64,000 bases of DNA from a virus. Under the pieces are notes generated by a model. It saw only the letters and a program-made list of their open reading frames with translations. It made no database searches and was not told the origin of the DNA. The DNA lies in the IMG/VR virus record IMGVR_UViG_3300006868_000018, positions 1 through 64,000 of that record, one strand, 5' to 3'. Position 1 is the first letter of the stretch. Each line of letters starts with the position of its first letter. Below are positions 1 through 64,000 of this stretch, in pieces. A program made the translations under genes and the position numbers.

Positions 1-2
1 AT

Positions 3-386
3 GTTCTTATATCCACCGCAGCGTCTGGAGGCGGTACAGTTCTTGCTGATATTGGCGTTATTGGTAGCGGGACAACTACTGGTTTGGGTCAAACTCAACT
101 TGCACTTTATACAATACCAGCTGGAAAAACTGGTTATCTCACTACTTGGAACATAGGTGTAGCACCAATGAATAATGCTGTCACAGTGACTTTACTAGCA
201 AGAGAACTAGATGGTAGTGCACCATTTAGATCAAAGGATATTGCTGATATCGTAGGCGGATATACTACTCAGAATTATTCGATTCCCTTGCGTTTTCCAG
301 AAAAAACTGATATTGAAGTGAGAGGAACTGGTGACACTGGTTCAGTTATTTCATCTTCTTTTGATATTATACTAGTAGATAACTAA
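3..386 (+). CDS. Virion-associated protein, 5'-truncated by window edge
   Basis: The reading frame is open from base 3 to the stop at 386, so the true start lies before the window. The visible 127 residues are rich in Thr, Ser, Gly and Val and contain 'YTIPAGKTGYLTTWNIG', a beta-rich pattern I associate with phage capsid-decoration or fibre-type proteins in marine phages. No catalytic motif is seen. A start at the TTG at 84 is unlikely because coding continues upstream. The structural role is inferred from composition only. Confidence 0.5.
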   Translation, partial: VLISTAASGGGTVLADIGVIGSGTTTGLGQTQLALYTIPAGKTGYLTTWNIGVAPMNNAVTVTLLARELDGSAPFRSKDIADIVGGYTTQNYSIPLRFPEKTDIEVRGTGDTGSVISSSFDIILVDN

Positions 387-398
387 ACGAGTTTGTGA

Positions 399-1124
399 AT
401 GATTATATCATATAGTAATGATTTTGTTTTAGTGAGAATACCAAAGACCGCATCGACTACATGTGTAGCGGGACTCTACGATATGGGTGCGGTTGTTGAG
501 TCAGAAGGTGATCTATGTCCGGGCGTGGAAGCGTCTATGGAATATGAGTCCGAAGATTCGACTAGAAGTGGTGTTAACTGGGGAAGTTGGATTACTGGGG
601 TCACTGAAATATTAGATCCCAATATGTACTGCCGCGAAGACCCTAGACACAGACAACTGTATAGACAACATGTCTGGCACACTGGGTTTCATAGGTTGGT
701 TGAAGTTGGATTGGTGGATGAAGATATGCCTTGCGTATCAACAATCCGTCATCCTGTAGATAGGTTCTTATCTATCAATGCATTTCTGGGTAAACACACA
801 CGTGTGCCAGAACGCGATCCCAACAGTACGTGGGATCAATATAAAAACGGAGATGAAGTATTTGGAATGTGGGAGAACATGTTTCGATTACATCAAGACT
901 ACTATGTTCCCGAACATGCCACGTTATGGAACATAGAAAACCTTTACGATTGGATGAAAAGGTTTGCAAAAGAAAAAGGGTTAGTGTATAAAGAACCAAT
1001 CTATTTTAAGAACAACAAGAAGTACAGGACAGTATCGTTGACTTCAGATAGAGAACAGGAAATCTTGGACCACTTTGAAAAAGATTTCTTGTTATGGGAA
1101 CAGGCATTTAGAGAGTTTAACTAA
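399..1124 (+). CDS. Sulfotransferase family protein
   Basis: This 241-residue protein has the two PAPS-binding signatures of sulfotransferases: a 5'-phosphosulfate loop 'RIPKTASTT' at residues 13-21 and a 3'-phosphate motif 'STIRHPVDRFLS' at 114-125. Members transfer sulfate from PAPS to glycans or other hydroxyls. It starts 12 nt after the preceding structural gene and its stop overlaps the next ATG (TAATG). The acceptor cannot be read from sequence. Two further sulfotransferase-type genes lie at 31.6 and 33.8 kb and an APS-kinase-like gene at 46.9 kb, so a phage-encoded sulfation activity is plausible. Confidence 0.8.
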   Translation: MIISYSNDFVLVRIPKTASTTCVAGLYDMGAVVESEGDLCPGVEASMEYESEDSTRSGVNWGSWITGVTEILDPNMYCREDPRHRQLYRQHVWHTGFHRLVEVGLVDEDMPCVSTIRHPVDRFLSINAFLGKHTRVPERDPNSTWDQYKNGDEVFGMWENMFRLHQDYYVPEHATLWNIENLYDWMKRFAKEKGLVYKEPIYFKNNKKYRTVSLTSDREQEILDHFEKDFLLWEQAFREFN

Positions 1125-2347
1125 TGGAAGATTTTTTAGGGTTCATCACAGAACAGAAAAATACTCACATGACTCACATTGAGGACAGGGTTCTTTATGG
1201 TGGAGTCAAGGGTACACGTGAGGCCATCTTCGCACTTCGTAACATGCGAGATATGTTGGCGGGGAAGAAAGAAGGTAAGGTATCTGTGAAGTGGGACGGT
1301 GCACCCGCAATCTTTTGTGGCGAAGACCCCAATGACGGAAAGTTTTTTGTTGCGAAGAAAGGTATCTTTGCGAAGAACCCAAAAATCTATAAGACCGATG
1401 CTGAGATTGATGCTGACATGTCTGGTGACCTTGCAACCAAGATGAAGGCCGCCCTTCGGTATCTACCGGATCTGGGTATCACTGGAGTCATACAGGGAGA
1501 CTTCCTATTTGGGCCAGGCGACATAACCACAAAAACTATTGATGGTACAACGTACAAGGTTTTCCATCCAAACACGATTGTCTATGCAGTTCCGGTTGGT
1601 CAAGCCGGTCCTATCATGTCTGCGAAGATTGGTATTGTGTGGCATACAACCTACACGGGGACTTCGTTTGAAAACATGAGAGCGTCCTACGGTGTGGACG
1701 TATCGAAGTTTAAAAAGTCTACCGCAGTTTGGTCTCAGGACGCAATGTTGCGTGATGTAACCAAGGCGACAATGACCGCCGAAGAGACCGAAGAGGTTAA
1801 CGGATACCTAAGTACTGCGGGTTCGATATTCGCCAGTATCTCTGGTACTACCCTTCGACAACTGGAGGCAGATGAAGAACTCGCAAAGTTGATTGAACAG
1901 TACAACAACACTTTTGTTAGGAGGGGTGCAATCATTGGTGATACTACTCGACACACCAATGGACTGATCAAATGGATCAGGGATAAATTTAAGGCGGAGA
2001 TGGCGAAGAGAAGTTCCGCACGTGGTAAGAAGACCCAACAGGATAAGTTAGATGCAATCATGAAGTTCTTCTCTGCAACGAATAAAACTAACCTAATAAA
2101 AATGTTCGAATTGCAAAAAGTCATTGTTTTAGCGAAACTAAAACTTATAAATAAACTTAATAGACTAAAGTCAATTGATACTTTTGTCCAAACTCGAAAG
2201 GGTTATCAAGTAACCGGAGAAGAAGGTTACGTGGCAATTGACCGTCTTGGTGGTGATGCGGTGAAATTGGTTGATCGTATGGAGTTCTCCTACAACAACT
2301 TTTCACCAGATGTTATTAAGGGATGGGATAAACCAACGAGGAATTAA
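1124..2347 (+). CDS. KxDG-motif ligase/nucleotidyltransferase-like protein (DUF6267-like)
   Basis: 407 residues. Residues 53-62 read 'VSVKWDGAPA', matching the KxDG adenylation motif of ATP-dependent DNA/RNA ligases (candidate nucleotidyl-lysine K56). Later segments 'IQGDFLFG' and 'KIGIVWHTTYTG' fall where motifs III and IV would be expected, but are loose. I recall this protein as a conserved marine T4-like phage family of unknown function; the ligase link is inference from motif order. It is translationally coupled to the sulfotransferase gene upstream and followed by a basic protein and an HxGH nucleotidyltransferase. Confidence 0.6.
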   Translation: MEDFLGFITEQKNTHMTHIEDRVLYGGVKGTREAIFALRNMRDMLAGKKEGKVSVKWDGAPAIFCGEDPNDGKFFVAKKGIFAKNPKIYKTDAEIDADMSGDLATKMKAALRYLPDLGITGVIQGDFLFGPGDITTKTIDGTTYKVFHPNTIVYAVPVGQAGPIMSAKIGIVWHTTYTGTSFENMRASYGVDVSKFKKSTAVWSQDAMLRDVTKATMTAEETEEVNGYLSTAGSIFASISGTTLRQLEADEELAKLIEQYNNTFVRRGAIIGDTTRHTNGLIKWIRDKFKAEMAKRSSARGKKTQQDKLDAIMKFFSATNKTNLIKMFELQKVIVLAKLKLINKLNRLKSIDTFVQTRKGYQVTGEEGYVAIDRLGGDAVKLVDRMEFSYNNFSPDVIKGWDKPTRN

Positions 2348-2350
2348 ACG

Positions 2351-2800
2351 ATGGCGAAGCCATTAGGATTTAAACAATTCGTATCTACAGATACTACTAT
2401 GTCTGGTGATGACGAACTCGCATATCAAGCGAAGAAACGTCGAGGACATATTCCTACAGGGAACACAGGTGAGGCAGTAGATATGCAGACCCGCCGCAAG
2501 ATGGCGCGGGCGATGAAAAAGAATAAGGCGAAAATCGCAATGGGTCGTAAACGTGCGGCCCGCAAGATTGCAAATCAAGAAGTCCTTATGAAACGGGCCC
2601 GCAAGGCGGCACGTAACGCATTCGCAAAGAAAATCACAAAGAACCTTTCTAAGTCTGACTTGACCTATGCACGGCGTCAAGAGATTGAGAAGCGTCTAGA
2701 TAAAATGAAACCAAAGATTGACAAACTTGCGAGAAAACTCCTACCCCAAATGAGGAAGAAGGAACTCGAAAGGAAGCGTGGCGGAAACAAAGATGATTAA
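2351..2800 (+). CDS. Lys/Arg-rich conserved phage protein
   Basis: 149 residues, strongly basic, with an N-terminal segment 'MAKPLGFKQFVSTDTTMSGD' followed by long Arg/Lys/Ala-rich predicted helices. No known domain is recognised. The composition suits nucleic-acid or capsid-interior binding, which is only an inference. It begins 3 nt after the KxDG gene and overlaps the start of the nucleotidyltransferase gene, so the three are probably one transcript. Confidence 0.6.
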   Translation: MAKPLGFKQFVSTDTTMSGDDELAYQAKKRRGHIPTGNTGEAVDMQTRRKMARAMKKNKAKIAMGRKRAARKIANQEVLMKRARKAARNAFAKKITKNLSKSDLTYARRQEIEKRLDKMKPKIDKLARKLLPQMRKKELERKRGGNKDD

Positions 2801-4283
2801 GAATTTCTCACAATATCTGGTCGAAGAGGAACGTGAAGTTTATTTTACCTTTGGTAGAATGAACCCGCCTACTATCGGTCACGGTAAAGTGATGGATACC
2901 CTTGCAACCAAATCAGGCAAGGCAGACTACAAGGTATATCTGTCTCAGGTGTCCAATCCAAAGAAAGACCCCCTCTCATATTCAGACAAAGTTAAACACG
3001 TCCGTAAGATGTTTCCTACACACGCACGTAGTGTTATGATCGACAAGAACGTTAAGAACGTATTCGACGTTGCCTCTAGACTTTACGATCAGGGATACAA
3101 GAAGGTTACGATGGTTGTCGGTGATGACCGTGTGCGTGAGTTCGAAGTACTCCTGAACAAGTACAATGGTACGAAGGCGCGTCACGGGTTCTACAACTTC
3201 CAGTCAATCAGAGTTGTGTCTGCGGGTAAACGCGATCCGGATGCGGAAGGTGTGGAAGGTATGTCCGCATCGAAACAGCGTGAGAACGCATCCAAGAACG
3301 ATTTCGTTACCTTCGCACAAGGCGTACCCAAGTCCATGTCTAACAAGGACGCACGTAAACTATTCAATGACGTGCGTAAGGGTATGGGTCTCAAAGAAGA
3401 GCGTTCGTTCAAGAACCATGTTGAACTCGTTCCTGTTTCCGAAACAAGAGAACAGTATGTTCAGGGAGAACTATATGGTATCGGCGATCAAGTCGTTATC
3501 AAAGAAACTGATGAAGTGGGTACAGTCTCAATGCTCGGGGCCAATTATGTTATCGTCGAACGCACAGATGGCACTCGACTACGCAAATGGTTGGATGCAG
3601 TCGAACTCGTCGAAAAAGGATCAGGAAAGAATCAAGACCCTGACATTAAAGACAGAGAGGGAACCCAACCCGCAAGGTATCACGCAGGACTAGAAAAGTC
3701 CACCAAGGCGAAAAGAGACGCACACTTCAAGAAACACGGTAAGAAAGACGATGATGATGCTTCTGCCTACAAACCCGCGCCTGGCGATAAGACCGCCAAG
3801 ACTAAACCTTCTAAGTACACCAAGGCGTTCAAGGACATGTACGATGAAGATTCTTGGGACAGGTACAAAAAGGATCTGGATGAGATGCCACGTTGGATGA
3901 TAGACGCTATTGGTGATAAGGTTAATCCAAAAACTTACAAGGCCGCTCTAGATACTCTCAAAGACGTTGTGACTCGTAAGAAGAAAGAGTCTGGTGGTAA
4001 ACTCAGACATGACGTTGGGTATTATGCCGCCACTATTGGAAGACAATACAATGGTGTTGATGCGAGAGTGTTGGCGCGCCTCTACAAGAAATCTGTTACC
4101 GAAGTCGCCGCACCTCGTGGGTCAGATCCAGTAGTTATTGCGAAGGCGAGGATCCGTAGAGAGAAGGATGCAGATCGTAAGAAACACGATAGACTTCTCG
4201 ACACCGCAAGGTCCGCAAAAGCCCGTGCATCTAATGCAAACCGTAGTGCAAGAACACAGTCTAAGAACAGGAACACACAATGA
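2793..4283 (+). CDS. Cytidylyltransferase-fold nucleotidyltransferase with long C-terminal extension
   Basis: The N-terminal ~170 residues carry the HxGH-class motif 'GRMNPPTIGHG' (21-31) and the second nucleotide-binding motif 'SASKQRE' (158-164, equivalent to ISSTxxR), typical of NMN/pantetheine/glycerol-phosphate nucleotidyltransferases. The remaining ~320 residues are basic and of unknown role, including 'EVGTVSMLGANYVIVERTDG', which resembles a small beta-barrel. I chose the ATG at 2793 rather than the GTG at 2778; both overlap the upstream gene. The substrate is unknown. A second, short HxGH enzyme lies at 47.2 kb. Confidence 0.75.
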   Translation: MIKNFSQYLVEEEREVYFTFGRMNPPTIGHGKVMDTLATKSGKADYKVYLSQVSNPKKDPLSYSDKVKHVRKMFPTHARSVMIDKNVKNVFDVASRLYDQGYKKVTMVVGDDRVREFEVLLNKYNGTKARHGFYNFQSIRVVSAGKRDPDAEGVEGMSASKQRENASKNDFVTFAQGVPKSMSNKDARKLFNDVRKGMGLKEERSFKNHVELVPVSETREQYVQGELYGIGDQVVIKETDEVGTVSMLGANYVIVERTDGTRLRKWLDAVELVEKGSGKNQDPDIKDREGTQPARYHAGLEKSTKAKRDAHFKKHGKKDDDDASAYKPAPGDKTAKTKPSKYTKAFKDMYDEDSWDRYKKDLDEMPRWMIDAIGDKVNPKTYKAALDTLKDVVTRKKKESGGKLRHDVGYYAATIGRQYNGVDARVLARLYKKSVTEVAAPRGSDPVVIAKARIRREKDADRKKHDRLLDTARSAKARASNANRSARTQSKNRNTQ

Positions 4284-4528
4284 GACGTTACTCTCTTTGG
4301 GATAGTTTAGGTAGTTTGGAAGAAGGTCCGGATGGTATCGCCGCGAAGGCGAAGAAGTCTGGTATCTCTCCTAAAACACTTAAGAAAGTTTATAATCGTG
4401 GGGTTGCCGCATGGAAGACCGGACACCGGCCTGGGACAACACCGCAACAGTGGGGGATGGCGCGAGTGAATGCGTTCATCGTTAAAAAGAAAAAGGGCAC
4501 ATTAAATCACGATAAGGATCTCGCATGA
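4280..4528 (+). CDS. Small conserved protein (DUF5824-like)
   Basis: 82 residues. The core 'SGISPKTLKKVYNRG' followed by 'AAWKTGHRPGTTPQQWGMAR' is a pattern I recognise from marine T4-like phages, where it is annotated as a domain of unknown function. Start and stop overlap both neighbours by 4 nt (ATGA), indicating translational coupling. Confidence 0.65.
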   Translation: MRRYSLWDSLGSLEEGPDGIAAKAKKSGISPKTLKKVYNRGVAAWKTGHRPGTTPQQWGMARVNAFIVKKKKGTLNHDKDLA

Positions 4529-6174
4529 TTAATTTTAAAGAGTTGCGGGAGAAGACTCTGACCCCCGCAGAGAAAAAGAAAAGAGAAGAGATTGCGAAGG
4601 CAATTGAGAAAGACGATCCTAAGATGTCGATGGACAAGAAGATGGCCATCGCTACTGCGACTGCGAAAAGAGTTGCAGAGGGTTTCACTCCTAAAGAAAT
4701 CAAGATGGCAATCGGTGTTGCATCTGATAAACGATATGCGGGTGGTAACTACTCTGGTGCGGTCAAGGCAATCGAAAAGATCAAGAAGGGTCTATCTAAA
4801 CATAGTCAAGTAGCGGCAGTTCTCCGAAGACAGAATGAGTCAACAGAACTTGTTTCTGAAGCGGTAGACTACTTCAAGGTCGCAAAGGCATTCGATGACT
4901 ATGCAAAGAAGCATGGTGGTATCGACAAGAAGGACTTCATGAAGGTCGGTCAGTTTGTACGTCAACTTGGTAAAGAGTCGGACGTGAACAAACAGGACAA
5001 AACGTTCGTAGCGATGAAGAAGTTTATTGGTGCAATGGACACTGACCCCCGTGATGGCGTAATCCAAATCTTGCAGAAGCATGGTATGTGGAAGGGTGGT
5101 CGGATCATGCGTGAAGAAAAGGAAGGTATTTCTTTCTTTTCGTTGAGAGAAAAGAGAGATGCTGGTAAGTCTGCGACTGGGTATGACATTTATCACGATA
5201 CGTATTCTGCGGCAATGCAACATGCATATGCACACGCCAAGAAGAAACATGGTGTGACCGTTCGTCCTAGTGAGATCGACGATAAGGTCGCAACCGGACC
5301 TAAGAAACCGTCCACTGGTAAGACCGTAAAACATATTCTCAAAACAGACTCTAAGAAAAACCTTCACGTTCAGGTGTACAACACTGGTCGTAAGTACGAG
5401 TTGAATATGTACGTTGAGTCAGTAGAACTCAACGAGGCGGTTGCGATGCCTCGCAAACAGTTTGATACTCTGAGGAAGGGTGACAAGGTTACTATCACTT
5501 ATGACTCATCGATCCGTAAGGGTACAACTACAACCTTCGTTGTGAAGGGTAAGTCACGTAGTGCCAAGTACAACGTAGATAAGGTCACCATGCACCCCGA
5601 AGGTAAACCATCCGGAATGAAGTATTACCTCTACAGTAGAGATGGTAAGGACGCAACACTTGCACTGGGTGACATGGGTGCAACCATGACTAAGATTGTC
5701 AAGGAGGCGGTATCACCCGCACAACAGGCAGCGATTGCAATCTCTAAGAAAGAGAAGGGTGAGAAACCCGTGAAAGAAGAGAAGGTCGAATGTCCTAAGT
5801 GTAAGGGTGATGGTTGTTCTCATTGTGATAACAAGGGTTATCACGTCGAGAGTGCACGTTCTATGGCGATGCGAGATATCTCTAGAGACAAAGACTTCCA
5901 AGACAAAGATGATGAGAAGGATGTCAAGGCAACCGATGATGACCGCAAGGCCGCAGACAAGAATATCATCATGCAGATCCGTAGAGTCTCAGATCTACCA
6001 AAGGGTGGGACTCTAGAATTCAAGGACGGTAAGAAGGTGAAGATTAGTCAGAAAATTGCAAAACAAATCTCTGACAAGTTCAACAGTATACGCAAACCGC
6101 AGGACAAGAAGAAGTTCCAAGACATGGCGCAGACTTCCATGAACGGACTCAAACAGGCACTAAGGATCCGATAA
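4525..6174 (+). CDS. Large Lys-rich conserved phage protein with one zinc-binding motif
   Basis: 549 residues, very rich in Lys, Asp and Ala. The N-terminus has 'MSMDKKMAIATATAKRVAEG', found repeatedly in marine myovirus proteins of unknown role. Near residue 410-430, 'CPKCKGDGCSHCDNKGYH' is a DnaJ-like CxxCxGxG zinc-finger half. The middle seems modular: an internal 'KSATGYDIYHDTYSAAMQHA' segment and a beta-rich 'FDTLRKGDKVTITYDSSIRK' segment like a small SH3-type barrel. Function is unknown; it might be a virion-internal or DNA-associated protein. It overlaps the upstream gene by 4 nt and touches the next ATG. Confidence 0.6.
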   Translation: MINFKELREKTLTPAEKKKREEIAKAIEKDDPKMSMDKKMAIATATAKRVAEGFTPKEIKMAIGVASDKRYAGGNYSGAVKAIEKIKKGLSKHSQVAAVLRRQNESTELVSEAVDYFKVAKAFDDYAKKHGGIDKKDFMKVGQFVRQLGKESDVNKQDKTFVAMKKFIGAMDTDPRDGVIQILQKHGMWKGGRIMREEKEGISFFSLREKRDAGKSATGYDIYHDTYSAAMQHAYAHAKKKHGVTVRPSEIDDKVATGPKKPSTGKTVKHILKTDSKKNLHVQVYNTGRKYELNMYVESVELNEAVAMPRKQFDTLRKGDKVTITYDSSIRKGTTTTFVVKGKSRSAKYNVDKVTMHPEGKPSGMKYYLYSRDGKDATLALGDMGATMTKIVKEAVSPAQQAAIAISKKEKGEKPVKEEKVECPKCKGDGCSHCDNKGYHVESARSMAMRDISRDKDFQDKDDEKDVKATDDDRKAADKNIIMQIRRVSDLPKGGTLEFKDGKKVKISQKIAKQISDKFNSIRKPQDKKKFQDMAQTSMNGLKQALRIR

Positions 6175-6374
6175 TGAACACCATCGATCAGATCAAAGAC
6201 ATCGTAAAGACCAAAGGCGCCAAGAAGGTAGATGGAGTCATGATTGATCTATTTACCGCATCTGCAATTTCTCAGATTTATGACAAGGTGAACGATGCCA
6301 ATAAACAAAAGATGCAGAAGATGAAGGCGACTCAACTCGCCAACGCTGCATACAAGATTATGCAGAGAAAGTAA
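6174..6374 (+). CDS. Small conserved phage protein, unknown function
   Basis: 66 residues, with pattern 'GVMIDLFTASAISQIYDKVN' and a Lys/Met-rich C-terminal helix. The ATG overlaps the previous stop (TAATG) and its own stop overlaps the next ATG, so it is embedded in a coupled operon. I recognise similar short proteins in cyanophage genomes but no function is known to me. Confidence 0.6.
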   Translation: MNTIDQIKDIVKTKGAKKVDGVMIDLFTASAISQIYDKVNDANKQKMQKMKATQLANAAYKIMQRK

Positions 6375-6892
6375 TGAAGACATTCAACGAACATTGCGAG
6401 TGTGGTTCTCACTCCGATCTTGTAGAGAACAATATATACAGAGTTGGTTCTGAGATGTACTTCGCATACTGGAGAGACATCCGCGAACAGTGGAAGAAGG
6501 GCGAGGTCACAGTCAACCCATCTGAGGTGGACATTATGGAATCTGACCTTGGTAATTTTGGAGTGTATGATGGCCAGAACGTTGCGTTGGACTGTATCTT
6601 CGAAGAGGGGGATAAGAAGACCCCCGAACTTAACAAACCAAAGGCGGGGGGCCCGAAGAAGTACTACGTCTACGTTAAAGACCCTTCGACGGGAAATATC
6701 AAGAAGGTATCTTGGGGTGACACTACAGGACTCAAGGTCAAGTTGAATGACCCCGCTGCACGTAAATCATTCGCTGCGCGACACAAGTGTGCACAACAAA
6801 ACGATAAGACGAAGGCCGCCTACTGGGCATGTCGCCTTCCCCGTTATGCAAAACAATTGGGGTTGAGTGGTGGCGGATCGTTCTTCTGGTAA
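6374..6892 (+). CDS. Conserved marine T4-like phage protein, Cys-containing
   Basis: 172 residues. The C-terminal half 'KKVSWGDTTGLKVKLNDPAA' plus 'KSFAARHKCAQQNDKTKAAY' and 'YWACRLPRYAKQLGL' is a highly recognisable conserved module of marine T4-like phages. The N-terminus has 'CECGSH', possibly metal binding. Role unknown. It is coupled to the 66-residue protein upstream and overlaps the next gene by 26 nt. Confidence 0.6.
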   Translation: MKTFNEHCECGSHSDLVENNIYRVGSEMYFAYWRDIREQWKKGEVTVNPSEVDIMESDLGNFGVYDGQNVALDCIFEEGDKKTPELNKPKAGGPKKYYVYVKDPSTGNIKKVSWGDTTGLKVKLNDPAARKSFAARHKCAQQNDKTKAAYWACRLPRYAKQLGLSGGGSFFW

Positions 6893-7154
6893 ACCCTACG
6901 TAGATTTCAAGATGATGAACGGAGACACCCTTCGTTTATTTCGAAAGGAAATATGTGAGGAAGATTTAATTTGGCATCGTGATCTGCATGATCGTGATGT
7001 TAAAGTAGAAGACTGTGTTGGATGGAAATTCCAACTGGACAACGAGTTACCTGTCGATTTAAATATCGGCGACAGGTTTAGGATTCCAAAGATGACCTAT
7101 CATCGTGTTATAAAAGGTGATAGTGACCTTCTTTTGAGAATAAGAGATATATAA
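6867..7154 (+). CDS. Small cupin-like protein
   Basis: 95 residues beginning at GTG 6867, inside the end of the previous gene; an ATG at 6912 is an alternative shorter start. 'LIWHRDLHDRDVKVEDCVGW' followed by 'GDRFRIPKMTYHRVIKG' has the spacing of a cupin/JmjC-like jelly-roll with candidate metal-ligand His residues. I remember similar short proteins in cyanophages. Enzymatic activity is not established. A late promoter begins at its stop codon. Confidence 0.5.
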   Translation: MVADRSSGKPYVDFKMMNGDTLRLFRKEICEEDLIWHRDLHDRDVKVEDCVGWKFQLDNELPVDLNIGDRFRIPKMTYHRVIKGDSDLLLRIRDI

Positions 7155-7157
7155 ATA
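7150..7157 (+). promoter_or_regulatory. T4 late-type promoter TATAAATA
   Basis: An exact TATAAATA, the T4 late -10 element read by the gp55/gp33/clamp-modified polymerase, lies 37 nt before the ATG at 7194. It overlaps the stop codon of the preceding gene. Confidence 0.6.
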
Positions 7158-7193
7158 GATGTAGCAACTAACGTTTATTTCTATGGGGCGAAC

Positions 7194-7481
7194 ATGGCAA
7201 CACGAATAACACAATCTCAACGGTTAGACCGCATTGAAGACAAGATTGATAAACTGTCTGATGCGATGATTTCTATTGCGAGAGCGGAAGAGAAGTTGAT
7301 TGCAATAGAGAATAACAATCACGCTAACTACGATAGGATGAATCGATTCTCTCAGAAGTTAGATGAGTTAACCGTTAAGGTTGATGACAACGCTCGCACT
7401 GTCACGATTGTCAATAGGGTTGCGTTAGTTATCGGTACTGCGATAGTAGGTGCCATTATTAAATTTTTCTGGTTCATGTAA
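7194..7481 (+). CDS. Coiled-coil membrane-anchored protein, possible holin-like
   Basis: 95 residues: a heptad-rich N-terminal coiled coil (residues ~5-65, 'RIEDKIDKLSDAMISIAR') followed by one C-terminal membrane helix 'VALVIGTAIVGAIIKFFWF'. The topology fits a tail-anchored inner-membrane protein. A holin or holin-accessory role is possible but not shown. It directly follows a late promoter, consistent with late expression. Confidence 0.6.
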   Translation: MATRITQSQRLDRIEDKIDKLSDAMISIARAEEKLIAIENNNHANYDRMNRFSQKLDELTVKVDDNARTVTIVNRVALVIGTAIVGAIIKFFWFM

Positions 7482-7492
7482 CGGAGACTACC

Positions 7493-8122
7493 ATGAGAAC
7501 TGAAGACATTAAAAGACTGGCAGAGGCATGGCAAGAAGTTGTCTCTGAAAAGAAATTAGATCCAGTCGATGACAAAGAGAACGATAAAAAGTTCAAAGAT
7601 CGTAAGGACAAAGACATCGACAATGATGGCGATGTGGATGATTCTGACGAATACCTTCACAAGAGACGCGCCGCTACCGACGATGCAATTGATGCACGTG
7701 ACGGTAAGAAGGACGATGATGAGGGTGATGAGAAAGAAGACCCCAAGAAGAAAAAGAAGGTCGCAGGGAATGACGGTGAGAAGACTGCCGAGATTTCTAA
7801 GATCGGTGAGAAGAAACACACCGTAAAGAAAGAAGACGTTGATGTATTGATCGACGCCCTCGAAGAAGCGTCCAAGAAAGATCAGACTAAAGGTGCAACC
7901 GAACCCGAAGGTATCATGGATAAGGAATCACCCAAGTCCAAAGAGTTCGCTGACAAACATAAAGTCGATGTTAAGAAACATGACGATCTGGAGAAGATTG
8001 TCCCTAACCCCAAAGTAAAGGTTAAGGAAGACAATCGTTCGTATCAACAGAAGATCATGGACATCCTGAATGGGAAGTCTTGGTCTGAGATCGCACAAGA
8101 AGTAGATCAAGTCGAGGATTAA
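7493..8122 (+). CDS. Acidic low-complexity protein with EF-hand/dockerin-like loop
   Basis: 209 residues of alternating Asp/Glu and Lys. Residues ~36-48 'DKDIDNDGDVDDSDEYLHKR' match a calcium-binding DxDxDG loop of dockerin/EF-hand type. A C-terminal helix 'SYQQKIMDILNGKSWSEIAQ' looks folded. Similar proteins occur in marine T4-like phages; function unknown. The calcium claim rests on the motif alone. Confidence 0.6.
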   Translation: MRTEDIKRLAEAWQEVVSEKKLDPVDDKENDKKFKDRKDKDIDNDGDVDDSDEYLHKRRAATDDAIDARDGKKDDDEGDEKEDPKKKKKVAGNDGEKTAEISKIGEKKHTVKKEDVDVLIDALEEASKKDQTKGATEPEGIMDKESPKSKEFADKHKVDVKKHDDLEKIVPNPKVKVKEDNRSYQQKIMDILNGKSWSEIAQEVDQVED

Positions 8123-8124
8123 AA

Positions 8125-8439
8125 ATGGTGTCACCTCCTAACTGGTGCCGAAATGCGGTGCCTACTACTCGTGGTTGGATTGATCCTACTACTGGGGAAC
8201 TTTTGAAATCACAACGTATGACTCTGGGTGAGATTGAAGATTATCTGGGTCAACGTACTGGTCCGGTTGTAACGGAACAGGTGGTTCATGAGGAACCTCA
8301 GATGTTGCATGAGGCGCCTGTGGGTAACAAGTCTCTTGAAGACATGACCAAGGCAGAACTACTCGCACTGGGAGAACAAACCGGAGTACAAGTAAGTAAG
8401 TGGGAATCTAAATCTGTGTTGATTGAAAAGTTGTTGTAA
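8125..8439 (+). CDS. SAP-like C-terminal domain protein
   Basis: 104 residues. The N-terminus 'MVSPPNWCRNAVPTTRGWID' is a conserved marine-phage signature. The C-terminus 'LEDMTKAELLALGEQTGVQV' resembles a SAP or Rho-N helix-extended-helix, often a nucleic-acid-binding element. This suggests a DNA/RNA-associated role without specifying it. Confidence 0.6.
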   Translation: MVSPPNWCRNAVPTTRGWIDPTTGELLKSQRMTLGEIEDYLGQRTGPVVTEQVVHEEPQMLHEAPVGNKSLEDMTKAELLALGEQTGVQVSKWESKSVLIEKLL

Positions 8440-8451
8440 CCCCTATATAAG
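8423..8451 (+). promoter_or_regulatory. Candidate sigma70-type promoter
   Basis: TTGAAA (8423-8428), a 17-nt spacer and TATAAG (8446-8451) lie at the end of the SAP-like gene, 33 nt before the ATG at 8485. It lacks the conserved spacer of the repeated promoter family, so it is only a candidate. Confidence 0.35.
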
Positions 8452-8471
8452 GGATAGAATTAATTTATCCC
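8451..8471 (+). promoter_or_regulatory. Leader hairpin before 8485 gene
   Basis: GGGATAGA and TTTATCCC can form an 8-bp stem (one G-U pair) around a 5-nt loop. It is not followed by a T run, so it is not a typical terminator; it could protect the mRNA 5' end or affect translation of the next gene. Confidence 0.35.
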
Positions 8472-8484
8472 ACACAGGTATATT

Positions 8485-8859
8485 ATGGATTTAGAACTTA
8501 CACCGAACAATGTTGTTTTGTATGCAGCGAAGAACTACTATACTCCGAACTGCATTGACAGTGAACAGTTCTTCGAAGACCTGAAACGGTTCAAATATGT
8601 TAAACGTCTCCTGAACCGTTACAGAGACTCCGGAGAACTCTCAGAGAGATTGATCTTGAATCATCTCATTGTAATCTTTAATGTGTTCGGGATAAGTGCC
8701 GGACTGAAGATATTAGAATTAAAAATCGACGAGGAACATTGGCCTGCACTCAAACCTTTTCTAATTTTCCTTAAGTCGATTGACTACGATGGTTATCCAG
8801 ACGTTATAATGGATGACCTCGCAGTACAAAGGTTAAGAGAAATTAAGAGGATCACATAA
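8485..8859 (+). CDS. Conserved T4-like phage protein, helical
   Basis: 124 residues, mostly helical, including 'KYVKRLLNRYRDSGELSERL' and 'LNHLIVIFNVFGISAGLKIL'. This combination is familiar from marine T4-like phages, where it is uncharacterised. No catalytic residues stand out. The stop overlaps the ATG of the next gene (TAATG). Confidence 0.6.
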   Translation: MDLELTPNNVVLYAAKNYYTPNCIDSEQFFEDLKRFKYVKRLLNRYRDSGELSERLILNHLIVIFNVFGISAGLKILELKIDEEHWPALKPFLIFLKSIDYDGYPDVIMDDLAVQRLREIKRIT

Positions 8860-9458
8860 TGGGAATTCTAAAAAGTGCTGCCGATCTGGTCTACACGATT
8901 AGATTCCTAAAACTCCTTGTAACCAAGTGGGAAGATACTGGTGCATACAAGGCGGGTATTATCAACTCAGACGGTTCTCGTAACAAAGATTTCAACACAA
9001 ATTCTATGGACGATAGGAAAGCGTATGAGGAACATTATACGATGTTCCATCGTCTTGTCTACAACATCAAAAGACTTATGACCAAAGTTCCTGGCGGACA
9101 ATCCGTGGTTGCACGGTATGGTGCCGCACTTCTATTGATCAAGGAACATGGTGAACTGTCTGATGATCAGATTGAAAAGATACACAAGGAGACTGGAATA
9201 GACATCCTTGATGTACTCTCTGAGGAAACTCAGTGGTTCATGATTGAAGGGGATCACCTCTCGCCTGGCGTGTATAGAATGAAGAACGATAGTATGACCT
9301 GTTTGGGTCATGAGTCCGTTGAACGTGGAGACCAGATAAGAGTCGAAGAGGAGTGCAATGGTCCCATAGATGAAATTCTTGGTTTGAAAATATATCAGGC
9401 TACACATCTTAAAACTCGTCAACGCATATATATTTCTACCGGAGAAATTCTTAGATGA
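8859..9458 (+). CDS. Conserved T4-like phage protein, unknown function
   Basis: 199 residues. The opening 'DLVYTIRFLKLLVTKWEDTG' plus 'AYKAGIINSDGSRNKDF' is a strongly conserved marker of marine T4-like genomes; the C-terminal half 'SPGVYRMKNDSMTCLGHESV' appears as a separate beta-rich domain. Function is not known to me. Coupled to both neighbours by 1-4 nt overlaps. Confidence 0.6.
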   Translation: MGILKSAADLVYTIRFLKLLVTKWEDTGAYKAGIINSDGSRNKDFNTNSMDDRKAYEEHYTMFHRLVYNIKRLMTKVPGGQSVVARYGAALLLIKEHGELSDDQIEKIHKETGIDILDVLSEETQWFMIEGDHLSPGVYRMKNDSMTCLGHESVERGDQIRVEEECNGPIDEILGLKIYQATHLKTRQRIYISTGEILR

Positions 9459-9637
9459 GATCGTTCAATAAATTCCTAGAAGATATGACCAGTACCGCCT
9501 CTGTTGTAGGGACTGGTGACGATTCGTCTACTGTTATTGTCCGGAAAAAAAAGAAACGTAAGGATGCTACTGAGATCCTGAGACGTTTCAAGAGGGAATA
9601 TAAGGAGACGAAGAATGACACACAGAAATCTAACTAG
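9455..9637 (+). CDS. Small basic-tailed protein
   Basis: 60 residues with a Thr/Ser/Val-rich N-terminal half and a basic C-terminal half ('VRKKKKRKDATEILRRFKRE'). It overlaps the previous stop by 4 nt. No family recognised. It closes the operon before a new sigma70-type promoter. Confidence 0.5.
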   Translation: MRSFNKFLEDMTSTASVVGTGDDSSTVIVRKKKKRKDATEILRRFKREYKETKNDTQKSN

Positions 9638-9651
9638 ACTCAAACTAACTC

Positions 9652-9681
9652 TTGACAGATCCCTCTCCCCTTTGATATAAT
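9652..9681 (+). promoter_or_regulatory. Sigma70-type promoter with extended -10, nucleotide operon
   Basis: TTGACA (9652-9657), an 18-nt spacer and TATAAT (9676-9681) preceded by TG at 9673-9674 (extended -10). Both hexamers match consensus. It stands in the only gap before the nrdA-iscU-nrdB region, 22 nt before the ATG at 9703. It lacks the TTCTTGCC spacer of the repeated family. Confidence 0.75.
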
Positions 9682-9699
9682 TCTCCGTCTCTTGGAGAA
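9681..9699 (+). promoter_or_regulatory. Shine-Dalgarno-sequestering hairpin
   Basis: TTCTCC (9681-9686) pairs with GGAGAA (9694-9699), which holds the Shine-Dalgarno of the 9703 gene. Transcripts starting about 7 nt after the -10 would lack the left arm, while read-through transcripts would form the stem. Regulation is inferred. Confidence 0.4.
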
Positions 9700-9702
9700 A
9701 TT

Positions 9703-10053
9703 ATGTCAAAACCTATCAACCTAGACTTCGGCAACAAACTCGTTATCTTCGATGGTGACGAAGATTTGTCGTGGGTCTATGAGATCCAAGAAAACTCAGA
9801 TAGAAACAAATTGGTCTACGTGGCGAGACGTGGGACAAAGGATAGATATCTCTACCCCGATAGATTCTTGGTGGAGAATTATGATGTTGACATGGAGGCG
9901 CACTTCATGTATAATGATAAGTTCAACGAGGAAGACCGAACCGAATATCTTATCGAAAAGGCCCTAGCGTTTGTGAACGAGGGTCGAAGACTCTTTATAG
10001 AAGACTATGCGTTTAGTAGACCTCTAGAATTTTTTGACTATACTAAACGATAA
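9703..10053 (+). CDS. Hypothetical protein, first gene of nucleotide operon
   Basis: 116 residues, acidic and aromatic-rich, with 'VIFDGDEDLSWVYEIQENSD' near the N-terminus. It is preceded by GGAGAA at ideal spacing from ATG 9703. No known domain is recognised. It is the promoter-proximal gene of the transcript carrying nrdA, iscU and nrdB. Confidence 0.6.
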   Translation: MSKPINLDFGNKLVIFDGDEDLSWVYEIQENSDRNKLVYVARRGTKDRYLYPDRFLVENYDVDMEAHFMYNDKFNEEDRTEYLIEKALAFVNEGRRLFIEDYAFSRPLEFFDYTKR

Positions 10054-10066
10054 CTGGACAGAAAAC

Positions 10067-12055
10067 ATGACATTGAAAATTGATAAAAAGAGGGATGACC
10101 TACTGGCAGATTATGCAGTAGGTATGTTGAAAGACTTTTACCTTAACAGTTACGAGACATCACCACAGGAGGCGTATGGACGAGCAGCTACCGCATGGTC
10201 AACCTATAAAGAAGAGTTGGATGAAGAACTGGCCCAACGCCTCTACGATTATGTCAGTAATAAGTGGTTCATGTTTGCAAGTCCTGTTCTATCTAATGCA
10301 CCAAACGGTCACGGCAAGGGAAAAGGTATGCCAATATCATGTTTCCTTACTTACGTACCCGACACACTTGAAGGTCTTATCGATCATAGTTCTGAGTTGC
10401 GTTGGCTTAGTGTCTATGGTGGTGGTGTGGGAGGTCATTGGTCTGATGTCCGAACAGTTTCCGACATTGCGCCAGGCCCTATCCCGTTCCTACACACTGT
10501 AGATGCGGACATGATTGCGTATCGACAGGGTAAGACTCGTAAGGGTTCTTACGCTGCGTACATGGATGTTTCTCATCCGGACATTGTAGAGTTCCTTAAC
10601 ATGCGTATCCCAACGGGAGACGTTCAACGTAAGGCGTTAAACCTACACAACGCAATCAATATCACCAACGAGTTTATGCAGGCAGTAATGGACAACACTT
10701 CGTTTGATCTGCGAGATCCCAAAGACGGTGGTGTCAAAGAGACCATCAATGCACGTAAACTTTGGGAACGAATTTTAGAAGTGAGGTTCCGTACAGGTGA
10801 ACCGTACCTCAATTTCATTGATACCGCAAACGATGCACTACCACAAAACTTGAAGGATCTGGGACTCAAGATTCATGGATCGAATCTTTGTAACGAGATT
10901 CACCTACCTACTGGACCGGATCGAACGGCGGTGTGTTGTCTGTCCAGTCTAAACTTGGAGTACTATGATGAATGGAAAGATACAACGATTGTGCGTGATC
11001 TTGTCACTATGCTTGATAACGTCTTGCAGTACTTTATCGACAGCGCACCCGACACAATCACCCGCGCAAAGTACAGTGCAGAAAGAGAAAGATCAATCGG
11101 ACTGGGAGCGATGGGGTTTCACTCTCTGTTACAGAAACACGGTGTGGCTTGGGAATCAGCTCGGGCAAAGGAAATTAATGAAGTTGTGTTCAACCACATC
11201 AAAACAGAAGCCACTACCCAATCCAGACACCTTGCTGGATTGCGAGGTGAATATCCTGACGGAGAGGGGAGTGGATTGCGATTCGCGCATTTACTTGCCA
11301 TCGCGCCAAACGCATCTTCCGGAGTTGTACTTTCAACCAGTCCGTCCATTGAGCCCCTGAAGGCGAACGCATACACGCATCGTACCCGAGCGGGAAGTTT
11401 TTTGGTGAAGAACAAGTATCTTGACAAATTACTTACCGAGCGGGGTATAAATACTGATTCTACTTGGACATCTATCATCACACAAAAAGGTTCGGTTCAA
11501 CACCTTCCAGAGTTAACAGAGGGTGAGAAGGCGGTATTCAAGACCGCACAAGAACTTGATCAGAGTTGGGTTGTCACTCACGCCGCAGACAGACAGAAAT
11601 ATATTTGTCAAGGACAGTCGGTCAACCTATTCTTCCCCGCTGGTGCAGAGAAGTCCTACGTTAACAAAGTACATCTCAAAGCGTGGAGAGAGGGTCTCAA
11701 GGGACTCTACTATCTACGTACCGAAGCGAAGGCTCGTGCAGAGAACGTATCGGAGAAAGTGGAACGAGTTGCATTGCAAGATGACAGTCGCACCTTGGTG
11801 TACGGTAAGAAGAATTGTCCGTTCTGTCAACTTGCGAAAGAAGAACTCAAACTACGGGGAATCCCCTATGACTATATCGATCTGGAAGAGATCGGTAAGA
11901 CCGCCGCTGAAGTGACAGGTAGAAAAGTAAAGACTGTCCCTCAAATCTACGTAGAGGGAACGTATGTCGGTGGGTACGAAGAACTCATTGAATTTCTAGA
12001 TAATACCACTACAGAAGTTGTTGAAGAAGAAGAGTGCAAGGCTTGCGAGGGATGA
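10067..12055 (+). CDS. nrdA: Ribonucleotide reductase alpha subunit with internal glutaredoxin domain
   Basis: This 662-residue class I reductase makes dNDPs for phage DNA synthesis. Catalytic residues are present: 'GSNLCNEIH' (N273, thiyl-radical C275, E277), the redox pair C92 ('GMPISCF') and C290/C291 ('AVCCLSS'), and the radical-transfer 'YYLRT'. The ~100-residue N-terminal ATP-cone of E. coli NrdA is absent. After the catalytic barrel, residues ~576-645 form a glutaredoxin domain with CPFC at 584-587, 'TVPQIYV' and 'GGYEELIEFL'; the reductase's own C-terminal CxxC tail follows (C657, C660). Glutaredoxin is thus inserted between body and tail. ATG 10067 is chosen over an in-frame TTG at 10034. 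Confidence 0.96.
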   Translation: MTLKIDKKRDDLLADYAVGMLKDFYLNSYETSPQEAYGRAATAWSTYKEELDEELAQRLYDYVSNKWFMFASPVLSNAPNGHGKGKGMPISCFLTYVPDTLEGLIDHSSELRWLSVYGGGVGGHWSDVRTVSDIAPGPIPFLHTVDADMIAYRQGKTRKGSYAAYMDVSHPDIVEFLNMRIPTGDVQRKALNLHNAINITNEFMQAVMDNTSFDLRDPKDGGVKETINARKLWERILEVRFRTGEPYLNFIDTANDALPQNLKDLGLKIHGSNLCNEIHLPTGPDRTAVCCLSSLNLEYYDEWKDTTIVRDLVTMLDNVLQYFIDSAPDTITRAKYSAERERSIGLGAMGFHSLLQKHGVAWESARAKEINEVVFNHIKTEATTQSRHLAGLRGEYPDGEGSGLRFAHLLAIAPNASSGVVLSTSPSIEPLKANAYTHRTRAGSFLVKNKYLDKLLTERGINTDSTWTSIITQKGSVQHLPELTEGEKAVFKTAQELDQSWVVTHAADRQKYICQGQSVNLFFPAGAEKSYVNKVHLKAWREGLKGLYYLRTEAKARAENVSEKVERVALQDDSRTLVYGKKNCPFCQLAKEELKLRGIPYDYIDLEEIGKTAAEVTGRKVKTVPQIYVEGTYVGGYEELIEFLDNTTTEVVEEEECKACEG

Positions 12056-12056
12056 C

Positions 12057-12434
12057 ATGGCATATTCGGAAAAGGTATTAGACCACTACGAAAACCCACG
12101 TAACGTGGGTAAGTTCGACGAAGACGAAGAAGACATTGGTACAGGTATGGTGGGTGCACCCGCTTGTGGTGATGTCATGAGACTACAGATCAGGGTGAGT
12201 GATGAAGGAATTATTGAAGACGCACGGTTTAAAACTTATGGTTGTGGTAGTGCTATCGCTTCTAGTTCTCTACTCACCGAATGGGTCAAAGGGAAAAATC
12301 TTGAAGACGCCGGGCAAATCCGTAATACAGATATCGCAGAAGAACTCGCACTTCCACCCGTAAAAATTCATTGTAGTGTTCTTGCAGAAGACGCAATCAA
12401 AGCAGCCATCAAAGATTACAAGGAAAAACACTGA
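12057..12434 (+). CDS. iscU: Fe-S cluster assembly scaffold IscU
   Basis: 125 residues aligning end-to-end with bacterial IscU: C37 and D39 ('APACGDVM'), C63 ('YGCGSA'), H105-C106 ('VKIHC') and the HscA-recognition LPPVK at 99-103. These positions equal those of E. coli IscU as I know them. IscU assembles [2Fe-2S] clusters using sulfur from IscS and hands them on via HscA/HscB. Its ATG is 1 nt after the nrdA stop and its TGA overlaps the nrdB ATG, so it is cotranslated with RNR. No iscS, hscA or fdx is in the window, so host partners would be used. Confidence 0.93.
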   Translation: MAYSEKVLDHYENPRNVGKFDEDEEDIGTGMVGAPACGDVMRLQIRVSDEGIIEDARFKTYGCGSAIASSSLLTEWVKGKNLEDAGQIRNTDIAEELALPPVKIHCSVLAEDAIKAAIKDYKEKH

Positions 12435-13426
12435 TGTCCCTATTAGAATTTAGTACAACCTACAAACCGTTCAAGTATCCTTGGGCGGTAGAACTCTCTA
12501 AGAAACATGAAGAGGTTCATTGGATTGAGGATGAGGCGGAACTGTCTGAAGACGTACAGGACTGGAAGACTAAACTTACCGATGAGGAGAAAGACTTCAT
12601 CACACACATTCTCAGACTGTTTACTCAGTCGGATGTTCAGGTGGGCGAGAACTACCACGAACTACTAATCCCTCGTTTTAAAAACAACGAGGTCCGTAAC
12701 ATGTTGTCCTCGTTCGCCGGACGGGAGGCAGTACACCAACGTGCATATGCACTGTTGAACGATACTCTGGGTCTACCCGACGAAGAGTACCACAAGTTTC
12801 TTGAGTTCAAGGAGATGGCAGACAAAGTTGACTTCATGAAAGAAGGTGACGTTAGTACACACACGGGTCTTGCACTCGCCCTTGCTCAGTCAGTATTCAA
12901 CGAAGGTATGAGTCTTTTCTCTTCATTCGTGATGTTGTTGAACTTTCAACGATTCGGAAAGATGAAGGGTATGGGTACAATCGTGGAATGGTCGATACGT
13001 GATGAAACACTTCACGTGCAAGGGAATGCAAAACTGTTTCGTACATTCTGTGAGGAACATCCTCGCATCGTGAACGATGAACTTAAATCCAAAATCTATG
13101 AGATGGCAAAAAATGCAGTTGAACTGGAAGACAAATTTATCAACCTTGCGTTCCGTGGTAACGATGTACAGGGACTCACTAAGACTGAAGTTAGGAAGTA
13201 TATTCGTCATATCGCTGATAGGCGTTTACTTCAACTGGGTCTCAAACCAAAATTTAGACAGAAGGATAATCCCCTCACCTGGCTTGACTGGGTGCTTAAC
13301 GGTGCATCCCATGACAACTTCTTCGAAAAAAGAGTTACCGAATACAGTGTTGTTGGGATGGCAGGAAGTTGGGGATGGGAGGAAAGTCCCGTTGTGTGCG
13401 ACATTAGCGAGAATGTCGCTGCATGA
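12434..13426 (+). CDS. nrdB: Ribonucleotide reductase beta (diiron radical) subunit
   Basis: 330 residues. All diiron ligands and the radical tyrosine are visible: D67, E98, H101 and Y105 ('GREAVHQRAY'), E157 ('SVFNEGMS'), E191 and H194 ('RDETLHV'). It supplies the tyrosyl radical to NrdA. The D67-to-E98 spacing of 31 matches E. coli NrdB. It is joined to iscU by a TGATG overlap, and its stop overlaps the start of the small zinc-ribbon gene. Confidence 0.96.
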   Translation: MSLLEFSTTYKPFKYPWAVELSKKHEEVHWIEDEAELSEDVQDWKTKLTDEEKDFITHILRLFTQSDVQVGENYHELLIPRFKNNEVRNMLSSFAGREAVHQRAYALLNDTLGLPDEEYHKFLEFKEMADKVDFMKEGDVSTHTGLALALAQSVFNEGMSLFSSFVMLLNFQRFGKMKGMGTIVEWSIRDETLHVQGNAKLFRTFCEEHPRIVNDELKSKIYEMAKNAVELEDKFINLAFRGNDVQGLTKTEVRKYIRHIADRRLLQLGLKPKFRQKDNPLTWLDWVLNGASHDNFFEKRVTEYSVVGMAGSWGWEESPVVCDISENVAA

Positions 13427-13575
13427 TGGAGTCTTACATATACCAAGTTGAGTGCGTTATATGTGATGGCATCACCAAGGTTGTTTGTAGTTACGATGAT
13501 GACGAACCTCTCTACTGTCCTTTGTGCGGTGAAGAGGCGGAAGTTGAATATCTAGGAGATAGTGCCGTAGTATAA
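13423..13575 (+). CDS. Small zinc-ribbon protein
   Basis: 50 residues from ATGATG overlapping the nrdB stop. Two CxxC knuckles ('CVIC' at 11-14 and 'CPLC' at 32-35) separated by 17 residues form a rubredoxin/zinc-ribbon pattern; the rest is acidic. Small zinc ribbons bind nucleic acids or protein partners. Its position directly behind nrdB suggests coexpression with RNR but not its role. Confidence 0.6.
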   Translation: MMESYIYQVECVICDGITKVVCSYDDDEPLYCPLCGEEAEVEYLGDSAVV

Positions 13576-13588
13576 GTCTACATACAGT

Positions 13589-13996
13589 ATGTGGATTTAT
13601 AACGGAACGCCTTACGAACCAGATGAAGACGAACTCAGTCAGTGGGTTGGGTTCGTCTATCTGATCACTGAACGTGACACCAACAAGAAGTATGTTGGTA
13701 AGAAGTTCTTTTGGTCTACTCGAAAATTGCCTCCTCTTAAGGGACAAAAAAGGAAGAGGATCAAAAAGGTTCAGTCCGACTGGAGAGACTACTACGGATC
13801 ATCCGAAGAACTAAAACTTCTAGTCGAAACGAAAGGTGGGGACGCCTACCATCGTCAAATTTTGAGGTTGTGCAAATCGAAAGGTGAGTGTTCCTACTAT
13901 GAGGCGAAAGAACAATTTGATCGTGATGTTCTGTTGCGAGAGGATTACTACAATGCGTTCATTGGTTGTAAGATACATGCGAAACATATCCAATGA
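13589..13996 (+). CDS. GIY-YIG-like endonuclease (putative)
   Basis: 135 residues. 'GFVYLITERDTNKKYVGKKF' matches the GIY-YIG core, and 'SDWRDYYGSSEEL' supplies a conserved middle segment with Arg/Tyr. Similar marine T4-like proteins are annotated as Seg-like homing endonucleases or the equivalent of T4 endonucleases near nrdB. The C-terminal part lacks an obvious DNA-binding repeat, so whether it is mobile is unclear. Confidence 0.6.
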   Translation: MWIYNGTPYEPDEDELSQWVGFVYLITERDTNKKYVGKKFFWSTRKLPPLKGQKRKRIKKVQSDWRDYYGSSEELKLLVETKGGDAYHRQILRLCKSKGECSYYEAKEQFDRDVLLREDYYNAFIGCKIHAKHIQ

Positions 13997-15198
13997 TTGT
14001 TGATCGAAATATAATCAACCCCGATATTATTTACGATGGTAAGACCAAGAATGAACTCATTCGAGACATCGACGGTTGGAAGAGACTACTCGTAGACACG
14101 CATAGTTTGAAAAAGGGCGACATGGTTGCGGTGTCAATCATGAACGTAAGTACGAGACACGTGTCGGCCGTGTTCGCTTGTGCAGAACTAGGATTACGGT
14201 TGATCCTACTTGATTCCCCCGCACACAAAGAATCTTTACCGTACACCAAGATTGCAAGGTTTGGTCCAGCGGACCTAACTATCACCGATGGTATTGGTGA
14301 AAAATTGTACAAGGGGTTGCACGGTGATATGATCCACCACAATTCCAAAAAGGTCGTTCATGAACTTGATATGGAACCAAGTCCGGATCCATACTTCCCT
14401 TGGTACGCCGAAGAGTCGGATCCCTTTTTAGTATCCAGTACTTCGGGAACGACACAGTACTCTCGCAAGATAGAGTTCACTCATGAAGACTGTATGGTCT
14501 TCGCACTTCGAAACATTCACATATTCAAGTTCCACCCTAGTTCAGTTTGTTGGCACACCAAGAACATGCACCATGCATCTTCTATGTTGACAGACCTTCT
14601 ACCCTCTGTGATGGCCAGTAATCGTCACTGGAGTTACTCTCTGCCAGACAGGAAAGAATGGTTACCACTCACCAAGAATGAGGCCATAACCTTCATAGAG
14701 GACCGTGGCATCAATCGGTGTATCGTACCTAACCGTGACATCCTAGATTGGTTGATAAGAGGACACACCTTCAAAAAACGCTTGACAATTAACATGTCTG
14801 GGTTTACAATGGATAAAGACTATGGGGACATGTGTGCAATGCATAATCTCAGGTTCATATCCCACTACGGTTCTATAGACACCGCTATCCCCGCACTGGT
14901 GAACTATGTGGATGAAACCTATGATGAGGATGAGAATTGTCTGGGTGTCCTAGCGGATACGCAATTTATGGTTGGGGTCAATCCCGAACACGCATATGTA
15001 ATCCACCAGAGATGGAAAGAATCCCGTCAACTGGGTGACAGACTCGAATATCGAAATGGGAAGTATTATCATTTGGGTAGAATCGAGAACATCAAACTGC
15101 CTGAGGGCATCGATCTAGAACCCTTTTACCAAGATACCAAGGTAAACATGGACCAACTGAGGGGGTACATGTGGGAAAAATTTTCAAAAATAATTTAA
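13993..15198 (+). CDS. ANL-superfamily (AMP-forming) adenylating enzyme
   Basis: 401 residues. Core motifs of acyl/aryl-CoA synthetases and NRPS adenylation domains appear in order: A3 'SSTSGTTQYSRKI' (148-160), A5 'HYGSIDT' (291-297), A7 'QLGDR' (347-351) and A8 'GRIENIK' (362-368). Such enzymes activate a carboxylate as acyl-AMP. The A10 lysine region is missing: the C-terminal lid is truncated to ~30 residues, so the protein may stop at the adenylate or pass it to a partner. No carrier protein or ligase partner is adjacent. It overlaps the GIY-YIG-like gene by 4 nt. Confidence 0.75.
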   Translation: MIVDRNIINPDIIYDGKTKNELIRDIDGWKRLLVDTHSLKKGDMVAVSIMNVSTRHVSAVFACAELGLRLILLDSPAHKESLPYTKIARFGPADLTITDGIGEKLYKGLHGDMIHHNSKKVVHELDMEPSPDPYFPWYAEESDPFLVSSTSGTTQYSRKIEFTHEDCMVFALRNIHIFKFHPSSVCWHTKNMHHASSMLTDLLPSVMASNRHWSYSLPDRKEWLPLTKNEAITFIEDRGINRCIVPNRDILDWLIRGHTFKKRLTINMSGFTMDKDYGDMCAMHNLRFISHYGSIDTAIPALVNYVDETYDEDENCLGVLADTQFMVGVNPEHAYVIHQRWKESRQLGDRLEYRNGKYYHLGRIENIKLPEGIDLEPFYQDTKVNMDQLRGYMWEKFSKII

Positions 15199-15235
15199 AA
15201 AAACGCTTGACTTTTCTTGCCAGACTTGTTAGTAT
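15188..15235 (+). promoter_or_regulatory. Repeated early-type promoter, copy 1
   Basis: A-tract, TTGACT (15207-15212), conserved spacer start TTTCTTGCC and a -10 of TAGTAT (15230-15235, 17-nt spacing); TATAAG at 15233 is an alternative. It begins inside the end of the ANL gene and serves the two small genes downstream. Confidence 0.7.
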
Positions 15236-15278
15236 AAGAAGTAATTTGGTTGTTTTGAGGAGACTGTGAGGTAATGTG

Positions 15279-15416
15279 ATGGAAGACTTGGTTTACTACT
15301 TAGAAGTTGAGGGAGTACTCCTGCCGGAGTGTTTTGAGTGTGAAGATGATGCGATAGAATACGCAGTCCAGAATGGTCTGGATGAGTACGAAATCGTAGA
15401 ATGGGATGTTGATTGA
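15279..15416 (+). CDS. Small acidic protein
   Basis: 45 residues, about one third Asp/Glu, with 'CFEC' in the middle. It starts at ATG 15279 (GTG 15276 is in frame) following GAGG, and its TGA overlaps the next ATG. It is the first gene behind promoter copy 1, so probably early. Function unknown. Confidence 0.55.
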   Translation: MEDLVYYLEVEGVLLPECFECEDDAIEYAVQNGLDEYEIVEWDVD

Positions 15417-15640
15417 TGATTAGAATTGTGATTGGTTTGTTGATGACGTTTGGTGCGGTTGGTACTCAGGACTTCTATGATGAGTGTCTGATGGCCGCAG
15501 ACTGTGTGGCTGGTGATCCCCCTAGTATGTGGGTGACTTGTGGTCTCGCCCTAGTTGGCCTCTTTCTGATGTATTGGGGTGTCTGGGACAACCGTGATGA
15601 CTTCGTGAATGATGACGATGACCGTCCATATTGGGGGTAA
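15416..15640 (+). CDS. Small two-helix membrane protein
   Basis: 74 residues with an N-terminal hydrophobic helix 'IRIVIGLLMTFGAVG', a short Cys-containing loop 'ECLMAADCVAG', a second helix 'VTCGLALVGLFLMYWGVW' and an acidic tail. Likely an inner-membrane protein made early. The TGATG overlap couples it to the preceding gene. Role unknown. Confidence 0.55.
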   Translation: MIRIVIGLLMTFGAVGTQDFYDECLMAADCVAGDPPSMWVTCGLALVGLFLMYWGVWDNRDDFVNDDDDRPYWG

Positions 15641-15648
15641 AAAATATC

Positions 15649-15697
15649 ACTTTTTTTGAAAAAAAGTCTTGACTTTTCTTGCCCGATGGGTTATAGT
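15649..15697 (+). promoter_or_regulatory. Repeated early-type promoter, copy 2
   Basis: A perfect 19-nt T/A palindrome (15649-15667) is followed by TTGACT (15669-15674), spacer beginning TTTCTTGCC, and TATAGT (15692-15697) at 17-nt spacing. The T7-G-A7 block resembles a sigma70 UP element. Confidence 0.8.
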
Positions 15698-15729
15698 ATA
15701 CCTGTAACGTTGATTGAGAGAGTATTGTT

Positions 15730-16278
15730 ATGAAAGAGTTGATTGCGAAGTTTGAAGAACGTGGATACGAGTTGGCCATGGATTATGGTAACAACGTTGC
15801 CAAGTGTGTCCGTCCCGCCCCCCGTGCTCGTCTTGGTTACAAGATTGAGTTCAACTACCGCTTCGGTAGTGAGGTTCGCATGGTGGAGTACTGTGAGGAC
15901 TTCCTCGTCAGTCTTGATCGTGCTGCGAAGTACAAAGAAGAACGCAAGATTGCCCGTGCGAACGCTCGGAAAGAGGCAATCGCCAACGTCAAAGAGGGTG
16001 ACTTGTTCGTCGCGTCTTGGGGTTGGGAACAGACTAACGTTGATGCCTATCAGGTTGTTGCGAAGAAGGGTGCGAGTGTTGTCCTTCGTGAGATCGCCCT
16101 TCAGAGTGTTGAAGGTTCTGAGGGTTTCATGAGTGACCGTGTTGTCCCCGTCAAGGATGCCTTCATTGGTAGTGAGTTCAAGAAGCGAATCGCTGGTAAG
16201 TACATCAACATTGATGACGTTCGTATGGCTTGTCCTGCGGAAGAAGGTAAAGATTTTTATAGGAGTTGGTACGCATAA
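15730..16278 (+). CDS. Conserved phage protein, early-type
   Basis: 182 residues. The N-terminal half is basic and aromatic ('YKIEFNYRFGSEVRMVEYCE'); the C-terminal half 'GDLFVASWGWEQTNVDAYQV' resembles a small beta-barrel seen in other phage early proteins. It is first behind promoter copy 2 and uses unusually many C-ending codons, as if optimised for strong expression. Function unknown. Confidence 0.6.
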   Translation: MKELIAKFEERGYELAMDYGNNVAKCVRPAPRARLGYKIEFNYRFGSEVRMVEYCEDFLVSLDRAAKYKEERKIARANARKEAIANVKEGDLFVASWGWEQTNVDAYQVVAKKGASVVLREIALQSVEGSEGFMSDRVVPVKDAFIGSEFKKRIAGKYINIDDVRMACPAEEGKDFYRSWYA

Positions 16279-16547
16279 TGACTGTTATTCCGATTGGTAG
16301 TGGTAAGATTGTGACTGAGAAATATCGTAAGTTCCAAATGTTTCGTGAGTTCCGTAACTATTGTCTGTCTTTCTATGGTTACGATGGGATCTACCCCATC
16401 GCTGGATTGACTGTTGACTATCTCGAACAGGCTATTGTCAAGTACATTGACCTGTGTCGGGATCCTCAAAACTTCTTTGAGTGGGGTGACGGTGACAGTC
16501 TTGACCGTGAACGTGTTCGTGATTTAATTCTACAGGAGAGTGTGTAA
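16278..16547 (+). CDS. Hypothetical early-type protein
   Basis: 89 residues starting at ATG 16278, which overlaps the preceding TAA. It contains 'REFRNYCLSFYGYDGIYPIA' and an acidic C-terminal half. No family recognised. Its stop overlaps the next ATG, continuing the coupled chain of small genes. Confidence 0.55.
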   Translation: MTVIPIGSGKIVTEKYRKFQMFREFRNYCLSFYGYDGIYPIAGLTVDYLEQAIVKYIDLCRDPQNFFEWGDGDSLDRERVRDLILQESV

Positions 16548-16753
16548 TGACATATATTGCAAAACCATATCTTGGTCGAGAGAAGGGTCGCAAGGAATTT
16601 GCAACCGCAAAAGAGGCGGTCAAGTACCTTCTCGAAGAAACTGGGTGTGAGGAGTACGGTAACCGTATGACCGCCGAAGATTGGGTGATGATTGAAAAGT
16701 TGGTTCCGCCTGCGGGGGTATACTTCCGCGAGAACAAGGAGTTCGCGGCATGA
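16547..16753 (+). CDS. Hypothetical small protein
   Basis: 68 residues with 'EFATAKEAVKYLLEETGCEE' and a short aromatic C-terminal part. It is linked to both neighbours by 1-4 nt overlaps. No known domain. Confidence 0.5.
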   Translation: MTYIAKPYLGREKGRKEFATAKEAVKYLLEETGCEEYGNRMTAEDWVMIEKLVPPAGVYFRENKEFAA

Positions 16754-16965
16754 GTTTAGTGTACTGCGATTTCATCGCAGACTTCATTAAGAAGACTCTT
16801 CCCTCTGCAAAGATGTATGGGGAAGACTTCACTAGTGATGTGGGTCCAGTCAAGTTGGATCTGAATGTCGATGGGGTTTTCTTGTCCACCAAGAAGACTC
16901 TGGATCTTGTAGATAATAACGGTACTAAGTATCGTATAACCGTTGAGGAAATGCCTGATGAGTAA
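16750..16965 (+). CDS. Hypothetical small protein
   Basis: 71 residues, mixed alpha/beta, with 'GPVKLDLNVDGVFLSTKKTL' followed by 'NNGTKYRITVEEM', likely a small beta-sheet. Overlaps both neighbours by 4-8 nt. No function recognised. Confidence 0.5.
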   Translation: MSLVYCDFIADFIKKTLPSAKMYGEDFTSDVGPVKLDLNVDGVFLSTKKTLDLVDNNGTKYRITVEEMPDE

Positions 16966-17164
16966 GATGGGTCAATTTGTTTTTGAAGTTCAAGAGATCG
17001 TGTGCGATAACTACAACGAACCTTTCTCTGTTGTTGAGGAAAAGATCCGGACTCGTTTCGGGCCTGTAGCGGAATACGCTGTTCAAACCGCTCGTCAAGA
17101 GTACGATCAAATTTTTTCAGATTTTGAAGAATTTGAACAATATCTTGCATCTGGGGAACGGTAA
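16958..17164 (+). CDS. Hypothetical small acidic protein
   Basis: 68 residues from ATG 16958, overlapping the previous stop by 8 nt. Helical and acidic ('YDQIFSDFEEFEQYLASGER'). No family recognised; it is the last of the short genes before the DUF6433-like gene. Confidence 0.5.
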   Translation: MSKMGQFVFEVQEIVCDNYNEPFSVVEEKIRTRFGPVAEYAVQTARQEYDQIFSDFEEFEQYLASGER

Positions 17165-17193
17165 AACCCTATATACTATAACAGGTGAATTAT

Positions 17194-17634
17194 ATGGCAT
17201 ACGTAGGTGAAACCAAACAAGTCTATGAAATTTTCGAGGAAATCGAAAATGCAAAAAACAAAGCAGAGCGGATGACAGTACTCAAGAAGTACTCTGACGT
17301 ACCCGCATTGAAGGATGTCCTTCGAGGAACCTTCGACAAATCTTTGGTCTTCCTTCTTCCCGAAGGCAAACCGCCCTATACTCCAAACATTCCGGAGTCA
17401 GTCCCATCTTCCTTACTCAAAGCCCATAAAAACTTTGGATACTTTGTAAAGGGTGGGCCTGGTACAGAATTACCCGCATTCAGACGGGAGAAGATGTTTA
17501 TCGACATGCTCGAATCAATTCATCCGGCTGATGCAGAAATCGTCTTGAACATGGTTGCGAAAAAACAACCAGTGAAGGGCGTAACCCTTAAACTAGTACA
17601 GGAGGCATTTCCAAACTTAATTCAATCTTCTTAA
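17194..17634 (+). CDS. DUF6433-like conserved phage protein
   Basis: 146 residues from ATG 17194 (AGGTGA upstream). The start 'MAYVGETKQVYEIFEEIENA' and 'SSLLKAHKNFGYFVKGGPGT' are signatures I recognise from a family conserved across marine T4-like phages, in the neighbourhood of phoH. Its role is not known. Confidence 0.65.
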   Translation: MAYVGETKQVYEIFEEIENAKNKAERMTVLKKYSDVPALKDVLRGTFDKSLVFLLPEGKPPYTPNIPESVPSSLLKAHKNFGYFVKGGPGTELPAFRREKMFIDMLESIHPADAEIVLNMVAKKQPVKGVTLKLVQEAFPNLIQSS

Positions 17635-17657
17635 CTCACCAACAAAAAAGGAGTGTT

Positions 17658-17831
17658 ATGACAGCAACTCAGATAGAACGATTAAAAAGAGACAGTCGAG
17701 AACTAGATAATTATATTGCGAGTCTCAATAAAAAGGGAAAAACTCAGAAGGCGCACAAACTGATGGCCAAACGGGAGTTTCTCAATCAGACTATTTTAGA
17801 AGTCGAACCTAAATTCACTCAAGTACAATAA
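17658..17831 (+). CDS. Small basic helical protein
   Basis: 57 residues preceded by a strong AAAAGGAG ribosome binding site. The sequence is a Lys/Arg-rich amphipathic helix ('MTATQIERLKRDSRELDNYI'). No known family; possibly nucleic-acid binding. Confidence 0.55.
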   Translation: MTATQIERLKRDSRELDNYIASLNKKGKTQKAHKLMAKREFLNQTILEVEPKFTQVQ

Positions 17832-17899
17832 GGAAGGTGATCCTATCTCTTCATCGAAAGATGTCGTAGTGAGGTTTGATATTAAGTGTGAAGTAAACC

Positions 17900-18136
17900 A
17901 TGCCAACTTATACGTTTAAAAATTTGGAAACCGGAGAGATTTTGGAGGAGTCTCTCCGAATGTCCGAATACGATCAATTTAAGATCGACAATCCCCATCT
18001 AGAAAGAGTTTACAATTCAGTGCCAGGCCTGATATCTGGACGAATCAGTCCTATGCGTAAGGCGGGTAAGGAATGGGAAAATCATCTAGAGAGGATTAAG
18101 AAAGGTTCTGGAAAAGGAAATACCATCAATACATGA
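17900..18136 (+). CDS. FmdB-like small phage protein
   Basis: 78 residues. 'MPTYTFKNLETGEILEESLR' begins like FmdB-family regulators, but the zinc-ribbon cysteines of that family are missing. T4-like phages commonly carry this short version next to phoH, as here (4-nt overlap). Function unknown. Confidence 0.65.
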   Translation: MPTYTFKNLETGEILEESLRMSEYDQFKIDNPHLERVYNSVPGLISGRISPMRKAGKEWENHLERIKKGSGKGNTINT

Positions 18137-18837
18137 AACCCAAAGTCAATACGCTTCCGCAGAAGTTACGCATTGATGATCTAAGAACCTTCGAACCAAT
18201 CACAGCCTCTCAAGAAAAAGTTTATGCGGCCTGGGATAACGGTGATCATATCGTAATGTCCGGATCTGCCGGCACAGGTAAAACCTTCAGTGCGTTATAT
18301 CTTGGACTAGAAGAAGTTCTGGATAAAGGTAAGATGCCTGACAAGATCATACTTGTTCGATCCATAGTACCTACACGAGAGATCGGTTTTCTGCCAGGCA
18401 CCTTAGAAGAAAAGATCGATGCATACACGGGTCCATACCGTGCACTGTGTTATGAACTCTTCGATGACAAAGAGGCCTATGACAAACTGATCAAAGAGGG
18501 TGTGATTGAGTTCGTCTCAACATCATTCATTCGAGGGTTCACGTTTGACGATGCCGTGATCATAATCGATGAGATGCAGAACTGTACATTTCACGAGTTG
18601 GACTCTATAATTACACGAGTGGGTCACAACTGCCGAATCATCTTTTGTGGGGACTACAGACAGACAGACTTCACCAAAGAAACCGACAAAAAAGGACTGT
18701 TAAAGTTCCTTGATGTTATAGATAATATGACTAAGTTCACTAACGTAGAGTTCACTTGGTCTGACATTGTGAGGTCAGACTTCGTAAGGGATTACATTAT
18801 GACCAAGGAAATGTTGGGATACAACAGAGAGGAATAA
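18133..18837 (+). CDS. phoH: PhoH-like P-loop ATPase
   Basis: 234 residues. Walker A 'GSAGTGKT' (44-51), Walker B 'IIIDEMQN' and the PhoH hallmark 'VRSIVPTREIGFLPGTLEEK' identify the PhoH family, an ATPase/helicase-like group common in marine phages and linked in bacteria to phosphate stress and RNA metabolism. It is coupled by 4 nt to the FmdB-like gene and ends 4 nt before the peptidase gene. Confidence 0.92.
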   Translation: MKPKVNTLPQKLRIDDLRTFEPITASQEKVYAAWDNGDHIVMSGSAGTGKTFSALYLGLEEVLDKGKMPDKIILVRSIVPTREIGFLPGTLEEKIDAYTGPYRALCYELFDDKEAYDKLIKEGVIEFVSTSFIRGFTFDDAVIIIDEMQNCTFHELDSIITRVGHNCRIIFCGDYRQTDFTKETDKKGLLKFLDVIDNMTKFTNVEFTWSDIVRSDFVRDYIMTKEMLGYNREE

Positions 18838-18841
18838 GGAA

Positions 18842-19342
18842 ATGCAACTTAGCGCGAACTTTGTATTGGCGGAATTCACAAAATCAGCCACTGCAACAAA
18901 AAAAGGGATTGACAACACCCCTCAAGACGAACACCTTGAAAACCTAAAATACGTTGTCCAGAATATCTGTCAACCAGTGCGTGAGGCATTTGGTAGACCA
19001 GTACGTATCAACAGTGGATATAGATCCCCCGCACTGAACAAAGCGGTTGGTGGTTCTAAAACATCACAACACTGTAACGGACAAGCCGTTGACTTTGAGA
19101 TCAACGGTGTTGCCAATCTTGCACTCGCAGATTGGATCAGTGAGAATTTGACTTTCGATCAACTCATCCTAGAATTCTATAACCCTGATGAGGGTGAGAA
19201 CTCTGGTTGGGTTCACGCTTCGGTCAGATCGGATGGTCAAAATAGAGGTCAAAAACTTATTGCGTTCAAGGACGGGAGACGTACCCGTTACGAGGTGGTA
19301 GATGATTTTGACCCTGACAATAACTACGACAAGTATCTCTGA
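18842..19342 (+). CDS. M15-family zinc peptidase (endolysin-like)
   Basis: 166 residues. Zinc ligands H77 and D84 in 'SQHCNGQAVDF' and H125 in 'GWVHASV' match the peptidase M15 (D-Ala-D-Ala carboxypeptidase / L-Ala-D-Glu endopeptidase) fold. No signal peptide is visible, as expected for a holin-dependent endolysin. It probably cleaves peptidoglycan crosslinks at lysis; a spanin pair at 35.2 kb would complete the lysis set. Confidence 0.82.
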   Translation: MQLSANFVLAEFTKSATATKKGIDNTPQDEHLENLKYVVQNICQPVREAFGRPVRINSGYRSPALNKAVGGSKTSQHCNGQAVDFEINGVANLALADWISENLTFDQLILEFYNPDEGENSGWVHASVRSDGQNRGQKLIAFKDGRRTRYEVVDDFDPDNNYDKYL

Positions 19343-19359
19343 TATATAAAGGGGTGAAC

Positions 19360-19509
19360 ATGGCGAAGTTCAGTCGGCATGACACTAGAAACAAAAAACG
19401 TAACAGACATAAGAATCTAACCAAGAGTGGATTCGTGGGAAAGATGCATCATGACTTCAGGCGAAAACCCAAATACAAATCTGATATTTCAGTATCTAGT
19501 TATAAATGA
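19360..19509 (+). CDS. Small highly basic protein
   Basis: 49 residues with AGGGGTGA upstream of ATG 19360; over 40% Lys/Arg/His ('MAKFSRHDTRNKKRNRHKNL'). Probably nucleic-acid binding. Its last 59 nt overlap the following glycosyltransferase in another frame. Confidence 0.5.
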   Translation: MAKFSRHDTRNKKRNRHKNLTKSGFVGKMHHDFRRKPKYKSDISVSSYK

Positions 19510-20308
19510 TGACCTAGACGAAAAACGGGGAGATATCCAAGGTAGATCACGATCACAACTGTATCGTGAGATGGCAGATATCTCCCGCGAGTCATTTGAG
19601 ATTTACGCCAAAACTGTTGGCGCTGATTACCTTTACTCTGATGAAGCGGTGTTCACCAAAGAAGAATATGTACGGGACACTACCGTGTGTCTGTTCGAGT
19701 GTCTTCGAGTAATCTACGATGAGTCGTTCGACAAGTATGACAAGGTTCTCTTTGTCGATACTGACATTGTAGCGAACACCGAACGAAACATCTTCGAAGA
19801 GGCTGATGGTGAAGTCTCTGGTGTACTAGAGTCTGATATTCGAACTGCTAACGGTGGTGGATATAATGCATGGGACCACAAGGAATCTACTCTTCGAGAT
19901 TACGTAGAGAAGTATGAGTGGCATGACGTACCCATAGTACCCGCCTTCGGAGTAATCCCTTCCAAACTAACAATCATGAATACCGGAGTAGTTGTCTGGA
20001 CACGCGAGGCGCGTATACGTGCGCGAGAGGTCTTTGACGATTGGAAGTGGTGGTTCTTTGAGGGTCCGGTTAAACACATGTCAATCATGAATGATCAACC
20101 TTATATCTCAGGCCAACTGGTGAAACACGATTTCGATATCGGTTGTATGGATCAGTTCTGGAACGACACACCAACACACTACTCCGATCCTTGGGGTGAG
20201 GAAGCCATGTCTGCTGGGTTTCTTCACTACACTGGTGGCGAGAATAAGATCGTCATGGTGGACGGTTACAGGGAAAAAAAGTTTCCTATTTTTGAAAAAA
20301 GTTCTTGA
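19451..20308 (+). CDS. GT-A-fold glycosyltransferase (GT8-like)
   Basis: 285 residues. A DxD metal/nucleotide-sugar motif 'VLFVDTDIVA' (D103, D105) follows a Rossmann-like N-terminal half; later 'LTIMNTGVVVW' matches the GT8-type pattern in which the enzyme reports a bound sugar. Donor and acceptor unknown. ATG 19451 is inside the preceding small gene. The 3' end doubles as promoter copy 3: the TGA stop lies within its TTGACA box. Confidence 0.75.
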   Translation: MTSGENPNTNLIFQYLVINDDLDEKRGDIQGRSRSQLYREMADISRESFEIYAKTVGADYLYSDEAVFTKEEYVRDTTVCLFECLRVIYDESFDKYDKVLFVDTDIVANTERNIFEEADGEVSGVLESDIRTANGGGYNAWDHKESTLRDYVEKYEWHDVPIVPAFGVIPSKLTIMNTGVVVWTREARIRAREVFDDWKWWFFEGPVKHMSIMNDQPYISGQLVKHDFDIGCMDQFWNDTPTHYSDPWGEEAMSAGFLHYTGGENKIVMVDGYREKKFPIFEKSS

Positions 20309-20333
20309 CATTTCTTGCCTGATCAGTTATAGT
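20288..20333 (+). promoter_or_regulatory. Repeated early-type promoter, copy 3
   Basis: T5-G-A6 block, TTGACA (20305-20310), spacer TTTCTTGCC, and TATAGT (20328-20333) at 17-nt spacing, 23 nt before ATG 20356. It lies partly in the glycosyltransferase coding end. It could drive the whole carbamoyltransferase-containing operon. Confidence 0.8.
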
Positions 20334-20355
20334 GTAACTGAATTAAGGAACTGTT

Positions 20356-20937
20356 ATGAAAACAGATTATGAAAAAGTGATTCTGACTGATGTTGATGGA
20401 GTACTCCTTAACTGGGGTTACGCCTTCGATATCTGGATGAATCAACATGGTTATGAAATGAAAAATCGGGATGTCTATGACATCGCTCAGTGTTACGGTA
20501 TCTCTAAAACTAAGGGTAAGGAACTGGTAAAACACTTCAATGAGAGTGCGGCGATTGGTTTCATTCCCCCTCTCAGGGACGCAATCCACTACGTGAGAAA
20601 GTTACACGAAGAACACGGATATGTGTTTCACGCAATTACCAGTCTGAGTCTTGATCCCCACGCTGCAAAGTTGCGGGAGATGAATCTCGCAAAGTTGTTT
20701 GGTGAGACTGCGTTTGAAAAGGTTGTCTGCCTCGATACTGGTGCGGACAAAGACGAAGAACTTGTGAAGTACAAGGATACTGGTTTCGTCTGGATTGAAG
20801 ACAAAATCGAGAATGCCCATGTAGGAGATAAATTCGGTCTAGATAGTATCGTCATGGAACATGGTTACAATATGAACGACTACACGTTTCCTCTGATGAA
20901 AAACTGGAAAGAGGTATATGAATACCTAGAGGGTTGA
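20356..20937 (+). CDS. HAD-superfamily phosphatase-like protein
   Basis: 193 residues. HAD motif I 'LTDVDGVLLNW' (D12, D14) and motif IV 'WIEDKIENA' are visible. The family includes 5'-nucleotidases and sugar phosphatases. Standing at the head of the glycan island, it could dephosphorylate a sugar or nucleotide, but the substrate is not determined. Ends 1 nt before the carbamoyltransferase ATG. Confidence 0.75.
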   Translation: MKTDYEKVILTDVDGVLLNWGYAFDIWMNQHGYEMKNRDVYDIAQCYGISKTKGKELVKHFNESAAIGFIPPLRDAIHYVRKLHEEHGYVFHAITSLSLDPHAAKLREMNLAKLFGETAFEKVVCLDTGADKDEELVKYKDTGFVWIEDKIENAHVGDKFGLDSIVMEHGYNMNDYTFPLMKNWKEVYEYLEG

Positions 20938-22434
20938 ATGAGATACATAGGATTCTCTGAGTTCTATCATGATGCGGGAGTCAGTGTCATCGAAGAAGAT
21001 GGCACTGTCTCCTATGCAACACATGCAGAACGATGGTCTAAGAAAAAGAATGATGCGATAATCCCACCTGAGTTGTGGGATTTTGTAGGCCAAGAAAAAG
21101 GTGATGTGGTCACCTTTTATGAGGACCACCACATCAAGTATAACGTTCGTGGTGGTTTGGCGGTAGAACCTAAGTTAGACAATTACAAAAAAGAACTCCA
21201 TTACCACCACAAGATCCCTGTGTATGAGTCTCTTGTGTATGACAAGAAAGAACTACATCACACATCCCATTGTGCGGGTGCATTCTATACACGCCCTTGG
21301 CAGTCAATAGAAGATACCGTAATGGTGTCGATTGATGGTGCTGGAGAAGTCCAGACTGGGGTCATCCTAGATCACAACTTCAATCTAATCAAAGAGTGGC
21401 ACTACCCTAAGTCCGTTGGGTTAATCTATGCAATGGTCACTGAGTTTCTTGGTCTGAGACCTCTAGAGGACGAATACGTGGTCATGGGATTATCATCCTA
21501 TGGTGAACCCGTATTCGCCGACTGGTTGTACGAACAATATCACAAGTTCTCTGATATCGCAAAGGAGATAGAAGAGGGTACTCTCATTGGGGTCAGTCAT
21601 TCGGATAGAGAGAAACGAAGAAAGGTTTTCCGTAAGGAACTAAAATGGAAGTGTTACAACAACAAGGACCAAGACTCCGCTGCATCTGTACAGGAGTTTG
21701 CGGAACGTGCAATCCTTGAGATCATGCGTGAGGCGCGTAAACACGGATCTAAGTTAGTCTACTCTGGTGGATGTGCACAGAACGTTGTTACGAACTCTAA
21801 GATCGCAGAATTGTTTGATGAGGTTCACATTGCAATCGCTCCCGCAGACTCAGGGTCTTCTCTGGGGTGCGCCGCAAAAACGTGGGCGGATGAGACCGGA
21901 GGAACTCATCTTCGTTGGAACCCTTACTTAGGAACCAACATTGACCGTGAGATTAACCCGTCCGATGTTGTTGACCACTTATTGTCAGAACAATACTGTG
22001 GTATCGCAAACGGTAGATCAGAGTTTGGTCCACGTGCACTGGGTAACAGATCCTTGATTGCAGACGTTCGGTTTGATGTCAAGGATACGGTCAACGCAAT
22101 CAAACGGAGACAGAAGTATCGTCCATTTGCTCCTGCGATTCTCGAAGAGTATGCGGACCAATATTTCTCTGGTCCGATGAATGAGTACATGCAATTTACC
22201 AGTAAGGCATTACATGACTACAAGTCGGTGACCCATGTAGATGGAACCGCAAGGGTACAGGTTGTCCGTAAGGATTGTCAATCTATATTCCGTAAAATTA
22301 TTGAAGAGTACTATGAACGCACTGGTGTCCCTATGCTCTTGAATACTAGTCTTAACGTTAGGGGTAGACCTATGGTCGATGATCTTCGAGACGCTAAGAT
22401 TTGGGAAAGTACATATAACGTAAGGGTATTTTAA
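20938..22434 (+). CDS. NodU/CmcH-family carbamoyltransferase
   Basis: 498 residues, full length for the family. Motifs include 'YHDAGVSVIEEDG', 'HHTSHCAGAFYTRP', 'YSGGCAQNVVTNSKI' and 'GRSEFGPRALGNRSLIADVR'. These enzymes use carbamoyl phosphate and ATP to O-carbamoylate sugars or small molecules via carbamoyl-AMP. Homologues are common in marine T4-like phages. Context with glycosyltransferases and cupins suggests sugar modification, of host surface glycan or of phage components. Confidence 0.88.
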   Translation: MRYIGFSEFYHDAGVSVIEEDGTVSYATHAERWSKKKNDAIIPPELWDFVGQEKGDVVTFYEDHHIKYNVRGGLAVEPKLDNYKKELHYHHKIPVYESLVYDKKELHHTSHCAGAFYTRPWQSIEDTVMVSIDGAGEVQTGVILDHNFNLIKEWHYPKSVGLIYAMVTEFLGLRPLEDEYVVMGLSSYGEPVFADWLYEQYHKFSDIAKEIEEGTLIGVSHSDREKRRKVFRKELKWKCYNNKDQDSAASVQEFAERAILEIMREARKHGSKLVYSGGCAQNVVTNSKIAELFDEVHIAIAPADSGSSLGCAAKTWADETGGTHLRWNPYLGTNIDREINPSDVVDHLLSEQYCGIANGRSEFGPRALGNRSLIADVRFDVKDTVNAIKRRQKYRPFAPAILEEYADQYFSGPMNEYMQFTSKALHDYKSVTHVDGTARVQVVRKDCQSIFRKIIEEYYERTGVPMLLNTSLNVRGRPMVDDLRDAKIWESTYNVRVF

Positions 22435-22435
22435 T

Positions 22436-22783
22436 ATGAAGGCAGGTAAAGTTTGGGGTCAGACGGAACTGATCGAAGCGAACGGTGTACTAGAGTTTCA
22501 TCGTATCGAAATGAAGAAGGGTGGTGTGTGTTCCAAACACAAACACAAGTATAAGTGGAACGGGTTCTTCTGTGAGTCCGGAGAACTACTCATTCGAGTG
22601 TGGAAGAACGCATATGATCTTGTTGATGAAACAATTCTCAAGCCCGGACAGTATACCAAGGTTGCGCCAGGCGAGTTTCACCAGTTCGAATGTTTGAAGG
22701 ATGGTGTCGCCTATGAATTGTACTGGGCGGAGTTCAACCATGATGATATTGAAAGAGAGTCCGTAGGGTTCCAACAGGTATAA
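22436..22783 (+). CDS. Cupin-domain protein
   Basis: 115 residues. 'CSKHKHKYKWNGFFCESGEL' and 'VAPGEFHQFE' give the two conserved cupin motifs with metal-binding His. Resembles small sugar-phosphate isomerase/epimerase-like cupins. It begins 1 nt after the carbamoyltransferase stop. Confidence 0.75.
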   Translation: MKAGKVWGQTELIEANGVLEFHRIEMKKGGVCSKHKHKYKWNGFFCESGELLIRVWKNAYDLVDETILKPGQYTKVAPGEFHQFECLKDGVAYELYWAEFNHDDIERESVGFQQV

Positions 22784-22789
22784 AATATT

Positions 22790-23113
22790 ATGAAATTCAA
22801 AAGTTCAAGTATTGAAGGAACGGTTGTAAAAAATGATGATCGTTACATTGTAAAGGATAACACAACACTAAAAAATCTTGTTGTTAGTTCAACAAGATTA
22901 AATCCACGCAAAAGCACAAGTGGACACAAGCACGAAGGACAGGAAGAAGTTTACATGTTTCTTGAAGGCAGTGGCACTATGGAACTGGATGATGTAACTC
23001 ATAATGTTGAAGCAGGCGACACTGTGTTAATTGAGGACGGTGTGTTTCATCGTGTTCATGCAGGCAATGAAGAATTGTATTTTGTATGCGTGTTTGATGG
23101 AAGTAGAAAGTAA
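22790..23113 (+). CDS. Cupin-2 domain protein with atypical composition
   Basis: 107 residues. 'SGHKHEGQEEVYMFLEGSGT' (cupin motif 1) and 'DTVLIEDGVFHRVHAG' (motif 2) are textbook. Codon use differs from neighbours: more A-ending and GGC/GCA codons and longer A runs, suggesting a separate, possibly recent, origin. Function probably sugar or small-molecule binding; not a duplicate of the adjacent cupin at sequence level. Confidence 0.78.
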   Translation: MKFKSSSIEGTVVKNDDRYIVKDNTTLKNLVVSSTRLNPRKSTSGHKHEGQEEVYMFLEGSGTMELDDVTHNVEAGDTVLIEDGVFHRVHAGNEELYFVCVFDGSRK

Positions 23114-23125
23114 CGAGACAAACGG

Positions 23126-23133
23126 TATAAATA
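23126..23133 (+). promoter_or_regulatory. T4 late-type promoter TATAAATA
   Basis: Exact TATAAATA 31 nt before ATG 23164, in a 50-nt intergenic gap following the cupin gene. Good position for a late transcript of the EF-hand membrane protein. Confidence 0.65.
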
Positions 23134-23163
23134 CTTCCGACAATAACAATAAGAGAGGTAACC

Positions 23164-23502
23164 ATGTCGGAAGAAAAACAAACCTTAACTGTCGATAAGG
23201 ACAGTGATCTCAGTACAGCAGATTTGAATGGTGATGGTCACATCTCTAATGAAGAGTTGTCGATGCACCTTGAGTTCAAGAGAAGAGAACTCGAAGACAA
23301 AGACGCACAGAGAGACGCCATTCGTAAGATGGCTTGGTTCTCCCTGTTCGGACTTTTAGTCTATCCGTTAGGTATTGTAATCACTGCGGTTCTGGGTCTA
23401 GAAAAGGCTGCCGAACTTATTGCAGATATTGCACCTACCTACTTTGCATCGATTGCGGTTCTGGTGGCAGCGTTCTTCGGAGCAGACGCCTACAAGAAAT
23501 AG
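23164..23502 (+). CDS. EF-hand-like loop membrane protein
   Basis: 112 residues: a calcium-loop-like 'DLNGDGHISNEELS' near residue 20-33, a charged helix, and two membrane helices 'FSLFGLLVYPLGIVITAVLG' and 'FASIAVLVAAFFGADAY'. The pattern is common in marine phages. A holin or calcium-sensing lysis-timing role is conceivable but unproven. AGAGAGG precedes the start and a late promoter lies upstream. Confidence 0.65.
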   Translation: MSEEKQTLTVDKDSDLSTADLNGDGHISNEELSMHLEFKRRELEDKDAQRDAIRKMAWFSLFGLLVYPLGIVITAVLGLEKAAELIADIAPTYFASIAVLVAAFFGADAYKK

Positions 23503-23517
23503 ATAAGTACCTTTATT

Positions 23518-24384
23518 ATGAGAAAAGTTTCGTGGAGAGGTACGCCAGGCGTTGGAGATTTTATGTGGGCACTTAACTGTGCACACAACTACTCCTATGA
23601 ATTCAAAGAAACAGTAGACCTCACCTTCCATTGGGAACACGGTGAGGACTACCTTCATCACTTCGAAGATCCCGAAACCATAATCGAAAGACTCGAATAC
23701 ATTCACAACTTCTATCACCGGAAAGAGGATGTGGTGGTAAACCACGTCTTCAACTCAACAGATCCCATGTACTCCTCTTGGAAATTTTCTGATGATGTGA
23801 TCCAGAAAGATGGTGAACACAAACCAACCATAGTCGCCAAGGGGACAGAGAAAAAACGGTTCTGGTTCGAAGACGGTTGGTTTAATGACGAGAAGGGGAG
23901 GACACTACCCTACAACGACTGGGCGTTCAGACAAGACAGTTTTCTCCCAAAAGACGATAACAAGATAGTTGTCTGGACTCCTATCCTAAATGCAGAAACA
24001 CCAAGAACTTGGAAAAGACTCTTGCCAAACCGTGAATGGTATGGTATAATAAATCTACTTCGCCGCTCAGGGTTCAATGTAGTAGAGTTGTCTTATCGTA
24101 CTCCGGTAAGAGAGGCGATGTACCATATCTCTAACTGTAGACTAGTGTTCTGTTATGATGGTATGTGGCATTACATTGCAAGGAACTTCTTTAAACCCAT
24201 GATTGTGATGAGTGATCAGGGTGTGACTACATACCACACCCCTCAGGCTCAGAAGTTATCTCCGAATAAGGACGATAAGAGAAAGAATATATACGAGATG
24301 AAAAAGAACATGAACGAGTTTCTGGGTCTTCCGAAGAAGAGGGCCGTTGAATTTCAGAAAGCGATGCAGTGGATCTATGACTGA
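23518..24384 (+). CDS. GT-B-like glycosyltransferase (heptosyltransferase-like)
   Basis: 288 residues. N-terminal 'WRGTPGVGDFMWALNCAHNY' and C-terminal 'SNCRLVFCYDGMWHYIARNF' resemble the nucleotide-sugar site of LPS heptosyltransferases (GT9-like). It would transfer a sugar onto a glycan acceptor. It overlaps the radical SAM gene by 8 nt. Confidence 0.6.
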   Translation: MRKVSWRGTPGVGDFMWALNCAHNYSYEFKETVDLTFHWEHGEDYLHHFEDPETIIERLEYIHNFYHRKEDVVVNHVFNSTDPMYSSWKFSDDVIQKDGEHKPTIVAKGTEKKRFWFEDGWFNDEKGRTLPYNDWAFRQDSFLPKDDNKIVVWTPILNAETPRTWKRLLPNREWYGIINLLRRSGFNVVELSYRTPVREAMYHISNCRLVFCYDGMWHYIARNFFKPMIVMSDQGVTTYHTPQAQKLSPNKDDKRKNIYEMKKNMNEFLGLPKKRAVEFQKAMQWIYD

Positions 24385-25360
24385 TATTAAAATAGACAGA
24401 GCGGTTATTGAGGTTCAGGGTGCCTGTAACTTTGACTGTACCATGTGTCCCCAAGACAAACGTGCGGGAGGTAGACACAAGGGGTTCCTAACCAAGATGA
24501 GTCTTCTAGAGTTTGAAGACAACGTGTATGACTGTGTACAACACGGACTTCGAGTAGTGAACCTAGATGGTTCTGGTGAGGCGACGATTAATCGTAACCT
24601 ACCCGAATACATCAAGATCGTTAAGAAGTATAACGCACAGGCGATTATCTTCTCGAACGGTTTTCGTATGCGTGGTCAGTTCATGAGAGATTGCGTAGAC
24701 GCTGGTCTCGATTTCTTTCGGTTCTCTTTCATTGGACCAACACCCGAACTCTACGATAAGTGGATGCACAACACACGGGGAAGTTCATACGAACTGATCA
24801 AACAAAACGTCAAAGAGATGAAGGAGTACGTCGATCAAACTGGTAGCGGTTGTGTTGTGGAGACCTATCACTTGATCACAGACAACGATAACCTAGAATG
24901 GGAACTAGATAAGTACAAAGAACTAGTCGAAGAACTTGGTGTCAAAACAGAAATTTGGAAGATGCATAACTGGTCTGGTGCTTGGGACATTGGAAAGAAT
25001 GCACGAAAAGGTGAGGTAAAAACTTGTGGAAGGCCTTTTAGTCCTGACGTTGTTATCCGTGCTGGCGGTCTTGATGGTCAACGGGGTGCTGTTCATCCTT
25101 GTTGCCAAGTCCTTGGTAGAGACGAAGAAGCCGTCCTTGGACACACCAGTCAAAACACAATCGAAGAGATTATTCGGGGAGAAGAGTACTCTGCGTTGAG
25201 ACAGGCTCATCGTACTGGAGACTATCCCGATTACTGTAAGTCCTGTGATTTCTTATTAGATGATCCAGAGGTGCTCGTGTATACAAATCACGATAGAGAC
25301 CTATACAAGATGATCGGGACTGAATTTGATCTAAACGACTATCGGGAGGTAGTAGAATGA
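24377..25360 (+). CDS. Radical SAM enzyme with SPASM-like C-terminus
   Basis: 327 residues. The CX3CX2C cluster motif at C17, C21, C24 ('GACNFDCTMC') binds the SAM-cleaving [4Fe-4S] cluster. The C-terminal third carries further cysteines ('VKTCGRPF', 'HPCCQVLG', 'YCKSCDF') typical of SPASM auxiliary-cluster domains. Such enzymes modify peptides, sugars or cofactors. ATG 24377 lies within the preceding gene's end. Placed among glycosyltransferases and an amidotransferase, it may modify a sugar; no precursor peptide gene is evident. Confidence 0.85.
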   Translation: MTDIKIDRAVIEVQGACNFDCTMCPQDKRAGGRHKGFLTKMSLLEFEDNVYDCVQHGLRVVNLDGSGEATINRNLPEYIKIVKKYNAQAIIFSNGFRMRGQFMRDCVDAGLDFFRFSFIGPTPELYDKWMHNTRGSSYELIKQNVKEMKEYVDQTGSGCVVETYHLITDNDNLEWELDKYKELVEELGVKTEIWKMHNWSGAWDIGKNARKGEVKTCGRPFSPDVVIRAGGLDGQRGAVHPCCQVLGRDEEAVLGHTSQNTIEEIIRGEEYSALRQAHRTGDYPDYCKSCDFLLDDPEVLVYTNHDRDLYKMIGTEFDLNDYREVVE

Positions 25361-25587
25361 AATCAATAGTTAAGTGGTTTAAAGATTTGTTTTTAGAAGA
25401 GTTTGAGGTCACTATCTGGTTCAAGGGTGGTACAGAATACAGTCCGTCAGAGTTTAAACGGGACTGGCGTATGAAGAAGATCATTACCAAGAAACAAACT
25501 CACTTTGTTGGTATTGATATTGACGGTAACATGGTTGAAATCAAAACAACAACCCCATTTGATTATAGGATTAGGAAGATACATTGA
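25357..25587 (+). CDS. Small conserved phage protein
   Basis: 76 residues, beginning with an amphipathic helix and ending 'VEIKTTTPFDYRIRKIH', a C-terminus that I recognise from short proteins in cyanophages. Function unknown. Overlaps both neighbours by 4 nt. Confidence 0.55.
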   Translation: MKSIVKWFKDLFLEEFEVTIWFKGGTEYSPSEFKRDWRMKKIITKKQTHFVGIDIDGNMVEIKTTTPFDYRIRKIH

Positions 25588-26369
25588 GACGTTTAATATA
25601 TCAGGTAGCGGTAGGTAAACCCTCTCAACTTTACGAACACTGTATTAAGAGTGTCTCGAACTACTGTAAGTATCATGGAATTGGTCACATAGTACAGAGA
25701 CAACCGATATTTCGTATTGCTCCCGATCCCTTTAACATGGGTCGATCCCGCGAGTCCTTCGAGAAGTACGGTGGTTACCTACCTATCTTTGAGAAAGAGG
25801 TTGCGTTCAATTATCTGGATGAGTATGACCAGATCGCAATCGTGGATGCTGACATCTACATCCGTCCTAACTCCCCCAATATCTTCGAAGACTTTGGGAC
25901 AGACAGGGCGTTCGGTGCGGTCATCGAACGGGAGATGCCTATCAGGAGTTGGTACATCGACAAGATAATCAACTACTCTCGTATGCAGTACGGACAACTC
26001 CACAACAACAAAGTTGATTTCAAACCAACAGCGGCAGGGTTCGAGTATGCGAACATGGGGTTGATCCTACTCAACAGTGAGAAGTTTAAACCTTTCCTCA
26101 AGGGGCAGACAGGTAAACAGTTTCTCGAACGTGCAGAGTTCAAGAACTTTGTTGATGGTGTGGGCCCTTGGAAGTGGAGTACAGATCAAACACTACTAAA
26201 CTACTTTGTTAAGAAGTACAACGTTCCTTTCAGGAAAATGCACTGGAAGTGGAACGGTCTATACACCGCAAATGACAAGATAGAAGATTGTCACTTCGTC
26301 CATTTCTTCCTGAAGGATAAACTACCTAATCAGGGAGAGGATGTTGTGGAATTGATGAATCGGATATGA
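25584..26369 (+). CDS. GT-A-fold glycosyltransferase (GT8-like), TTG start
   Basis: 261 residues. 'IAIVDADIYIRP' holds the DxD motif (D88, D90), and 'FEYANMGLILLNSEKF' is the matching downstream segment. The only sensible start is TTG 25584, overlapping the previous TGA; the next Met is inside the domain (residue 52). One of three GT8-like enzymes in the island. Confidence 0.72.
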   Translation: MRRLIYQVAVGKPSQLYEHCIKSVSNYCKYHGIGHIVQRQPIFRIAPDPFNMGRSRESFEKYGGYLPIFEKEVAFNYLDEYDQIAIVDADIYIRPNSPNIFEDFGTDRAFGAVIEREMPIRSWYIDKIINYSRMQYGQLHNNKVDFKPTAAGFEYANMGLILLNSEKFKPFLKGQTGKQFLERAEFKNFVDGVGPWKWSTDQTLLNYFVKKYNVPFRKMHWKWNGLYTANDKIEDCHFVHFFLKDKLPNQGEDVVELMNRI

Positions 26370-27160
26370 AACCCAAAGTAGCGATGGGGTTGTGTTACCC
26401 TTCGGGTTCGGGTGGCATGTTCCTTACGGAATTGATCTACCCAACCACGGATGATAAGTCCGGTAAGTACGAGACTAATCCAGGCTGTAACCGTTCCGTA
26501 TCTCACAATGAGTATGGTGGTGCACAAGAGTGTGTCTTCGTTGATAACACCGATGGACCCCTTGAGGCGAACGAGAAGTCTATCCTTGTTGCGAAGTTAA
26601 ATATCCACAAGTATCTACCGTTCTATGACTGTCCGATTACATATCAGATAGATGTACAGGACGATGAGTCCTACGCATTTACGCAAGAACTCTTCTTCTT
26701 AAAAAAATACCTTGGGGGGTATCCTCAGTACGAAGAAGAGTTTAAGGACGTATTCCAAGAGTCTGGACTGTCTGAACTGTTGTCTGAATTCAAGAGTATA
26801 CATCCCTATTCAAAGATCGCCACGGATCTCTATCGAATGTACCTAGAAGTAGGTCAGATAAACAGAGATATGGTGTTGAGTCAATGCAGAACAATTTATT
26901 CAGAATACCTTGACAGGGGACAAAAATCAAGGTATAATAAGAAAGAACGTTGGGACAGGGATACTAATATTGATCGTAGTGCGTTGTATGATCCAGAAGA
27001 GATAAAGAAGCACACGCACCTAGAGGTGATCAGTTATGCCGATCTGTTTCTAAACGGTAAACAGACTTGGACAATCTGGGATAGTTACCTAGAGGAGATA
27101 GGAGAGTACACAGAAAGAAACTGGAGACTCATCGAACAGTTTGAGGACGAATTCTTATAA
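26366..27160 (+). CDS. P-loop-like protein, possibly sulfotransferase-related
   Basis: 264 residues. The N-terminus 'GLCYPSGSGGMFLTELIYP' is a glycine-rich loop after a beta strand, where sulfotransferases and nucleotide kinases have their phosphate loop. No second sulfotransferase motif is clear. Function uncertain. Its stop codon is inside a TATAAATA late promoter. Confidence 0.4.
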   Translation: MKPKVAMGLCYPSGSGGMFLTELIYPTTDDKSGKYETNPGCNRSVSHNEYGGAQECVFVDNTDGPLEANEKSILVAKLNIHKYLPFYDCPITYQIDVQDDESYAFTQELFFLKKYLGGYPQYEEEFKDVFQESGLSELLSEFKSIHPYSKIATDLYRMYLEVGQINRDMVLSQCRTIYSEYLDRGQKSRYNKKERWDRDTNIDRSALYDPEEIKKHTHLEVISYADLFLNGKQTWTIWDSYLEEIGEYTERNWRLIEQFEDEFL

Positions 27161-27163
27161 ATA
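27156..27163 (+). promoter_or_regulatory. T4 late-type promoter TATAAATA
   Basis: Exact TATAAATA overlapping the stop of the previous gene, 47 nt upstream of ATG 27211 (GGAGAA ribosome site). Confidence 0.6.
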
Positions 27164-27210
27164 AAGAAGGTGAACATCTATATTAAAAGAGTGATTAACA
27201 GGAGAACCTT

Positions 27211-27909
27211 ATGTTAGAACCACAAGAGTTTGTGAAGAAAATTCGCAACGAAAACCAAGCCCTCTTCGAGGCGTCTAAGATGAATGTCAAGGCGTACTTC
27301 GAAGGTGACCTTTCCGAAGAGGAAATGGTCGATCACTTCATTGGTCGCATGGTCAATGAACGTATGAACATGTCTGAGATTTCTATGCAGATCGCAAATG
27401 CAGCGGATGACGCAGACCCCAAAGAATTAGAACTTCTTTCTAAACAAGCCGCAGACGAGGCGAAACACTATCGCATGGTCAAGGAAGTTATCGAACACAT
27501 CTCTGGTGAGGAGATCGATGCAGCCTCTGCAATCCGCAAGGAACGTGAGATGGATACCGCAAAGGGTGCGACTCTGTTAGAGAAGTATGGTGCAGAGAAT
27601 GACGAAGCAGTTCTCGCCGCGTATCAGTTGGTTGCGGAAGGACGTGCGGAAGCAGTCTGGAACCAGATGGCAGACACCATCGAAGACTCATTCATTTCAA
27701 GTCGTTATCGTGAGATCGCAAAGGACGAAGGTTTCCACAGTGCAATCGGTGGATACAAACTACGCAAGGTTGCAACAGACGAAGAGACACAGAACCGTGT
27801 CCAACGTGTTGTTGAAGGTATGCGTAAAGACCTTTTTGAAATCTCGTGTGCAAACACAGTTGAAGCGACTGGATCACGTGAACTCGTAAACGAAGCTTAC
27901 GGTTGGTAA
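27211..27909 (+). CDS. Ferritin-like diiron protein
   Basis: 232 residues, all helical, with a full diiron-carboxylate ligand set: E50 ('VNERMNM'), E83xxH86 ('ADEAKHY'), E143 or E147 ('AEGRAEAVW') and E173xxH176 ('KDEGFHS'). This four-helix pattern occurs in ferritin-like oxygenases and oxidases (MiaE, PaaA, AurF-type). The ExxH pairs argue for oxygenase/oxidase rather than storage. Substrate unknown. It has its own late promoter and good ribosome site and precedes an amidotransferase by 3 nt. Confidence 0.75.
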   Translation: MLEPQEFVKKIRNENQALFEASKMNVKAYFEGDLSEEEMVDHFIGRMVNERMNMSEISMQIANAADDADPKELELLSKQAADEAKHYRMVKEVIEHISGEEIDAASAIRKEREMDTAKGATLLEKYGAENDEAVLAAYQLVAEGRAEAVWNQMADTIEDSFISSRYREIAKDEGFHSAIGGYKLRKVATDEETQNRVQRVVEGMRKDLFEISCANTVEATGSRELVNEAYGW

Positions 27910-27912
27910 ATC

Positions 27913-28476
27913 ATGAAAATTGGACTCACTCAACGAGTCCTCACGTTTCCTAACACTGGAATAGTTCATGACGCTTTAGAACATGGTTGGTACAAGTTCC
28001 TAAAGGGTCATGAACTCATTCCTATCCCAAATCGTGAAGACTTAGATTATGAAACCCTCTCAGACGAATTGGATCTACTCATCATAACAGGTGGGCGGAA
28101 CGACGATATTCGTATCATCACAGAAGTAGGGATCGCCACAGAGATGGTGACCGAAGGTAAACCCGTACTTGGTATTTGTCACGGGGCGTTTCTACTCACC
28201 TCAATTCTGGGTGGATACGTCGAAGGTGATAAAATTAAGGAACAACACTACATAACAGAACACAACGTTTTTTATGATGGAAGACCTTACTGGGTCAATA
28301 GTTATCACGATATCTGGATTGCAGAACCACCGCCCGGATCTGTAGTACTTGCAACTGATCCAGAGGGAGACTGTGAATCGTGGTATAAAAACAACATTGG
28401 TGCGATAGTATGGCATCCAGAAAGAATGGAGAAACCCTTCATTCCGACAGAGATTTTAGAGGTGACAGGATTATGA
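27913..28476 (+). CDS. Class I glutamine amidotransferase-like protein (C26)
   Basis: 187 residues. Catalytic triad is visible: C89 in 'GICHGAF', H168 and E170 in 'WHPERM'. The fold matches gamma-glutamyl-gamma-aminobutyrate hydrolase/glutaminase families. It either releases ammonia for an amidating partner or hydrolyses gamma-glutamyl bonds. Placed between the diiron protein and a cupin, it may aminate a sugar or small molecule. Overlaps the next ATG by 4 nt. Confidence 0.82.
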   Translation: MKIGLTQRVLTFPNTGIVHDALEHGWYKFLKGHELIPIPNREDLDYETLSDELDLLIITGGRNDDIRIITEVGIATEMVTEGKPVLGICHGAFLLTSILGGYVEGDKIKEQHYITEHNVFYDGRPYWVNSYHDIWIAEPPPGSVVLATDPEGDCESWYKNNIGAIVWHPERMEKPFIPTEILEVTGL

Positions 28477-29165
28477 AGAACAACATGTTCCATCTCCATC
28501 ACGGTGAAACGTTTCAGGTAAACGATATCTGGAGATATGACGTTCAGGTGTGGAAAGGACAATACGAAGAAGTGTCGGAAGGTTGGCAGGACCATAACAG
28601 TTATGTGATGGGCAAGTCTTGCAACTTTCGAAGTAACAACAGTGGGTGGAGTATCAAAGACTCGAACTTCGCCGCTTCGGTGAACTCAGGGTTTCAGGCA
28701 GAAACACTGGATGAGGACTCCACACTAGTCAACATCAAATACTATGGACTTGGGATGAACGACGAACGTTTGTTTGTACCCAACGCCCGTGGTGTAACAG
28801 GTAATCTATCCTACATGGATGGTGGTACTAACACCACCGCAGTCAATCCGGGCCGATTAGGACTTCCGGTCATCAACTACGTGCACTTCCCCAAAGGAAT
28901 GCAACAAACACTCCATACTCACCCAAGTCAACGTATCGGTCTTATCCTCAGTGGATCCGGTCAGATCGAACTTGACAACAACGAAGTGTTCCCCATTAAC
29001 AGGGGTGACGTTTGGGTTATGGAAAGAAACGTTCTACATAATTTTATGTGTAACAAAGGTGAAGACGTAACCCTTTTCGTGTTTGCGCCTGACTCTGGTA
29101 CAGGCCCAACAGATGAAGTTAACCCATTGAAGGTACGTACCTATGTCGGACAACAACGAGTATAA
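28473..29165 (+). CDS. Cupin-domain protein, larger
   Basis: 230 residues from ATG 28473. The C-terminal half is a cupin: 'QTLHTHPSQRIGLILSGSGQ' and 'INRGDVWVMERNVLHNF'. The N-terminal half, beta-rich, could be a second degenerate cupin. Likely a metal-dependent isomerase, dioxygenase or binding protein. Overlaps the next gene by 23 nt. Confidence 0.7.
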   Translation: MKNNMFHLHHGETFQVNDIWRYDVQVWKGQYEEVSEGWQDHNSYVMGKSCNFRSNNSGWSIKDSNFAASVNSGFQAETLDEDSTLVNIKYYGLGMNDERLFVPNARGVTGNLSYMDGGTNTTAVNPGRLGLPVINYVHFPKGMQQTLHTHPSQRIGLILSGSGQIELDNNEVFPINRGDVWVMERNVLHNFMCNKGEDVTLFVFAPDSGTGPTDEVNPLKVRTYVGQQRV

Positions 29166-29814
29166 CCGAAACAGACCAATCGGAAAACACATTCTATTGG
29201 TCACAGGCCCACAGGGTTCTGGTAATCACTTATTCAGTAAAATCCTTGGTCTCAGCGAACATGTCTATGGTTGGGACTTTGGAGAGAAGTATTGGATTCC
29301 GAGTGATGAGGAACCCTTTGCAGAATGTTGGGTCAATCCGGAACTGACCGTTCCTACCCTAGAGAAGATCAAAGAGGACTACGTTGTCGCAAACGTCAGT
29401 GTCCCATTTGTCTTTGACGGAGAGAAACGAATTCCCGCCATTCAGGAGTTCGTTGATGAAGCCAAGAGTGCGGGTCATAGAGTAACTGTTTGTATCGTCT
29501 CTCGTGACCGTAACATCAACTGTCTTCAACAGGAAAGGGTAAGGGACGAAATAACCCTACCTACTGCGATGGCGTACTATCGTTGTCTTGATTGCGACTT
29601 TGCGTTTCTATCCCACGAAACTTTATACCTACATAAAGGTATGTACTTAAAGTATTTGTCGAGGACTCTAGGATTTCCTATTGACTACGACAACCCAAGA
29701 GTGTATGATATACTGGTAGAAGATCAGAATAACAAATATGTAAAATATGTTGAGGAGCACTGGTTAGATAATGAAGTCTGGAAAGGTCTTAGACCCAAGT
29801 CTGAAAGAAAATAG
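29143..29814 (+). CDS. P-loop protein, sulfotransferase/kinase-like
   Basis: 223 residues. 'HILLVTGPQGSGNHLFSKIL' is a Walker-A-like phosphate loop ending in SGNH rather than GKS/T, as in some sulfotransferase relatives. The rest contains 'VTVCIVSRDRNINCLQQERV', a possible 3'-phosphate-binding strand. Assigned only tentatively. Overlaps both neighbours by 20-40 nt. Confidence 0.5.
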   Translation: MSDNNEYNRNRPIGKHILLVTGPQGSGNHLFSKILGLSEHVYGWDFGEKYWIPSDEEPFAECWVNPELTVPTLEKIKEDYVVANVSVPFVFDGEKRIPAIQEFVDEAKSAGHRVTVCIVSRDRNINCLQQERVRDEITLPTAMAYYRCLDCDFAFLSHETLYLHKGMYLKYLSRTLGFPIDYDNPRVYDILVEDQNNKYVKYVEEHWLDNEVWKGLRPKSERK

Positions 29815-30385
29815 GTATATCCTATTCACAGGTGCGCCAGGCTCTCGTTGGTCTGGTGTGTCTAATAACATTTGGATCGCACCCGACTTCGATCACACCG
29901 ACTCTACACCTGAACGAAAATACACACACAACAACGGACTGGTTCATGGTGGTGCATACTTTGACCCCATGATGGAGTTCGACTTTGATCCCTCAAACTG
30001 GGACTTGCCATTTAGTGGTGAAGGTGTCCGGTTGATCAAGTCACACACACTTTCAACCCAACTACAGAACTTTCACAAGTACCGGATTATTCTGGTCTAT
30101 CGAAACGACTATGAGTGTTGGAAGTGGTGGAATGAGTGTGGAGGTTTTGATATAACCTACCCGAACTACGCTTGGTACAAAAATCAAGAAAACATGTTTG
30201 ACCAGATTCAAAGACAGAATCAGGCGATAATGCAATTCATATATAAGAACGAAAATAAAGTAACTCAATGTGATAACAACTTAGAGGTTCTGAAGTTACT
30301 TGACCTAACTTGGAAATTAGATCCTTCGGTCATAACAGATGAATACTCTAAGAAGGATGTGAAAGTTTATGTCTACAGACCTTAA
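29771..30385 (+). CDS. P-loop protein, sulfotransferase-like
   Basis: 204 residues. 'YILFTGAPGSRWSGVSN' is a phosphate-loop-like start and 'YRIILVYRNDYECWKWW' resembles the sulfotransferase 3'-phosphate motif (RxxxxxxxS region) but is degenerate. Adjacent to a similar P-loop gene, possibly an ancient duplicate. Function uncertain. Confidence 0.45.
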   Translation: MKSGKVLDPSLKENRYILFTGAPGSRWSGVSNNIWIAPDFDHTDSTPERKYTHNNGLVHGGAYFDPMMEFDFDPSNWDLPFSGEGVRLIKSHTLSTQLQNFHKYRIILVYRNDYECWKWWNECGGFDITYPNYAWYKNQENMFDQIQRQNQAIMQFIYKNENKVTQCDNNLEVLKLLDLTWKLDPSVITDEYSKKDVKVYVYRP

Positions 30386-30923
30386 TCCACACATGGATTT
30401 TTTGAAGGATTATTTTACTAACACGTGGCCTAGTTCCAGAACCGCTGGTTTAGATGGTTACTACTGGACTGGGTTTCGACTGATTGATGAAGTGAAAAGA
30501 GAAGAAAGGGTATTAGATGTCGGTTGCGGAGTCAATCCTTTTAAGCGTCATATTGATCTACTCCACGGTATCGATATTACTGATATAGGTGCGGATGAAG
30601 TATGTCCGATTGAAGACTATGAAGTTGTCGATATGTACGAGGATAAATATGACGTTGCATTCTGTCTGGGTAGTATCAACTTTGGATCGTATGATCTTGT
30701 TGAATTGCAATGCAAGAGAGTGTGTGAGGCACTAAAGGAAAAATCTAGGATCTACTGGAGGTGCAATCCGGGCCACAGAGATCATGGTAATGATAGGGTA
30801 GGTGAGATACCCTTCTTCAACTGGACGATAGATCATCACATCGATCTATCAAGAAAGAACGGGTTTGAGGTGACCGAATTGATGCCTGACAGGAATAGGA
30901 TGTACGTGAAATGGGAACGTTAA
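30369..30923 (+). CDS. Class I SAM-dependent methyltransferase
   Basis: 184 residues. Motif I 'VLDVGCGVNPF' and the acidic strand 'LHGIDITDIG' identify the SAM-binding Rossmann fold. The methyl acceptor is unknown; context suggests a sugar or small molecule. Overlaps both neighbours by 13-17 nt. Confidence 0.75.
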   Translation: MSTDLNPHMDFLKDYFTNTWPSSRTAGLDGYYWTGFRLIDEVKREERVLDVGCGVNPFKRHIDLLHGIDITDIGADEVCPIEDYEVVDMYEDKYDVAFCLGSINFGSYDLVELQCKRVCEALKEKSRIYWRCNPGHRDHGNDRVGEIPFFNWTIDHHIDLSRKNGFEVTELMPDRNRMYVKWER

Positions 30924-31561
30924 GAGAATTATTCGACAAGTGGGATTGCGACAAAGGTACTAAGAAACACTGTTACGACAACTGTTACGAGCAGTATTTC
31001 TGGGACGTGAAGGATGACCAACTCAATCTTCTTGAGATTGGTTGTTTTCGGGGGGAGAGTACTGCCGCATTTTTGGAATATTTTCCTCATGCGACTATTT
31101 ACACAATCGACATCTTTGAGAGGACTCATCCCGATAGTCTTGATGTCCTGAAGGATGAACGTGTGAAGTGGTTGAAGTATGATAGTTGTCACGCCGCACT
31201 GCCGAATGCAATCCGTAGGATGTGGGGTAACGATATCAAGTTTGACTTTATTATCGATGATGGTGCACACTGGCCTGAAGCGAACCGAAAGACTTTCGAA
31301 AACTGTTTCCCGTTTCTAAAACAAGACGGGGTGTACTTCATCGAAGACGTTTACATGTTAGATCGGGATTATGCCGCTAACGACCCTTGGGTAAAGAAAC
31401 AACCCGATAGGTACAAGATCGGAGAACACATCCGATTGATGAACACCATCGATAAGTACGATGTCAAACACTATGACTACCACGAACGTGAGTACATGCA
31501 TCTGGGGGCGATATGTAGAAATCCCGACTCTTATATCTTAAGGGTAATGCATGGATCGTAA
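30911..31561 (+). CDS. Class I SAM-dependent methyltransferase (macrocin-type)
   Basis: 216 residues. Motif I 'LLEIGCFRGESTAAFLEYF', motif II 'ATIYTIDIFERT' and 'FDFIIDDGAHWPEANRKTF' resemble the CmcI/macrocin O-methyltransferase group, which use a metal-binding DD. Typical targets are sugars and antibiotics. A second methyltransferase lies directly upstream. Confidence 0.78.
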   Translation: MGTLRELFDKWDCDKGTKKHCYDNCYEQYFWDVKDDQLNLLEIGCFRGESTAAFLEYFPHATIYTIDIFERTHPDSLDVLKDERVKWLKYDSCHAALPNAIRRMWGNDIKFDFIIDDGAHWPEANRKTFENCFPFLKQDGVYFIEDVYMLDRDYAANDPWVKKQPDRYKIGEHIRLMNTIDKYDVKHYDYHEREYMHLGAICRNPDSYILRVMHGS

Positions 31562-32240
31562 ACTCTTCATACACATCCCCAAAAACGGTGGTATGACTCT
31601 CCGCAGAAATGTGGAGTTACGCAAACGTCTGATACTTGCACACCCGACTCACCATTGTAATAGGACATACACCAAACGTCTCGAAGAAAAGATGCGAGCC
31701 ACGGGTGATGATATGGGGTACGAACACGCCCGATGGAGAGACGTGGATAATACGATAAGAAACACCTATAAGTCTTTTGCGATAGTTCGAAACCCTTGGG
31801 CAAGAGTTGTATCTCGTTACTGGTTTGCAAAGAAGGTCATTGAGGTCGAATACAATTCGAACGTCTACGGTAACAAAGAGTATGCGGATGTATCATCCTT
31901 CGAAGCGTTCCTTGAGGAACGTCACAAGTGGGGTGGTGAAGAATTTATGTGGCATCGTGCAGTGCGGGGTTGGTATCCCGCATACGATCACGTGTGTGAC
32001 AAAGAGGGTAATGTAAGGTGCGACATCCTTCGGTTTGAGAACTACAACGATGATATCAAAGACTATTTCAAGGTACTGTTCGATCCGGAACCTCGTAACG
32101 TAACAGGACTCTTGACAGACCCCTATCAGTCCATGTATAATGACAAGACTATACAGGTAGTTGCGGACTGGTACAAGAAGGACATTGACTACTGGGGGTT
32201 CGACTTTGATACAGGGGCGACTAAGAACTACTGGCGATGA
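31551..32240 (+). CDS. Sulfotransferase family 2 protein
   Basis: 229 residues. 'LFIHIPKNGGMTLRRNVE' (PAPS 5'-phosphosulfate loop, residues 5-22) and 'SFAIVRNPWARVVSRYWFAK' (3'-phosphate motif) are both strong, as in carbohydrate sulfotransferases. It probably sulfates a glycan. Overlaps the methyltransferase by 11 nt and the next gene by 4 nt. Confidence 0.88.
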   Translation: MDRKLFIHIPKNGGMTLRRNVELRKRLILAHPTHHCNRTYTKRLEEKMRATGDDMGYEHARWRDVDNTIRNTYKSFAIVRNPWARVVSRYWFAKKVIEVEYNSNVYGNKEYADVSSFEAFLEERHKWGGEEFMWHRAVRGWYPAYDHVCDKEGNVRCDILRFENYNDDIKDYFKVLFDPEPRNVTGLLTDPYQSMYNDKTIQVVADWYKKDIDYWGFDFDTGATKNYWR

Positions 32241-33181
32241 ACTTGGTAGAAAGAATACGTATGGCGAATGAGATAGAAAATGCAGAACCCACGGTTACCG
32301 ATTTAGATGGTGACCGTCATATTAAAGCAGTCATCATCTCTCTGTTCCATAACGCAGCTGCGACACACGCAACTCGTAACCTCTTAAAGAGTATTGAGAT
32401 AACGGGTTCGAAGATCAATCCGGTTGTGATGGATGCCACTACACCCACCACACTGGGTAAAGGAATGGGTGAGATTTATTACCTCAAGGGTAAACACCTT
32501 CAGTGGACTTGGCCTGCAACACCAGAAACAAGTGGGTTGGATCTTGCAACCGGACTGTACAAGAAAGCGTATATCGCCAACGATCAGAACAAAGTCATTG
32601 CATGTATGGTATCTCACATGAGAGCCTGGCAGTACTGTATTGACATGAACGAACCTGTTATGGTTCTGGAACAGGACGCCCTGTTTATTCGCAAGTTTGT
32701 GTGGAAGGACATCTCAGATCCCGAACCACTTAGACTAACAACGGACTGGTTTGATAGGTGGAACGACACAAAGGAGATGATGGTCACAGGATGGGATATT
32801 CCTAAAAGAAGACAGGTCATGGATGAGTGTTTGTCCAGAGAACCTATTGGTAGTTTTGCGGGAGGTATCCTTGGACTCAACAGTCCTATCGGTGCAACAC
32901 GCAAGGCATCTGTTTTCCACAATGCGTTGTTTGGTAAGTATGGGTTCCATAAGGTTCCCTCTGTTGATCAGATCGGAGACGATCCTCTACCTCAAGGTCT
33001 TGCAGGAAACTCTGCATACATCATCAAACCTTGGGCCGCAAAGAAACTCCTAGATAAAGTGAATGAAATTGGAATGTGGCCTAACGATGCACTGATGTGC
33101 AAACAGTTCTTCCCTTGGATGCAAGTGATGTGGCCTTATTACACTGTAGTGCAGGGAGTGAAGTCTACTACAACAGGATAG
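32237..33181 (+). CDS. GT25-like glycosyltransferase
   Basis: 314 residues. 'ACMVSHMRAWQYCIDMNEPV' and 'MVLEQDALFI' match the LPS-biosynthesis GT25 family ('SH...W' then 'vlEDDa'), with 'PQGLAGNSAYIIKPWAAKKL' the conserved downstream segment. Likely adds hexose to a lipo-oligosaccharide-type acceptor. Followed 2 nt later by a second GT25. Confidence 0.75.
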   Translation: MNLVERIRMANEIENAEPTVTDLDGDRHIKAVIISLFHNAAATHATRNLLKSIEITGSKINPVVMDATTPTTLGKGMGEIYYLKGKHLQWTWPATPETSGLDLATGLYKKAYIANDQNKVIACMVSHMRAWQYCIDMNEPVMVLEQDALFIRKFVWKDISDPEPLRLTTDWFDRWNDTKEMMVTGWDIPKRRQVMDECLSREPIGSFAGGILGLNSPIGATRKASVFHNALFGKYGFHKVPSVDQIGDDPLPQGLAGNSAYIIKPWAAKKLLDKVNEIGMWPNDALMCKQFFPWMQVMWPYYTVVQGVKSTTTG

Positions 33182-33183
33182 TT

Positions 33184-33837
33184 ATGAAGAGTTTTGTTAT
33201 CACTATTATGGACAATCCTAAGTCCGTCGAGTCCGCAGATCGATGTATCGCAAGTGCAAAAAAGATCGGGTTACAGGTCGAGAAGTTCAAGGCGATTACT
33301 CCAAACGATAGTCCCTTCTCAATCGCAAAGAGTGAGGGTATAGACCCTGATGGTTTCTCTGAGGTTTATTCTCGACACGCAAACTGTCTGTCTGCGTTCC
33401 TGTCACACTATTCTCTGTGGAAGAAGTGTTTACTTGAAATCGGTCAACCTATAGTCATCTTTGAACATGATGCAGTTGTGATCAATGAGTTACCCGCATC
33501 TAATATTTTTAAGGGGGCAGTAAATCTGGGTGCACCTAGTTACGGTAAATTCAATCAACCCTCTTTCTTTGGTATGGGTCCACTCACAACTAAGAGATAT
33601 TTTCCCGGCGCCCATGCGTATATGGTAAACCCTAAAGGTGCGGAAGCGTTCATAAGAACCGCAAAAATATCTCCAAAACCCACCGATGTTTACCTAAATA
33701 TAGATACATTCCCTTGGTTGCAAGAACATTACCCCTTCGTCGCAAAAGCAGATGATAGTTTCACAACCATACAAAAAGAAGAGGGATGTCTCGCAAAACA
33801 CAACTATGGTGAAGGATATGTCATCGAGAATTTATAG
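33184..33837 (+). CDS. GT25-like glycosyltransferase, shorter
   Basis: 217 residues from ATG 33184. 'LSAFLSHYSLWKKCLLEIGQ' and 'IVIFEHDAVVINEL' are the GT25 motifs, with 'FPGAHAYMVNPKGAEAFI' downstream. Paralogous in layout to the 32.2 kb gene, so tandem duplication and divergence is likely. Confidence 0.78.
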   Translation: MKSFVITIMDNPKSVESADRCIASAKKIGLQVEKFKAITPNDSPFSIAKSEGIDPDGFSEVYSRHANCLSAFLSHYSLWKKCLLEIGQPIVIFEHDAVVINELPASNIFKGAVNLGAPSYGKFNQPSFFGMGPLTTKRYFPGAHAYMVNPKGAEAFIRTAKISPKPTDVYLNIDTFPWLQEHYPFVAKADDSFTTIQKEEGCLAKHNYGEGYVIENL

Positions 33838-34579
33838 AAAAGTCACGTTCGGTACACCACCGGCAGAACCACCTTATAGGTTACCGGACGATTTTCCGGA
33901 AGCGAACCTAATGCCTCGTTCTCTTTGGTTAGAGAACAGAGAATCGAACATCCAAGTGACTACCGAAGGTGGTCAAATATTAACCTTTATCTGGAACCCC
34001 AATACTGGGATGGATAGAATCAAATCTTGGTTGTTCGAACACATTAGAAAATTTCGAATTGAAGATTTCTCCACAACCGATACCATGTATCAAACGCAAT
34101 CGGAGTTCGCCGCCACGTTGACGGATAACAATGTGTTGGATGGTCTGGGTACAACAATCACGGTAGTCAGAGACCCCTACACTAGGATACGTGAACAATA
34201 CGAACAGTGGCACAGAGGTAACGCAACGTCCACAGATCCGGATAGAAAACGTTTTGCAAATCACAGTTTTAACAGATTCATCGAAACTGAGATCCCTTGG
34301 AGACACGGCCGGTTCTTAGAACAAAAGAGATTTGTCGAACCCGCTGACATTGTGTTGAAGTATGAGGATCTAGAAGAAGAGTTTATGTCTAAGGTTGTTG
34401 TGCCTTACTTCGATACCTCGTTCGGGGGACTAAGAACCCTACCGAAGGTTGACCTACGGGGCGCACTAGACGATAAGAGTTTTTTGTTAGAGTGCAGTGA
34501 CATGACCATCTCATATATAAACCAGTACGATGAGTATGTGTTCAATGGAGATTATGGGTATAACACACATGTTGGATAA
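33818..34579 (+). CDS. Sulfotransferase-like protein
   Basis: 253 residues from ATG 33818 (GAAGGA upstream). 'LTFIWNPNTGMDRIKSWLFE' replaces the classic PKxxGT loop, but 'TTITVVRDPYTRIREQYEQW' matches the 3'-phosphate motif well and 'DIVLKYEDLEEEF' the family's conserved downstream strand. Divergent sulfotransferase is my best reading. Confidence 0.6.
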   Translation: MSSRIYRKVTFGTPPAEPPYRLPDDFPEANLMPRSLWLENRESNIQVTTEGGQILTFIWNPNTGMDRIKSWLFEHIRKFRIEDFSTTDTMYQTQSEFAATLTDNNVLDGLGTTITVVRDPYTRIREQYEQWHRGNATSTDPDRKRFANHSFNRFIETEIPWRHGRFLEQKRFVEPADIVLKYEDLEEEFMSKVVVPYFDTSFGGLRTLPKVDLRGALDDKSFLLECSDMTISYINQYDEYVFNGDYGYNTHVG

Positions 34580-35231
34580 GACTTTCCTTACGGGTTGTGA
34601 CGAAGTGACCGAATGGCAGTTGCCTTGGTTCATCCGCAACTATTTTGAAAATAATGACACGCACCTGTTTGTGTGTGACTTTGGTATGAGTGAAGACATG
34701 GCGGACTTCGTTGACAAACTCGAAGAGAATGTCACTCGTTATGAAATCAAGACAGAGGCGGTGGGGTGGTTCAAGAAACCTCGCGCCATGTTGGATATTT
34801 CCTTCCAGTCAAAGAAGTCTTGTTGGCTTGATACGGACTGTGAGATATTCGATAACATCGACAGTATCTTCGAACACACTGTTCCTTTCAAAATAAGTAT
34901 GTGTGAAGACAGACCGTGGACTCGAAGACGGGGTGAACATGGAATGTGGTACAACTCTGGAGTAGTCGTATTCGAAGGAACACCCAACATCCTACGTGCA
35001 TGGGCGTCTGAGTGCATCAACAAACCTATACAGGGAGATCAAGAAACTCTCTATGCAATGTTCGCTGGTGACGATATTGCAAAGATGGCAGTCATAGAAC
35101 CGTTACCGCATAAATACAATACACTACGGTTAGACTACATAGATAATATCGCAGTAAAGAACCCTCTGATTGTACACCACACTGGTAAGAAGGGTAAGGA
35201 CTTGATCAGGGAGATCATGCAGAATGTTTAG
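34554..35231 (+). CDS. GT-A-fold glycosyltransferase (GT8-like)
   Basis: 225 residues from ATG 34554, preceded by GGAG. 'KSCWLDTDCEIFDNIDSIF' contains DxD, and 'HGMWYNSGVVVFEGTPNIL' plus 'PIQGDQETLYAMF' complete the GT8-like pattern. Last gene of the glycan island; it overlaps the i-spanin start by 8 nt. Confidence 0.72.
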   Translation: MGITHMLDKTFLTGCDEVTEWQLPWFIRNYFENNDTHLFVCDFGMSEDMADFVDKLEENVTRYEIKTEAVGWFKKPRAMLDISFQSKKSCWLDTDCEIFDNIDSIFEHTVPFKISMCEDRPWTRRRGEHGMWYNSGVVVFEGTPNILRAWASECINKPIQGDQETLYAMFAGDDIAKMAVIEPLPHKYNTLRLDYIDNIAVKNPLIVHHTGKKGKDLIREIMQNV

Positions 35232-35628
35232 TAAAATTTTACTTGGAGTTGTTCTCGCAATGGGCGCTGGTGGTTACATCTACTACAATACCACCGAAAC
35301 CAAGATTAACACCTTGGAGGCAAGAGCGATAACTCAGGCGAATGAAATCAACGCACTAAAGATTGCACAACAAGAACAGGTCAACACCATCGAGGCGTTA
35401 CAGGTTAACCTAGAAAGACAGACAACCGCACTCAATGATATGACCCAACGTAACAACGAGATCGAACAGGAAAAACAGAGATATCTCGACATCTTTGCAC
35501 GTCATGACCTTGCAAGACTTGCAGCTGCCAAACCAGGCCTAATTCAAACACGTATTAATAGGGGAACAAAAGATGTCTTTGACACCATTGAAGCTGAGTC
35601 TGCTTTTATTGACAACCTTGATAACTAG
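35224..35628 (+). CDS. Inner-membrane spanin (i-spanin, Rz-like)
   Basis: 134 residues: one N-terminal membrane helix 'ILLGVVLAMGAGGYIYY' and a long periplasmic coiled coil ('EINALKIAQQEQVNTIEALQ'). This is Rz topology. Its 3' end overlaps a lipoprotein gene in another frame, as in Rz/Rz1. The pair fuses inner and outer membranes at lysis. Confidence 0.75.
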   Translation: MFSKILLGVVLAMGAGGYIYYNTTETKINTLEARAITQANEINALKIAQQEQVNTIEALQVNLERQTTALNDMTQRNNEIEQEKQRYLDIFARHDLARLAAAKPGLIQTRINRGTKDVFDTIEAESAFIDNLDN

Positions 35629-36007
35629 TGGTTGTGCGAGTTTTCTTGGGGGACCGAAGATTCCCGCCCCCGCCCCTGTAGAGATTCGTACCGTTGAGGT
35701 GCAGATTCCTATCGTTCACCCCACTATGCCCCGTGCGATTGATCTGAAGGATCCGCAGTGGTATGTGGTGTCTGATGAAAACCTAGACACATTCCTAGAT
35801 GAGATTAGGGATATGAATAATGGTGGTGTTGTATTCGTTGCCATGTCAGTAGGTGATTACGAACTCATGTCTTACAACATGCAAGAGATTCGTAGATATG
35901 TTAATCAGTTGAAAGAGGTTGTGGTATACTACCGAACCGTCAACACCAAAGAAGATAAGGAAGAAGAAGATGGTGTCGAAGAGAACAGTGATTCTGGAAA
36001 GTCTTAG
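35573..36007 (+). CDS. Outer-membrane spanin lipoprotein (o-spanin, Rz1-like)
   Basis: 144 residues with a lipoprotein signal 'KLSLLLLTTLITSGC' (lipobox ending at Cys21) followed by a Pro-rich 'GPKIPAPAPVEIRTV'. It starts inside the i-spanin gene, a hallmark of two-component spanins. Longer than lambda Rz1, with an acidic tail. Confidence 0.75.
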   Translation: MSLTPLKLSLLLLTTLITSGCASFLGGPKIPAPAPVEIRTVEVQIPIVHPTMPRAIDLKDPQWYVVSDENLDTFLDEIRDMNNGGVVFVAMSVGDYELMSYNMQEIRRYVNQLKEVVVYYRTVNTKEDKEEEDGVEENSDSGKS

Positions 36008-36182
36008 GGTACACGCCGAAGGACAGATTGCGTTACACAAGGCGAACGTTGAAATTTATCTAGATAACCCTGCGGGTATCGGAGAACATCCGGACGTTAT
36101 GCAAGCGATTGAGTCTGAACTCCACAAGATTGCAGAGTGGGAAGACCAGTTGTTTGTCCTAGAAAAATATTTCGGAGAGTGA
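35970..36182 (+). CDS. Small conserved protein
   Basis: 70 residues from ATG 35970 (AAGGAAGAAG upstream), nested in the end of the o-spanin gene. Helical, 'LRVHAEGQIALHKANVEIYL' then 'ESELHKIAEWEDQLFVLEKY'. Similar short proteins occur in marine T4-like phages; no function known. Confidence 0.5.
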   Translation: MVSKRTVILESLRVHAEGQIALHKANVEIYLDNPAGIGEHPDVMQAIESELHKIAEWEDQLFVLEKYFGE

Positions 36183-36183
36183 T

Positions 36184-36666
36184 GTGTACGAGTATCGAGC
36201 AAGACTAAAGAGGGTTGTTGATGGAGACACCGTGGATGTCGATATTGATTTGGGCTTTGGGATTTGGCTTCATAACGAGCGTGTTCGTATTATGGGAATT
36301 GATACACCAGAATCCCGAACTAGAGACAAGGTTGAAAAACTTTTCGGCCTCGCTGCAAAGAAAAGAGTAAAAGAACTACTTGGGAAGAACCCCAAGTTGA
36401 AGACTATCGCCGCAAAAGACGGTGAGGATATGAAAGGTAAGTATGGTCGAATTCTTGGGGACTTCGAGGTCTACTACGGACCCCAAGATCGTTGGATGCG
36501 ACTGACCGAAGTCCTAGTACTAGAGGGACACGCCTGCGCCTATAATGGTGGTAGTAAGGAACAAATTAGAATCCGACATCTAGAAAACCGACAAAAACTT
36601 CTTGACGAAGGTGTGGTTAATAGAGTACAATACGACAAGTTAAATCCCAACAAATTAAGGATGTAA
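36184..36666 (+). CDS. Thermonuclease (staphylococcal nuclease-like)
   Basis: 160 residues from GTG 36184 with GGAGAG upstream. 'RVVDGDTVDVDIDLGFG' and 'VRIMGIDTPESR' are the SNase OB-fold active-site strands (Asp and Arg ligands), and 'GKYGRILGDF' is the second Arg motif. It may degrade host nucleic acid. No signal peptide, so probably cytoplasmic. Confidence 0.85.
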   Translation: MYEYRARLKRVVDGDTVDVDIDLGFGIWLHNERVRIMGIDTPESRTRDKVEKLFGLAAKKRVKELLGKNPKLKTIAAKDGEDMKGKYGRILGDFEVYYGPQDRWMRLTEVLVLEGHACAYNGGSKEQIRIRHLENRQKLLDEGVVNRVQYDKLNPNKLRM

Positions 36667-36667
36667 T

Positions 36668-37297
36668 ATGCGAGTTAACGTATTGGGGAATGGTGATTCC
36701 GCCTTTATGTTCAAACGTGGGACTGCCGGTAAACTGTTGATCTGCAACATGCCACCCTTCGAAATTCCACGTAATGAGGTTTATGCGACATGCATGGTAG
36801 ACTTCAAGATGATGAAGGCCCTACAGGATGGTCAGATTCGTCTTGACATGTATGACTGGGTACTGGGTGCGAGACCAAGAAAGTGGATGGAGATGCAACC
36901 ATCTTTCTATCTCAAGTACTCGCAGAACATTAAGGGGTTTCATCAAAACATTCCCCGATACGCACAACTGCCTGGCCAGAGTGAAGGACAGGCGGCAACG
37001 AACTACTCGTGTGGACACATGGCTGTGGACTATGCGTGTAGAGCATTGAAAGCCGATGAAGTTCACATATACGGATTCGACTCAATGTTTGATTTAAATC
37101 TACGGTCCTCTACGGACCTCATACTTGAGAGTGACCGGAGTGTTGGAAATACTCACAGACTCGCCAGTAATTGGAGACCAATCTTTACGAAGATTTTTCA
37201 AGAGTTCAAGGGTACGAATTTTTACTTACATAACACTCACAAGAATATTAAAATCGCTATCCCTGATAACGTAACCATAACCACAGAGGAAAACTAA
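36668..37297 (+). CDS. Conserved phage protein, glycosyltransferase/DUF115-like
   Basis: 209 residues. 'MRVNVLGNGDSAFMFKRG' has a Rossmann-like start, and 'AVDYACRALKADEVHIYGFD' matches a segment found in DUF115/MptE-like proteins and in many marine phages. No catalytic assignment possible. Separated from the nuclease by 1 nt. Confidence 0.5.
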   Translation: MRVNVLGNGDSAFMFKRGTAGKLLICNMPPFEIPRNEVYATCMVDFKMMKALQDGQIRLDMYDWVLGARPRKWMEMQPSFYLKYSQNIKGFHQNIPRYAQLPGQSEGQAATNYSCGHMAVDYACRALKADEVHIYGFDSMFDLNLRSSTDLILESDRSVGNTHRLASNWRPIFTKIFQEFKGTNFYLHNTHKNIKIAIPDNVTITTEEN

Positions 37298-37298
37298 A

Positions 37299-37442
37299 AT
37301 GGAAACTCTTAACAAAGCCTTCAACTGGACTTGGGACTATGTAAAAGGTACTGTCGCTGACTTCAGAGAAGTTGTGACCAATTACCCGAATGTCCTAATT
37401 TGGACTGGTGTAATTGTTCTGTTAGTAACTTGGATTGTATAA
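37299..37442 (+). CDS. Small C-tail membrane protein
   Basis: 47 residues: a polar aromatic N-terminal half ('ETLNKAFNWTWDYVKGTVAD') and a C-terminal membrane helix 'VLIWTGVIVLLVTWIV'. Tail-anchored small membrane protein near the spanins; a holin or lysis-regulator role is possible. Its stop falls inside a late promoter. Confidence 0.5.
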   Translation: METLNKAFNWTWDYVKGTVADFREVVTNYPNVLIWTGVIVLLVTWIV

Positions 37443-37445
37443 ATA
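37438..37445 (+). promoter_or_regulatory. T4 late-type promoter TATAAATA
   Basis: Exact TATAAATA, 30 nt before ATG 37475, overlapping the stop of the small membrane protein. Confidence 0.62.
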
Positions 37446-37474
37446 TAAGTAAACTAACATAGGTTCCCCCTGCC

Positions 37475-38347
37475 ATGCAGAAATTCAAAGCACATATGGA
37501 TGAGACAACTTTTCTTTTCGAGGAGGCGGAATCGCTCCTTGAAAAGTTGATCACTTTTGGTGGAGAAGCGTATCCTCGTTTTGGAAACATTGTCTTCATG
37601 GCGGGGGGAGCGGGTTCCGGTAAAGGATTCGTTCTCTCTAACCTCGTAGGTATCGAAGGGAAGACTCTGGATGTCGATGAACTTAAAACTCTCGCGTCCA
37701 GAGCCCCTAGCATTCGTGCAAGAGTTCAGAAAGAACTTGGTGTTGATCTTGCTGACCTTGCAGCGAACCTAAAGAATCCTGAGAACGTATCGAAACTTCA
37801 CGATATCATGGGTGACTATTTGGATCTGGACAACCGGAAACAGAAGGCACTCTTTCGTGGAGTTTTGTTACAACCCAAAGACAAGAAACCCAACATCATC
37901 TTTGATACCACACTCAAAGACCTACCCAAACTGGAAAGACTCACCCGTCAGGCCGCAAGTCTTGGATACGATAAGGAGAACATCCATATCGTCTGGGTTG
38001 TCAACGACATCGAAGTTGCAAAATCTCAAAACCAGGCACGTTCACGTCGAGTCCCATCTGAGATCCTAGTCAACACTCACCGTGGTGCCGCCAATACAAT
38101 GGGTGACATCATCAACATGGGTAAAAAGTTGAAGAGGTACATGGACGGAGATATCGTCTTTGCGTTCAACAAGGTTGGGGTGGATGCGAACCTCGCAAAG
38201 TCTGGAAGGGGTGGATCCTACGTCAAGGACGCAAATTACTTCTACGTCAAGAAGAAGGGTCAACCACCCACGTCAGTTGCGGATCTGGATAAAGAGATTC
38301 GTCGTAAGATTAAAGACTACGTACCCGCAGGCGTAGACTGGAATTAA
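37475..38347 (+). CDS. P-loop kinase, zeta-toxin-like
   Basis: 290 residues. Walker A 'AGGAGSGKG' (43-51) and 'PNIIFDTTLKDLPKLERL' resemble zeta-toxin/polynucleotide-kinase-type phosphotransferases; 'HIVWVVNDIEVAKSQNQARS' fits the lid. The T4-like homologues I recall are uncharacterised. No antitoxin is adjacent. Convergent with the minus-strand gene, overlapping by 4 nt. Confidence 0.65.
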   Translation: MQKFKAHMDETTFLFEEAESLLEKLITFGGEAYPRFGNIVFMAGGAGSGKGFVLSNLVGIEGKTLDVDELKTLASRAPSIRARVQKELGVDLADLAANLKNPENVSKLHDIMGDYLDLDNRKQKALFRGVLLQPKDKKPNIIFDTTLKDLPKLERLTRQAASLGYDKENIHIVWVVNDIEVAKSQNQARSRRVPSEILVNTHRGAANTMGDIINMGKKLKRYMDGDIVFAFNKVGVDANLAKSGRGGSYVKDANYFYVKKKGQPPTSVADLDKEIRRKIKDYVPAGVDWN

Positions 38348-39213
38348 TACGCTGTGATGGTTCTACGGAACCCATCATAATGCACGGGTCTTCCCATCAA
38401 CATTGTTCTATCCGTCTCTGCTCTTGCGGAGAAAGACTTCTGGATCTGAGGTTCTAGGTCCAGTTGATTGTGGCGGTCAGAATATCTCAATGGATCGTGT
38501 CCCTGATATGAGATGTCCATGATCTCAAAGTTGGGTTGACAGTAAGGCGCCCACTCTTCTTTGATATCATTACTGGTAAAACTAGTATCTGCATATTTCT
38601 TAGGCACACCCGCAAACACCACCGCATCATACAACAGTTCACCTTCACCCAAAGGTTCTTGTAGAACCGTAGACTCACTACCATACTTGTACTGTTTGTT
38701 TGCGGGAGTTGTCTGTACACCTGTTGCATCATACATGTACTTAACCACACCCCTGTTACGTTCAGCGGGTGGTAACAAGACAGTCATGTCGAACCCGTAG
38801 TCGTAGAATTTTTGGAAGACCGGAATCATCTGGTAACTCAATTCCATTGGGGCAGCGTGACTTTGATTGCGAACTTCGATAGGAATCTGATCGTGTTTCG
38901 CAACCTCTTCCATAGATGCAACCCACTCGTTGGTTTCGTTTTCGTTGTAGTAACCCACGAACAGAACGTTCCTGTATCCACGTCCGGCGATGATGTTGCA
39001 CACCAATGGAATTCTAGTCATGATAGACGGTGTGGGATCTACGTTATTCTTTCGAACAACCAGATTGCGGTTTACCCCATTTCTATACGTGGCGAACGCT
39101 TCGTCCATGAGTAAACGTAGTTCGTTTCTCGTTTGTCTGTGGACCGTCTTACCCTGATAGAGTTCATTCTCACGGGTAGTCACGATGACTTCATTGATGT
39201 CTTGATAGTTCAT
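38344..39213 (-). CDS. Conserved phage protein, unknown function
   Basis: 289 residues. Contains 'RGYRNVLFVGYYNENETNEW' and 'YGFDMTVLLPPAERNRGVVK', giving a Rossmann-like alternation, but no recognised active site. Present in marine T4-like phages in my recollection. Expressed leftward with the 87-residue gene upstream. Confidence 0.55.
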   Translation of the reverse strand: MNYQDINEVIVTTRENELYQGKTVHRQTRNELRLLMDEAFATYRNGVNRNLVVRKNNVDPTPSIMTRIPLVCNIIAGRGYRNVLFVGYYNENETNEWVASMEEVAKHDQIPIEVRNQSHAAPMELSYQMIPVFQKFYDYGFDMTVLLPPAERNRGVVKYMYDATGVQTTPANKQYKYGSESTVLQEPLGEGELLYDAVVFAGVPKKYADTSFTSNDIKEEWAPYCQPNFEIMDISYQGHDPLRYSDRHNQLDLEPQIQKSFSARAETDRTMLMGRPVHYDGFRRTITAY

Positions 39214-39217
39214 TTAG

Positions 39218-39481
39218 TTAACCCTTGTAGATACCTTGGATGTAGTCTTCGAACTGTTCTATCTTATCTAGTCTGTTCGGCCACAATATATATTCCTTCT
39301 CAGGGTTCTGTTTCAGATTGTTCAGTAGCGGTTGAATTGCATTGAACAACTTGTCTAGTTTCTCCTGAGTGGAGATGACCGCAGTTGTATTCAACTGATT
39401 GGTCTGTTGTGCCTGTTGCACAACTTCGAGTTCATCCTCATTTGCGAATGTGAACCCAAAATCGAATAACTCTTCACTCAT
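39218..39481 (-). CDS. Small conserved T4-like protein
   Basis: 87 residues from ATG at 39481 (minus), preceded by AGGAAAAGG. 'MSEELFDFGFTFANEDELEV' and 'LLNNLKQNPEKEYILWPNRL' are highly conserved in marine T4-like phages. Function unknown; mostly helical. Served by the minus-strand late promoter at 39514-39521. Confidence 0.65.
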   Translation of the reverse strand: MSEELFDFGFTFANEDELEVVQQAQQTNQLNTTAVISTQEKLDKLFNAIQPLLNNLKQNPEKEYILWPNRLDKIEQFEDYIQGIYKG

Positions 39482-39513
39482 ATTTATACCTTTTCCTAAT
39501 GGCGCTTTTCTTA

Positions 39514-39521
39514 TATTTATA
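39514..39521 (-). promoter_or_regulatory. T4 late-type promoter TATAAATA (minus strand)
   Basis: TATAAATA on the minus strand, 33 nt before the 39481 start. It sits 13 nt from the plus-strand early-type promoter copy 4, forming a divergent early/late control region. Confidence 0.65.
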
Positions 39522-39562
39522 TGAAAAAAAGACTTGACAATTCCTGCGGGGTGTTGTATTAT
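39521..39562 (+). promoter_or_regulatory. Repeated early-type promoter, copy 4
   Basis: A7 tract, TTGACA (39534-39539), spacer starting ATTCCTGCG, and TATTAT (39557-39562) with 17-nt spacing. Leader then reads TTGAGAGA, as in other copies. Confidence 0.75.
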
Positions 39563-39595
39563 AAACAAGTAATTGAGAGAAAAGTGAGGTTTGAA

Positions 39596-39775
39596 ATGAT
39601 TCTGATTCCTAACATTAATGAGTTCGAAGGTATGATTCCGGTTGGATATAACTTGGTTGTCTACGAGGCAAAAGAAGATCCTATGGATGGATTTGTCCTG
39701 TACGGTTTTGATGAGATTGGTCTCTATGACAACAATTTCAAGGTTCCTGCTTACGCTATGGTGGAGTTTCAATAA
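39596..39775 (+). CDS. Small early-type protein
   Basis: 59 residues from ATG 39596. Beta-rich: 'MIPVGYNLVVYEAKEDPMDG'. First gene behind promoter copy 4; its stop overlaps the next ATG. No family recognised. Confidence 0.55.
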   Translation: MILIPNINEFEGMIPVGYNLVVYEAKEDPMDGFVLYGFDEIGLYDNNFKVPAYAMVEFQ

Positions 39776-40071
39776 TGATTAAAATGTTTAAGGAAAATTT
39801 TGATAGAGGTGCGGAGAAGGGTAACTTCGCCATCAAATTCGAAAACGGATTCACCGTATCCCTTGCGATGGGTGATGGTATGTACTCTACGGGTACTTTC
39901 TCCGGAGGGTTCGCTTCGGTGGAAGTGGCCGCATGGGACGCAAATGGTGATTGGGTTCCATTGGTTGAAGGTGAGAATGTCGAGGGTTGGGTCAGTCCCA
40001 ATGGTGTCCTTGAGATCATGAATCGGGTTGCAGCGATGCAACCCATTGATTCGCAAGGAAAAGAAAATTAA
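39775..40071 (+). CDS. Small early-type protein, beta-rich
   Basis: 98 residues. 'GNFAIKFENGFTVSLAMGDG' and 'FASVEVAAWDANGDWVPLVE' suggest an antiparallel sheet. Resembles short hypothetical proteins of cyanophages. Function unknown; coupled to the upstream gene. Confidence 0.55.
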   Translation: MIKMFKENFDRGAEKGNFAIKFENGFTVSLAMGDGMYSTGTFSGGFASVEVAAWDANGDWVPLVEGENVEGWVSPNGVLEIMNRVAAMQPIDSQGKEN

Positions 40072-40119
40072 CTTTTTTTCAAAAAAAGTGTTGACATTTC
40101 TTGCCAGCTTTAGTAATAT
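40071..40119 (+). promoter_or_regulatory. Repeated early-type promoter, copy 5
   Basis: Perfect 19-nt palindrome of T7/A7 (40071-40089), TTGACA (40091-40096), spacer TTTCTTGCC, TAATAT (40114-40119) at 17-nt spacing, followed by the conserved TATATGTAAG-TTGAGAGA leader. Confidence 0.82.
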
Positions 40120-40153
40120 GTATATGTAAGTTGAGAGAAAGAGAGAGATTCCT

Positions 40154-40396
40154 ATGTTCCGTATTCCCCATTTCCACCAGATCGAAGAGATGTCGTTTGA
40201 CGAAGCTGTTCAGATCATGAAGTCCCGTGCCAAGGGTGACCTCCTTGCGGGTCTCCAGTCGATGGACGTTCTCTGGAGCGACTACGTTGCCCTGCCCGGC
40301 GATGAGCAGGACGATGATGAGTTCTTCTCCAACTGGTGTTACGAAGTCAACGCCTACAACGTGGTCGTTGAAAACATGCGCCCCCTGTTCGCTTAA
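40154..40396 (+). CDS. Small acidic early-type protein, C-rich codons
   Basis: 80 residues, acidic ('PGDEQDDDEFFSNWCYEVNA'). It is first behind promoter copy 5 and uses markedly more C-ending and GC-rich codons than its neighbours. No family recognised; strong early expression is inferred. Confidence 0.55.
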   Translation: MFRIPHFHQIEEMSFDEAVQIMKSRAKGDLLAGLQSMDVLWSDYVALPGDEQDDDEFFSNWCYEVNAYNVVVENMRPLFA

Positions 40397-40408
40397 GGAG
40401 ATTTGATT

Positions 40409-40711
40409 ATGCAAGTTGCAGTTATTCACACCGCATTCGAGGATACGCCTCGGACAGTTGCACTGGTTGAGGTTGGTGACCTAGAGGGTACAGAAGCCCT
40501 TGAGTATGCATATCGTTGGACTAACAACGTTATGGGTTCTTGGAGTCGGACTGACATCGAAGACAATGGTGATTTCAATCCCAACGTTACTGTTATGGCT
40601 CCTCTACACGAAGGTGGTATGGGTCTTCGGTCTACATCTATGGGTGACCAGATGCTTCTTGGTAACAAGAAGTTCAAGGTCGCTGCGATTGGTTTTGAGG
40701 AGATTGCGTAA
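40409..40711 (+). CDS. Small early-type protein
   Basis: 100 residues from ATG 40409 with AAGGAG at ideal distance. 'EALEYAYRWTNNVMGSWSRT' and 'NVTVMAPLHEGGMGLRSTSM' resemble conserved small phage proteins of unknown function. Coupled to the next gene by TAATG. Confidence 0.55.
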   Translation: MQVAVIHTAFEDTPRTVALVEVGDLEGTEALEYAYRWTNNVMGSWSRTDIEDNGDFNPNVTVMAPLHEGGMGLRSTSMGDQMLLGNKKFKVAAIGFEEIA

Positions 40712-40905
40712 TGCGAGTTATTGATACTAGTGGTCCTGATGGGAATGCGTTCGTTTTGATGGGTTATGCAAAAAGGTTTGGTAGACAACTTGGTTGGAGT
40801 CGGGAAAAGATCGACACCCTCATCAAAGAGATGATGTCCGGTGATTACGATAACCTGACTGCAACATTCGAAGAGGCCTTCGAGGGTATCGTCGAACTAG
40901 TATGA
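40711..40905 (+). CDS. Small protein conserved in diverse phages
   Basis: 64 residues. 'IDTSGPDGNAFVLMGYAKRF' followed by 'IKEMMSGDYDNLTATFEEAF' is a widespread small phage protein. No biochemical role known to me. Overlaps the next gene by 4 nt. Confidence 0.65.
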   Translation: MRVIDTSGPDGNAFVLMGYAKRFGRQLGWSREKIDTLIKEMMSGDYDNLTATFEEAFEGIVELV

Positions 40906-41324
40906 CCATGCATTTGATGGGTCATGCGTACTCAACCCTAAATACACGTAAGAAGAAACGCAAGATCACCAAGGCGAAACTCGCACGGTGGGAGACGGAA
41001 CTTCGAGAGTACAACAAGTTGATGAAACGTTGTGGTAGTCCTAAGTTGACTCTGGAACAGTACATCGACAAGGTGCACGGTAAGGTTGAGACCAAGCGAG
41101 AGTTTGTCCCTATGGAACGCAAGGAGAGTCTCTTCCAGAGACAATCGCGGGAACATAGGGAGAAGTACCCTAGTCACGATACCATGTCTGGTTCGACGCC
41201 TAAGAAAGAACCACAACGGTATACAGGGACTCTGGTGAAGGGTATCGCAACCATGCACAAGTCCAATGCGGTTCCGGTCATAGACTCGAAACAGGCCACA
41301 GAAATCTCCAAGATGGGGAAATGA
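40902..41324 (+). CDS. Conserved basic phage protein
   Basis: 140 residues, basic. The C-terminus 'RYTGTLVKGIATMHKSNAVP' is a motif I recognise from many marine phages. Function unknown. It ends the transcript before a clear terminator. Confidence 0.6.
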   Translation: MTMHLMGHAYSTLNTRKKKRKITKAKLARWETELREYNKLMKRCGSPKLTLEQYIDKVHGKVETKREFVPMERKESLFQRQSREHREKYPSHDTMSGSTPKKEPQRYTGTLVKGIATMHKSNAVPVIDSKQATEISKMGK

Positions 41325-41349
41325 TGGGGTTGTCACCTAATAGACACGC

Positions 41350-41381
41350 GAGGGACCACGGTAAGTCCCTCAACTTTTTTC
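41350..41381 (+). terminator. Rho-independent terminator
   Basis: GAGGGAC (41350-41356) and GTCCCTC (41365-41371) form a 7-bp GC-rich stem with an 8-nt loop, followed by AACTTTTTT. It separates the 40.1-41.3 kb transcript from promoter copy 6. Confidence 0.85.
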
Positions 41382-41400
41382 TAAGTCCTTGATTTCCCTA

Positions 41401-41451
41401 AACTTATTTTTGAAAAAAGTTCTTGACATTTCTTGCCCGATACCCTATAAT
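41401..41451 (+). promoter_or_regulatory. Repeated early-type promoter, copy 6
   Basis: Near-perfect 21-nt T/A palindrome (41401-41421), TTGACA (41423-41428), spacer TTTCTTGCC, perfect TATAAT (41446-41451) at 17-nt spacing. The best copy of the family. Confidence 0.88.
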
Positions 41452-41482
41452 GTATATGTAAGATTGAGAAAGAGAGGTCGTT

Positions 41483-41668
41483 ATGCAATACATCGTGAAA
41501 ACTCTAGACGGTAAACCCATGGCGGGTTTATTCACTCCCATTTATTCTCTTCAGAAGGCTCGGGATTACGCCCGTTCCATCTGTTTCACCGCCCAGTTGC
41601 CAGATATCAAATCTGTCAACATCTTTTCTTTCGATGGTGAGGAACAAGTCCTCGTGGAGGTAGTGTAA
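41483..41668 (+). CDS. Small early-type protein
   Basis: 61 residues from ATG 41483 behind AGAGAGG. 'YIVKTLDGKPMAGLFTPIYS' starts a small alpha/beta fold. No family recognised. First gene behind promoter copy 6, coupled by TAATG. Confidence 0.55.
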   Translation: MQYIVKTLDGKPMAGLFTPIYSLQKARDYARSICFTAQLPDIKSVNIFSFDGEEQVLVEVV

Positions 41669-41922
41669 TGAACGCTGAAGATATCGTTGGGTCTGGTGGT
41701 CAGACCTATGGTTATTTGGAAGAGTGTCTTAAGTTGATCGAGTGTCCGGACCATTGGAAGGGCCCTCTGTCTGGTGTTATTCACATATCCATGTTTGATG
41801 ATTGTAGAGAGGCGGCCGCATACTTCTGTGGGTCTCCCCTAGAGATCGTCAAAATAGTGTCCGGTGAAAAACAGACCATTGAGGTCTTCGGACGTGGTTA
41901 TTGGCAGTGCGTAGGAGCCTGA
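41668..41922 (+). CDS. Small early-type protein
   Basis: 84 residues, four Cys, acidic-aromatic, including 'ISMFDDCREAAAYFCGSPLE'. No known domain. Overlaps the upstream stop by 1 nt. Confidence 0.5.
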   Translation: MNAEDIVGSGGQTYGYLEECLKLIECPDHWKGPLSGVIHISMFDDCREAAAYFCGSPLEIVKIVSGEKQTIEVFGRGYWQCVGA

Positions 41923-41926
41923 AAAT

Positions 41927-42037
41927 ATGTCAAAGGTTAAATACAACAAAGAGTCGGTTGAGAAGGCCCTCAAACAGGCGAAGGTCAAACCCAAGAATCG
42001 CAAAATTTATCACGCTTTATTGAAGGGTAGGGGTTGA
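41927..42037 (+). CDS. Small basic protein
   Basis: 36 residues, mainly a Lys-rich helix ('MSKVKYNKESVEKALKQAKV'). The stop TGA lies inside the TTGACA of promoter copy 7. Weak ribosome site (GGAG 10 nt further upstream), so moderately sure. Confidence 0.4.
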   Translation: MSKVKYNKESVEKALKQAKVKPKNRKIYHALLKGRG

Positions 42038-42062
42038 CAATTCCTGTTAGGGCTGATACACT
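42034..42062 (+). promoter_or_regulatory. Repeated early-type promoter, copy 7
   Basis: TTGACA (42034-42039), spacer starting ATTCCTGTT, TACACT (42057-42062) at 17-nt spacing and a GATTGATGAGAGAGG leader. No strong A-tract upstream; weakest copy. Confidence 0.65.
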
Positions 42063-42092
42063 GTACTTGTAGATTGATGAGAGAGGGTAGTT

Positions 42093-42533
42093 ATGGATTG
42101 TTTCATTGAAGGTCGCATCGCTAATCAACCCGTTGTCGAGGAGTTCATCCTCAACTTGGTCAAGGAATTGGGGATGAATCGTCTCCGCAATCCTTGGATC
42201 GACGTTCAGTTTACTAACAAAGATATCGGTGCGTATGGTCTCTGCAATGGAGATAACGACTACGCAGAAATTCAAATCGCTAAGAAATGTCCGGAGACTG
42301 GTCGTAAGTTTGGGTTCATCGAAATGATGCAGACCCTTGCACACGAGATGGTTCACGCTCGACAGTTCATTCGCGGTCAACTCGACGCAGAGGGTGCGAA
42401 GGGTTGGAAGTGGAAAGGTCGTAACGCTGAGGGTTTTCAGTACGAGAACCAACCTTGGGAGAAGGAAGCGTATCGACTGGAAGGTCAGTTGTTCTTAAAA
42501 TGTTTTCCGTTCGAGGCGAAGTTTACAAACTAG
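42093..42533 (+). CDS. SprT-like zinc metalloprotease
   Basis: 146 residues. 'QTLAHEMVHARQFIRGQL' holds HExxH (H84, E85, H88), and a downstream 'QPWEKEAYRLEGQL' supplies the third-ligand Glu region. SprT/Spartan-type fold proteases act on DNA-bound proteins. Expressed from promoter copy 7, so possibly an early host-protein-directed factor; target unknown. Confidence 0.72.
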   Translation: MDCFIEGRIANQPVVEEFILNLVKELGMNRLRNPWIDVQFTNKDIGAYGLCNGDNDYAEIQIAKKCPETGRKFGFIEMMQTLAHEMVHARQFIRGQLDAEGAKGWKWKGRNAEGFQYENQPWEKEAYRLEGQLFLKCFPFEAKFTN

Positions 42534-42542
42534 GGGGTCTAG

Positions 42543-42707
42543 ATGTCATACGAAACTTGGTTAAGAGAGATGTATTTTCTCCACAATGAAGAAAGAAGAA
42601 CGTGGGGAGAAAAACCAATACCGTATGAAGAATACGTGACCAAAAATTCTGAGTGGTTGGAGAGGATGTATGAAGAACAAGAAAAAAGTGTTTCGAATCA
42701 AAACTAA
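42543..42707 (+). CDS. Small acidic helical protein
   Basis: 54 residues from ATG 42543 behind GGGGG. Rich in Glu, Tyr and Trp ('MSYETWLREMYFLHNEERRT'). No family recognised. Its end overlaps a basic small gene in another frame. Confidence 0.5.
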   Translation: MSYETWLREMYFLHNEERRTWGEKPIPYEEYVTKNSEWLERMYEEQEKSVSNQN

Positions 42708-42813
42708 TCCAGTCGCACGAACTATCAATAAGTTCAACAAGCCTGCTACGCATGTTGATCGTAAGAAACGTGACCGTAATGGTTACCGCAAACACAAGGG
42801 GGTTGAAGAGTGA
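42670..42813 (+). CDS. Small basic conserved phage protein
   Basis: 47 residues, strongly basic. 'KKKVFRIKTNPVARTINKFN' is a signature I recall from short proteins in T4-like phages. It overlaps both neighbours. Possibly nucleic-acid binding. Confidence 0.55.
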   Translation: MKNKKKVFRIKTNPVARTINKFNKPATHVDRKKRDRNGYRKHKGVEE

Positions 42814-43337
42814 ATATATTTGGTATTGAGTATGACGATAAACGGGGTTTCAAGTTTCCTTGTGCAATAGACTCCGCACGTTCTCAATGCGATAAACATA
42901 TCGTGAAGATGCCCCTTGAGTCTTGCCAGATGTTGTGTACTGTACATCGTGTACTTGATGGTGGTAACGATCACTTGTACAAGATCGCGCATCCCAAACA
43001 TCCATCGACTCTCTGGACTATGGAGTCACGTGCTAACTACTATTGGCACTACCGTCACTGGCAAGAACTCTGCAAGGAGTACACGTTCCGGTATGGTAAG
43101 GTACACAAGTCTTGGGAGAAGTATGGTGAATACCTTATGTGGGCACCGCAAAACATTCCTGACTCACGGGCTTTGACCCCATTCAAACTTGCATTCAAAA
43201 CACATCCTGAGTGTGTGGTCGAAGGTGATCCGGTTCAGTCCTACCGGAACTTCTACAAAACGAAACAAGAACGTTTTGAGATGAAGTGGACTAAACGTAA
43301 AATTCCAAATTGGTTCTTGACAGAGGAAGTGGATTAA
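42810..43337 (+). CDS. Conserved phage protein, pyrimidine-dimer-glycosylase-family-like
   Basis: 175 residues from GTG 42810, overlapping the previous TGA. 'CDKHIVKMPLESCQMLCTVH' together with 'HPSTLWTMESRANYYWHYRH' matches a phage family related by pattern to the Pyr_excise group (DNA glycosylase fold). Activity is not established; a catalytic N-terminal Thr as in T4 DenV is not evident. Confidence 0.55.
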   Translation: MNIFGIEYDDKRGFKFPCAIDSARSQCDKHIVKMPLESCQMLCTVHRVLDGGNDHLYKIAHPKHPSTLWTMESRANYYWHYRHWQELCKEYTFRYGKVHKSWEKYGEYLMWAPQNIPDSRALTPFKLAFKTHPECVVEGDPVQSYRNFYKTKQERFEMKWTKRKIPNWFLTEEVD

Positions 43338-43343
43338 TGTATA

Positions 43344-43610
43344 ATGGATTCCAGTAAACAACTTAATTCAGCAGAAAGGTATGCACTGTTTATGAAAGTT
43401 GCGAATCGTATGAACGCACAAAACCGAAAACGGCAGTCTGACCGTAGACGCCAACAAAGACTGATGAATGAGTATGATGACAATACTGTCAGCAGTCTTG
43501 ACAACCGTGACGATCTGTATTGGGGAGATGAACAGAATTACATCTCAACTCACTACAGTGACTCTATATCCGTTAACCGTAACAGAGGAAACTTTGATGA
43601 TGAGTATTGA
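43344..43610 (+). CDS. Small Arg/Asn/Asp-rich protein
   Basis: 88 residues: a basic N-terminal helix ('MKVANRMNAQNRKRQSDRRR') and an acidic, polar C-terminal half probably disordered. No family recognised. Overlaps the WYL_2-like gene by 11 nt. Confidence 0.5.
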   Translation: MDSSKQLNSAERYALFMKVANRMNAQNRKRQSDRRRQQRLMNEYDDNTVSSLDNRDDLYWGDEQNYISTHYSDSISVNRNRGNFDDEY

Positions 43611-43866
43611 TATGTCCCGTGATGACATGTTATCCGCCCTACGAGAAGGTGTAGTGTCCCTATCCTTCGAGAAGGTTAAGGATGGCCTGATCCGTGAAAT
43701 GAAAGCGACACTGGTGTCCGATAGGATCCCAGCCGACAAGATGCCCAAGGGTGGTTCTGTCGATCAGTCTGTCGGTGGTGACGCAACCCTTCGAGTGTTT
43801 GATACAGACATTCAAGAGTGGCGGTCCTTCCGTGTAGACAAAGTACTAACGTTCGAGACTGCGTAA
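43600..43866 (+). CDS. SH3-like beta-barrel (WYL_2-type) protein
   Basis: 88 residues from ATG 43600. 'DMLSALREGVVSLSFEKVKD' and 'EWRSFRVDKVLTFE' match the short SH3/Sm-like barrel protein widespread in T4-like phages. Role unknown; it may bind nucleic acid. Coupled by TAATG to the next gene. Confidence 0.65.
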   Translation: MSIDMSRDDMLSALREGVVSLSFEKVKDGLIREMKATLVSDRIPADKMPKGGSVDQSVGGDATLRVFDTDIQEWRSFRVDKVLTFETA

Positions 43867-44444
43867 TGGCAAATCATGTAGAATTTAGTCTCTCTTTTCA
43901 ACGCCTCACTGATGAGGCGTTGGACTTTTTGGTCGAACTGTTTGATGGGGTTGAAGACCTTCATGAAATTGAGTGTATCGATGACGTTGGTGCAAAGTGG
44001 GCGACAGTAGAGGATGCGGCGGAAGACAGGGATGGAAAAGAGTTTTTCATTCTTGGTACTGCGGCATGGAGTGCACCTTGGGGTATCCAAGACATACACA
44101 CCAAACTACTGGAGTTCGCACCTGACTGTATCGGTGTGTTCTTCTACTCAGATGAGATGCCACTGTTTGCTGGTGCGTACACACTAGAACCCTATCGTGA
44201 TGAAGATACGGATGAGTTGTTTTCTTCGGAAGACGGTGCACACTGGGAAGACGCTGACATCTATGACAAGTTGAAGGAGACGAACCCTGAGTTCTTTAAA
44301 GAACATGATGTGGACCCCGACTTGGATCTCTATGAGGCGCAAGACGAACACGAAGAACTCGAAGAGTTGTGGAACGATACCTGTTGGGATGTCATATCTG
44401 ATCTGCAACGGGTAATGATTGAGGACAACATGAGTTATCTCTGA
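43866..44444 (+). CDS. Acidic protein, api92-like ferredoxin-fold candidate
   Basis: 192 residues from ATG 43866, very acidic. 'FILGTAAWSAPWGIQDIHTK' followed by 'CIGVFFYSDEMPLFAGAY' recalls the ferredoxin-like api92/DUF1281 fold of phage proteins. The acidic surface could mimic DNA, a speculation. No catalytic motif. Confidence 0.55.
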   Translation: MANHVEFSLSFQRLTDEALDFLVELFDGVEDLHEIECIDDVGAKWATVEDAAEDRDGKEFFILGTAAWSAPWGIQDIHTKLLEFAPDCIGVFFYSDEMPLFAGAYTLEPYRDEDTDELFSSEDGAHWEDADIYDKLKETNPEFFKEHDVDPDLDLYEAQDEHEELEELWNDTCWDVISDLQRVMIEDNMSYL

Positions 44445-44460
44445 TATAGATAGAGGTGTT

Positions 44461-45120
44461 ATGACTAAGGGCGAAAAGGCGGCTAAAACCCGTAAGAAAA
44501 AAGAAGAGGCCATGTTACGTGCAATGGGGGTTGATCCTGAGCGTAAAAAGACGAAAGTCAAACGTAAACGGAAACCCATGACACCAGAACAGAAAGCGGC
44601 GGCGGCAGAACGTCTCGCAAAGGCTCGTGAAGCAAGAGGTCATGATGGATCTGCATCTATCCACGAATCTATTCGTGATTTACCCGAAGATCATTTTATA
44701 CATTGGAAGAAGGTCAAGGCGTGGATCAAGGATAGTGAACAGATGCTAAAGAGTATCAGTCATATGAAGAACTCCAACAATTGGAAGGAACGTTCTGAGT
44801 ATAATGATCTCAAAACTTATATTCAAAACATGAAGTCTTATCTCAGTAATGGTGTGTGGTTAGATTTTCGTTATGGTGACAACAGACAACACAAGGTATT
44901 GCGATACTGTGTTGCCATGTCGTATCATCCTAACGGGGAACCAAACCGACAGTTCGGAGTATACTATCCCGACATCAACGCTGTGTGGACTATCGAACTA
45001 CAGGATGCATGGTATGGAGAAGGCGTTGACCCAAGAGGACTCAAAGTTCCTGACAAAAAAGAACTTTTCGATGATGGTCGAGGAGACGGTGAAGAAGACG
45101 AGTCTGGGGTACTTGGATAG
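44461..45120 (+). CDS. Conserved marine T4-like protein
   Basis: 219 residues. The basic N-terminus 'RKRKPMTPEQKAAAAERLAK' plus 'DLPEDHFIHWKKVKAWIKDS' is a pattern conserved in marine T4-like phages next to gp33, as here. The C-terminal half is beta-rich and aromatic. Function unknown. Confidence 0.6.
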   Translation: MTKGEKAAKTRKKKEEAMLRAMGVDPERKKTKVKRKRKPMTPEQKAAAAERLAKAREARGHDGSASIHESIRDLPEDHFIHWKKVKAWIKDSEQMLKSISHMKNSNNWKERSEYNDLKTYIQNMKSYLSNGVWLDFRYGDNRQHKVLRYCVAMSYHPNGEPNRQFGVYYPDINAVWTIELQDAWYGEGVDPRGLKVPDKKELFDDGRGDGEEDESGVLG

Positions 45121-45259
45121 TATTATCCACTTGTGCGAAGAGAACAAGATTGAAGTCGAGGACGTGAAGAAGTATCTCAACGACAACATCAAACAGAAAC
45201 TCGAAGTCGAGGCGATGAGTCTCAACTTCATTCCCAAGGTAAACACACTAGATGTTTAA
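45074..45259 (+). CDS. 33: Late-transcription coactivator gp33-like
   Basis: 61 residues from ATG 45074, nested in the end of the previous gene. 'YLDSIIHLCEENKIEVEDVK' and 'IKQKLEVEAMSLNFIPK' match the RNA-polymerase-flap-binding and core region of T4-like gp33. gp33 bridges polymerase and the sliding clamp at late promoters. It lacks T4's longer N-terminus, as in other marine relatives. Agrees with the TATAAATA elements in this window. Confidence 0.72.
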   Translation: MVEETVKKTSLGYLDSIIHLCEENKIEVEDVKKYLNDNIKQKLEVEAMSLNFIPKVNTLDV

Positions 45260-45815
45260 GACCGTTCGTGTCTTATCAGAAGAACAACTCGAAGAACTCC
45301 GGAGATTTGACGCTCCGTGGGTGAACTCGCATGTGGATGACGGTTCTTCTGAAAAGAGTTACCTAGATAAGTTTAACTCGAAGAGACACGAACAGTACAC
45401 CAACGTAAGGCGTGGTCACACCGCCCGCAAGAGTGTGAACAAAGTCATCCTGCACGAATGGTTCGAGGATGTCAACCAGTCCATAGAAGAAGAGACTGGT
45501 ATCCCGATCACTGATTGTAACTACCTACGTTACGATGAAGGAGATTTTTTAGTACCTCACAGAGACACGTTCGATGGTTCCGAAGACTATCAGTATGTCG
45601 AGGGTGAAGGTAAAAGCAGAACACTGACCACGATTACAATGGTCAACAAGTCAGAAGACCTAGAAGGTGGCATTCTGATTATCAGACATCTGGATGATGG
45701 TCAAACGTACCATGATCTAGAGATAGGGGAGACTGTAATCTTCCCGTCAAATCTAGTCCACGAGTGTACTCTAATCACCAAAGGGTGGAGAGAGGTATAT
45801 GTTGGTTGGGCTTGA
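45252..45815 (+). CDS. 2-oxoglutarate/Fe(II) oxygenase (P4H-like)
   Basis: 187 residues. Iron ligands H103 and D105 ('VPHRDTF') and H170 ('SNLVHEC'), with R180 ('KGWREV') for 2-oxoglutarate. The prolyl-4-hydroxylase-like double-stranded beta-helix is common in marine T4-like phages. Substrate unknown (protein or nucleobase). Overlaps gp33 by 8 nt. Confidence 0.82.
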   Translation: MFKTVRVLSEEQLEELRRFDAPWVNSHVDDGSSEKSYLDKFNSKRHEQYTNVRRGHTARKSVNKVILHEWFEDVNQSIEEETGIPITDCNYLRYDEGDFLVPHRDTFDGSEDYQYVEGEGKSRTLTTITMVNKSEDLEGGILIIRHLDDGQTYHDLEIGETVIFPSNLVHECTLITKGWREVYVGWA

Positions 45816-45824
45816 TTTAACTCT

Positions 45825-45854
45825 TGACAGGAGTATAAATACTGGTATATAATA
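45825..45854 (+). promoter_or_regulatory. Sigma70-type promoter for gene 32
   Basis: TTGACA (45825-45830), 18-nt spacer, TATAAT (45849-45854). It contains the late element at 45835-45842 inside its spacer, so early and late polymerase forms could both start gp32 transcripts. Confidence 0.7.
45835..45842 (+). promoter_or_regulatory. T4 late-type promoter TATAAATA
   Basis: Exact TATAAATA lying within the spacer of the sigma70-type promoter, 72 nt before the gene 32 ATG. Confidence 0.6.
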
Positions 45855-45913
45855 TGCATCAAGTGGATACAAATATACACTAATACAATATACGCAAATA
45901 TACGGAGAAACAT

Positions 45914-46840
45914 ATGTCTTTTGCAAATCTTAAGTCCAAGTCTATGGACGTGTCTAAACTGGTCACAGCAGCAGCCGAAATGAACGGTGGTGGTACTACC
46001 GAAAAGAAAGGTTATGGTGATGACCGATTCTGGAAACCCACAGTAGATGAGAGCGGAAACGGTTACGCCGTAATCCGGTTCCTTCCCGCAGCGGAAGGTT
46101 CTGATCTCCCTTGGGCTCGTTACTGGGATCACTTCTTCAAGGGACCAACAGGTCAGTGGTACATTGAGAAGTCTCTGACTACTATTGGTCAGAATGATCC
46201 TGTCTCTGAATTGAACTCCCGTCTGTGGAATTCTGGTGTCGAGGATGACAAGGAAACTGCACGTAAACAGAAGCGCCGTCTTCACTATGTGTCTAACATC
46301 CTTGTGGTCAATGACCCTGCGAATACCGCAAACAACGGTAAAGTGTTCCTCTATGATTTTGGTAAGAAAATCTTTGACAAGATCATGGATGTCATGCAAC
46401 CTCAGTTTCCGGGCGAGGAACCAATCAACCCCTTTGACTTCTGGAATGGATCCGACTTTCAGTTGAAGATCCGTAACGTTGCGGGTTACCGTAACTACGA
46501 CAAGTCTGAGTTCAAGGCGGTGTCTGCATTGTTCGATGCGGATGAGACTAAACTCGAAGCGACTTACAACCAGTTGTTTGATCTCACTGAGTTCACTGCA
46601 CCTGCTTCCTTCAAACCTTATGAAGAACTGAAGGGTCGCCTTCAGATTGTTCTGGGTGAGGCAGTTGGTGGAAATGCAACTGCACGTAACGAGGCGTTAA
46701 CTCAGACTGCGGAGTCGAACGTTGGTCGTTCTGCACCTGAACCTCAGATCGTTGCTGCACCCGAACCTAGTGTAGGTGCGGAAGCGGACGATGATGAGGA
46801 TACCTTGTCCTACTTTGCAAAGATGGCGAATGAGGACTAA
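45914..46840 (+). CDS. 32: ssDNA-binding protein gp32
   Basis: 308 residues. The OB-fold core reads 'RFWKPTVDESGNGYAVIRFL' and 'WYIEKSLTTIGQNDPVSELN', with a basic N-terminal cooperativity segment and an acidic Asp/Glu C-terminal tail ending 'ADDDEDTLSYFAKMANED', as in T4 gp32. The zinc-binding cysteines of T4 gp32 are missing, as in cyanophage relatives I recall. It organises replication, recombination and repair. A ~100-nt leader precedes it. Confidence 0.93.
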   Translation: MSFANLKSKSMDVSKLVTAAAEMNGGGTTEKKGYGDDRFWKPTVDESGNGYAVIRFLPAAEGSDLPWARYWDHFFKGPTGQWYIEKSLTTIGQNDPVSELNSRLWNSGVEDDKETARKQKRRLHYVSNILVVNDPANTANNGKVFLYDFGKKIFDKIMDVMQPQFPGEEPINPFDFWNGSDFQLKIRNVAGYRNYDKSEFKAVSALFDADETKLEATYNQLFDLTEFTAPASFKPYEELKGRLQIVLGEAVGGNATARNEALTQTAESNVGRSAPEPQIVAAPEPSVGAEADDDEDTLSYFAKMANED

Positions 46841-46851
46841 GTAGTACCGGC

Positions 46852-47286
46852 ATGAAAATTTTAATACTTGGATTGCCGGGCAGTGGGAAGTCAACTCTCG
46901 CAAGGGAGTTGGCTTACCATTTTCTGATTCCGCATCACAATGCGGATACGTACCGTGAGATGTTTGATGACTGGGACTTCTCACCCGAAGGTAGGTTAAG
47001 ACAGGCCAAAAGAATGGCCGATCAGGTTGGAATTCTGGATTTTGTTTGTCCGTTGAAGGAGCTCCGTGATATCGTAGAAGCCGACTTCACCATCTGGATG
47101 AATACAATCGATGAAGGACGATTCGAGGATACTAATAAGTTATTCGAAGTACCTGATTCATATGATCTGGAGGTTAAAGAATGGATCGACTTAAACCAAC
47201 TACGCAACTCCTTGGAAGGTTTCAACCGTGGCACCAAGGGCATACTAAGTTATTTGAACGGGCCCTTTCAAAGACTGGTCAAGTAG
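46852..47286 (+). CDS. Adenylylsulfate (APS) kinase-like P-loop kinase
   Basis: 144 residues. Walker A 'GLPGSGKST' (7-15) and 'HHNADTYREMFDDWDFSPEG' followed by 'RLRQAKRMADQ' fit the APS kinase layout (Asp-x-x-Arg, then dR.e.irR). It is shorter than free-standing CysC (~200). If active it would make PAPS, the donor for the sulfotransferases. Other small-molecule kinases share this fold. Overlaps the following gene by 106 nt. Confidence 0.65.
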   Translation: MKILILGLPGSGKSTLARELAYHFLIPHHNADTYREMFDDWDFSPEGRLRQAKRMADQVGILDFVCPLKELRDIVEADFTIWMNTIDEGRFEDTNKLFEVPDSYDLEVKEWIDLNQLRNSLEGFNRGTKGILSYLNGPFQRLVK

Positions 47287-47540
47287 CGATACTACTTCGT
47301 GACACTGAGGTAGACGAAAGTAATCCTTACACCGTAGAGGAACGTAAGGCAAACATCATACTCGAACTTGCAAAAGAAGGGTATGAACACCATAAAGACT
47401 TTGTGATAATCGCTGTACCTAACATCACCCATATCACCTATGGTCGGGATGTTGGATACACGATTGAGCAGGAAGATCTGGGGGAAGAGGTTGAGTCAAT
47501 CTCCGCAACCAAGATACGTCAACTGGAACTAGGTCTTTAG
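47181..47540 (+). CDS. Short HxGH nucleotidyltransferase
   Basis: 119 residues. 'QLLGRFQPWHQGHTKLF' (HxGH at 18-21) and 'ISATKIR' (107-113) define the cytidylyltransferase/NMN-adenylyltransferase fold. Shorter than NadM-type enzymes. Paired with the APS-kinase-like gene by a long overlap; ATP-sulfurylase-like or NAD-related roles are both possible. Ends 3 nt into the convergent tape measure gene. Confidence 0.7.
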   Translation: MDRLKPTTQLLGRFQPWHQGHTKLFERALSKTGQVAILLRDTEVDESNPYTVEERKANIILELAKEGYEHHKDFVIIAVPNITHITYGRDVGYTIEQEDLGEEVESISATKIRQLELGL

Positions 47541-49840
47541 GTTATAGGTAATGCGCCCGCCTGATTGTTCGTCAAGAAGGCGGCGTTTACATCCCACACA
47601 CTTGGAATGACTGCCGCTTGAGTACTGTTATTATTGACTTGTGTTGACGAAGAAGACCCACCAACGTTAGTCTGCATAATAATAGGATTACCACCACCCG
47701 CACCCATATTCCCTGCATTTGCAAGTTGAGTTCCCGCCATGGTTCTTGATGTTGTGCCAGGCGCTTGTGGAGAACCTGGCGCTGGTATACCTCTCGCGTT
47801 CATTGATGCCAATCGTTCTCTTCGGTATTCAGCCGTTCCTTCTTGAGTGCCTTTAGACACATGCATGTGATCCATGTGACCACCAGTTCTCCACATCACA
47901 CTATAACCTGCGGTTTCTAATTTATCGCGTAGTACATCGAAGACCGCAGCCTGTTCGGGATTGTCTGCCTCAACATAACGTTCATCATTAGGACCGACAA
48001 AGTTAATATCTAATGCGTCACCCCTATAGTGTCTGGAGTTTTCACCATGTGTTCCAACTTCACCAAATGCCTCGTGGCCAGATACATGTAGTCCTTTTCC
48101 CTGCAACCATTCACCCAAAGCAACAATATCGTCTGATGGTGGTAAACCTGACATGGGTTCTTCTGGTTCTTGACCGGATGTCCCTAATTGAGGGCGAGGT
48201 CGGTTACGAGTCCTACGTGAGGCTGTCTGAGGTCTCTCAGGCGGAGGAGGAGGTGGTCGAGTTTCGGTATCTACTGCATCATTAGTCTCTGGTGGATTAT
48301 CTCTCATTGCGGCAGTATCAGTTTCATCATCCCACCAATCCGTCAATGCATCCCATGCATCTGAAAATATATTGCTTACCCAATTTTTAATATCTTCCCA
48401 AAGTTGGGTAGCTGAATCCACCATACTTCCCCATTTGTCGGGTTCATTTTCCCACCAGTCAATTACTGCATCATAGGCGCCCATAAACGACTCACCTATT
48501 CTGCCCGGAATTCCCATAAGATAATCAAATGTCTCTGATGCATACGTAAATAGGGATTCTTTAAATGCGGTCATTGTCTCATCCAACCACGCGAAGAGAC
48601 TAGGGAGAACGTCAGTGAATACGTAGGTCAGACCTCCCCATATCCCCTTCAATCCCCACTTAACCATGTCTGCGAGATTCATGAACATGGTCTGTGCAAA
48701 TTGACCCATCCAAGGTATGAACTGGGTGAAGATATCTTTCAACGCTTCGATTGGTGAACTGAATAGTTTACGAACCCAATCAAATATGGATGCTATCATT
48801 CCACTAATACCGCCAGGCATTAGTTCGTTGATTCTATCCGTAACAGAACCAAGACCAATCTTGTCCAGTATCCACTTCATTCCGTCTTGCAGTAAATCAC
48901 CAATAGTACCGAAGAAACCAACGAACACACCTTTGAGACCTTCCCAAGTTGCACTTAGAATTCTGGTAAAGATGTTCATATCAGATTCGGCGGTTCTTTG
49001 CCAGTCACCCAAGAATCCGGTGAAGAAGTCGAAGAGTGAAATAATAATTTGAATAGGCCAAAGAAGTTTGGTGAATACACCTTTCACCAAAGACATGATC
49101 TTATTACCGCCAGCCTTGAAAAGATCATCACCAACACCAATGGTAGCCTTAAGTGTGTCTCCTAGAAAACCAAATATTTTTCCAAAAAAACCAAACACTT
49201 TTTGGACGATAGAGTTTGTGAACGAACCAAGTTTGGATGCATTCCACCATTTGATAATCGCATTGAATGGTCTTGCTATGAAACCAAATATCTTCCCTAT
49301 ATTAGAAACCATTCTTTCGGCAAAATTCATTTTCTTGAATTTACCGTTGGCCTCTCTAAGGTTGTATCTTAATGATCCATCTAGGGCTTTGAAGAAACCA
49401 CCTCTAAACGCTTTGTAGAAATTTGTTATAGATCTCTGGAGACCTTTCGTTAGATTCGTTATACCAGCTACAGAAAATAGTCTAGAAAACGCCAGTTTAA
49501 CAGCACCGAAAAACCGTTGCACCATGTCTTTGATTCTTCTTACGGTCTCGCCTATCACAGCGCCAAGACCCAAAAGGATACCACTAAAGGATTTGTCTAA
49601 TTTTATTTCAGGTGCTTTGAAAATAGGTGCTTTTTCTTTTTTCTTGTCTCGTCGATCTTCTTCGTTCTGCAAACGATCCTGTTTTATCTCTGCGAGAATC
49701 TCACGCATAGTCTTATTGAGATCAGAGGTATTCTTCTCTGTCCCTTCTTGACTTCTTTGGAGCGCTTGGTTACGGTTATTATTTTCTTGACGCATCAAGT
49801 CAATAACATTACCCAAACCACCTATTGTTGCTTCTGCCAT
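47537..49840 (-). CDS. Tail tape measure-like protein with M15-type peptidase domain
   Basis: 767 residues. Residues ~80-490 are repeated hydrophobic amphipathic helices rich in Phe, Trp and Gly, typical of tape measure proteins. A Pro/Arg-rich linker follows, then a peptidase-like domain with H604 and D611 ('SRHYRGDALDIN') and H658/H660 ('GHMDHMHVS'), the M15/VanY zinc set. It would set tail length and open peptidoglycan at infection. It lies immediately downstream of a tail-chaperone frameshift pair, as tape measure genes do. In T4, gp29 fills this role. Confidence 0.75.
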   Translation of the reverse strand: MAEATIGGLGNVIDLMRQENNNRNQALQRSQEGTEKNTSDLNKTMREILAEIKQDRLQNEEDRRDKKKEKAPIFKAPEIKLDKSFSGILLGLGAVIGETVRRIKDMVQRFFGAVKLAFSRLFSVAGITNLTKGLQRSITNFYKAFRGGFFKALDGSLRYNLREANGKFKKMNFAERMVSNIGKIFGFIARPFNAIIKWWNASKLGSFTNSIVQKVFGFFGKIFGFLGDTLKATIGVGDDLFKAGGNKIMSLVKGVFTKLLWPIQIIISLFDFFTGFLGDWQRTAESDMNIFTRILSATWEGLKGVFVGFFGTIGDLLQDGMKWILDKIGLGSVTDRINELMPGGISGMIASIFDWVRKLFSSPIEALKDIFTQFIPWMGQFAQTMFMNLADMVKWGLKGIWGGLTYVFTDVLPSLFAWLDETMTAFKESLFTYASETFDYLMGIPGRIGESFMGAYDAVIDWWENEPDKWGSMVDSATQLWEDIKNWVSNIFSDAWDALTDWWDDETDTAAMRDNPPETNDAVDTETRPPPPPPERPQTASRRTRNRPRPQLGTSGQEPEEPMSGLPPSDDIVALGEWLQGKGLHVSGHEAFGEVGTHGENSRHYRGDALDINFVGPNDERYVEADNPEQAAVFDVLRDKLETAGYSVMWRTGGHMDHMHVSKGTQEGTAEYRRERLASMNARGIPAPGSPQAPGTTSRTMAGTQLANAGNMGAGGGNPIIMQTNVGGSSSSTQVNNNSTQAAVIPSVWDVNAAFLTNNQAGALPIT

Positions 49841-49844
49841 TGGT

Positions 49845-50041
49845 TTATCTCATTTTGGATTCTTGTTGTCTACGTTCATTCTCTTCTTTAATCCACTCAA
49901 CCAATAATGTAACATAAATTTCCCTTTCCCATGGCATCATCATTTCAAGTTCTGTTAGACTGTAATGATGATGTTGCATTAATGAAAAGTTGGTCTTAAA
50001 ATAATTGACCAAATTATCATGAGAAAGGTTTATGATAAAAA
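49845..50041 (-). CDS. -1 frameshift extension of the gp26-like tail chaperone
   Basis: 63 codons ('LMQHHHYSLTELEMMMPWER' within) that are read only if ribosomes slip -1 at the heptamer 50036-50042. An internal ATG at 49982 could alternatively start a 45-residue protein, and a GTG at 50084 a 79-residue one. The combined product would be 297 residues. The position between gp26-like and tape measure genes equals that of the lambda gpT extension. Confidence 0.65.
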
Positions 50042-50057
50042 ATCCGACATTCCCCTT
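50014..50057 (-). other. Programmed -1 ribosomal frameshift signal
   Basis: On the minus strand: Shine-Dalgarno-like AAGGGG (50057-50052), 9-nt gap, slippery heptamer T TTT TTA (50042-50036) in the gp26-like frame, and a 7-bp stem TTATCAT/ATGATAA (50038-50032 with 50020-50014). This is the same three-part layout as E. coli dnaX, although the stem begins within the heptamer instead of after a spacer. Confidence 0.65.
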
Positions 50058-50737
50058 AACATCTGTTTGTTTTCTTCCCCACACTTATTACAGGTATATT
50101 CTGCATTGTGTCTCAGTGCGGGTAGACTCTCAAGGTAGTCTGCCAGTTTCTTAAACTGACCCTGCGTCATTGACTCAAGAAACTCATTGATCTCTGTCTT
50201 GGAAACTTCGTCCGCCTCGATCCTTTCGTCTCCTGTGATGACGGCCTGAATACACGCACCAACCATAGCGAATCCAATTTCAATTTCCTTTCCGGTGAAA
50301 TTGACTTTACTGACATGTTCGTACATTGGGTATCTCATTTCAACACTAACACCGTCACTCAGTTCAATAACATTTTCGGTATTGGGTGCTTCTACTTTAA
50401 CGGAGGAGATGTCTATCTCATACTCGTTCTGTGCATCACATGATTCACATCTCAACAAAATAGTAGATACCTCACCAACTGACTTTGACCTAATCTGAGT
50501 GAACAGATACTCAATGTCAAAGGTTGTCAACTTCTTTCCCTGAAAACCTTCACTCGTGATACACGCATCGATTGTATCTACAATCGCACGTAGTGCCTGT
50601 TTCTGGTCTTGAGTCTCCATTGCCATCATCAAGACCTTTTCTTCTTTAACCAAGTAAGGTCTGAATGAAACTTTTTTCCCCGTCGAGGGAATCGTACATT
50701 CATACGATGGACTGGTGTTTAACTTTGGTAATGCCAT
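50030..50737 (-). CDS. 26: Tail/baseplate chaperone, T4 gp26-like (T4_baseplate family)
   Basis: 235 residues. 'MALPKLNTSPSYECTIPSTG' and 'FRPYLVKEEKVLMMAMETQD' match the T4 gp26-type baseplate family. Two CxxC pairs, 'CESC' and 'CNKC', probably bind zinc. It stops just after a slippery site that leads into the overlapping 63-codon extension, so it probably corresponds to a gpG-type tape-measure chaperone. Confidence 0.78.
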   Translation of the reverse strand: MALPKLNTSPSYECTIPSTGKKVSFRPYLVKEEKVLMMAMETQDQKQALRAIVDTIDACITSEGFQGKKLTTFDIEYLFTQIRSKSVGEVSTILLRCESCDAQNEYEIDISSVKVEAPNTENVIELSDGVSVEMRYPMYEHVSKVNFTGKEIEIGFAMVGACIQAVITGDERIEADEVSKTEINEFLESMTQGQFKKLADYLESLPALRHNAEYTCNKCGEENKQMLRGMSDFLS

Positions 50738-50760
50738 TTCACGCTCCTAATTTAGCAATG

Positions 50761-51468
50761 TTAAAATACTCTATCAAGTATCCCTGATAGAATTGAACCA
50801 CCAAAACCGCTTGTTGGTCCGTCTGCTTCTTTTGACCGCCAGTCTCTATAAGACAACTGTACGGTAAACTCCGTAATCTGATCAGTCTGATCGCCCCCTA
50901 ACTGTATCGCATTGACAGTGACCGGAAACGCCTCAAGTAATTTTATGTGACGAATAACCGCAGCGTCTTTTCCAAAACCGAAGTCAATCTCACCCTGTTG
51001 GAAGTCTGGGTTACCGTCAAAAATCCTCGCACGGATCGATGAGGGTATACTATCTAGGAACCCTAATTGTTTCTTAAATAGACTAAACGCATACCCTTTC
51101 TGAAGTTGTTTGATGTCGATGTCCTGAACGTAATCTTTGTAATATTGTATTTGATTTGATTCCTGATCGTAACACGCCTTCATCCACTCATCGAAGTAGG
51201 ATGTAATTTTGTGATCGTTCATGACATAGAAGGTTAAGTTCAAATCTACGGTTGCGAACCCGTTGACAACTTTTCTAAGAACTGTACCTACCTGTTGATC
51301 CTGTGTCATCATCTGTCTGCCAGGCAGTTCTGTTGATTTACAGATGACGTTAATGTCTCTCGAACTCATACCAAACTTACTGGGTAGGACAATCTCGAAC
51401 ATGTTCGACATTGCGAACCCTTCGCTCTTACTCGCGGCCGCCTTGAGTTCTTCTATACTAGTAGCCAT
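50761..51468 (-). CDS. Tail tube-like baseplate protein (gp54/gp19-type)
   Basis: 235 residues. 'MFEIVLPSKFGMSSRDINVI' and 'CKSTELPGRQMMTQDQQVGT' match the T4 tube fold shared by gp19, gp48 and gp54. With gp48 encoded at 52.6 kb and no other tube candidate nearby, gp54 (tube initiator) is my best guess, gp19 the alternative. Overlaps the gp2-like gene by 11 nt. Confidence 0.7.
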   Translation of the reverse strand: MATSIEELKAAASKSEGFAMSNMFEIVLPSKFGMSSRDINVICKSTELPGRQMMTQDQQVGTVLRKVVNGFATVDLNLTFYVMNDHKITSYFDEWMKACYDQESNQIQYYKDYVQDIDIKQLQKGYAFSLFKKQLGFLDSIPSSIRARIFDGNPDFQQGEIDFGFGKDAAVIRHIKLLEAFPVTVNAIQLGGDQTDQITEFTVQLSYRDWRSKEADGPTSGFGGSILSGILDRVF

Positions 51469-52063
51469 TTATAATACGCCTTGAATCGTAGTAGACCTTC
51501 TGTCTATTCCTCTTTCTCCAGTCTGCGGTTGGTAGGAAAGTTGCGATCTCCCACTCCGGTGCCGGAACCTCTGCGAACTTACTCTGGACTTGACTGTTCA
51601 GGTAATGTTTCAGACAGGGTTTGTAATACTTCAGTTTCGATGCCTTGACCAATACCTCGTATGATAGATCCAGTTTGGTTCCGTCATCGATGTTCTTTCC
51701 CGCAATGTCCATAAGTGCATCCAGAAACTTTGCACGTAACAATGGGGGTAGGTAGTGGATGTTTAACCCCATGAACCCACCCTTGGCAGGACCAATGATG
51801 AACACGAGAGGAAACGCATCGTAGTAGGGAAGAGTCTCTTTGTGTTTGGGGTCATAGAAGAACATGTACATTCTACCCACAACACTCGTACCCTTCCTCT
51901 TAATAGGATCCGATGACATCAATCCTTCACGGTTAATACTGCGTAGGTTAGACGCCTTCTTTAGAAACCATGCGCGACTTTCCTTTGTACGGGGTGTGAT
52001 CCCTGCACGGAACGCCTGTTGTTCCAATCTGTTAATTACATTTGATTTCGCTGTAGTTGCCAC
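51458..52063 (-). CDS. 2: gp2-like DNA-end protector / head completion protein
   Basis: 201 residues. 'GRMYMFFYDPKHKETLPYYD' and 'FPLVFIIGPAKGGFMGLNIH' plus 'YYKPCLKHYL' are conserved in marine T4-like proteins annotated as gp2. gp53, the alternative by synteny, is encoded separately at 53.8 kb, which supports gp2. It would cap packaged DNA ends during head completion. Late promoter 25 nt upstream. Confidence 0.7.
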   Translation of the reverse strand: MATTAKSNVINRLEQQAFRAGITPRTKESRAWFLKKASNLRSINREGLMSSDPIKRKGTSVVGRMYMFFYDPKHKETLPYYDAFPLVFIIGPAKGGFMGLNIHYLPPLLRAKFLDALMDIAGKNIDDGTKLDLSYEVLVKASKLKYYKPCLKHYLNSQVQSKFAEVPAPEWEIATFLPTADWRKRNRQKVYYDSRRIINGY

Positions 52064-52087
52064 ACCGGACCCTCTTAGTTACTTCTT

Positions 52088-52095
52088 TATTTATA
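52088..52095 (-). promoter_or_regulatory. T4 late-type promoter TATAAATA (minus strand)
   Basis: TATAAATA on the minus strand, 25 nt before the gp2-like start, in the 48-nt gap after gp4. Fits late expression of the leftward tail/head operon. Confidence 0.68.
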
Positions 52096-52111
52096 CGATT
52101 TACAATGGCAT

Positions 52112-52588
52112 TTATCTTTTCTTTTTGGGAAATGGTTTGAGTGGTTTGAATGCCTTGGGTAGAATTCCCATTGCAGATAATCTCTTCTCTGTCCAGATTT
52201 CAAACTTCCAACCCCGTTCCTTTGCGTACTTCTCTGCCGCCTTCCATTTGTTCTGGTTCTTGACATAGGTCAACGATTGTTCTACCAGTAACTTGGTTTT
52301 ACGTTTTCCGGTAGGTGGGCGTGTCTCTTTGTCTGGTTTGATCTCCACGAGGACTATGTTACCGTCCTTATATTCGATCACCAGATCCATAAAGTATCTG
52401 TGATATCTCTTGTCAACCTCATATAGATATGGTATAATAACCTCTTCACTACCCCAACGTTTGACATTGGAGTTGTTGTCACACCACTTAAATGCGTGTT
52501 TCTCCCAAAGAGATCGATACACCACACCATTGGGGTCTCCAAGATACTTAGATTTATTTTTAACGGGATATCTACCTGAGTACGCCAT
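52112..52588 (-). CDS. 4: Head completion protein gp4 (TnsA-like nuclease fold)
   Basis: 158 residues from ATG at 52588. 'YSGRYPVKNKSKYLGDPNGV' and 'YRSLWEKHAFKWCDNNSNVK' are classic gp4 (gp50/4) signatures; 'YFMDLVIEYKDGNIVLVEIK' gives the D...ExK nuclease-fold residues. It finishes packaged heads before tail joining. Next to gp2, as in T4. Confidence 0.88.
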   Translation of the reverse strand: MAYSGRYPVKNKSKYLGDPNGVVYRSLWEKHAFKWCDNNSNVKRWGSEEVIIPYLYEVDKRYHRYFMDLVIEYKDGNIVLVEIKPDKETRPPTGKRKTKLLVEQSLTYVKNQNKWKAAEKYAKERGWKFEIWTEKRLSAMGILPKAFKPLKPFPKKKR

Positions 52589-52597
52589 ACAAAACCA

Positions 52598-52605
52598 TAT
52601 AAATA
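52598..52605 (+). promoter_or_regulatory. T4 late-type promoter TATAAATA
   Basis: Exact TATAAATA in the divergent gp4/gp48 gap, 39 nt before ATG 52645. Probably drives the rightward baseplate operon. Confidence 0.68.
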
Positions 52606-52644
52606 AACGTGTAAAACTACACAACTTATTTAGTAGGTTAAGAG

Positions 52645-53769
52645 ATGCGCTATCCATTAGAATACTCAGACGAATATGCGGGAACAGTTACTTTTGCCAT
52701 CCAAAAGTCCGCTAGTTCTGGCGGTGCGGTGGGAGAAGGAAATACAGATATGGAATCTGATCCCTCTGGAGCAGCTGCGACTCAGGCGGAGGAAGAAGCA
52801 ACAAATCCCCCCGAATCGCCTGATAATGATAATACTGACACCAGAACAGAGGATGCGGAGACGAATACTGATCCCACCCAAGAAGAACATACATCGTTTG
52901 ATGGACAGAATGAAGAACAACAATCTATTTCGAACGATGAAGTTCAGGTGGATGGTGACGCAACAGAGGGAAACGAAGGTGAAGAAGCACCTGAAGAAAA
53001 TGACGAAGAGGGTGGTTCAGAAAATCCACCCGCCCAATCGAAAGCGGAGACGAATACTGGAGGAGGTGTAACTCTATATCTCCCGCCTGGCTTACAGTAC
53101 AGAGACAATGTTGTATATGATGCAATGGATCTTGGATTTCTGGGTGGTATAACCGCAGACAAGATTAGGGGGGCGAGTAATGCAACCGTTGGACAAATTG
53201 CCCGTGGTGCGGGTGGTTCTGTCGTAGATAGTATCCAAAATTTGATTACTCAAATTAGAACCGCTGCCACTGAGGGTGGCAAGACCGATCAGGCGAGACT
53301 TGGTATGACTCAACTCGCAACCCTCATTCCGGATCAAGGAGTTCGAGGTGCGATTAAAAACGAATTGGGTGTAACCGCAAACCCCAACACTCGTGTACTA
53401 TTCAATAAAGTAAACCTTCGAGAATTTCAATTTGCGTTCAAAATGATTGCAAGAAGTCAAAAAGAGGCAAAGGCGATCCAAGCGATTATCCAGTTTTTTA
53501 GAGAATCATTATATCCAGAAACTTTTGACGTTGCTGGGGTCAGTGGTTTGGGTTATAAGTTCCCCGACAAGTTTGATATCACTATCGATTATGGTGGCGA
53601 ATGGAAAGCGCCCAAAATAAAAGAATCATATCTCAGGGATGTCAGTACTACATTCAACGCTTCAACGATGGCGATTCTGCCAGGCGGTGAACCTTTAGAA
53701 GTTGACCTAACGTTGTCGTTTATTGAAGCCGCTGCACTAGAGAAGAAAGATATAAAGTCGGGGTACTAA
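52645..53769 (+). CDS. 48: Baseplate tail-tube cap gp48 with acidic insert
   Basis: 374 residues. The N-terminus 'MRYPLEYSDEYAGTVTFAIQ' and C-terminal 'VNLREFQFAFKMIARSQKEA' define gp48. Between them, residues ~25-140 are low-complexity and very acidic (Glu/Asp/Asn/Thr/Gly), far from the T4 protein; probably disordered. gp48 starts tube assembly on the baseplate. Ends 1 nt before gp53. Confidence 0.85.
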   Translation: MRYPLEYSDEYAGTVTFAIQKSASSGGAVGEGNTDMESDPSGAAATQAEEEATNPPESPDNDNTDTRTEDAETNTDPTQEEHTSFDGQNEEQQSISNDEVQVDGDATEGNEGEEAPEENDEEGGSENPPAQSKAETNTGGGVTLYLPPGLQYRDNVVYDAMDLGFLGGITADKIRGASNATVGQIARGAGGSVVDSIQNLITQIRTAATEGGKTDQARLGMTQLATLIPDQGVRGAIKNELGVTANPNTRVLFNKVNLREFQFAFKMIARSQKEAKAIQAIIQFFRESLYPETFDVAGVSGLGYKFPDKFDITIDYGGEWKAPKIKESYLRDVSTTFNASTMAILPGGEPLEVDLTLSFIEAAALEKKDIKSGY

Positions 53770-53770
53770 G

Positions 53771-54910
53771 ATGTCATCAAAATATTTCTCCAACACAAAA
53801 CGACTCAGGTATAAATTCGGTGATGGTGAAGCGCCGGTACTCTACCAGAATCTATCGACTTATGTTGATCTACTGGATCAGGTTAAAACGGAGTCTTCCT
53901 TTTATCAGGACTATGTGATCAAGTCCGGAGAACGTCCGGATAGTCTTTCGTTGAGATTGTACGGAGACGATCAGTACTACTGGACGTTCTATATGATGAA
54001 CGACAAATTGAGAGAGTGTGGTTGGCCTGTTGCAAATGAACTGATACTGGATACGGTAAAAGAGAAGTATCCCCACAGAACTATCACAACCAAAGAGGAC
54101 TTCACAACCGACAACGCGCTCGAACCAGCGTTCAAGGTTGGACAGATAGTCTATGGATCTGAGTCTGGTACTATTGGTACTATCTTGAGAAGGGATCCGA
54201 CTTTGGGTCAACTTATTATCGATACAACAAATACGGTGATACCGTTGACAAGATCGATTACCTTTGAACCCAACGTTAACGGGTATGCAACTTATGAGTT
54301 GACACTAGAGAATGAAAAGTTCCATAGTCCTTCACAGTGGAGAGTCTTTCAGGACGATATCGAAATATCTAGTGATGTGGAAATCACACTACCCAAAGGT
54401 AAAAACAACCGTATATTCGAAATAAACAACGTGAACTATAAAGAGGGTTCTTCGTATTACGTATCGGCAGAAATCTTTATTTCCAACCCACTAGACAATA
54501 ACTTTGGTGAGGGTGAGTCTTTGTACTTCGTCAACCCTAGAACTGGATTGAACGTGGTTGCGGTTATCTGGAAAGAGTCGGAACAGTACAACGCTGTGCA
54601 TCATTACGAGAGAAGAACGTACACTGCGTTTGACCTTGACACAAACACAAATATTTTAGTCTCGTATGAAAAACAAGAGGCAGTAAATGCAGTCGAAAAC
54701 TTTGACAATGCAGAGGTAAGAATATCAAGTGAATGGGTGCACATAGATCCGTACACTGGGATACTTCCTGCGGGTGCGTATCCGGTTACTGTACGAGAAC
54801 GATTTGAAGAATTCAATGACGATCTCAAGAAGATCAAGATTCTTAAAAAAAGTGTTATTGAAAGAGTCGCAAAAGAATTCTATAACAAACAAGCGGGTCG
54901 TACCCCATAA
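53771..54910 (+). CDS. 53: Baseplate wedge protein gp53
   Basis: 379 residues. N-terminal 'LSTYVDLLDQVKTESSFYQD' and 'YVIKSGERPDSLSLRLYGDD' with 'YYWTFYMMNDKLRE' identify gp53, including its LysM-like region. It is nearly twice the length of T4 gp53 (~196) with a beta-rich middle and helical end. It links wedges to the hub. Stop overlaps the gp27 ATG. Confidence 0.85.
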   Translation: MSSKYFSNTKRLRYKFGDGEAPVLYQNLSTYVDLLDQVKTESSFYQDYVIKSGERPDSLSLRLYGDDQYYWTFYMMNDKLRECGWPVANELILDTVKEKYPHRTITTKEDFTTDNALEPAFKVGQIVYGSESGTIGTILRRDPTLGQLIIDTTNTVIPLTRSITFEPNVNGYATYELTLENEKFHSPSQWRVFQDDIEISSDVEITLPKGKNNRIFEINNVNYKEGSSYYVSAEIFISNPLDNNFGEGESLYFVNPRTGLNVVAVIWKESEQYNAVHHYERRTYTAFDLDTNTNILVSYEKQEAVNAVENFDNAEVRISSEWVHIDPYTGILPAGAYPVTVRERFEEFNDDLKKIKILKKSVIERVAKEFYNKQAGRTP

Positions 54911-56280
54911 TGTTTAATACTAAGAGTACTCAACAGTGGCGTCTCGAATACGCCGTAATCACAGCGGATCGTGGTGTAAAAAAAGAAGTAACCGATTTCG
55001 TTGCAGAGATCGTGTTGTATGAAAACATCTACGTACCTTATGTTACTGGTCGAATCGCATTCGCTGACAACACGGGTATCTTTACTAAAATGAAACCTAT
55101 GGGTAGTGAGAGACTTGATCTTGTCATCAAGGCAGAAACCCCTGGCGTGGACCACCCTGTTAGTGGAGGACTTGAAGGTAAAACATTTGTTATGAAAAGA
55201 TTAGAAGATAGTGTAAAGGCGAACGCAGAAGGAACATCGTCTTTGGTCATATTTGAAATAATCGAAGAACACGCTGTTGCAAGTAATCTAAAAAAATTAT
55301 CCAGAACAATCAAAGATAATTTCGTTCTTGAGATACTTAAGTGTGGCGCTGACATGGGCGCGGCTGTGAACATTGATCGTGCCAGACCTTCTAAACAAAC
55401 GAAATGGAAAGGTTACATTCCTTATCTTAGTCCTTTAGATGCGATAAGGTGGATGATGAACAGAGCGACAAACCATAAAGAGATGCCATACTTTTTATAT
55501 TCCAACATACACGAGAGTAATATTCGACTGGCCTCTCTAGACATCCTAATGGAACAGACTCCTTTTAATGCGGCAAATCCTTATGTTTTTAGTAGTGCAA
55601 CTGTTCAAAGTCAAGAATATGAAACTGGTGGTCCTACTCTTGAGTCACTAGAGAAAAAACACTGGCACATAAATTCAATACGTGCAAAGAACATGGGAGA
55701 TCAGATGGCTCAGGTTCAGAAGGGTGCGAGTACTGGATCTAGATTGTCGGTCACCAACATCAATGGTGACAATCCGATTATCGCCAGTAGACACAACTCA
55801 ATGATGGAGAGTGTTGGTAAGATGGGACCGTTGTTTAGAGGTAATCCACAGAACATATATGATCCTGCATTTAATGTTAGGGGCGCGGGACCAATGCATG
55901 TCAATGACGCTGCTCAGTATCATACGATTGTTTCGGAGAATATTTACACACAAGAATTTAAGAGTTTCCACTATGAAGAATCTATCGATGAATATATGCC
56001 TGTTTTGACTGCAAACGCAGTGAGGGCGGCTATGCAAAAAAATACATACGAGGTTTCTATCAACGGTGCAAAGTTTCTCCAAAACAAAAAGGGTGTGGGT
56101 GATCTGGTTGAACTCAGAGTGTATGCGGATAATACTGACTTAGAAAACGCACCTGAACAAATAGATAAGATGAAGAGTGGTACGTTCTTGGTTACTGGAA
56201 TTGCACATACATTTTCAATTCCAACCCATACCATTACTATGGAAGTGACCAAGTTTTCGTATGACCCAAGTTTAGGATAA
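54910..56280 (+). CDS. 27: Baseplate hub gp27-like
   Basis: 456 residues. 'VAEIVLYENIYVPYVTGRIA' and 'YIPYLSPLDAIRWMMNRATN' resemble the tube-like barrels of gp27-type hubs, and 'GTFLVTGIAHTFSIPTHTIT' is the typical C-terminal strand. It forms the central hub cup, followed by the OB-fold gp5 equivalent as in T4. Confidence 0.82.
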   Translation: MFNTKSTQQWRLEYAVITADRGVKKEVTDFVAEIVLYENIYVPYVTGRIAFADNTGIFTKMKPMGSERLDLVIKAETPGVDHPVSGGLEGKTFVMKRLEDSVKANAEGTSSLVIFEIIEEHAVASNLKKLSRTIKDNFVLEILKCGADMGAAVNIDRARPSKQTKWKGYIPYLSPLDAIRWMMNRATNHKEMPYFLYSNIHESNIRLASLDILMEQTPFNAANPYVFSSATVQSQEYETGGPTLESLEKKHWHINSIRAKNMGDQMAQVQKGASTGSRLSVTNINGDNPIIASRHNSMMESVGKMGPLFRGNPQNIYDPAFNVRGAGPMHVNDAAQYHTIVSENIYTQEFKSFHYEESIDEYMPVLTANAVRAAMQKNTYEVSINGAKFLQNKKGVGDLVELRVYADNTDLENAPEQIDKMKSGTFLVTGIAHTFSIPTHTITMEVTKFSYDPSLG

Positions 56281-56283
56281 CAG

Positions 56284-57135
56284 ATGAAAGAGTTACCTGT
56301 ACAGTTCTACGGAGACAATGTACGTTGGTTTATAGCCACCGTTGTTGACGCACGTCCCCCTAAAGGAGAGAAACTAGAGGGACGTGTGTGTATCAGAATT
56401 CACGGTACAATGTCTCCATCGACTGCGGACATACCACAAGGTGATTTACCTTGGGCGCAAGTATTGATCCCCACTACTGAAGGTGGTACTTCTGGACTTG
56501 GTGCAACACCAAGACTAGAGGCGGGAACCAACGTCTTCGGATTCTTCATGGACGGTAAGGCGTCACAAACACCTATAGTTCTGGGATCACTACCTCAGTA
56601 CGAGTTCGCCTCTCCAGTACAGGTCGGAAATGATCCGGGCTTCATAGAACAGGCTTTGGAGGCGGTAATAAGTTTTATTAACAAAGATTTGGTGGAAGAC
56701 GATAATACTGGTGCAATCACTCAAGAAACCAGACTCGCCAGACAATCCGAAACTATACGGTACTTAATGGATCAGGGGTACACCAGAGACCAAGCGATAG
56801 GTATGGCGGCGGCTTTGGACATAAGTTCTGGTATGGTTACTGGATATAGTGAAGACGAAACGCGATATGGAATTGGTGGTTGGAGTGCAACTGACCAAGA
56901 AAGACTTCGAAACTCTACAGAGCTCTGGGATACCTTTTCAGGTCAAATGGAATATATTGTTGAGAAGGCGAAAGAGTCGAATCTGAATAGGGCGACAACA
57001 ATTAGTAAAAATACTCAGAACAATAGTAACACAGTATTTGCAAGTTTGGAAGCTTTAAACCAGTTCCAAGAAACTAATAGAGATCTTGCACTTGACGCAG
57101 CGAATAGAATCAATGATGATATGGGTGGTGGATAA
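56284..57135 (+). CDS. gp5 N-terminal OB-fold-like hub protein with degenerate tail-lysozyme segment
   Basis: 283 residues. Residues ~10-115 ('GRVCIRIHGTMSPSTADIPQ' to 'TPIVLGSLPQY') form the gp5/VgrG OB domain that docks on gp27. 'IRYLMDQGYTRDQAIGMAAA' recalls phage tail-lysozyme helices but has no clear catalytic Glu. The T4 spike seems split: this OB part, then an amidase gene, then a beta-helix gene. Confidence 0.7.
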   Translation: MKELPVQFYGDNVRWFIATVVDARPPKGEKLEGRVCIRIHGTMSPSTADIPQGDLPWAQVLIPTTEGGTSGLGATPRLEAGTNVFGFFMDGKASQTPIVLGSLPQYEFASPVQVGNDPGFIEQALEAVISFINKDLVEDDNTGAITQETRLARQSETIRYLMDQGYTRDQAIGMAAALDISSGMVTGYSEDETRYGIGGWSATDQERLRNSTELWDTFSGQMEYIVEKAKESNLNRATTISKNTQNNSNTVFASLEALNQFQETNRDLALDAANRINDDMGGG

Positions 57136-59060
57136 TGTCACTAACTAAACAACAAGTCAACCAAACTCTAAATCTACAGAACCAGAGTAGTAAACGTACA
57201 CATTCAAGTAATTTGAATAAGGCGGTATCTCTGGTTCGGGACAACCAGATTACGAACAACGTAAACAAGGCCGTTGAACATGGTCCTGTGGGTACTAGTG
57301 GTATCATCTCTCTGAACTCCACGGACAATGCGGCGCAGAAGGGGAACGGTACTAACCTTGTTCAAGCGGATGATTTTGCACTTAAGTCTGGTGCAAAGAC
57401 CGCAACACAATTGCAGAATGAAACCGTGGTTCAAATGGGTGGCCACGGTGATAGTGATGGTAAAACAACCATCAGCGAAGACAACTGGAATGTACTGTCG
57501 GTAGAATTCTGGACAGACTCTTCTGACTTGTCTGCGTTGAGTGCAGAGATTAATAGTATTGGTGGTGGTATAGGTGACACTATTGCGGGACTCATGAGAT
57601 TGATTACCGCACTGGGTGCACTTGCAGACCTTGCATCAAATCTGAATGTGGGTGCGGCAACTGGTTCTGCGGCAGAAAAAGCCGGTACTATAATGAAAGA
57701 CAAAGCGACTCAGTTAGGTAACGACTTGCAAGGTGGACTGAATGGTATCGGAGATGCATTCCAAGGATTTGGAGATATCTCAAATATCCAAGAACTGGGT
57801 AATCAATTCGATACATTGGGTAATGCGATCAACAACTTTACTGGACCACTTCTGACTGCAACGGATATCATCACAAATCCTGCGGACGTATTCCTCGACA
57901 CTCTTACTGAAGAGACGGGAATTGGAAATGCGTTTAAAGAAGTTGAGGCTGGTTTCAATGATATAACAACGGGTATCAACGACACCTTAAATTCTATTGG
58001 TGATACGATAGATGCAGCGGTGGCTATTGCAGATCCTATTATGGAAACAATCGCAAAGGCGGAAAGGTTAGGTGCGACTATCAGTGCAAACGCTGGTATC
58101 CTTCAAAACCTGAACGAAATCTACAGTGCGAACTTGGGTAAGGACATTACTAAAATCACTGGTGGTGCATCTCTAAGTAGGTCAGAGACAGGTAAGATCA
58201 TGGATCAGATCAACTCTGGAAAGGAAAAGGATATTGCAAATGCAGTCAAGACGATTGTAGGAAAGAACACTAACTTGCATCCCGATATGATACCGATTGT
58301 TAACGCAACCGTTTCTTTCAATAACACGTCTCAACTACAGGATAACATCGTTGATCGCGCAAAGTTGGCGGGTGTTGATCCTGCGATAATTGCAGACTTT
58401 GAAGAAATCTTTGTCAACATCGAAGACAACGTTTCAATCTTTGACACCACAATGCAAGGAAACTTGTTTGTGTCTCAGAACGATTTCTTTTCTAAGAACA
58501 AGAATCTCAAAGACTATGGTTCACAGTATGAATCAGATGTCAATGTAGATGGAACGCCTAAATTTCTTACGTGTGATTCCTATGAGGAACTCGCACAAGA
58601 GGTTATGGTTACAGACCGTGATATAACCAAAATTGTTATCCACGGTAGTAACACTTACCTCAACCAGTACCTAACTTCTAGAGACATTCATCAAAGGATG
58701 ATAGACAGAGGGTATGATGGTATGCAATACCACTATGTGATCAGGAGAGACGGTACTCTGGAAAGAGGTATACCCTCTAACAAAGTGACTGCGGTCACTG
58801 ATCCAACCATTGCGAATAATTCCATCGATATCATTATGGTTGGTGGTATTAATGCGGCAACCGGAACTGAGAATCCGGACAGATATAAAGGTATCGGATC
58901 TTACACTAGACAACAGTTTAACACCCTAGAGTCTTTGTTGGTAAACTGGTATAGAAGGTATCCAGGCGTAGAGGTAGTAGGTCATCAAGACATTGACACT
59001 GCCTCTTCTGATCCTGCGTTCGATATTAAAGGATATGTAAAAGATAGGTTTGATGTATAA
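57135..59060 (+). CDS. Tail-associated N-acetylmuramoyl-L-alanine amidase
   Basis: 641 residues. The first ~480 are Gly/Asn/Ala-rich, helical and probably structural. The C-terminal amidase_2 domain shows H503 ('KIVIHGSNTY'), H617 ('VVGHQDID') and D626 ('SSDPAFD') as zinc ligands. It replaces the lysozyme of T4 gp5 as the wall-opening enzyme of the spike. Stop overlaps the next ATG. Confidence 0.82.
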   Translation: MSLTKQQVNQTLNLQNQSSKRTHSSNLNKAVSLVRDNQITNNVNKAVEHGPVGTSGIISLNSTDNAAQKGNGTNLVQADDFALKSGAKTATQLQNETVVQMGGHGDSDGKTTISEDNWNVLSVEFWTDSSDLSALSAEINSIGGGIGDTIAGLMRLITALGALADLASNLNVGAATGSAAEKAGTIMKDKATQLGNDLQGGLNGIGDAFQGFGDISNIQELGNQFDTLGNAINNFTGPLLTATDIITNPADVFLDTLTEETGIGNAFKEVEAGFNDITTGINDTLNSIGDTIDAAVAIADPIMETIAKAERLGATISANAGILQNLNEIYSANLGKDITKITGGASLSRSETGKIMDQINSGKEKDIANAVKTIVGKNTNLHPDMIPIVNATVSFNNTSQLQDNIVDRAKLAGVDPAIIADFEEIFVNIEDNVSIFDTTMQGNLFVSQNDFFSKNKNLKDYGSQYESDVNVDGTPKFLTCDSYEELAQEVMVTDRDITKIVIHGSNTYLNQYLTSRDIHQRMIDRGYDGMQYHYVIRRDGTLERGIPSNKVTAVTDPTIANNSIDIIMVGGINAATGTENPDRYKGIGSYTRQQFNTLESLLVNWYRRYPGVEVVGHQDIDTASSDPAFDIKGYVKDRFDV

Positions 59061-60589
59061 TGGCAGATGATAATATTACAATAGAGACAGCGGCAGAAGA
59101 AGCGACTCAACAGGTTCCCCTTTATGGGTTCCAAGATCCTTCCGGTGAGTTTCCCCGTAAACAATACTGGGGAGAAAGTTCTATCAACAAGGCGGCGAGA
59201 GGTGATTTTATTAATGACCTCATGGTCACGGGTTCCTTTCCACAAGTTGATCTCGAACTAAAACCAACCAGACCCTCAGAGTATCCCTACAATCAGGTTA
59301 AGGAAACTTACTCTGGTCACGTCATCGAATATGATGACACGGCGGGGGGTGAGAGAATCTTGATTAAACACCGCACGGGTGCGGGTATAGAGATTCGTCC
59401 GGACGGGACAATCTACATTTCTTCTGTAAACAAGAAATTGGAAACCGTTGGTGGTGACATGCGTATCATCGTAGAAGGTGATACAAAGATGGCGTACAAG
59501 GGTAATGTCGATATGTACGTCGAAGGTAACTACAATGTTGACATTGGTGGTAACTACAATATCCGAACCAAGGGTCACAAGAACGAGAAGGTGTTCAAGA
59601 ACTATCGTGACCAGACTTCCGGTAACCGTGAGTCTACGACTAAAAAATTCCAGACTAACTTGACCGTTGGTGGAAGAATCGATACCACACTTGGTGCACA
59701 CCAGATCAATGCAAAACAAGGATTTAGTGCCGCAACAGAAGGGACAATGCAATTGACTTCTGATGGTACTATTATGTTATCTGGTAAGAAAGAAGTCGCT
59801 GCATCATCTAGGGTTGTTAACATGACGGGTATGCACTGTTCGGTGATTGGTGTAACTGGTTCGTTTGGTGGTACACTAGTTGACTTCGTAGGAAAAACCT
59901 ATATGGGTCCAGCGGGTCCGGTCCCCTATGCATCTGGTGCCGCATTCTATGGTGGTTTCTTGGGTTGTTCGTTGAGTGCGGTTGCGTCGAAGACTTCTAT
60001 CACTTCTGGGACTGCAATCTCTGCGTCCTCACTTGGTGGTTCTGCTCCTACTATTCCAGATTTCACTGCTCCGCCTTTACCGACACCCCCATCTATTCCA
60101 ACTATTCCTAGTGCATTGGTTGCGACTAGTTTGTTGGGTGGACCTTATGGTATCAAGACAGTATCTATTGATGCGGGTGATGATCTCAAAAATAAGATCC
60201 TCAAAAATGATGGATACGGTGGTGTCTTTCATGGTGGTGAAGAAGAAGCCTCCACACAGAATTTAAGATCCGCAATGCGAGATGTCAATAATAGAGACGC
60301 ACTACAGTTACAGGCAATGGCGGATGGACTGATCAATGAAGAATCTGTCTTCTCCATTCCCGAAGCGATTGGTCGTTCTACAGGCGCGGATCCCACATCC
60401 ATCATGGGTATGATACCTTTGGGTAATACAGAAGAACATTTGGGACAACAGGTTACTCTTGGTCTTGATCCACAAACAAGAGAGGACATCCGTAACGCAG
60501 AGGCGCAAAGACTTGCATTCCTCGACAGAGAAGGTATTGAAGATCCTCTCAGGGCATCCACGTTACCCACCACGGAGGATTCTGCATGA
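59060..60589 (+). CDS. Baseplate central spike, beta-helix gp5 C-terminal-like
   Basis: 509 residues. The middle has a run of 8-residue-type repeats such as 'DMYVEGNYNVDIGGNYNIRT', the gp5 triple beta-helix pattern. N-terminal 'IEIRPDGTIYISSVNKKLET' leads into it. The C-terminal third is Pro/Ser/Ala-rich and then helical, unlike T4. Probably trimeric membrane-puncturing spike. Confidence 0.8.
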   Translation: MADDNITIETAAEEATQQVPLYGFQDPSGEFPRKQYWGESSINKAARGDFINDLMVTGSFPQVDLELKPTRPSEYPYNQVKETYSGHVIEYDDTAGGERILIKHRTGAGIEIRPDGTIYISSVNKKLETVGGDMRIIVEGDTKMAYKGNVDMYVEGNYNVDIGGNYNIRTKGHKNEKVFKNYRDQTSGNRESTTKKFQTNLTVGGRIDTTLGAHQINAKQGFSAATEGTMQLTSDGTIMLSGKKEVAASSRVVNMTGMHCSVIGVTGSFGGTLVDFVGKTYMGPAGPVPYASGAAFYGGFLGCSLSAVASKTSITSGTAISASSLGGSAPTIPDFTAPPLPTPPSIPTIPSALVATSLLGGPYGIKTVSIDAGDDLKNKILKNDGYGGVFHGGEEEASTQNLRSAMRDVNNRDALQLQAMADGLINEESVFSIPEAIGRSTGADPTSIMGMIPLGNTEEHLGQQVTLGLDPQTREDIRNAEAQRLAFLDREGIEDPLRASTLPTTEDSA

Positions 60590-61182
60590 TCTATAGACCA
60601 AACCCAAAGTACGATCCAAGAAAAACTCAAGGTAGGTTCATAACTTCACAGTTACCTCTTGCAGCCGGTATCAATATTGCAACGTTTCTGGGACACGGTG
60701 CGTCTGGTATTGGTCACCTTGGTACTGCGGAGAAGAGATCACAACTTGCAAGAAACCTGTATCTACAGGCGCAGATGATCAATGCAGTAAACATGGACAC
60801 CAAACTATTCAGAACTATTCGAGTTGCGGTTTCTGAGGGTGTCTACGAACCAGGCCCAAATGAAGTCTGTAAGGGAGATAACGCCCTGAAAGAAGATGGG
60901 AGAATGATTGTATATCAGGTGTATGGTGGAAACGGAAAGATCGATCATGCGGCAACATATGACGTTGCAAAGTTCTGGAAGGATCACATGAAGTTCAACA
61001 GGTTGGTTCTGGATTATGATATCTTTAATCCTGATGGATCACTTACCTCTCAAATCCTGATAGAGATGCCCAACGTGCCTAAGAACTTTGATGTCACATA
61101 CACGAACGTGGTTCAGACTCAGTACAACGGATACTTATTTTCTAACAAAGAACTTGTTGAGGTTCTTGAGAAAAAGGTATAA
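60586..61182 (+). CDS. Conserved baseplate-region protein
   Basis: 198 residues. 'MIYRPNPKYDPRKTQGRFIT' and 'YDIFNPDGSLTSQILIEMPN' are conserved in marine T4-like phages between the spike gene and gene 25. Probably a structural or assembly factor by position. Overlaps the spike gene by 4 nt. Confidence 0.55.
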   Translation: MIYRPNPKYDPRKTQGRFITSQLPLAAGINIATFLGHGASGIGHLGTAEKRSQLARNLYLQAQMINAVNMDTKLFRTIRVAVSEGVYEPGPNEVCKGDNALKEDGRMIVYQVYGGNGKIDHAATYDVAKFWKDHMKFNRLVLDYDIFNPDGSLTSQILIEMPNVPKNFDVTYTNVVQTQYNGYLFSNKELVEVLEKKV

Positions 61183-61185
61183 ATA
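61178..61185 (+). promoter_or_regulatory. T4 late-type promoter TATAAATA
   Basis: Exact TATAAATA overlapping the stop of the previous gene, 28 nt before the gp25 ATG. Confidence 0.65.
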
Positions 61186-61212
61186 AAGATATTATAACAC
61201 ACGAGAGTCAAC

Positions 61213-61668
61213 ATGGCAATTAAAAGAGCGCTTGCCACCGAAGATTTTGGTCTGGACACAGTAAGTCTTGCGACTACAAGAAACCGCAAGTATATTGATC
61301 TAGATATTGCATTCAAGGCAAAACCAGTATCCGGTGACATTTACAAGAAGACTGAGGCGGCTGCGGTGAAACAGGCCGTCAAGAACCTCATGTTGACTAA
61401 TTATAGGGAAAGACCCTTTAAACCGTATTTTGGTACGAACATAACATCGTACCTGTTTGAACTTACCGAAAAAGAAATAGAAAAGAAACTGGCTAGGAAC
61501 ATTCGTAATGCGATCAAGGCATACGAACCTAGAGTCAACAGTAGAACTCTAAAGATCGTGGTAAACGTTCAACCGGATTATAACTCAATAGACGTAACAC
61601 TTGTTTTTAATGTGATTAACTCGTCGGAAGAAGTTACGTTAACTACGTCGATAAACAGGTTAAGGTAA
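61213..61668 (+). CDS. 25: Baseplate wedge gp25
   Basis: 151 residues. 'AVKQAVKNLMLTNYRERPFK' and 'PYFGTNITSYLFELT' are the GPW/gp25 signature. gp25 joins sheath to baseplate. Followed 1 nt later by gp6. Confidence 0.93.
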   Translation: MAIKRALATEDFGLDTVSLATTRNRKYIDLDIAFKAKPVSGDIYKKTEAAAVKQAVKNLMLTNYRERPFKPYFGTNITSYLFELTEKEIEKKLARNIRNAIKAYEPRVNSRTLKIVVNVQPDYNSIDVTLVFNVINSSEEVTLTTSINRLR

Positions 61669-61669
61669 G

Positions 61670-63499
61670 ATGACTACAACAATTAAATCCTCTGCACTAG
61701 ACTTCAACAACATCAAGAACAACCTGAAGAATTACTTGATTGAACGAGGAGAGTTTGCAGATTATAATTTCGAGACATCCGCACTCTCCAACCTGTTGGA
61801 CGTTCTTGCGTACAACACTCACCTGAATGGTCTTACCGCCAACTTTGCATTAAACGAGTCATTCCTCTCTACTGCACAACTTCGTAGTTCTCTGGTATCT
61901 CTTGCAGAGGGTATTGGATATATTCCTGATTCTAAGACATCCGCTGAGGCGAGGATTCGAATGGCGTTGAACTTGTCTTCAATCGAAGACAGACAAGACT
62001 CTATCAGTCTCGCGTCTGGGTTTGAATTTACTTCGGTCATTGACTCAACGATATACAGATTTCAGACTCAAGAGACTATTATTGCAACGGATGATGGAGC
62101 GGGATATTACAGATTCGCCACCTTAGATGGTAACGTCAACATTCCTATCTACGAGGGGACGCAACAGACTCGTACCTTTATCGCGGGTGAAAATGATGAG
62201 TACGCTCTCTACATAATTCCTGATCCCAATATGGACATCAACACCGCTGTCGTAAAAGTCTACGAGAGTCCTACGTCATCAAACTTTGTGACATACACTA
62301 ATATTCTTAAGGCGACAACGATCAGTGAACAGTCAACCCTTTATATCCTGAAAGAGACACCCAACGGATACTTCGAACTATCGTTCGGTAACGGTACTAC
62401 TCTGGGGCAAACACCTGAGGCGGGATATAAGATTGTGGTGGACTATCTGTCTTGTAACGGAGTTAACGGTAATGATGGTGTTATCTTCCAACCCCAAACA
62501 CAAATCAAGATTAACAACACCACTTACAGAACACCTTCGGTAACAACCAGAAGTAAATCGGTTGGTGGTGCGGAGAAGGAGTCCTTGGAGTCCATTCGTA
62601 AGAATGCGCCTTACCAGTACGCCGCACAAAACAGGATGGTAACTCACGTTGACTATTCTTCTCTTGTACTGCGGAACTTTTCAAACCTAATCTATGACAT
62701 CAAGGCGTGGGGTGGAGAAGACAACACCGAACCAGAATTTGGAACTGTGTTCATGTCAATCAAGTTTAACGCTGATGTTCCTGCGGATCGTATTGAAATC
62801 ACAAAGACTGCGGTTGAGGATCTGTCGAATCAACTGGGTGTCGCTTCTTTTGATATTAAGTTTACTGATCCTATCATCACTTATGTAGAACCGGAAGTGT
62901 TCTTCCAGTTTAACCCAAGACTGACCACACTGTCAATTAACACGATTCAGGACAGGGTACGTAAAGTCATTAACAACTACTTTACCGGAGCGGTGGGTAA
63001 ATTTGAAACCTCTTTCCGTAGATCAAACATGTTAGCGTTGATCGATGAAGTCAGTCCTGCGGTACTATCATCTCGTGCAAACATTAGAATGCAACAGAGA
63101 CTTACTCCTGCACTGACTCAGGAGAAAGATTACACATTTACTTTCCCTGTTCCGATTGCGGATCCTGATGACGTACAGTATCGTATCACTTCTGGTTCTT
63201 TCAACTTTAGAAACCAGACGTGTCAGTTAAGAAACAAACTGTCAAGTAACAAGTTACAGGTTGTTAACCTTGCCACCAATAAAATTGTTGTTGACAACGT
63301 TGGAACATATAATGCAACGCTAGGTATTGTCAACATTATTGGACTACAGGTTGACTCTCTTGTGGGTGGTGGGACAACAATAAAGATTGCGGTAGTTCCT
63401 GCAAACCAGAGTGCGATCACTCCACTCAGAGAATACATTTTGGAACAAGACGTTGATCGTACTACCGCTAAGGGTGTACTAGTAACTGCGACTAATTAA
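61670..63499 (+). CDS. 6: Baseplate wedge gp6
   Basis: 609 residues, close to T4 gp6 length. 'NFETSALSNLLDVLAYNTHL' and 'NESFLSTAQLRSSLVSLAEG' plus 'IGYIPDSKTSAEARI' are the gp6/GpJ family core; 'PYQYAAQNRMVTHVDYSSLV' follows. gp6 forms the inner ring of the baseplate. Gene order 25-6 matches T4-like phages. Confidence 0.93.
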   Translation: MTTTIKSSALDFNNIKNNLKNYLIERGEFADYNFETSALSNLLDVLAYNTHLNGLTANFALNESFLSTAQLRSSLVSLAEGIGYIPDSKTSAEARIRMALNLSSIEDRQDSISLASGFEFTSVIDSTIYRFQTQETIIATDDGAGYYRFATLDGNVNIPIYEGTQQTRTFIAGENDEYALYIIPDPNMDINTAVVKVYESPTSSNFVTYTNILKATTISEQSTLYILKETPNGYFELSFGNGTTLGQTPEAGYKIVVDYLSCNGVNGNDGVIFQPQTQIKINNTTYRTPSVTTRSKSVGGAEKESLESIRKNAPYQYAAQNRMVTHVDYSSLVLRNFSNLIYDIKAWGGEDNTEPEFGTVFMSIKFNADVPADRIEITKTAVEDLSNQLGVASFDIKFTDPIITYVEPEVFFQFNPRLTTLSINTIQDRVRKVINNYFTGAVGKFETSFRRSNMLALIDEVSPAVLSSRANIRMQQRLTPALTQEKDYTFTFPVPIADPDDVQYRITSGSFNFRNQTCQLRNKLSSNKLQVVNLATNKIVVDNVGTYNATLGIVNIIGLQVDSLVGGGTTIKIAVVPANQSAITPLREYILEQDVDRTTAKGVLVTATN

Positions 63500-63508
63500 G
63501 GTATTTAG

Positions 63509-64000
63509 ATGGCGCACCTACGTGACAGAACTCTATTAGATATAGGAAGACGTAATCTTAACGTACAAGACTACTATATCGAAGAGGTCATACCGGATTG
63601 GATTGTCCAAGATTATCCCAATCTGGTAAACTTCATAAAAGAGTATTATTCGTTTGAGGAAGATGACCTATCTCCCTCACATATCATCAAGCAGTTATTC
63701 TTTGCACGTGATATTACGCAAACTGAATTGGAACTATTGTCGTTCATTGAGGACGAACTTCTTCTTGGTCAAGCGTACTTCGAAGGGTTCCCTGATAAAA
63801 GAGAGGCCGCAAAATACTCGAATACACTTTATCGTTCGAAGGGTACGAAGTTCACGATACAACAGTTCTTCCGTACATTCTTTCAGATTGACCCCGATGT
63901 CATCTACGGTAAAGAACAAGTTTTCTTTGTTGGTGAAGATCACATTGGTCCAGAGTCTCAGAGGTACTTAACCAACGACAAACTATATCAGATGTTCGCC
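63509..64000 (+). CDS. Baseplate-associated protein, 3'-truncated by window edge
   Basis: Open from ATG 63509 to the window end (164 codons seen). 'RDRTLLDIGRRNLNVQDYYI' and 'SFIEDELLLGQAYFEGFPDK' with 'LYRSKGTKFTIQQFFRTFF' form a signature I recall directly downstream of gp6 in marine T4-like phages, where large wedge/fibre-linking proteins lie. gp7/gp8-equivalent by position only. Confidence 0.65.
   Translation, partial: MAHLRDRTLLDIGRRNLNVQDYYIEEVIPDWIVQDYPNLVNFIKEYYSFEEDDLSPSHIIKQLFFARDITQTELELLSFIEDELLLGQAYFEGFPDKREAAKYSNTLYRSKGTKFTIQQFFRTFFQIDPDVIYGKEQVFFVGEDHIGPESQRYLTNDKLYQMFA

Follow-up and report, generated by a model that had tools for sequence, protein, structure and literature searches.

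A putative -1 frameshift signal at the end of the gp26-like tail assembly chaperone gene of T4-like phages

In phage lambda a -1 slip at the site G GGA AAG, close to the 3' end of the first gene, connects the tail assembly genes G and GT. The -1 cassette of Escherichia coli dnaX combines an upstream Shine-Dalgarno (SD)-like block with the in-phase heptamer A AAA AAG. For T4-like phages, Vladimirov, Gautam and Davidson are said to have described in 2022 a slip that is conserved in several groups, and T4 itself reportedly uses genes 26 and 51.

That study (Virology 566:9-15) is cited in the PRFect paper (PMC10885494) for some T4-like phages that have, in place of a slip, a short gene and a fused long one. 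A passage of the paper on phage Adele (PMC12846349) refers to it when speaking of poly-T -1 signals in the TAC-N genes of T4-like phages. Since both papers cite this work on T4-like chaperones, the T4 hub genes had, as far as can be told from the citing passages, already been linked to the G/GT scheme in print. The initial annotation of the DNA studied here had known of no described case in gp26 of T4-like phages, and on this point it has to be corrected, because the chaperones and their poly-T slip signals had been published according to the same passages. The Adele paper also describes, in the part that concerns its own locus, the tail assembly chaperone locus of Pseudomonas phage Adele (Vandenendeviridae/Andersonviridae), where a -1 slip is placed on a T run in the 3' end of TAC-N and the tape measure gene follows. 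This locus differs from ours in its motif, GTTTTT, and in the phage families concerned.

The locus described here lies in a stretch of 64,000 nucleotides of viral DNA (IMG/VR record IMGVR_UViG_3300006868_000018, positions 1 to 64,000), which we refer to as the window. It carries the same slip signal as the published T4-like chaperones and represents a further, uncultivated member; in what the citing papers say of the published cases we found no mechanistic difference. As in lambda G/GT and HK97 gp13, the gp26-like gene precedes the tape measure gene, and the predicted N-terminal fold of its product matches the HK97 structure 2ob9. Unlike the lambda and HK97 proteins, the gp26-like protein is larger (235 residues) and has a second domain and CxxC pairs; its slip site is T TTT TTA, compared with the G GGA AAG of lambda. 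With dnaX the locus shares an SD-like block and an in-phase heptamer, whereas the heptamer itself, T TTT TTA, is different and no conserved downstream stem was found among 171 representative loci.

Organization of the chaperone locus

The gp26-like gene, which would encode the short tail assembly chaperone (TAC-N) of 235 residues, occupies positions 50737..50030 on the minus strand. Its product matches the Pfam family T4_baseplate (PF12322) with an E-value of 5.4e-60 and 203.2 bits (curated cut-off 24.5), and phrog_150 with an E-value of 2.6e-63. The 3' end of the open reading frame (ORF) reads GAT TTT TTA TCA TAA and contains the slippery heptamer T TTT TTA in phase (50042..50036, minus strand), with one sense codon between heptamer and stop. 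A -1 slip at this site would lead into a frame of 63 codons (50036..49848) that ends with a stop codon at 49847-49845, so that this second part spans 49845..50036 on the minus strand and the predicted joined product has 234 + 63 = 297 residues. The -1 frame is gp51-like and a candidate TAC-C, as it matches phrog_634, “baseplate hub assembly catalyst” (gp51), with an E-value of 3.6e-27, and also the C-terminus of phrog_150 (E 4.7e-5). A possible stimulator, the SD-like block AAGGGG (50057-50052, minus strand), is located 9 nt 5' of the heptamer. The initial annotation had pointed out the gene end, the in-phase heptamer, the 63-codon frame, the 297-residue product and the AAGGGG block, and the window sequence bears out all of them.

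According to PHROG matches in the window, the chaperone gene pair sits between a tail tube-like and a tape measure-like gene, all on the minus strand. The tail tube-like gene lies directly 5' (50761..51468; phrog_45, tail tube, E 2.9e-34), and its counterpart in relatives is also annotated as tube initiator gp54. Directly 3' follows the tape measure gene (49840..47537; phrog_4200, E 4.7e-14; phrog_58, E 6.4e-14), and only 4 bases separate its ORF from the end of the -1 frame at 49845. The tape measure-like protein has, in addition, a weak match to Peptidase_M15_4 close to its C-terminus (residues 597-662, E 0.026).

Conservation of the slip site and of the -1 frame

Heptamers of the pattern X XXY YYZ stand in phase within the last 9 codons of 2 of the 144 window ORFs of at least 100 codons (87 + 57, taken from stop to stop and with spurious ones counted). 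Of these two, only the gp26-like ORF opens into a long -1 frame (63 codons vs 7).

For the comparison with other loci we assembled 262 records, comprising the best 80, 32, the best 80 and 44 matches, 24 phage records, the window and the window's own record (L093). The slip site served as bait in none of the homologue searches. However, 19 of the 24 phage records were found by a search with the -1 frame and are therefore selected for having a relative of it, whereas the other 5 came from a search with gp26. Single-protein scans with the gp26 of Vibrio and Rhizobium phages and of one cyanophage yielded 1-3 loci each. A gp26-profile ORF was obtained from 260 of the 262 records; two records with a partial gp26 in which no such ORF was found (L124, L125) were dropped. 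In L137 the best profile ORF is gp51, so that its gp26 end lies outside the heptamer count. Most of the 44 matches from a genome collection (L218-L261) stand on short contigs of metagenome-assembled genomes whose labels include Euryarchaeota, Flavobacteria and Chloroflexi, and these are probably phage contigs that were binned with hosts; one match, L227, comes from a Nonlabens isolate, on a contig of 188 kb.

Comparison of these loci revealed that 253 of the 260 have an in-phase T TTT TTN among the last 15 codons of the gp26-profile ORF. After removal of duplicates 211 distinct loci were left, and 171 of these were kept as representatives, while loci with less than 300 nt around the site or with at least 85% identity to an earlier one were taken out. 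In L248, which has two in-phase T runs, the last one was used. The heptamer is kept in all 171 representatives (less than 85% nucleotide identity to each other), as T TTT TTC (114), TTTTTTT (39), TTTTTTA (11) or TTTTTTG (7). Upstream in the same genes, T TTT TTN is found in phase at only 6 of 33,858 codon positions. Since the representatives share ancestry and are not independent, we give these counts without a probability. Aeromonas phage 65, Sinorhizobium phage phiM9 and S-SSM7 also carry the usual heptamer. Judged by these sequence comparisons, the T TTT TTA slip signal is more than a chance match. Seven loci are without the heptamer, namely four of the T4 group (L087, L088, L133, L137), two Ackermannviridae-like Vibrio phages (L130, L134) and an N-masked contig (L247).

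The -1 frame is conserved along with the heptamer, and the alignment of homologous loci that the initial annotation had proposed as a check thus came out in favor of the slip. Among the 253 heptamer loci, 243 have a complete -1 frame of at least 56 codons and 10 are cut by the contig end. A complete -1 frame, 56-69 codons long, is present in 169 representatives; in the remaining 2 it runs off the contig, with 55 open codons in one and 62 in the other. Before the site, conservation is lowest at the third codon position of frame 0, and after it at the third position of frame -1, and this shift means that the constraint changes frame at the slip site.

Alternative explanations and relatives without the heptamer

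In T4, Aes012 and avDM2, gp26 and gp51 (248-249 residues) are encoded on opposite strands, while in POP12 they share a strand with gp51 first. When gp26 and the -1 frame are joined in one profile, its alignment with gp51 of all four phages extends over the junction. In a set of 12 sequences, T4 gp51 (64-245) was matched to positions 75-282 of the joined profile with an E-value of 4.7e-12, and a profile of the -1 frame found gp51 of Aes012 (E 2.5e-12, best domain 204-249) and of T4 (E 2.2e-6). T4 gp26, in turn, matches the first part of the joined profile. From these alignments T4 gp51 therefore looks like the fused long form and T4 gp26 like the short form, and many sequences support that gp26 and gp51, the “baseplate hub” proteins of T4, are the tail assembly chaperones of the T4 branch. 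Near the end of gp26, T4 reads GAG TTC TTT and POP12 GAG TTT TTA; both are without a downstream -1 frame, and in both Phe-Phe/Leu is kept and the heptamer is gone. These two gp26 ends are a natural control against a constraint that comes from the protein alone.

An independent gene (gp51) in the -1 frame, which would need no slip and would use either a start of its own or stop-start coupling, would account for the separate ORF that is called there in 15 of the 20 annotated heptamer records. This count leaves out L129, which has no annotation, and L130, which has no heptamer. The annotated start overlaps the gp26 stop in Vibrio phages V05 and D527, Rhizobium phages AF3 and I1_9, S-CRM01 and phiM9. 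In the window, moreover, a GTG at 50084 lies upstream in the -1 frame and would give an ORF of 79 residues, so that an independent start could not be dismissed from the window by itself. The initial annotation had held that the -1 frame has no obligate start of its own; this is incomplete, as the window is among the 10 representatives with an upstream start. The other 161 of the 171 have no ATG, GTG or TTG upstream in this frame. In 54 representatives a standard start is missing both upstream and from the 10 codons that follow the slip. The initial annotation had named a conserved independent start with a ribosome site as evidence against a slip; among the representatives the -1 frame has no general start of its own. 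The heptamer marks the point from which the -1 frame is conserved, ahead of the commonest available ATG, and T TTT TTN is still present even where the gp26 stop is overlapped by an ATG (Vibrio V05 and D527, Rhizobium AF3). Furthermore, 5 of the 20 annotated heptamer records leave the -1 frame unannotated, and T4 gp51 is a fused protein of 249 residues, not one of 60 residues. We regard an independent gene as very improbable. The annotations themselves have a gap here, since none of the 20 records joins the two frames; 15 list the second part as a separate gene and 5 omit it.

The T run could also owe its conservation solely to a need for Phe-Phe/Leu at the end of gp26, and T4 and POP12 do keep this motif where no -1 frame follows. 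However, what is kept in these two phages are the amino acids and not the heptamer. In the 171 representatives, which have the -1 frame, the last base of the codon 5' of the heptamer is T without exception. This codon encodes Ser (AGT or TCT), Asp, Asn, Ala or, once, Phe, and it changes among AGT, TCT, GAT, AAT and GCT while the final T stays. For Ser, Asp, Asn and Ala codons further upstream in these genes, the last base is T in 5267 of 8225 cases (64%). Likewise, the first Phe codon of the heptamer is TTT in 171 of 171, compared with 1146 of 1606 upstream Phe codons (71%). Of the 260 loci, 7 are without the heptamer, and the -1 frame is kept in just two of these, the Ackermannviridae-like loci, where the amino acids differ. 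A constraint from the protein alone is thus very improbable in our judgment. An error of sequencing or assembly that splits a single gene is the least credible explanation, to a degree that we consider negligible. One-base errors are common in T runs, but the same phase recurs in the 253 loci, which come from many metagenomes and from isolates, and the stop codon follows 0 or 1 codon past the heptamer in 166 of the 171 representatives. All three explanations were tested and found weak.

The explanation we favor, and consider very likely, is a programmed -1 frameshift on T TTT TTA that would yield a short and a long chaperone of the lambda G/GT type. Conservation of the heptamer and of the -1 frame, the fused gp51 of T4 and an N-terminal domain that resembles the HK97 chaperone (see below) all support such a lambda-like arrangement, which the initial annotation had suggested. 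Ribosomes that do not slip would make the 235-residue, T4 gp26-like TAC-N, and a -1 slip, presumably at some lower rate, would produce the 297-residue TAC-NC. The long form would add a helical C-terminal domain that corresponds to the C-terminal end of T4 gp51. If the analogy to lambda gpG/gpGT holds, both forms would bind the tape measure protein and recruit it in assembly of the tail and baseplate hub. A joined tryptic peptide of the long form would span GMSDFLIINLSHD. Most of the T4-like phages sampled probably make their long form by slipping, a reading that the compared sequences support.

In the Ackermannviridae-like branch the -1 frame is kept without T TTT TTN in 4 of 4 loci (Vibrio phages VAP7 and K483, Serratia phage 2050H1 and Dickeya phage phiDP10.3). 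Here gp26 ends with CAC GTT TTT CGC TAA in VAP7, CTT TTC AAG TAA in K483, CAG GTT TTC ATC TGA in 2050H1 and ATT TTC ATT TAA in phiDP10.3. An ATG overlaps the stop in three of the four loci and none does in the other. These four loci (L130, L134, L262 and L263) thus combine a gp51-like -1 frame with N NTT TTY, which may be a different slip site, or else the frame may be read by stop-start coupling. The sequence G GTT TTC, the slip site of T7 gene 10, occurs exactly in Serratia 2050H1. Loss of the heptamer with both frames intact, which the initial annotation had named as evidence against the slip, does occur in all four of these loci, but it was met only in this distant branch. Because these relatives keep both frames without the heptamer, a slip on T TTT TTN is not the sole route. 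As a tentative scheme, to which we give somewhat less than even weight, the route to the long form may have changed stepwise among T4-like phages. Most groups sampled would use the T TTT TTN slip and the Ackermannviridae a slip on N NTT TTY or stop-start coupling. In the T4 group a separate fused gp51 would have come to stand beside gp26, with the heptamer lost and the Phe-Phe/Leu end kept in T4 and POP12.

Predicted fold and candidate stimulators

The AF2 model of the gp26-like protein of the window has a pLDDT of 93.8. Its residues 1-87 were matched to the HK97 tail assembly chaperone (2ob9) with a VIA Z of 7.7 over 86 aligned residues, a value in the range (under 8) that can reflect a common arrangement. 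The N-terminal part was also matched to 3fgx (Z 8.1) and to the PICI protein 5ir0 (Z 4.7), and with the next row at 3.3, two of the top three rows stand well above the rest. Foldseek gave a probability of 0.96 for the match to 2ob9, with a weak E-value of 0.31. The prediction supports an HK97 gp13-type TAC-N fold for the N-terminal domain, although a shared fold does not show function. The part encoded by the -1 frame is predicted as three helices (pLDDT 85.6). Comparison of this C-terminal model with a viral fold library gave no significant match, the top row being gp51 of Acinetobacter phage ZZ1 (E 1.9), and nothing useful was found in sequence searches against solved structures. Two CxxC pairs (CESC and CNKC) are present in the gp26-like protein, with weak matches to Pfam zinc-ribbon families, and possibly form a metal site.

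We compared the candidate stimulators across the 171 representatives. Pairing with the anti-SD sequence has a mean of -6.4 kcal/mol at the place of the SD-like block, compared with -2.4 kcal/mol at control places. Synonymous shuffling gives -5.2 kcal/mol for the same place, and the real sequence is stronger in 77% of the 171. The SD-like signal thus appears modestly stronger than its synonymous shuffles.

A 7-bp stem had been proposed in the initial annotation as a further element. The inverted repeat TTATCAT/ATGATAA (50038-50032 / 50020-50014, minus strand) is indeed present and pairs perfectly, but it is not conserved: all seven pairs are kept in only 4 of the 171 representatives. It is A+T-rich, with -2.9 kcal/mol over a stretch of 36 nt, and overlaps the heptamer with its 5' arm. 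We therefore rejected it as a stimulator.

Downstream of the slip site, the 60 nt past the heptamer are more structured than four control regions, with a mean z of -1.33 in the 171 loci compared with -0.13 to -0.37 in the controls, and z is below -2 in 32% of the downstream regions compared with 5-11% of the controls. A common downstream RNA fold was sought, and the consensus fold of the 171 ungapped sequences was empty. For the window, a weak candidate stimulator 3' of the slip site is a predicted hairpin with a TTGGTC/GACCAA core (49982..50020, minus strand), as it comes out of the minimum free energy (MFE) fold for L001, whose sequence is identical. Some related viral contigs, among them L185, L203 and L216, have a long predicted stem that the window is without, the hairpin of the window being weak and located further on. 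This stem begins 4 nt past the heptamer, has an MFE of -19.7 to -23.2 kcal/mol over 70 nt and is placed as would be expected of a frameshift stimulator.
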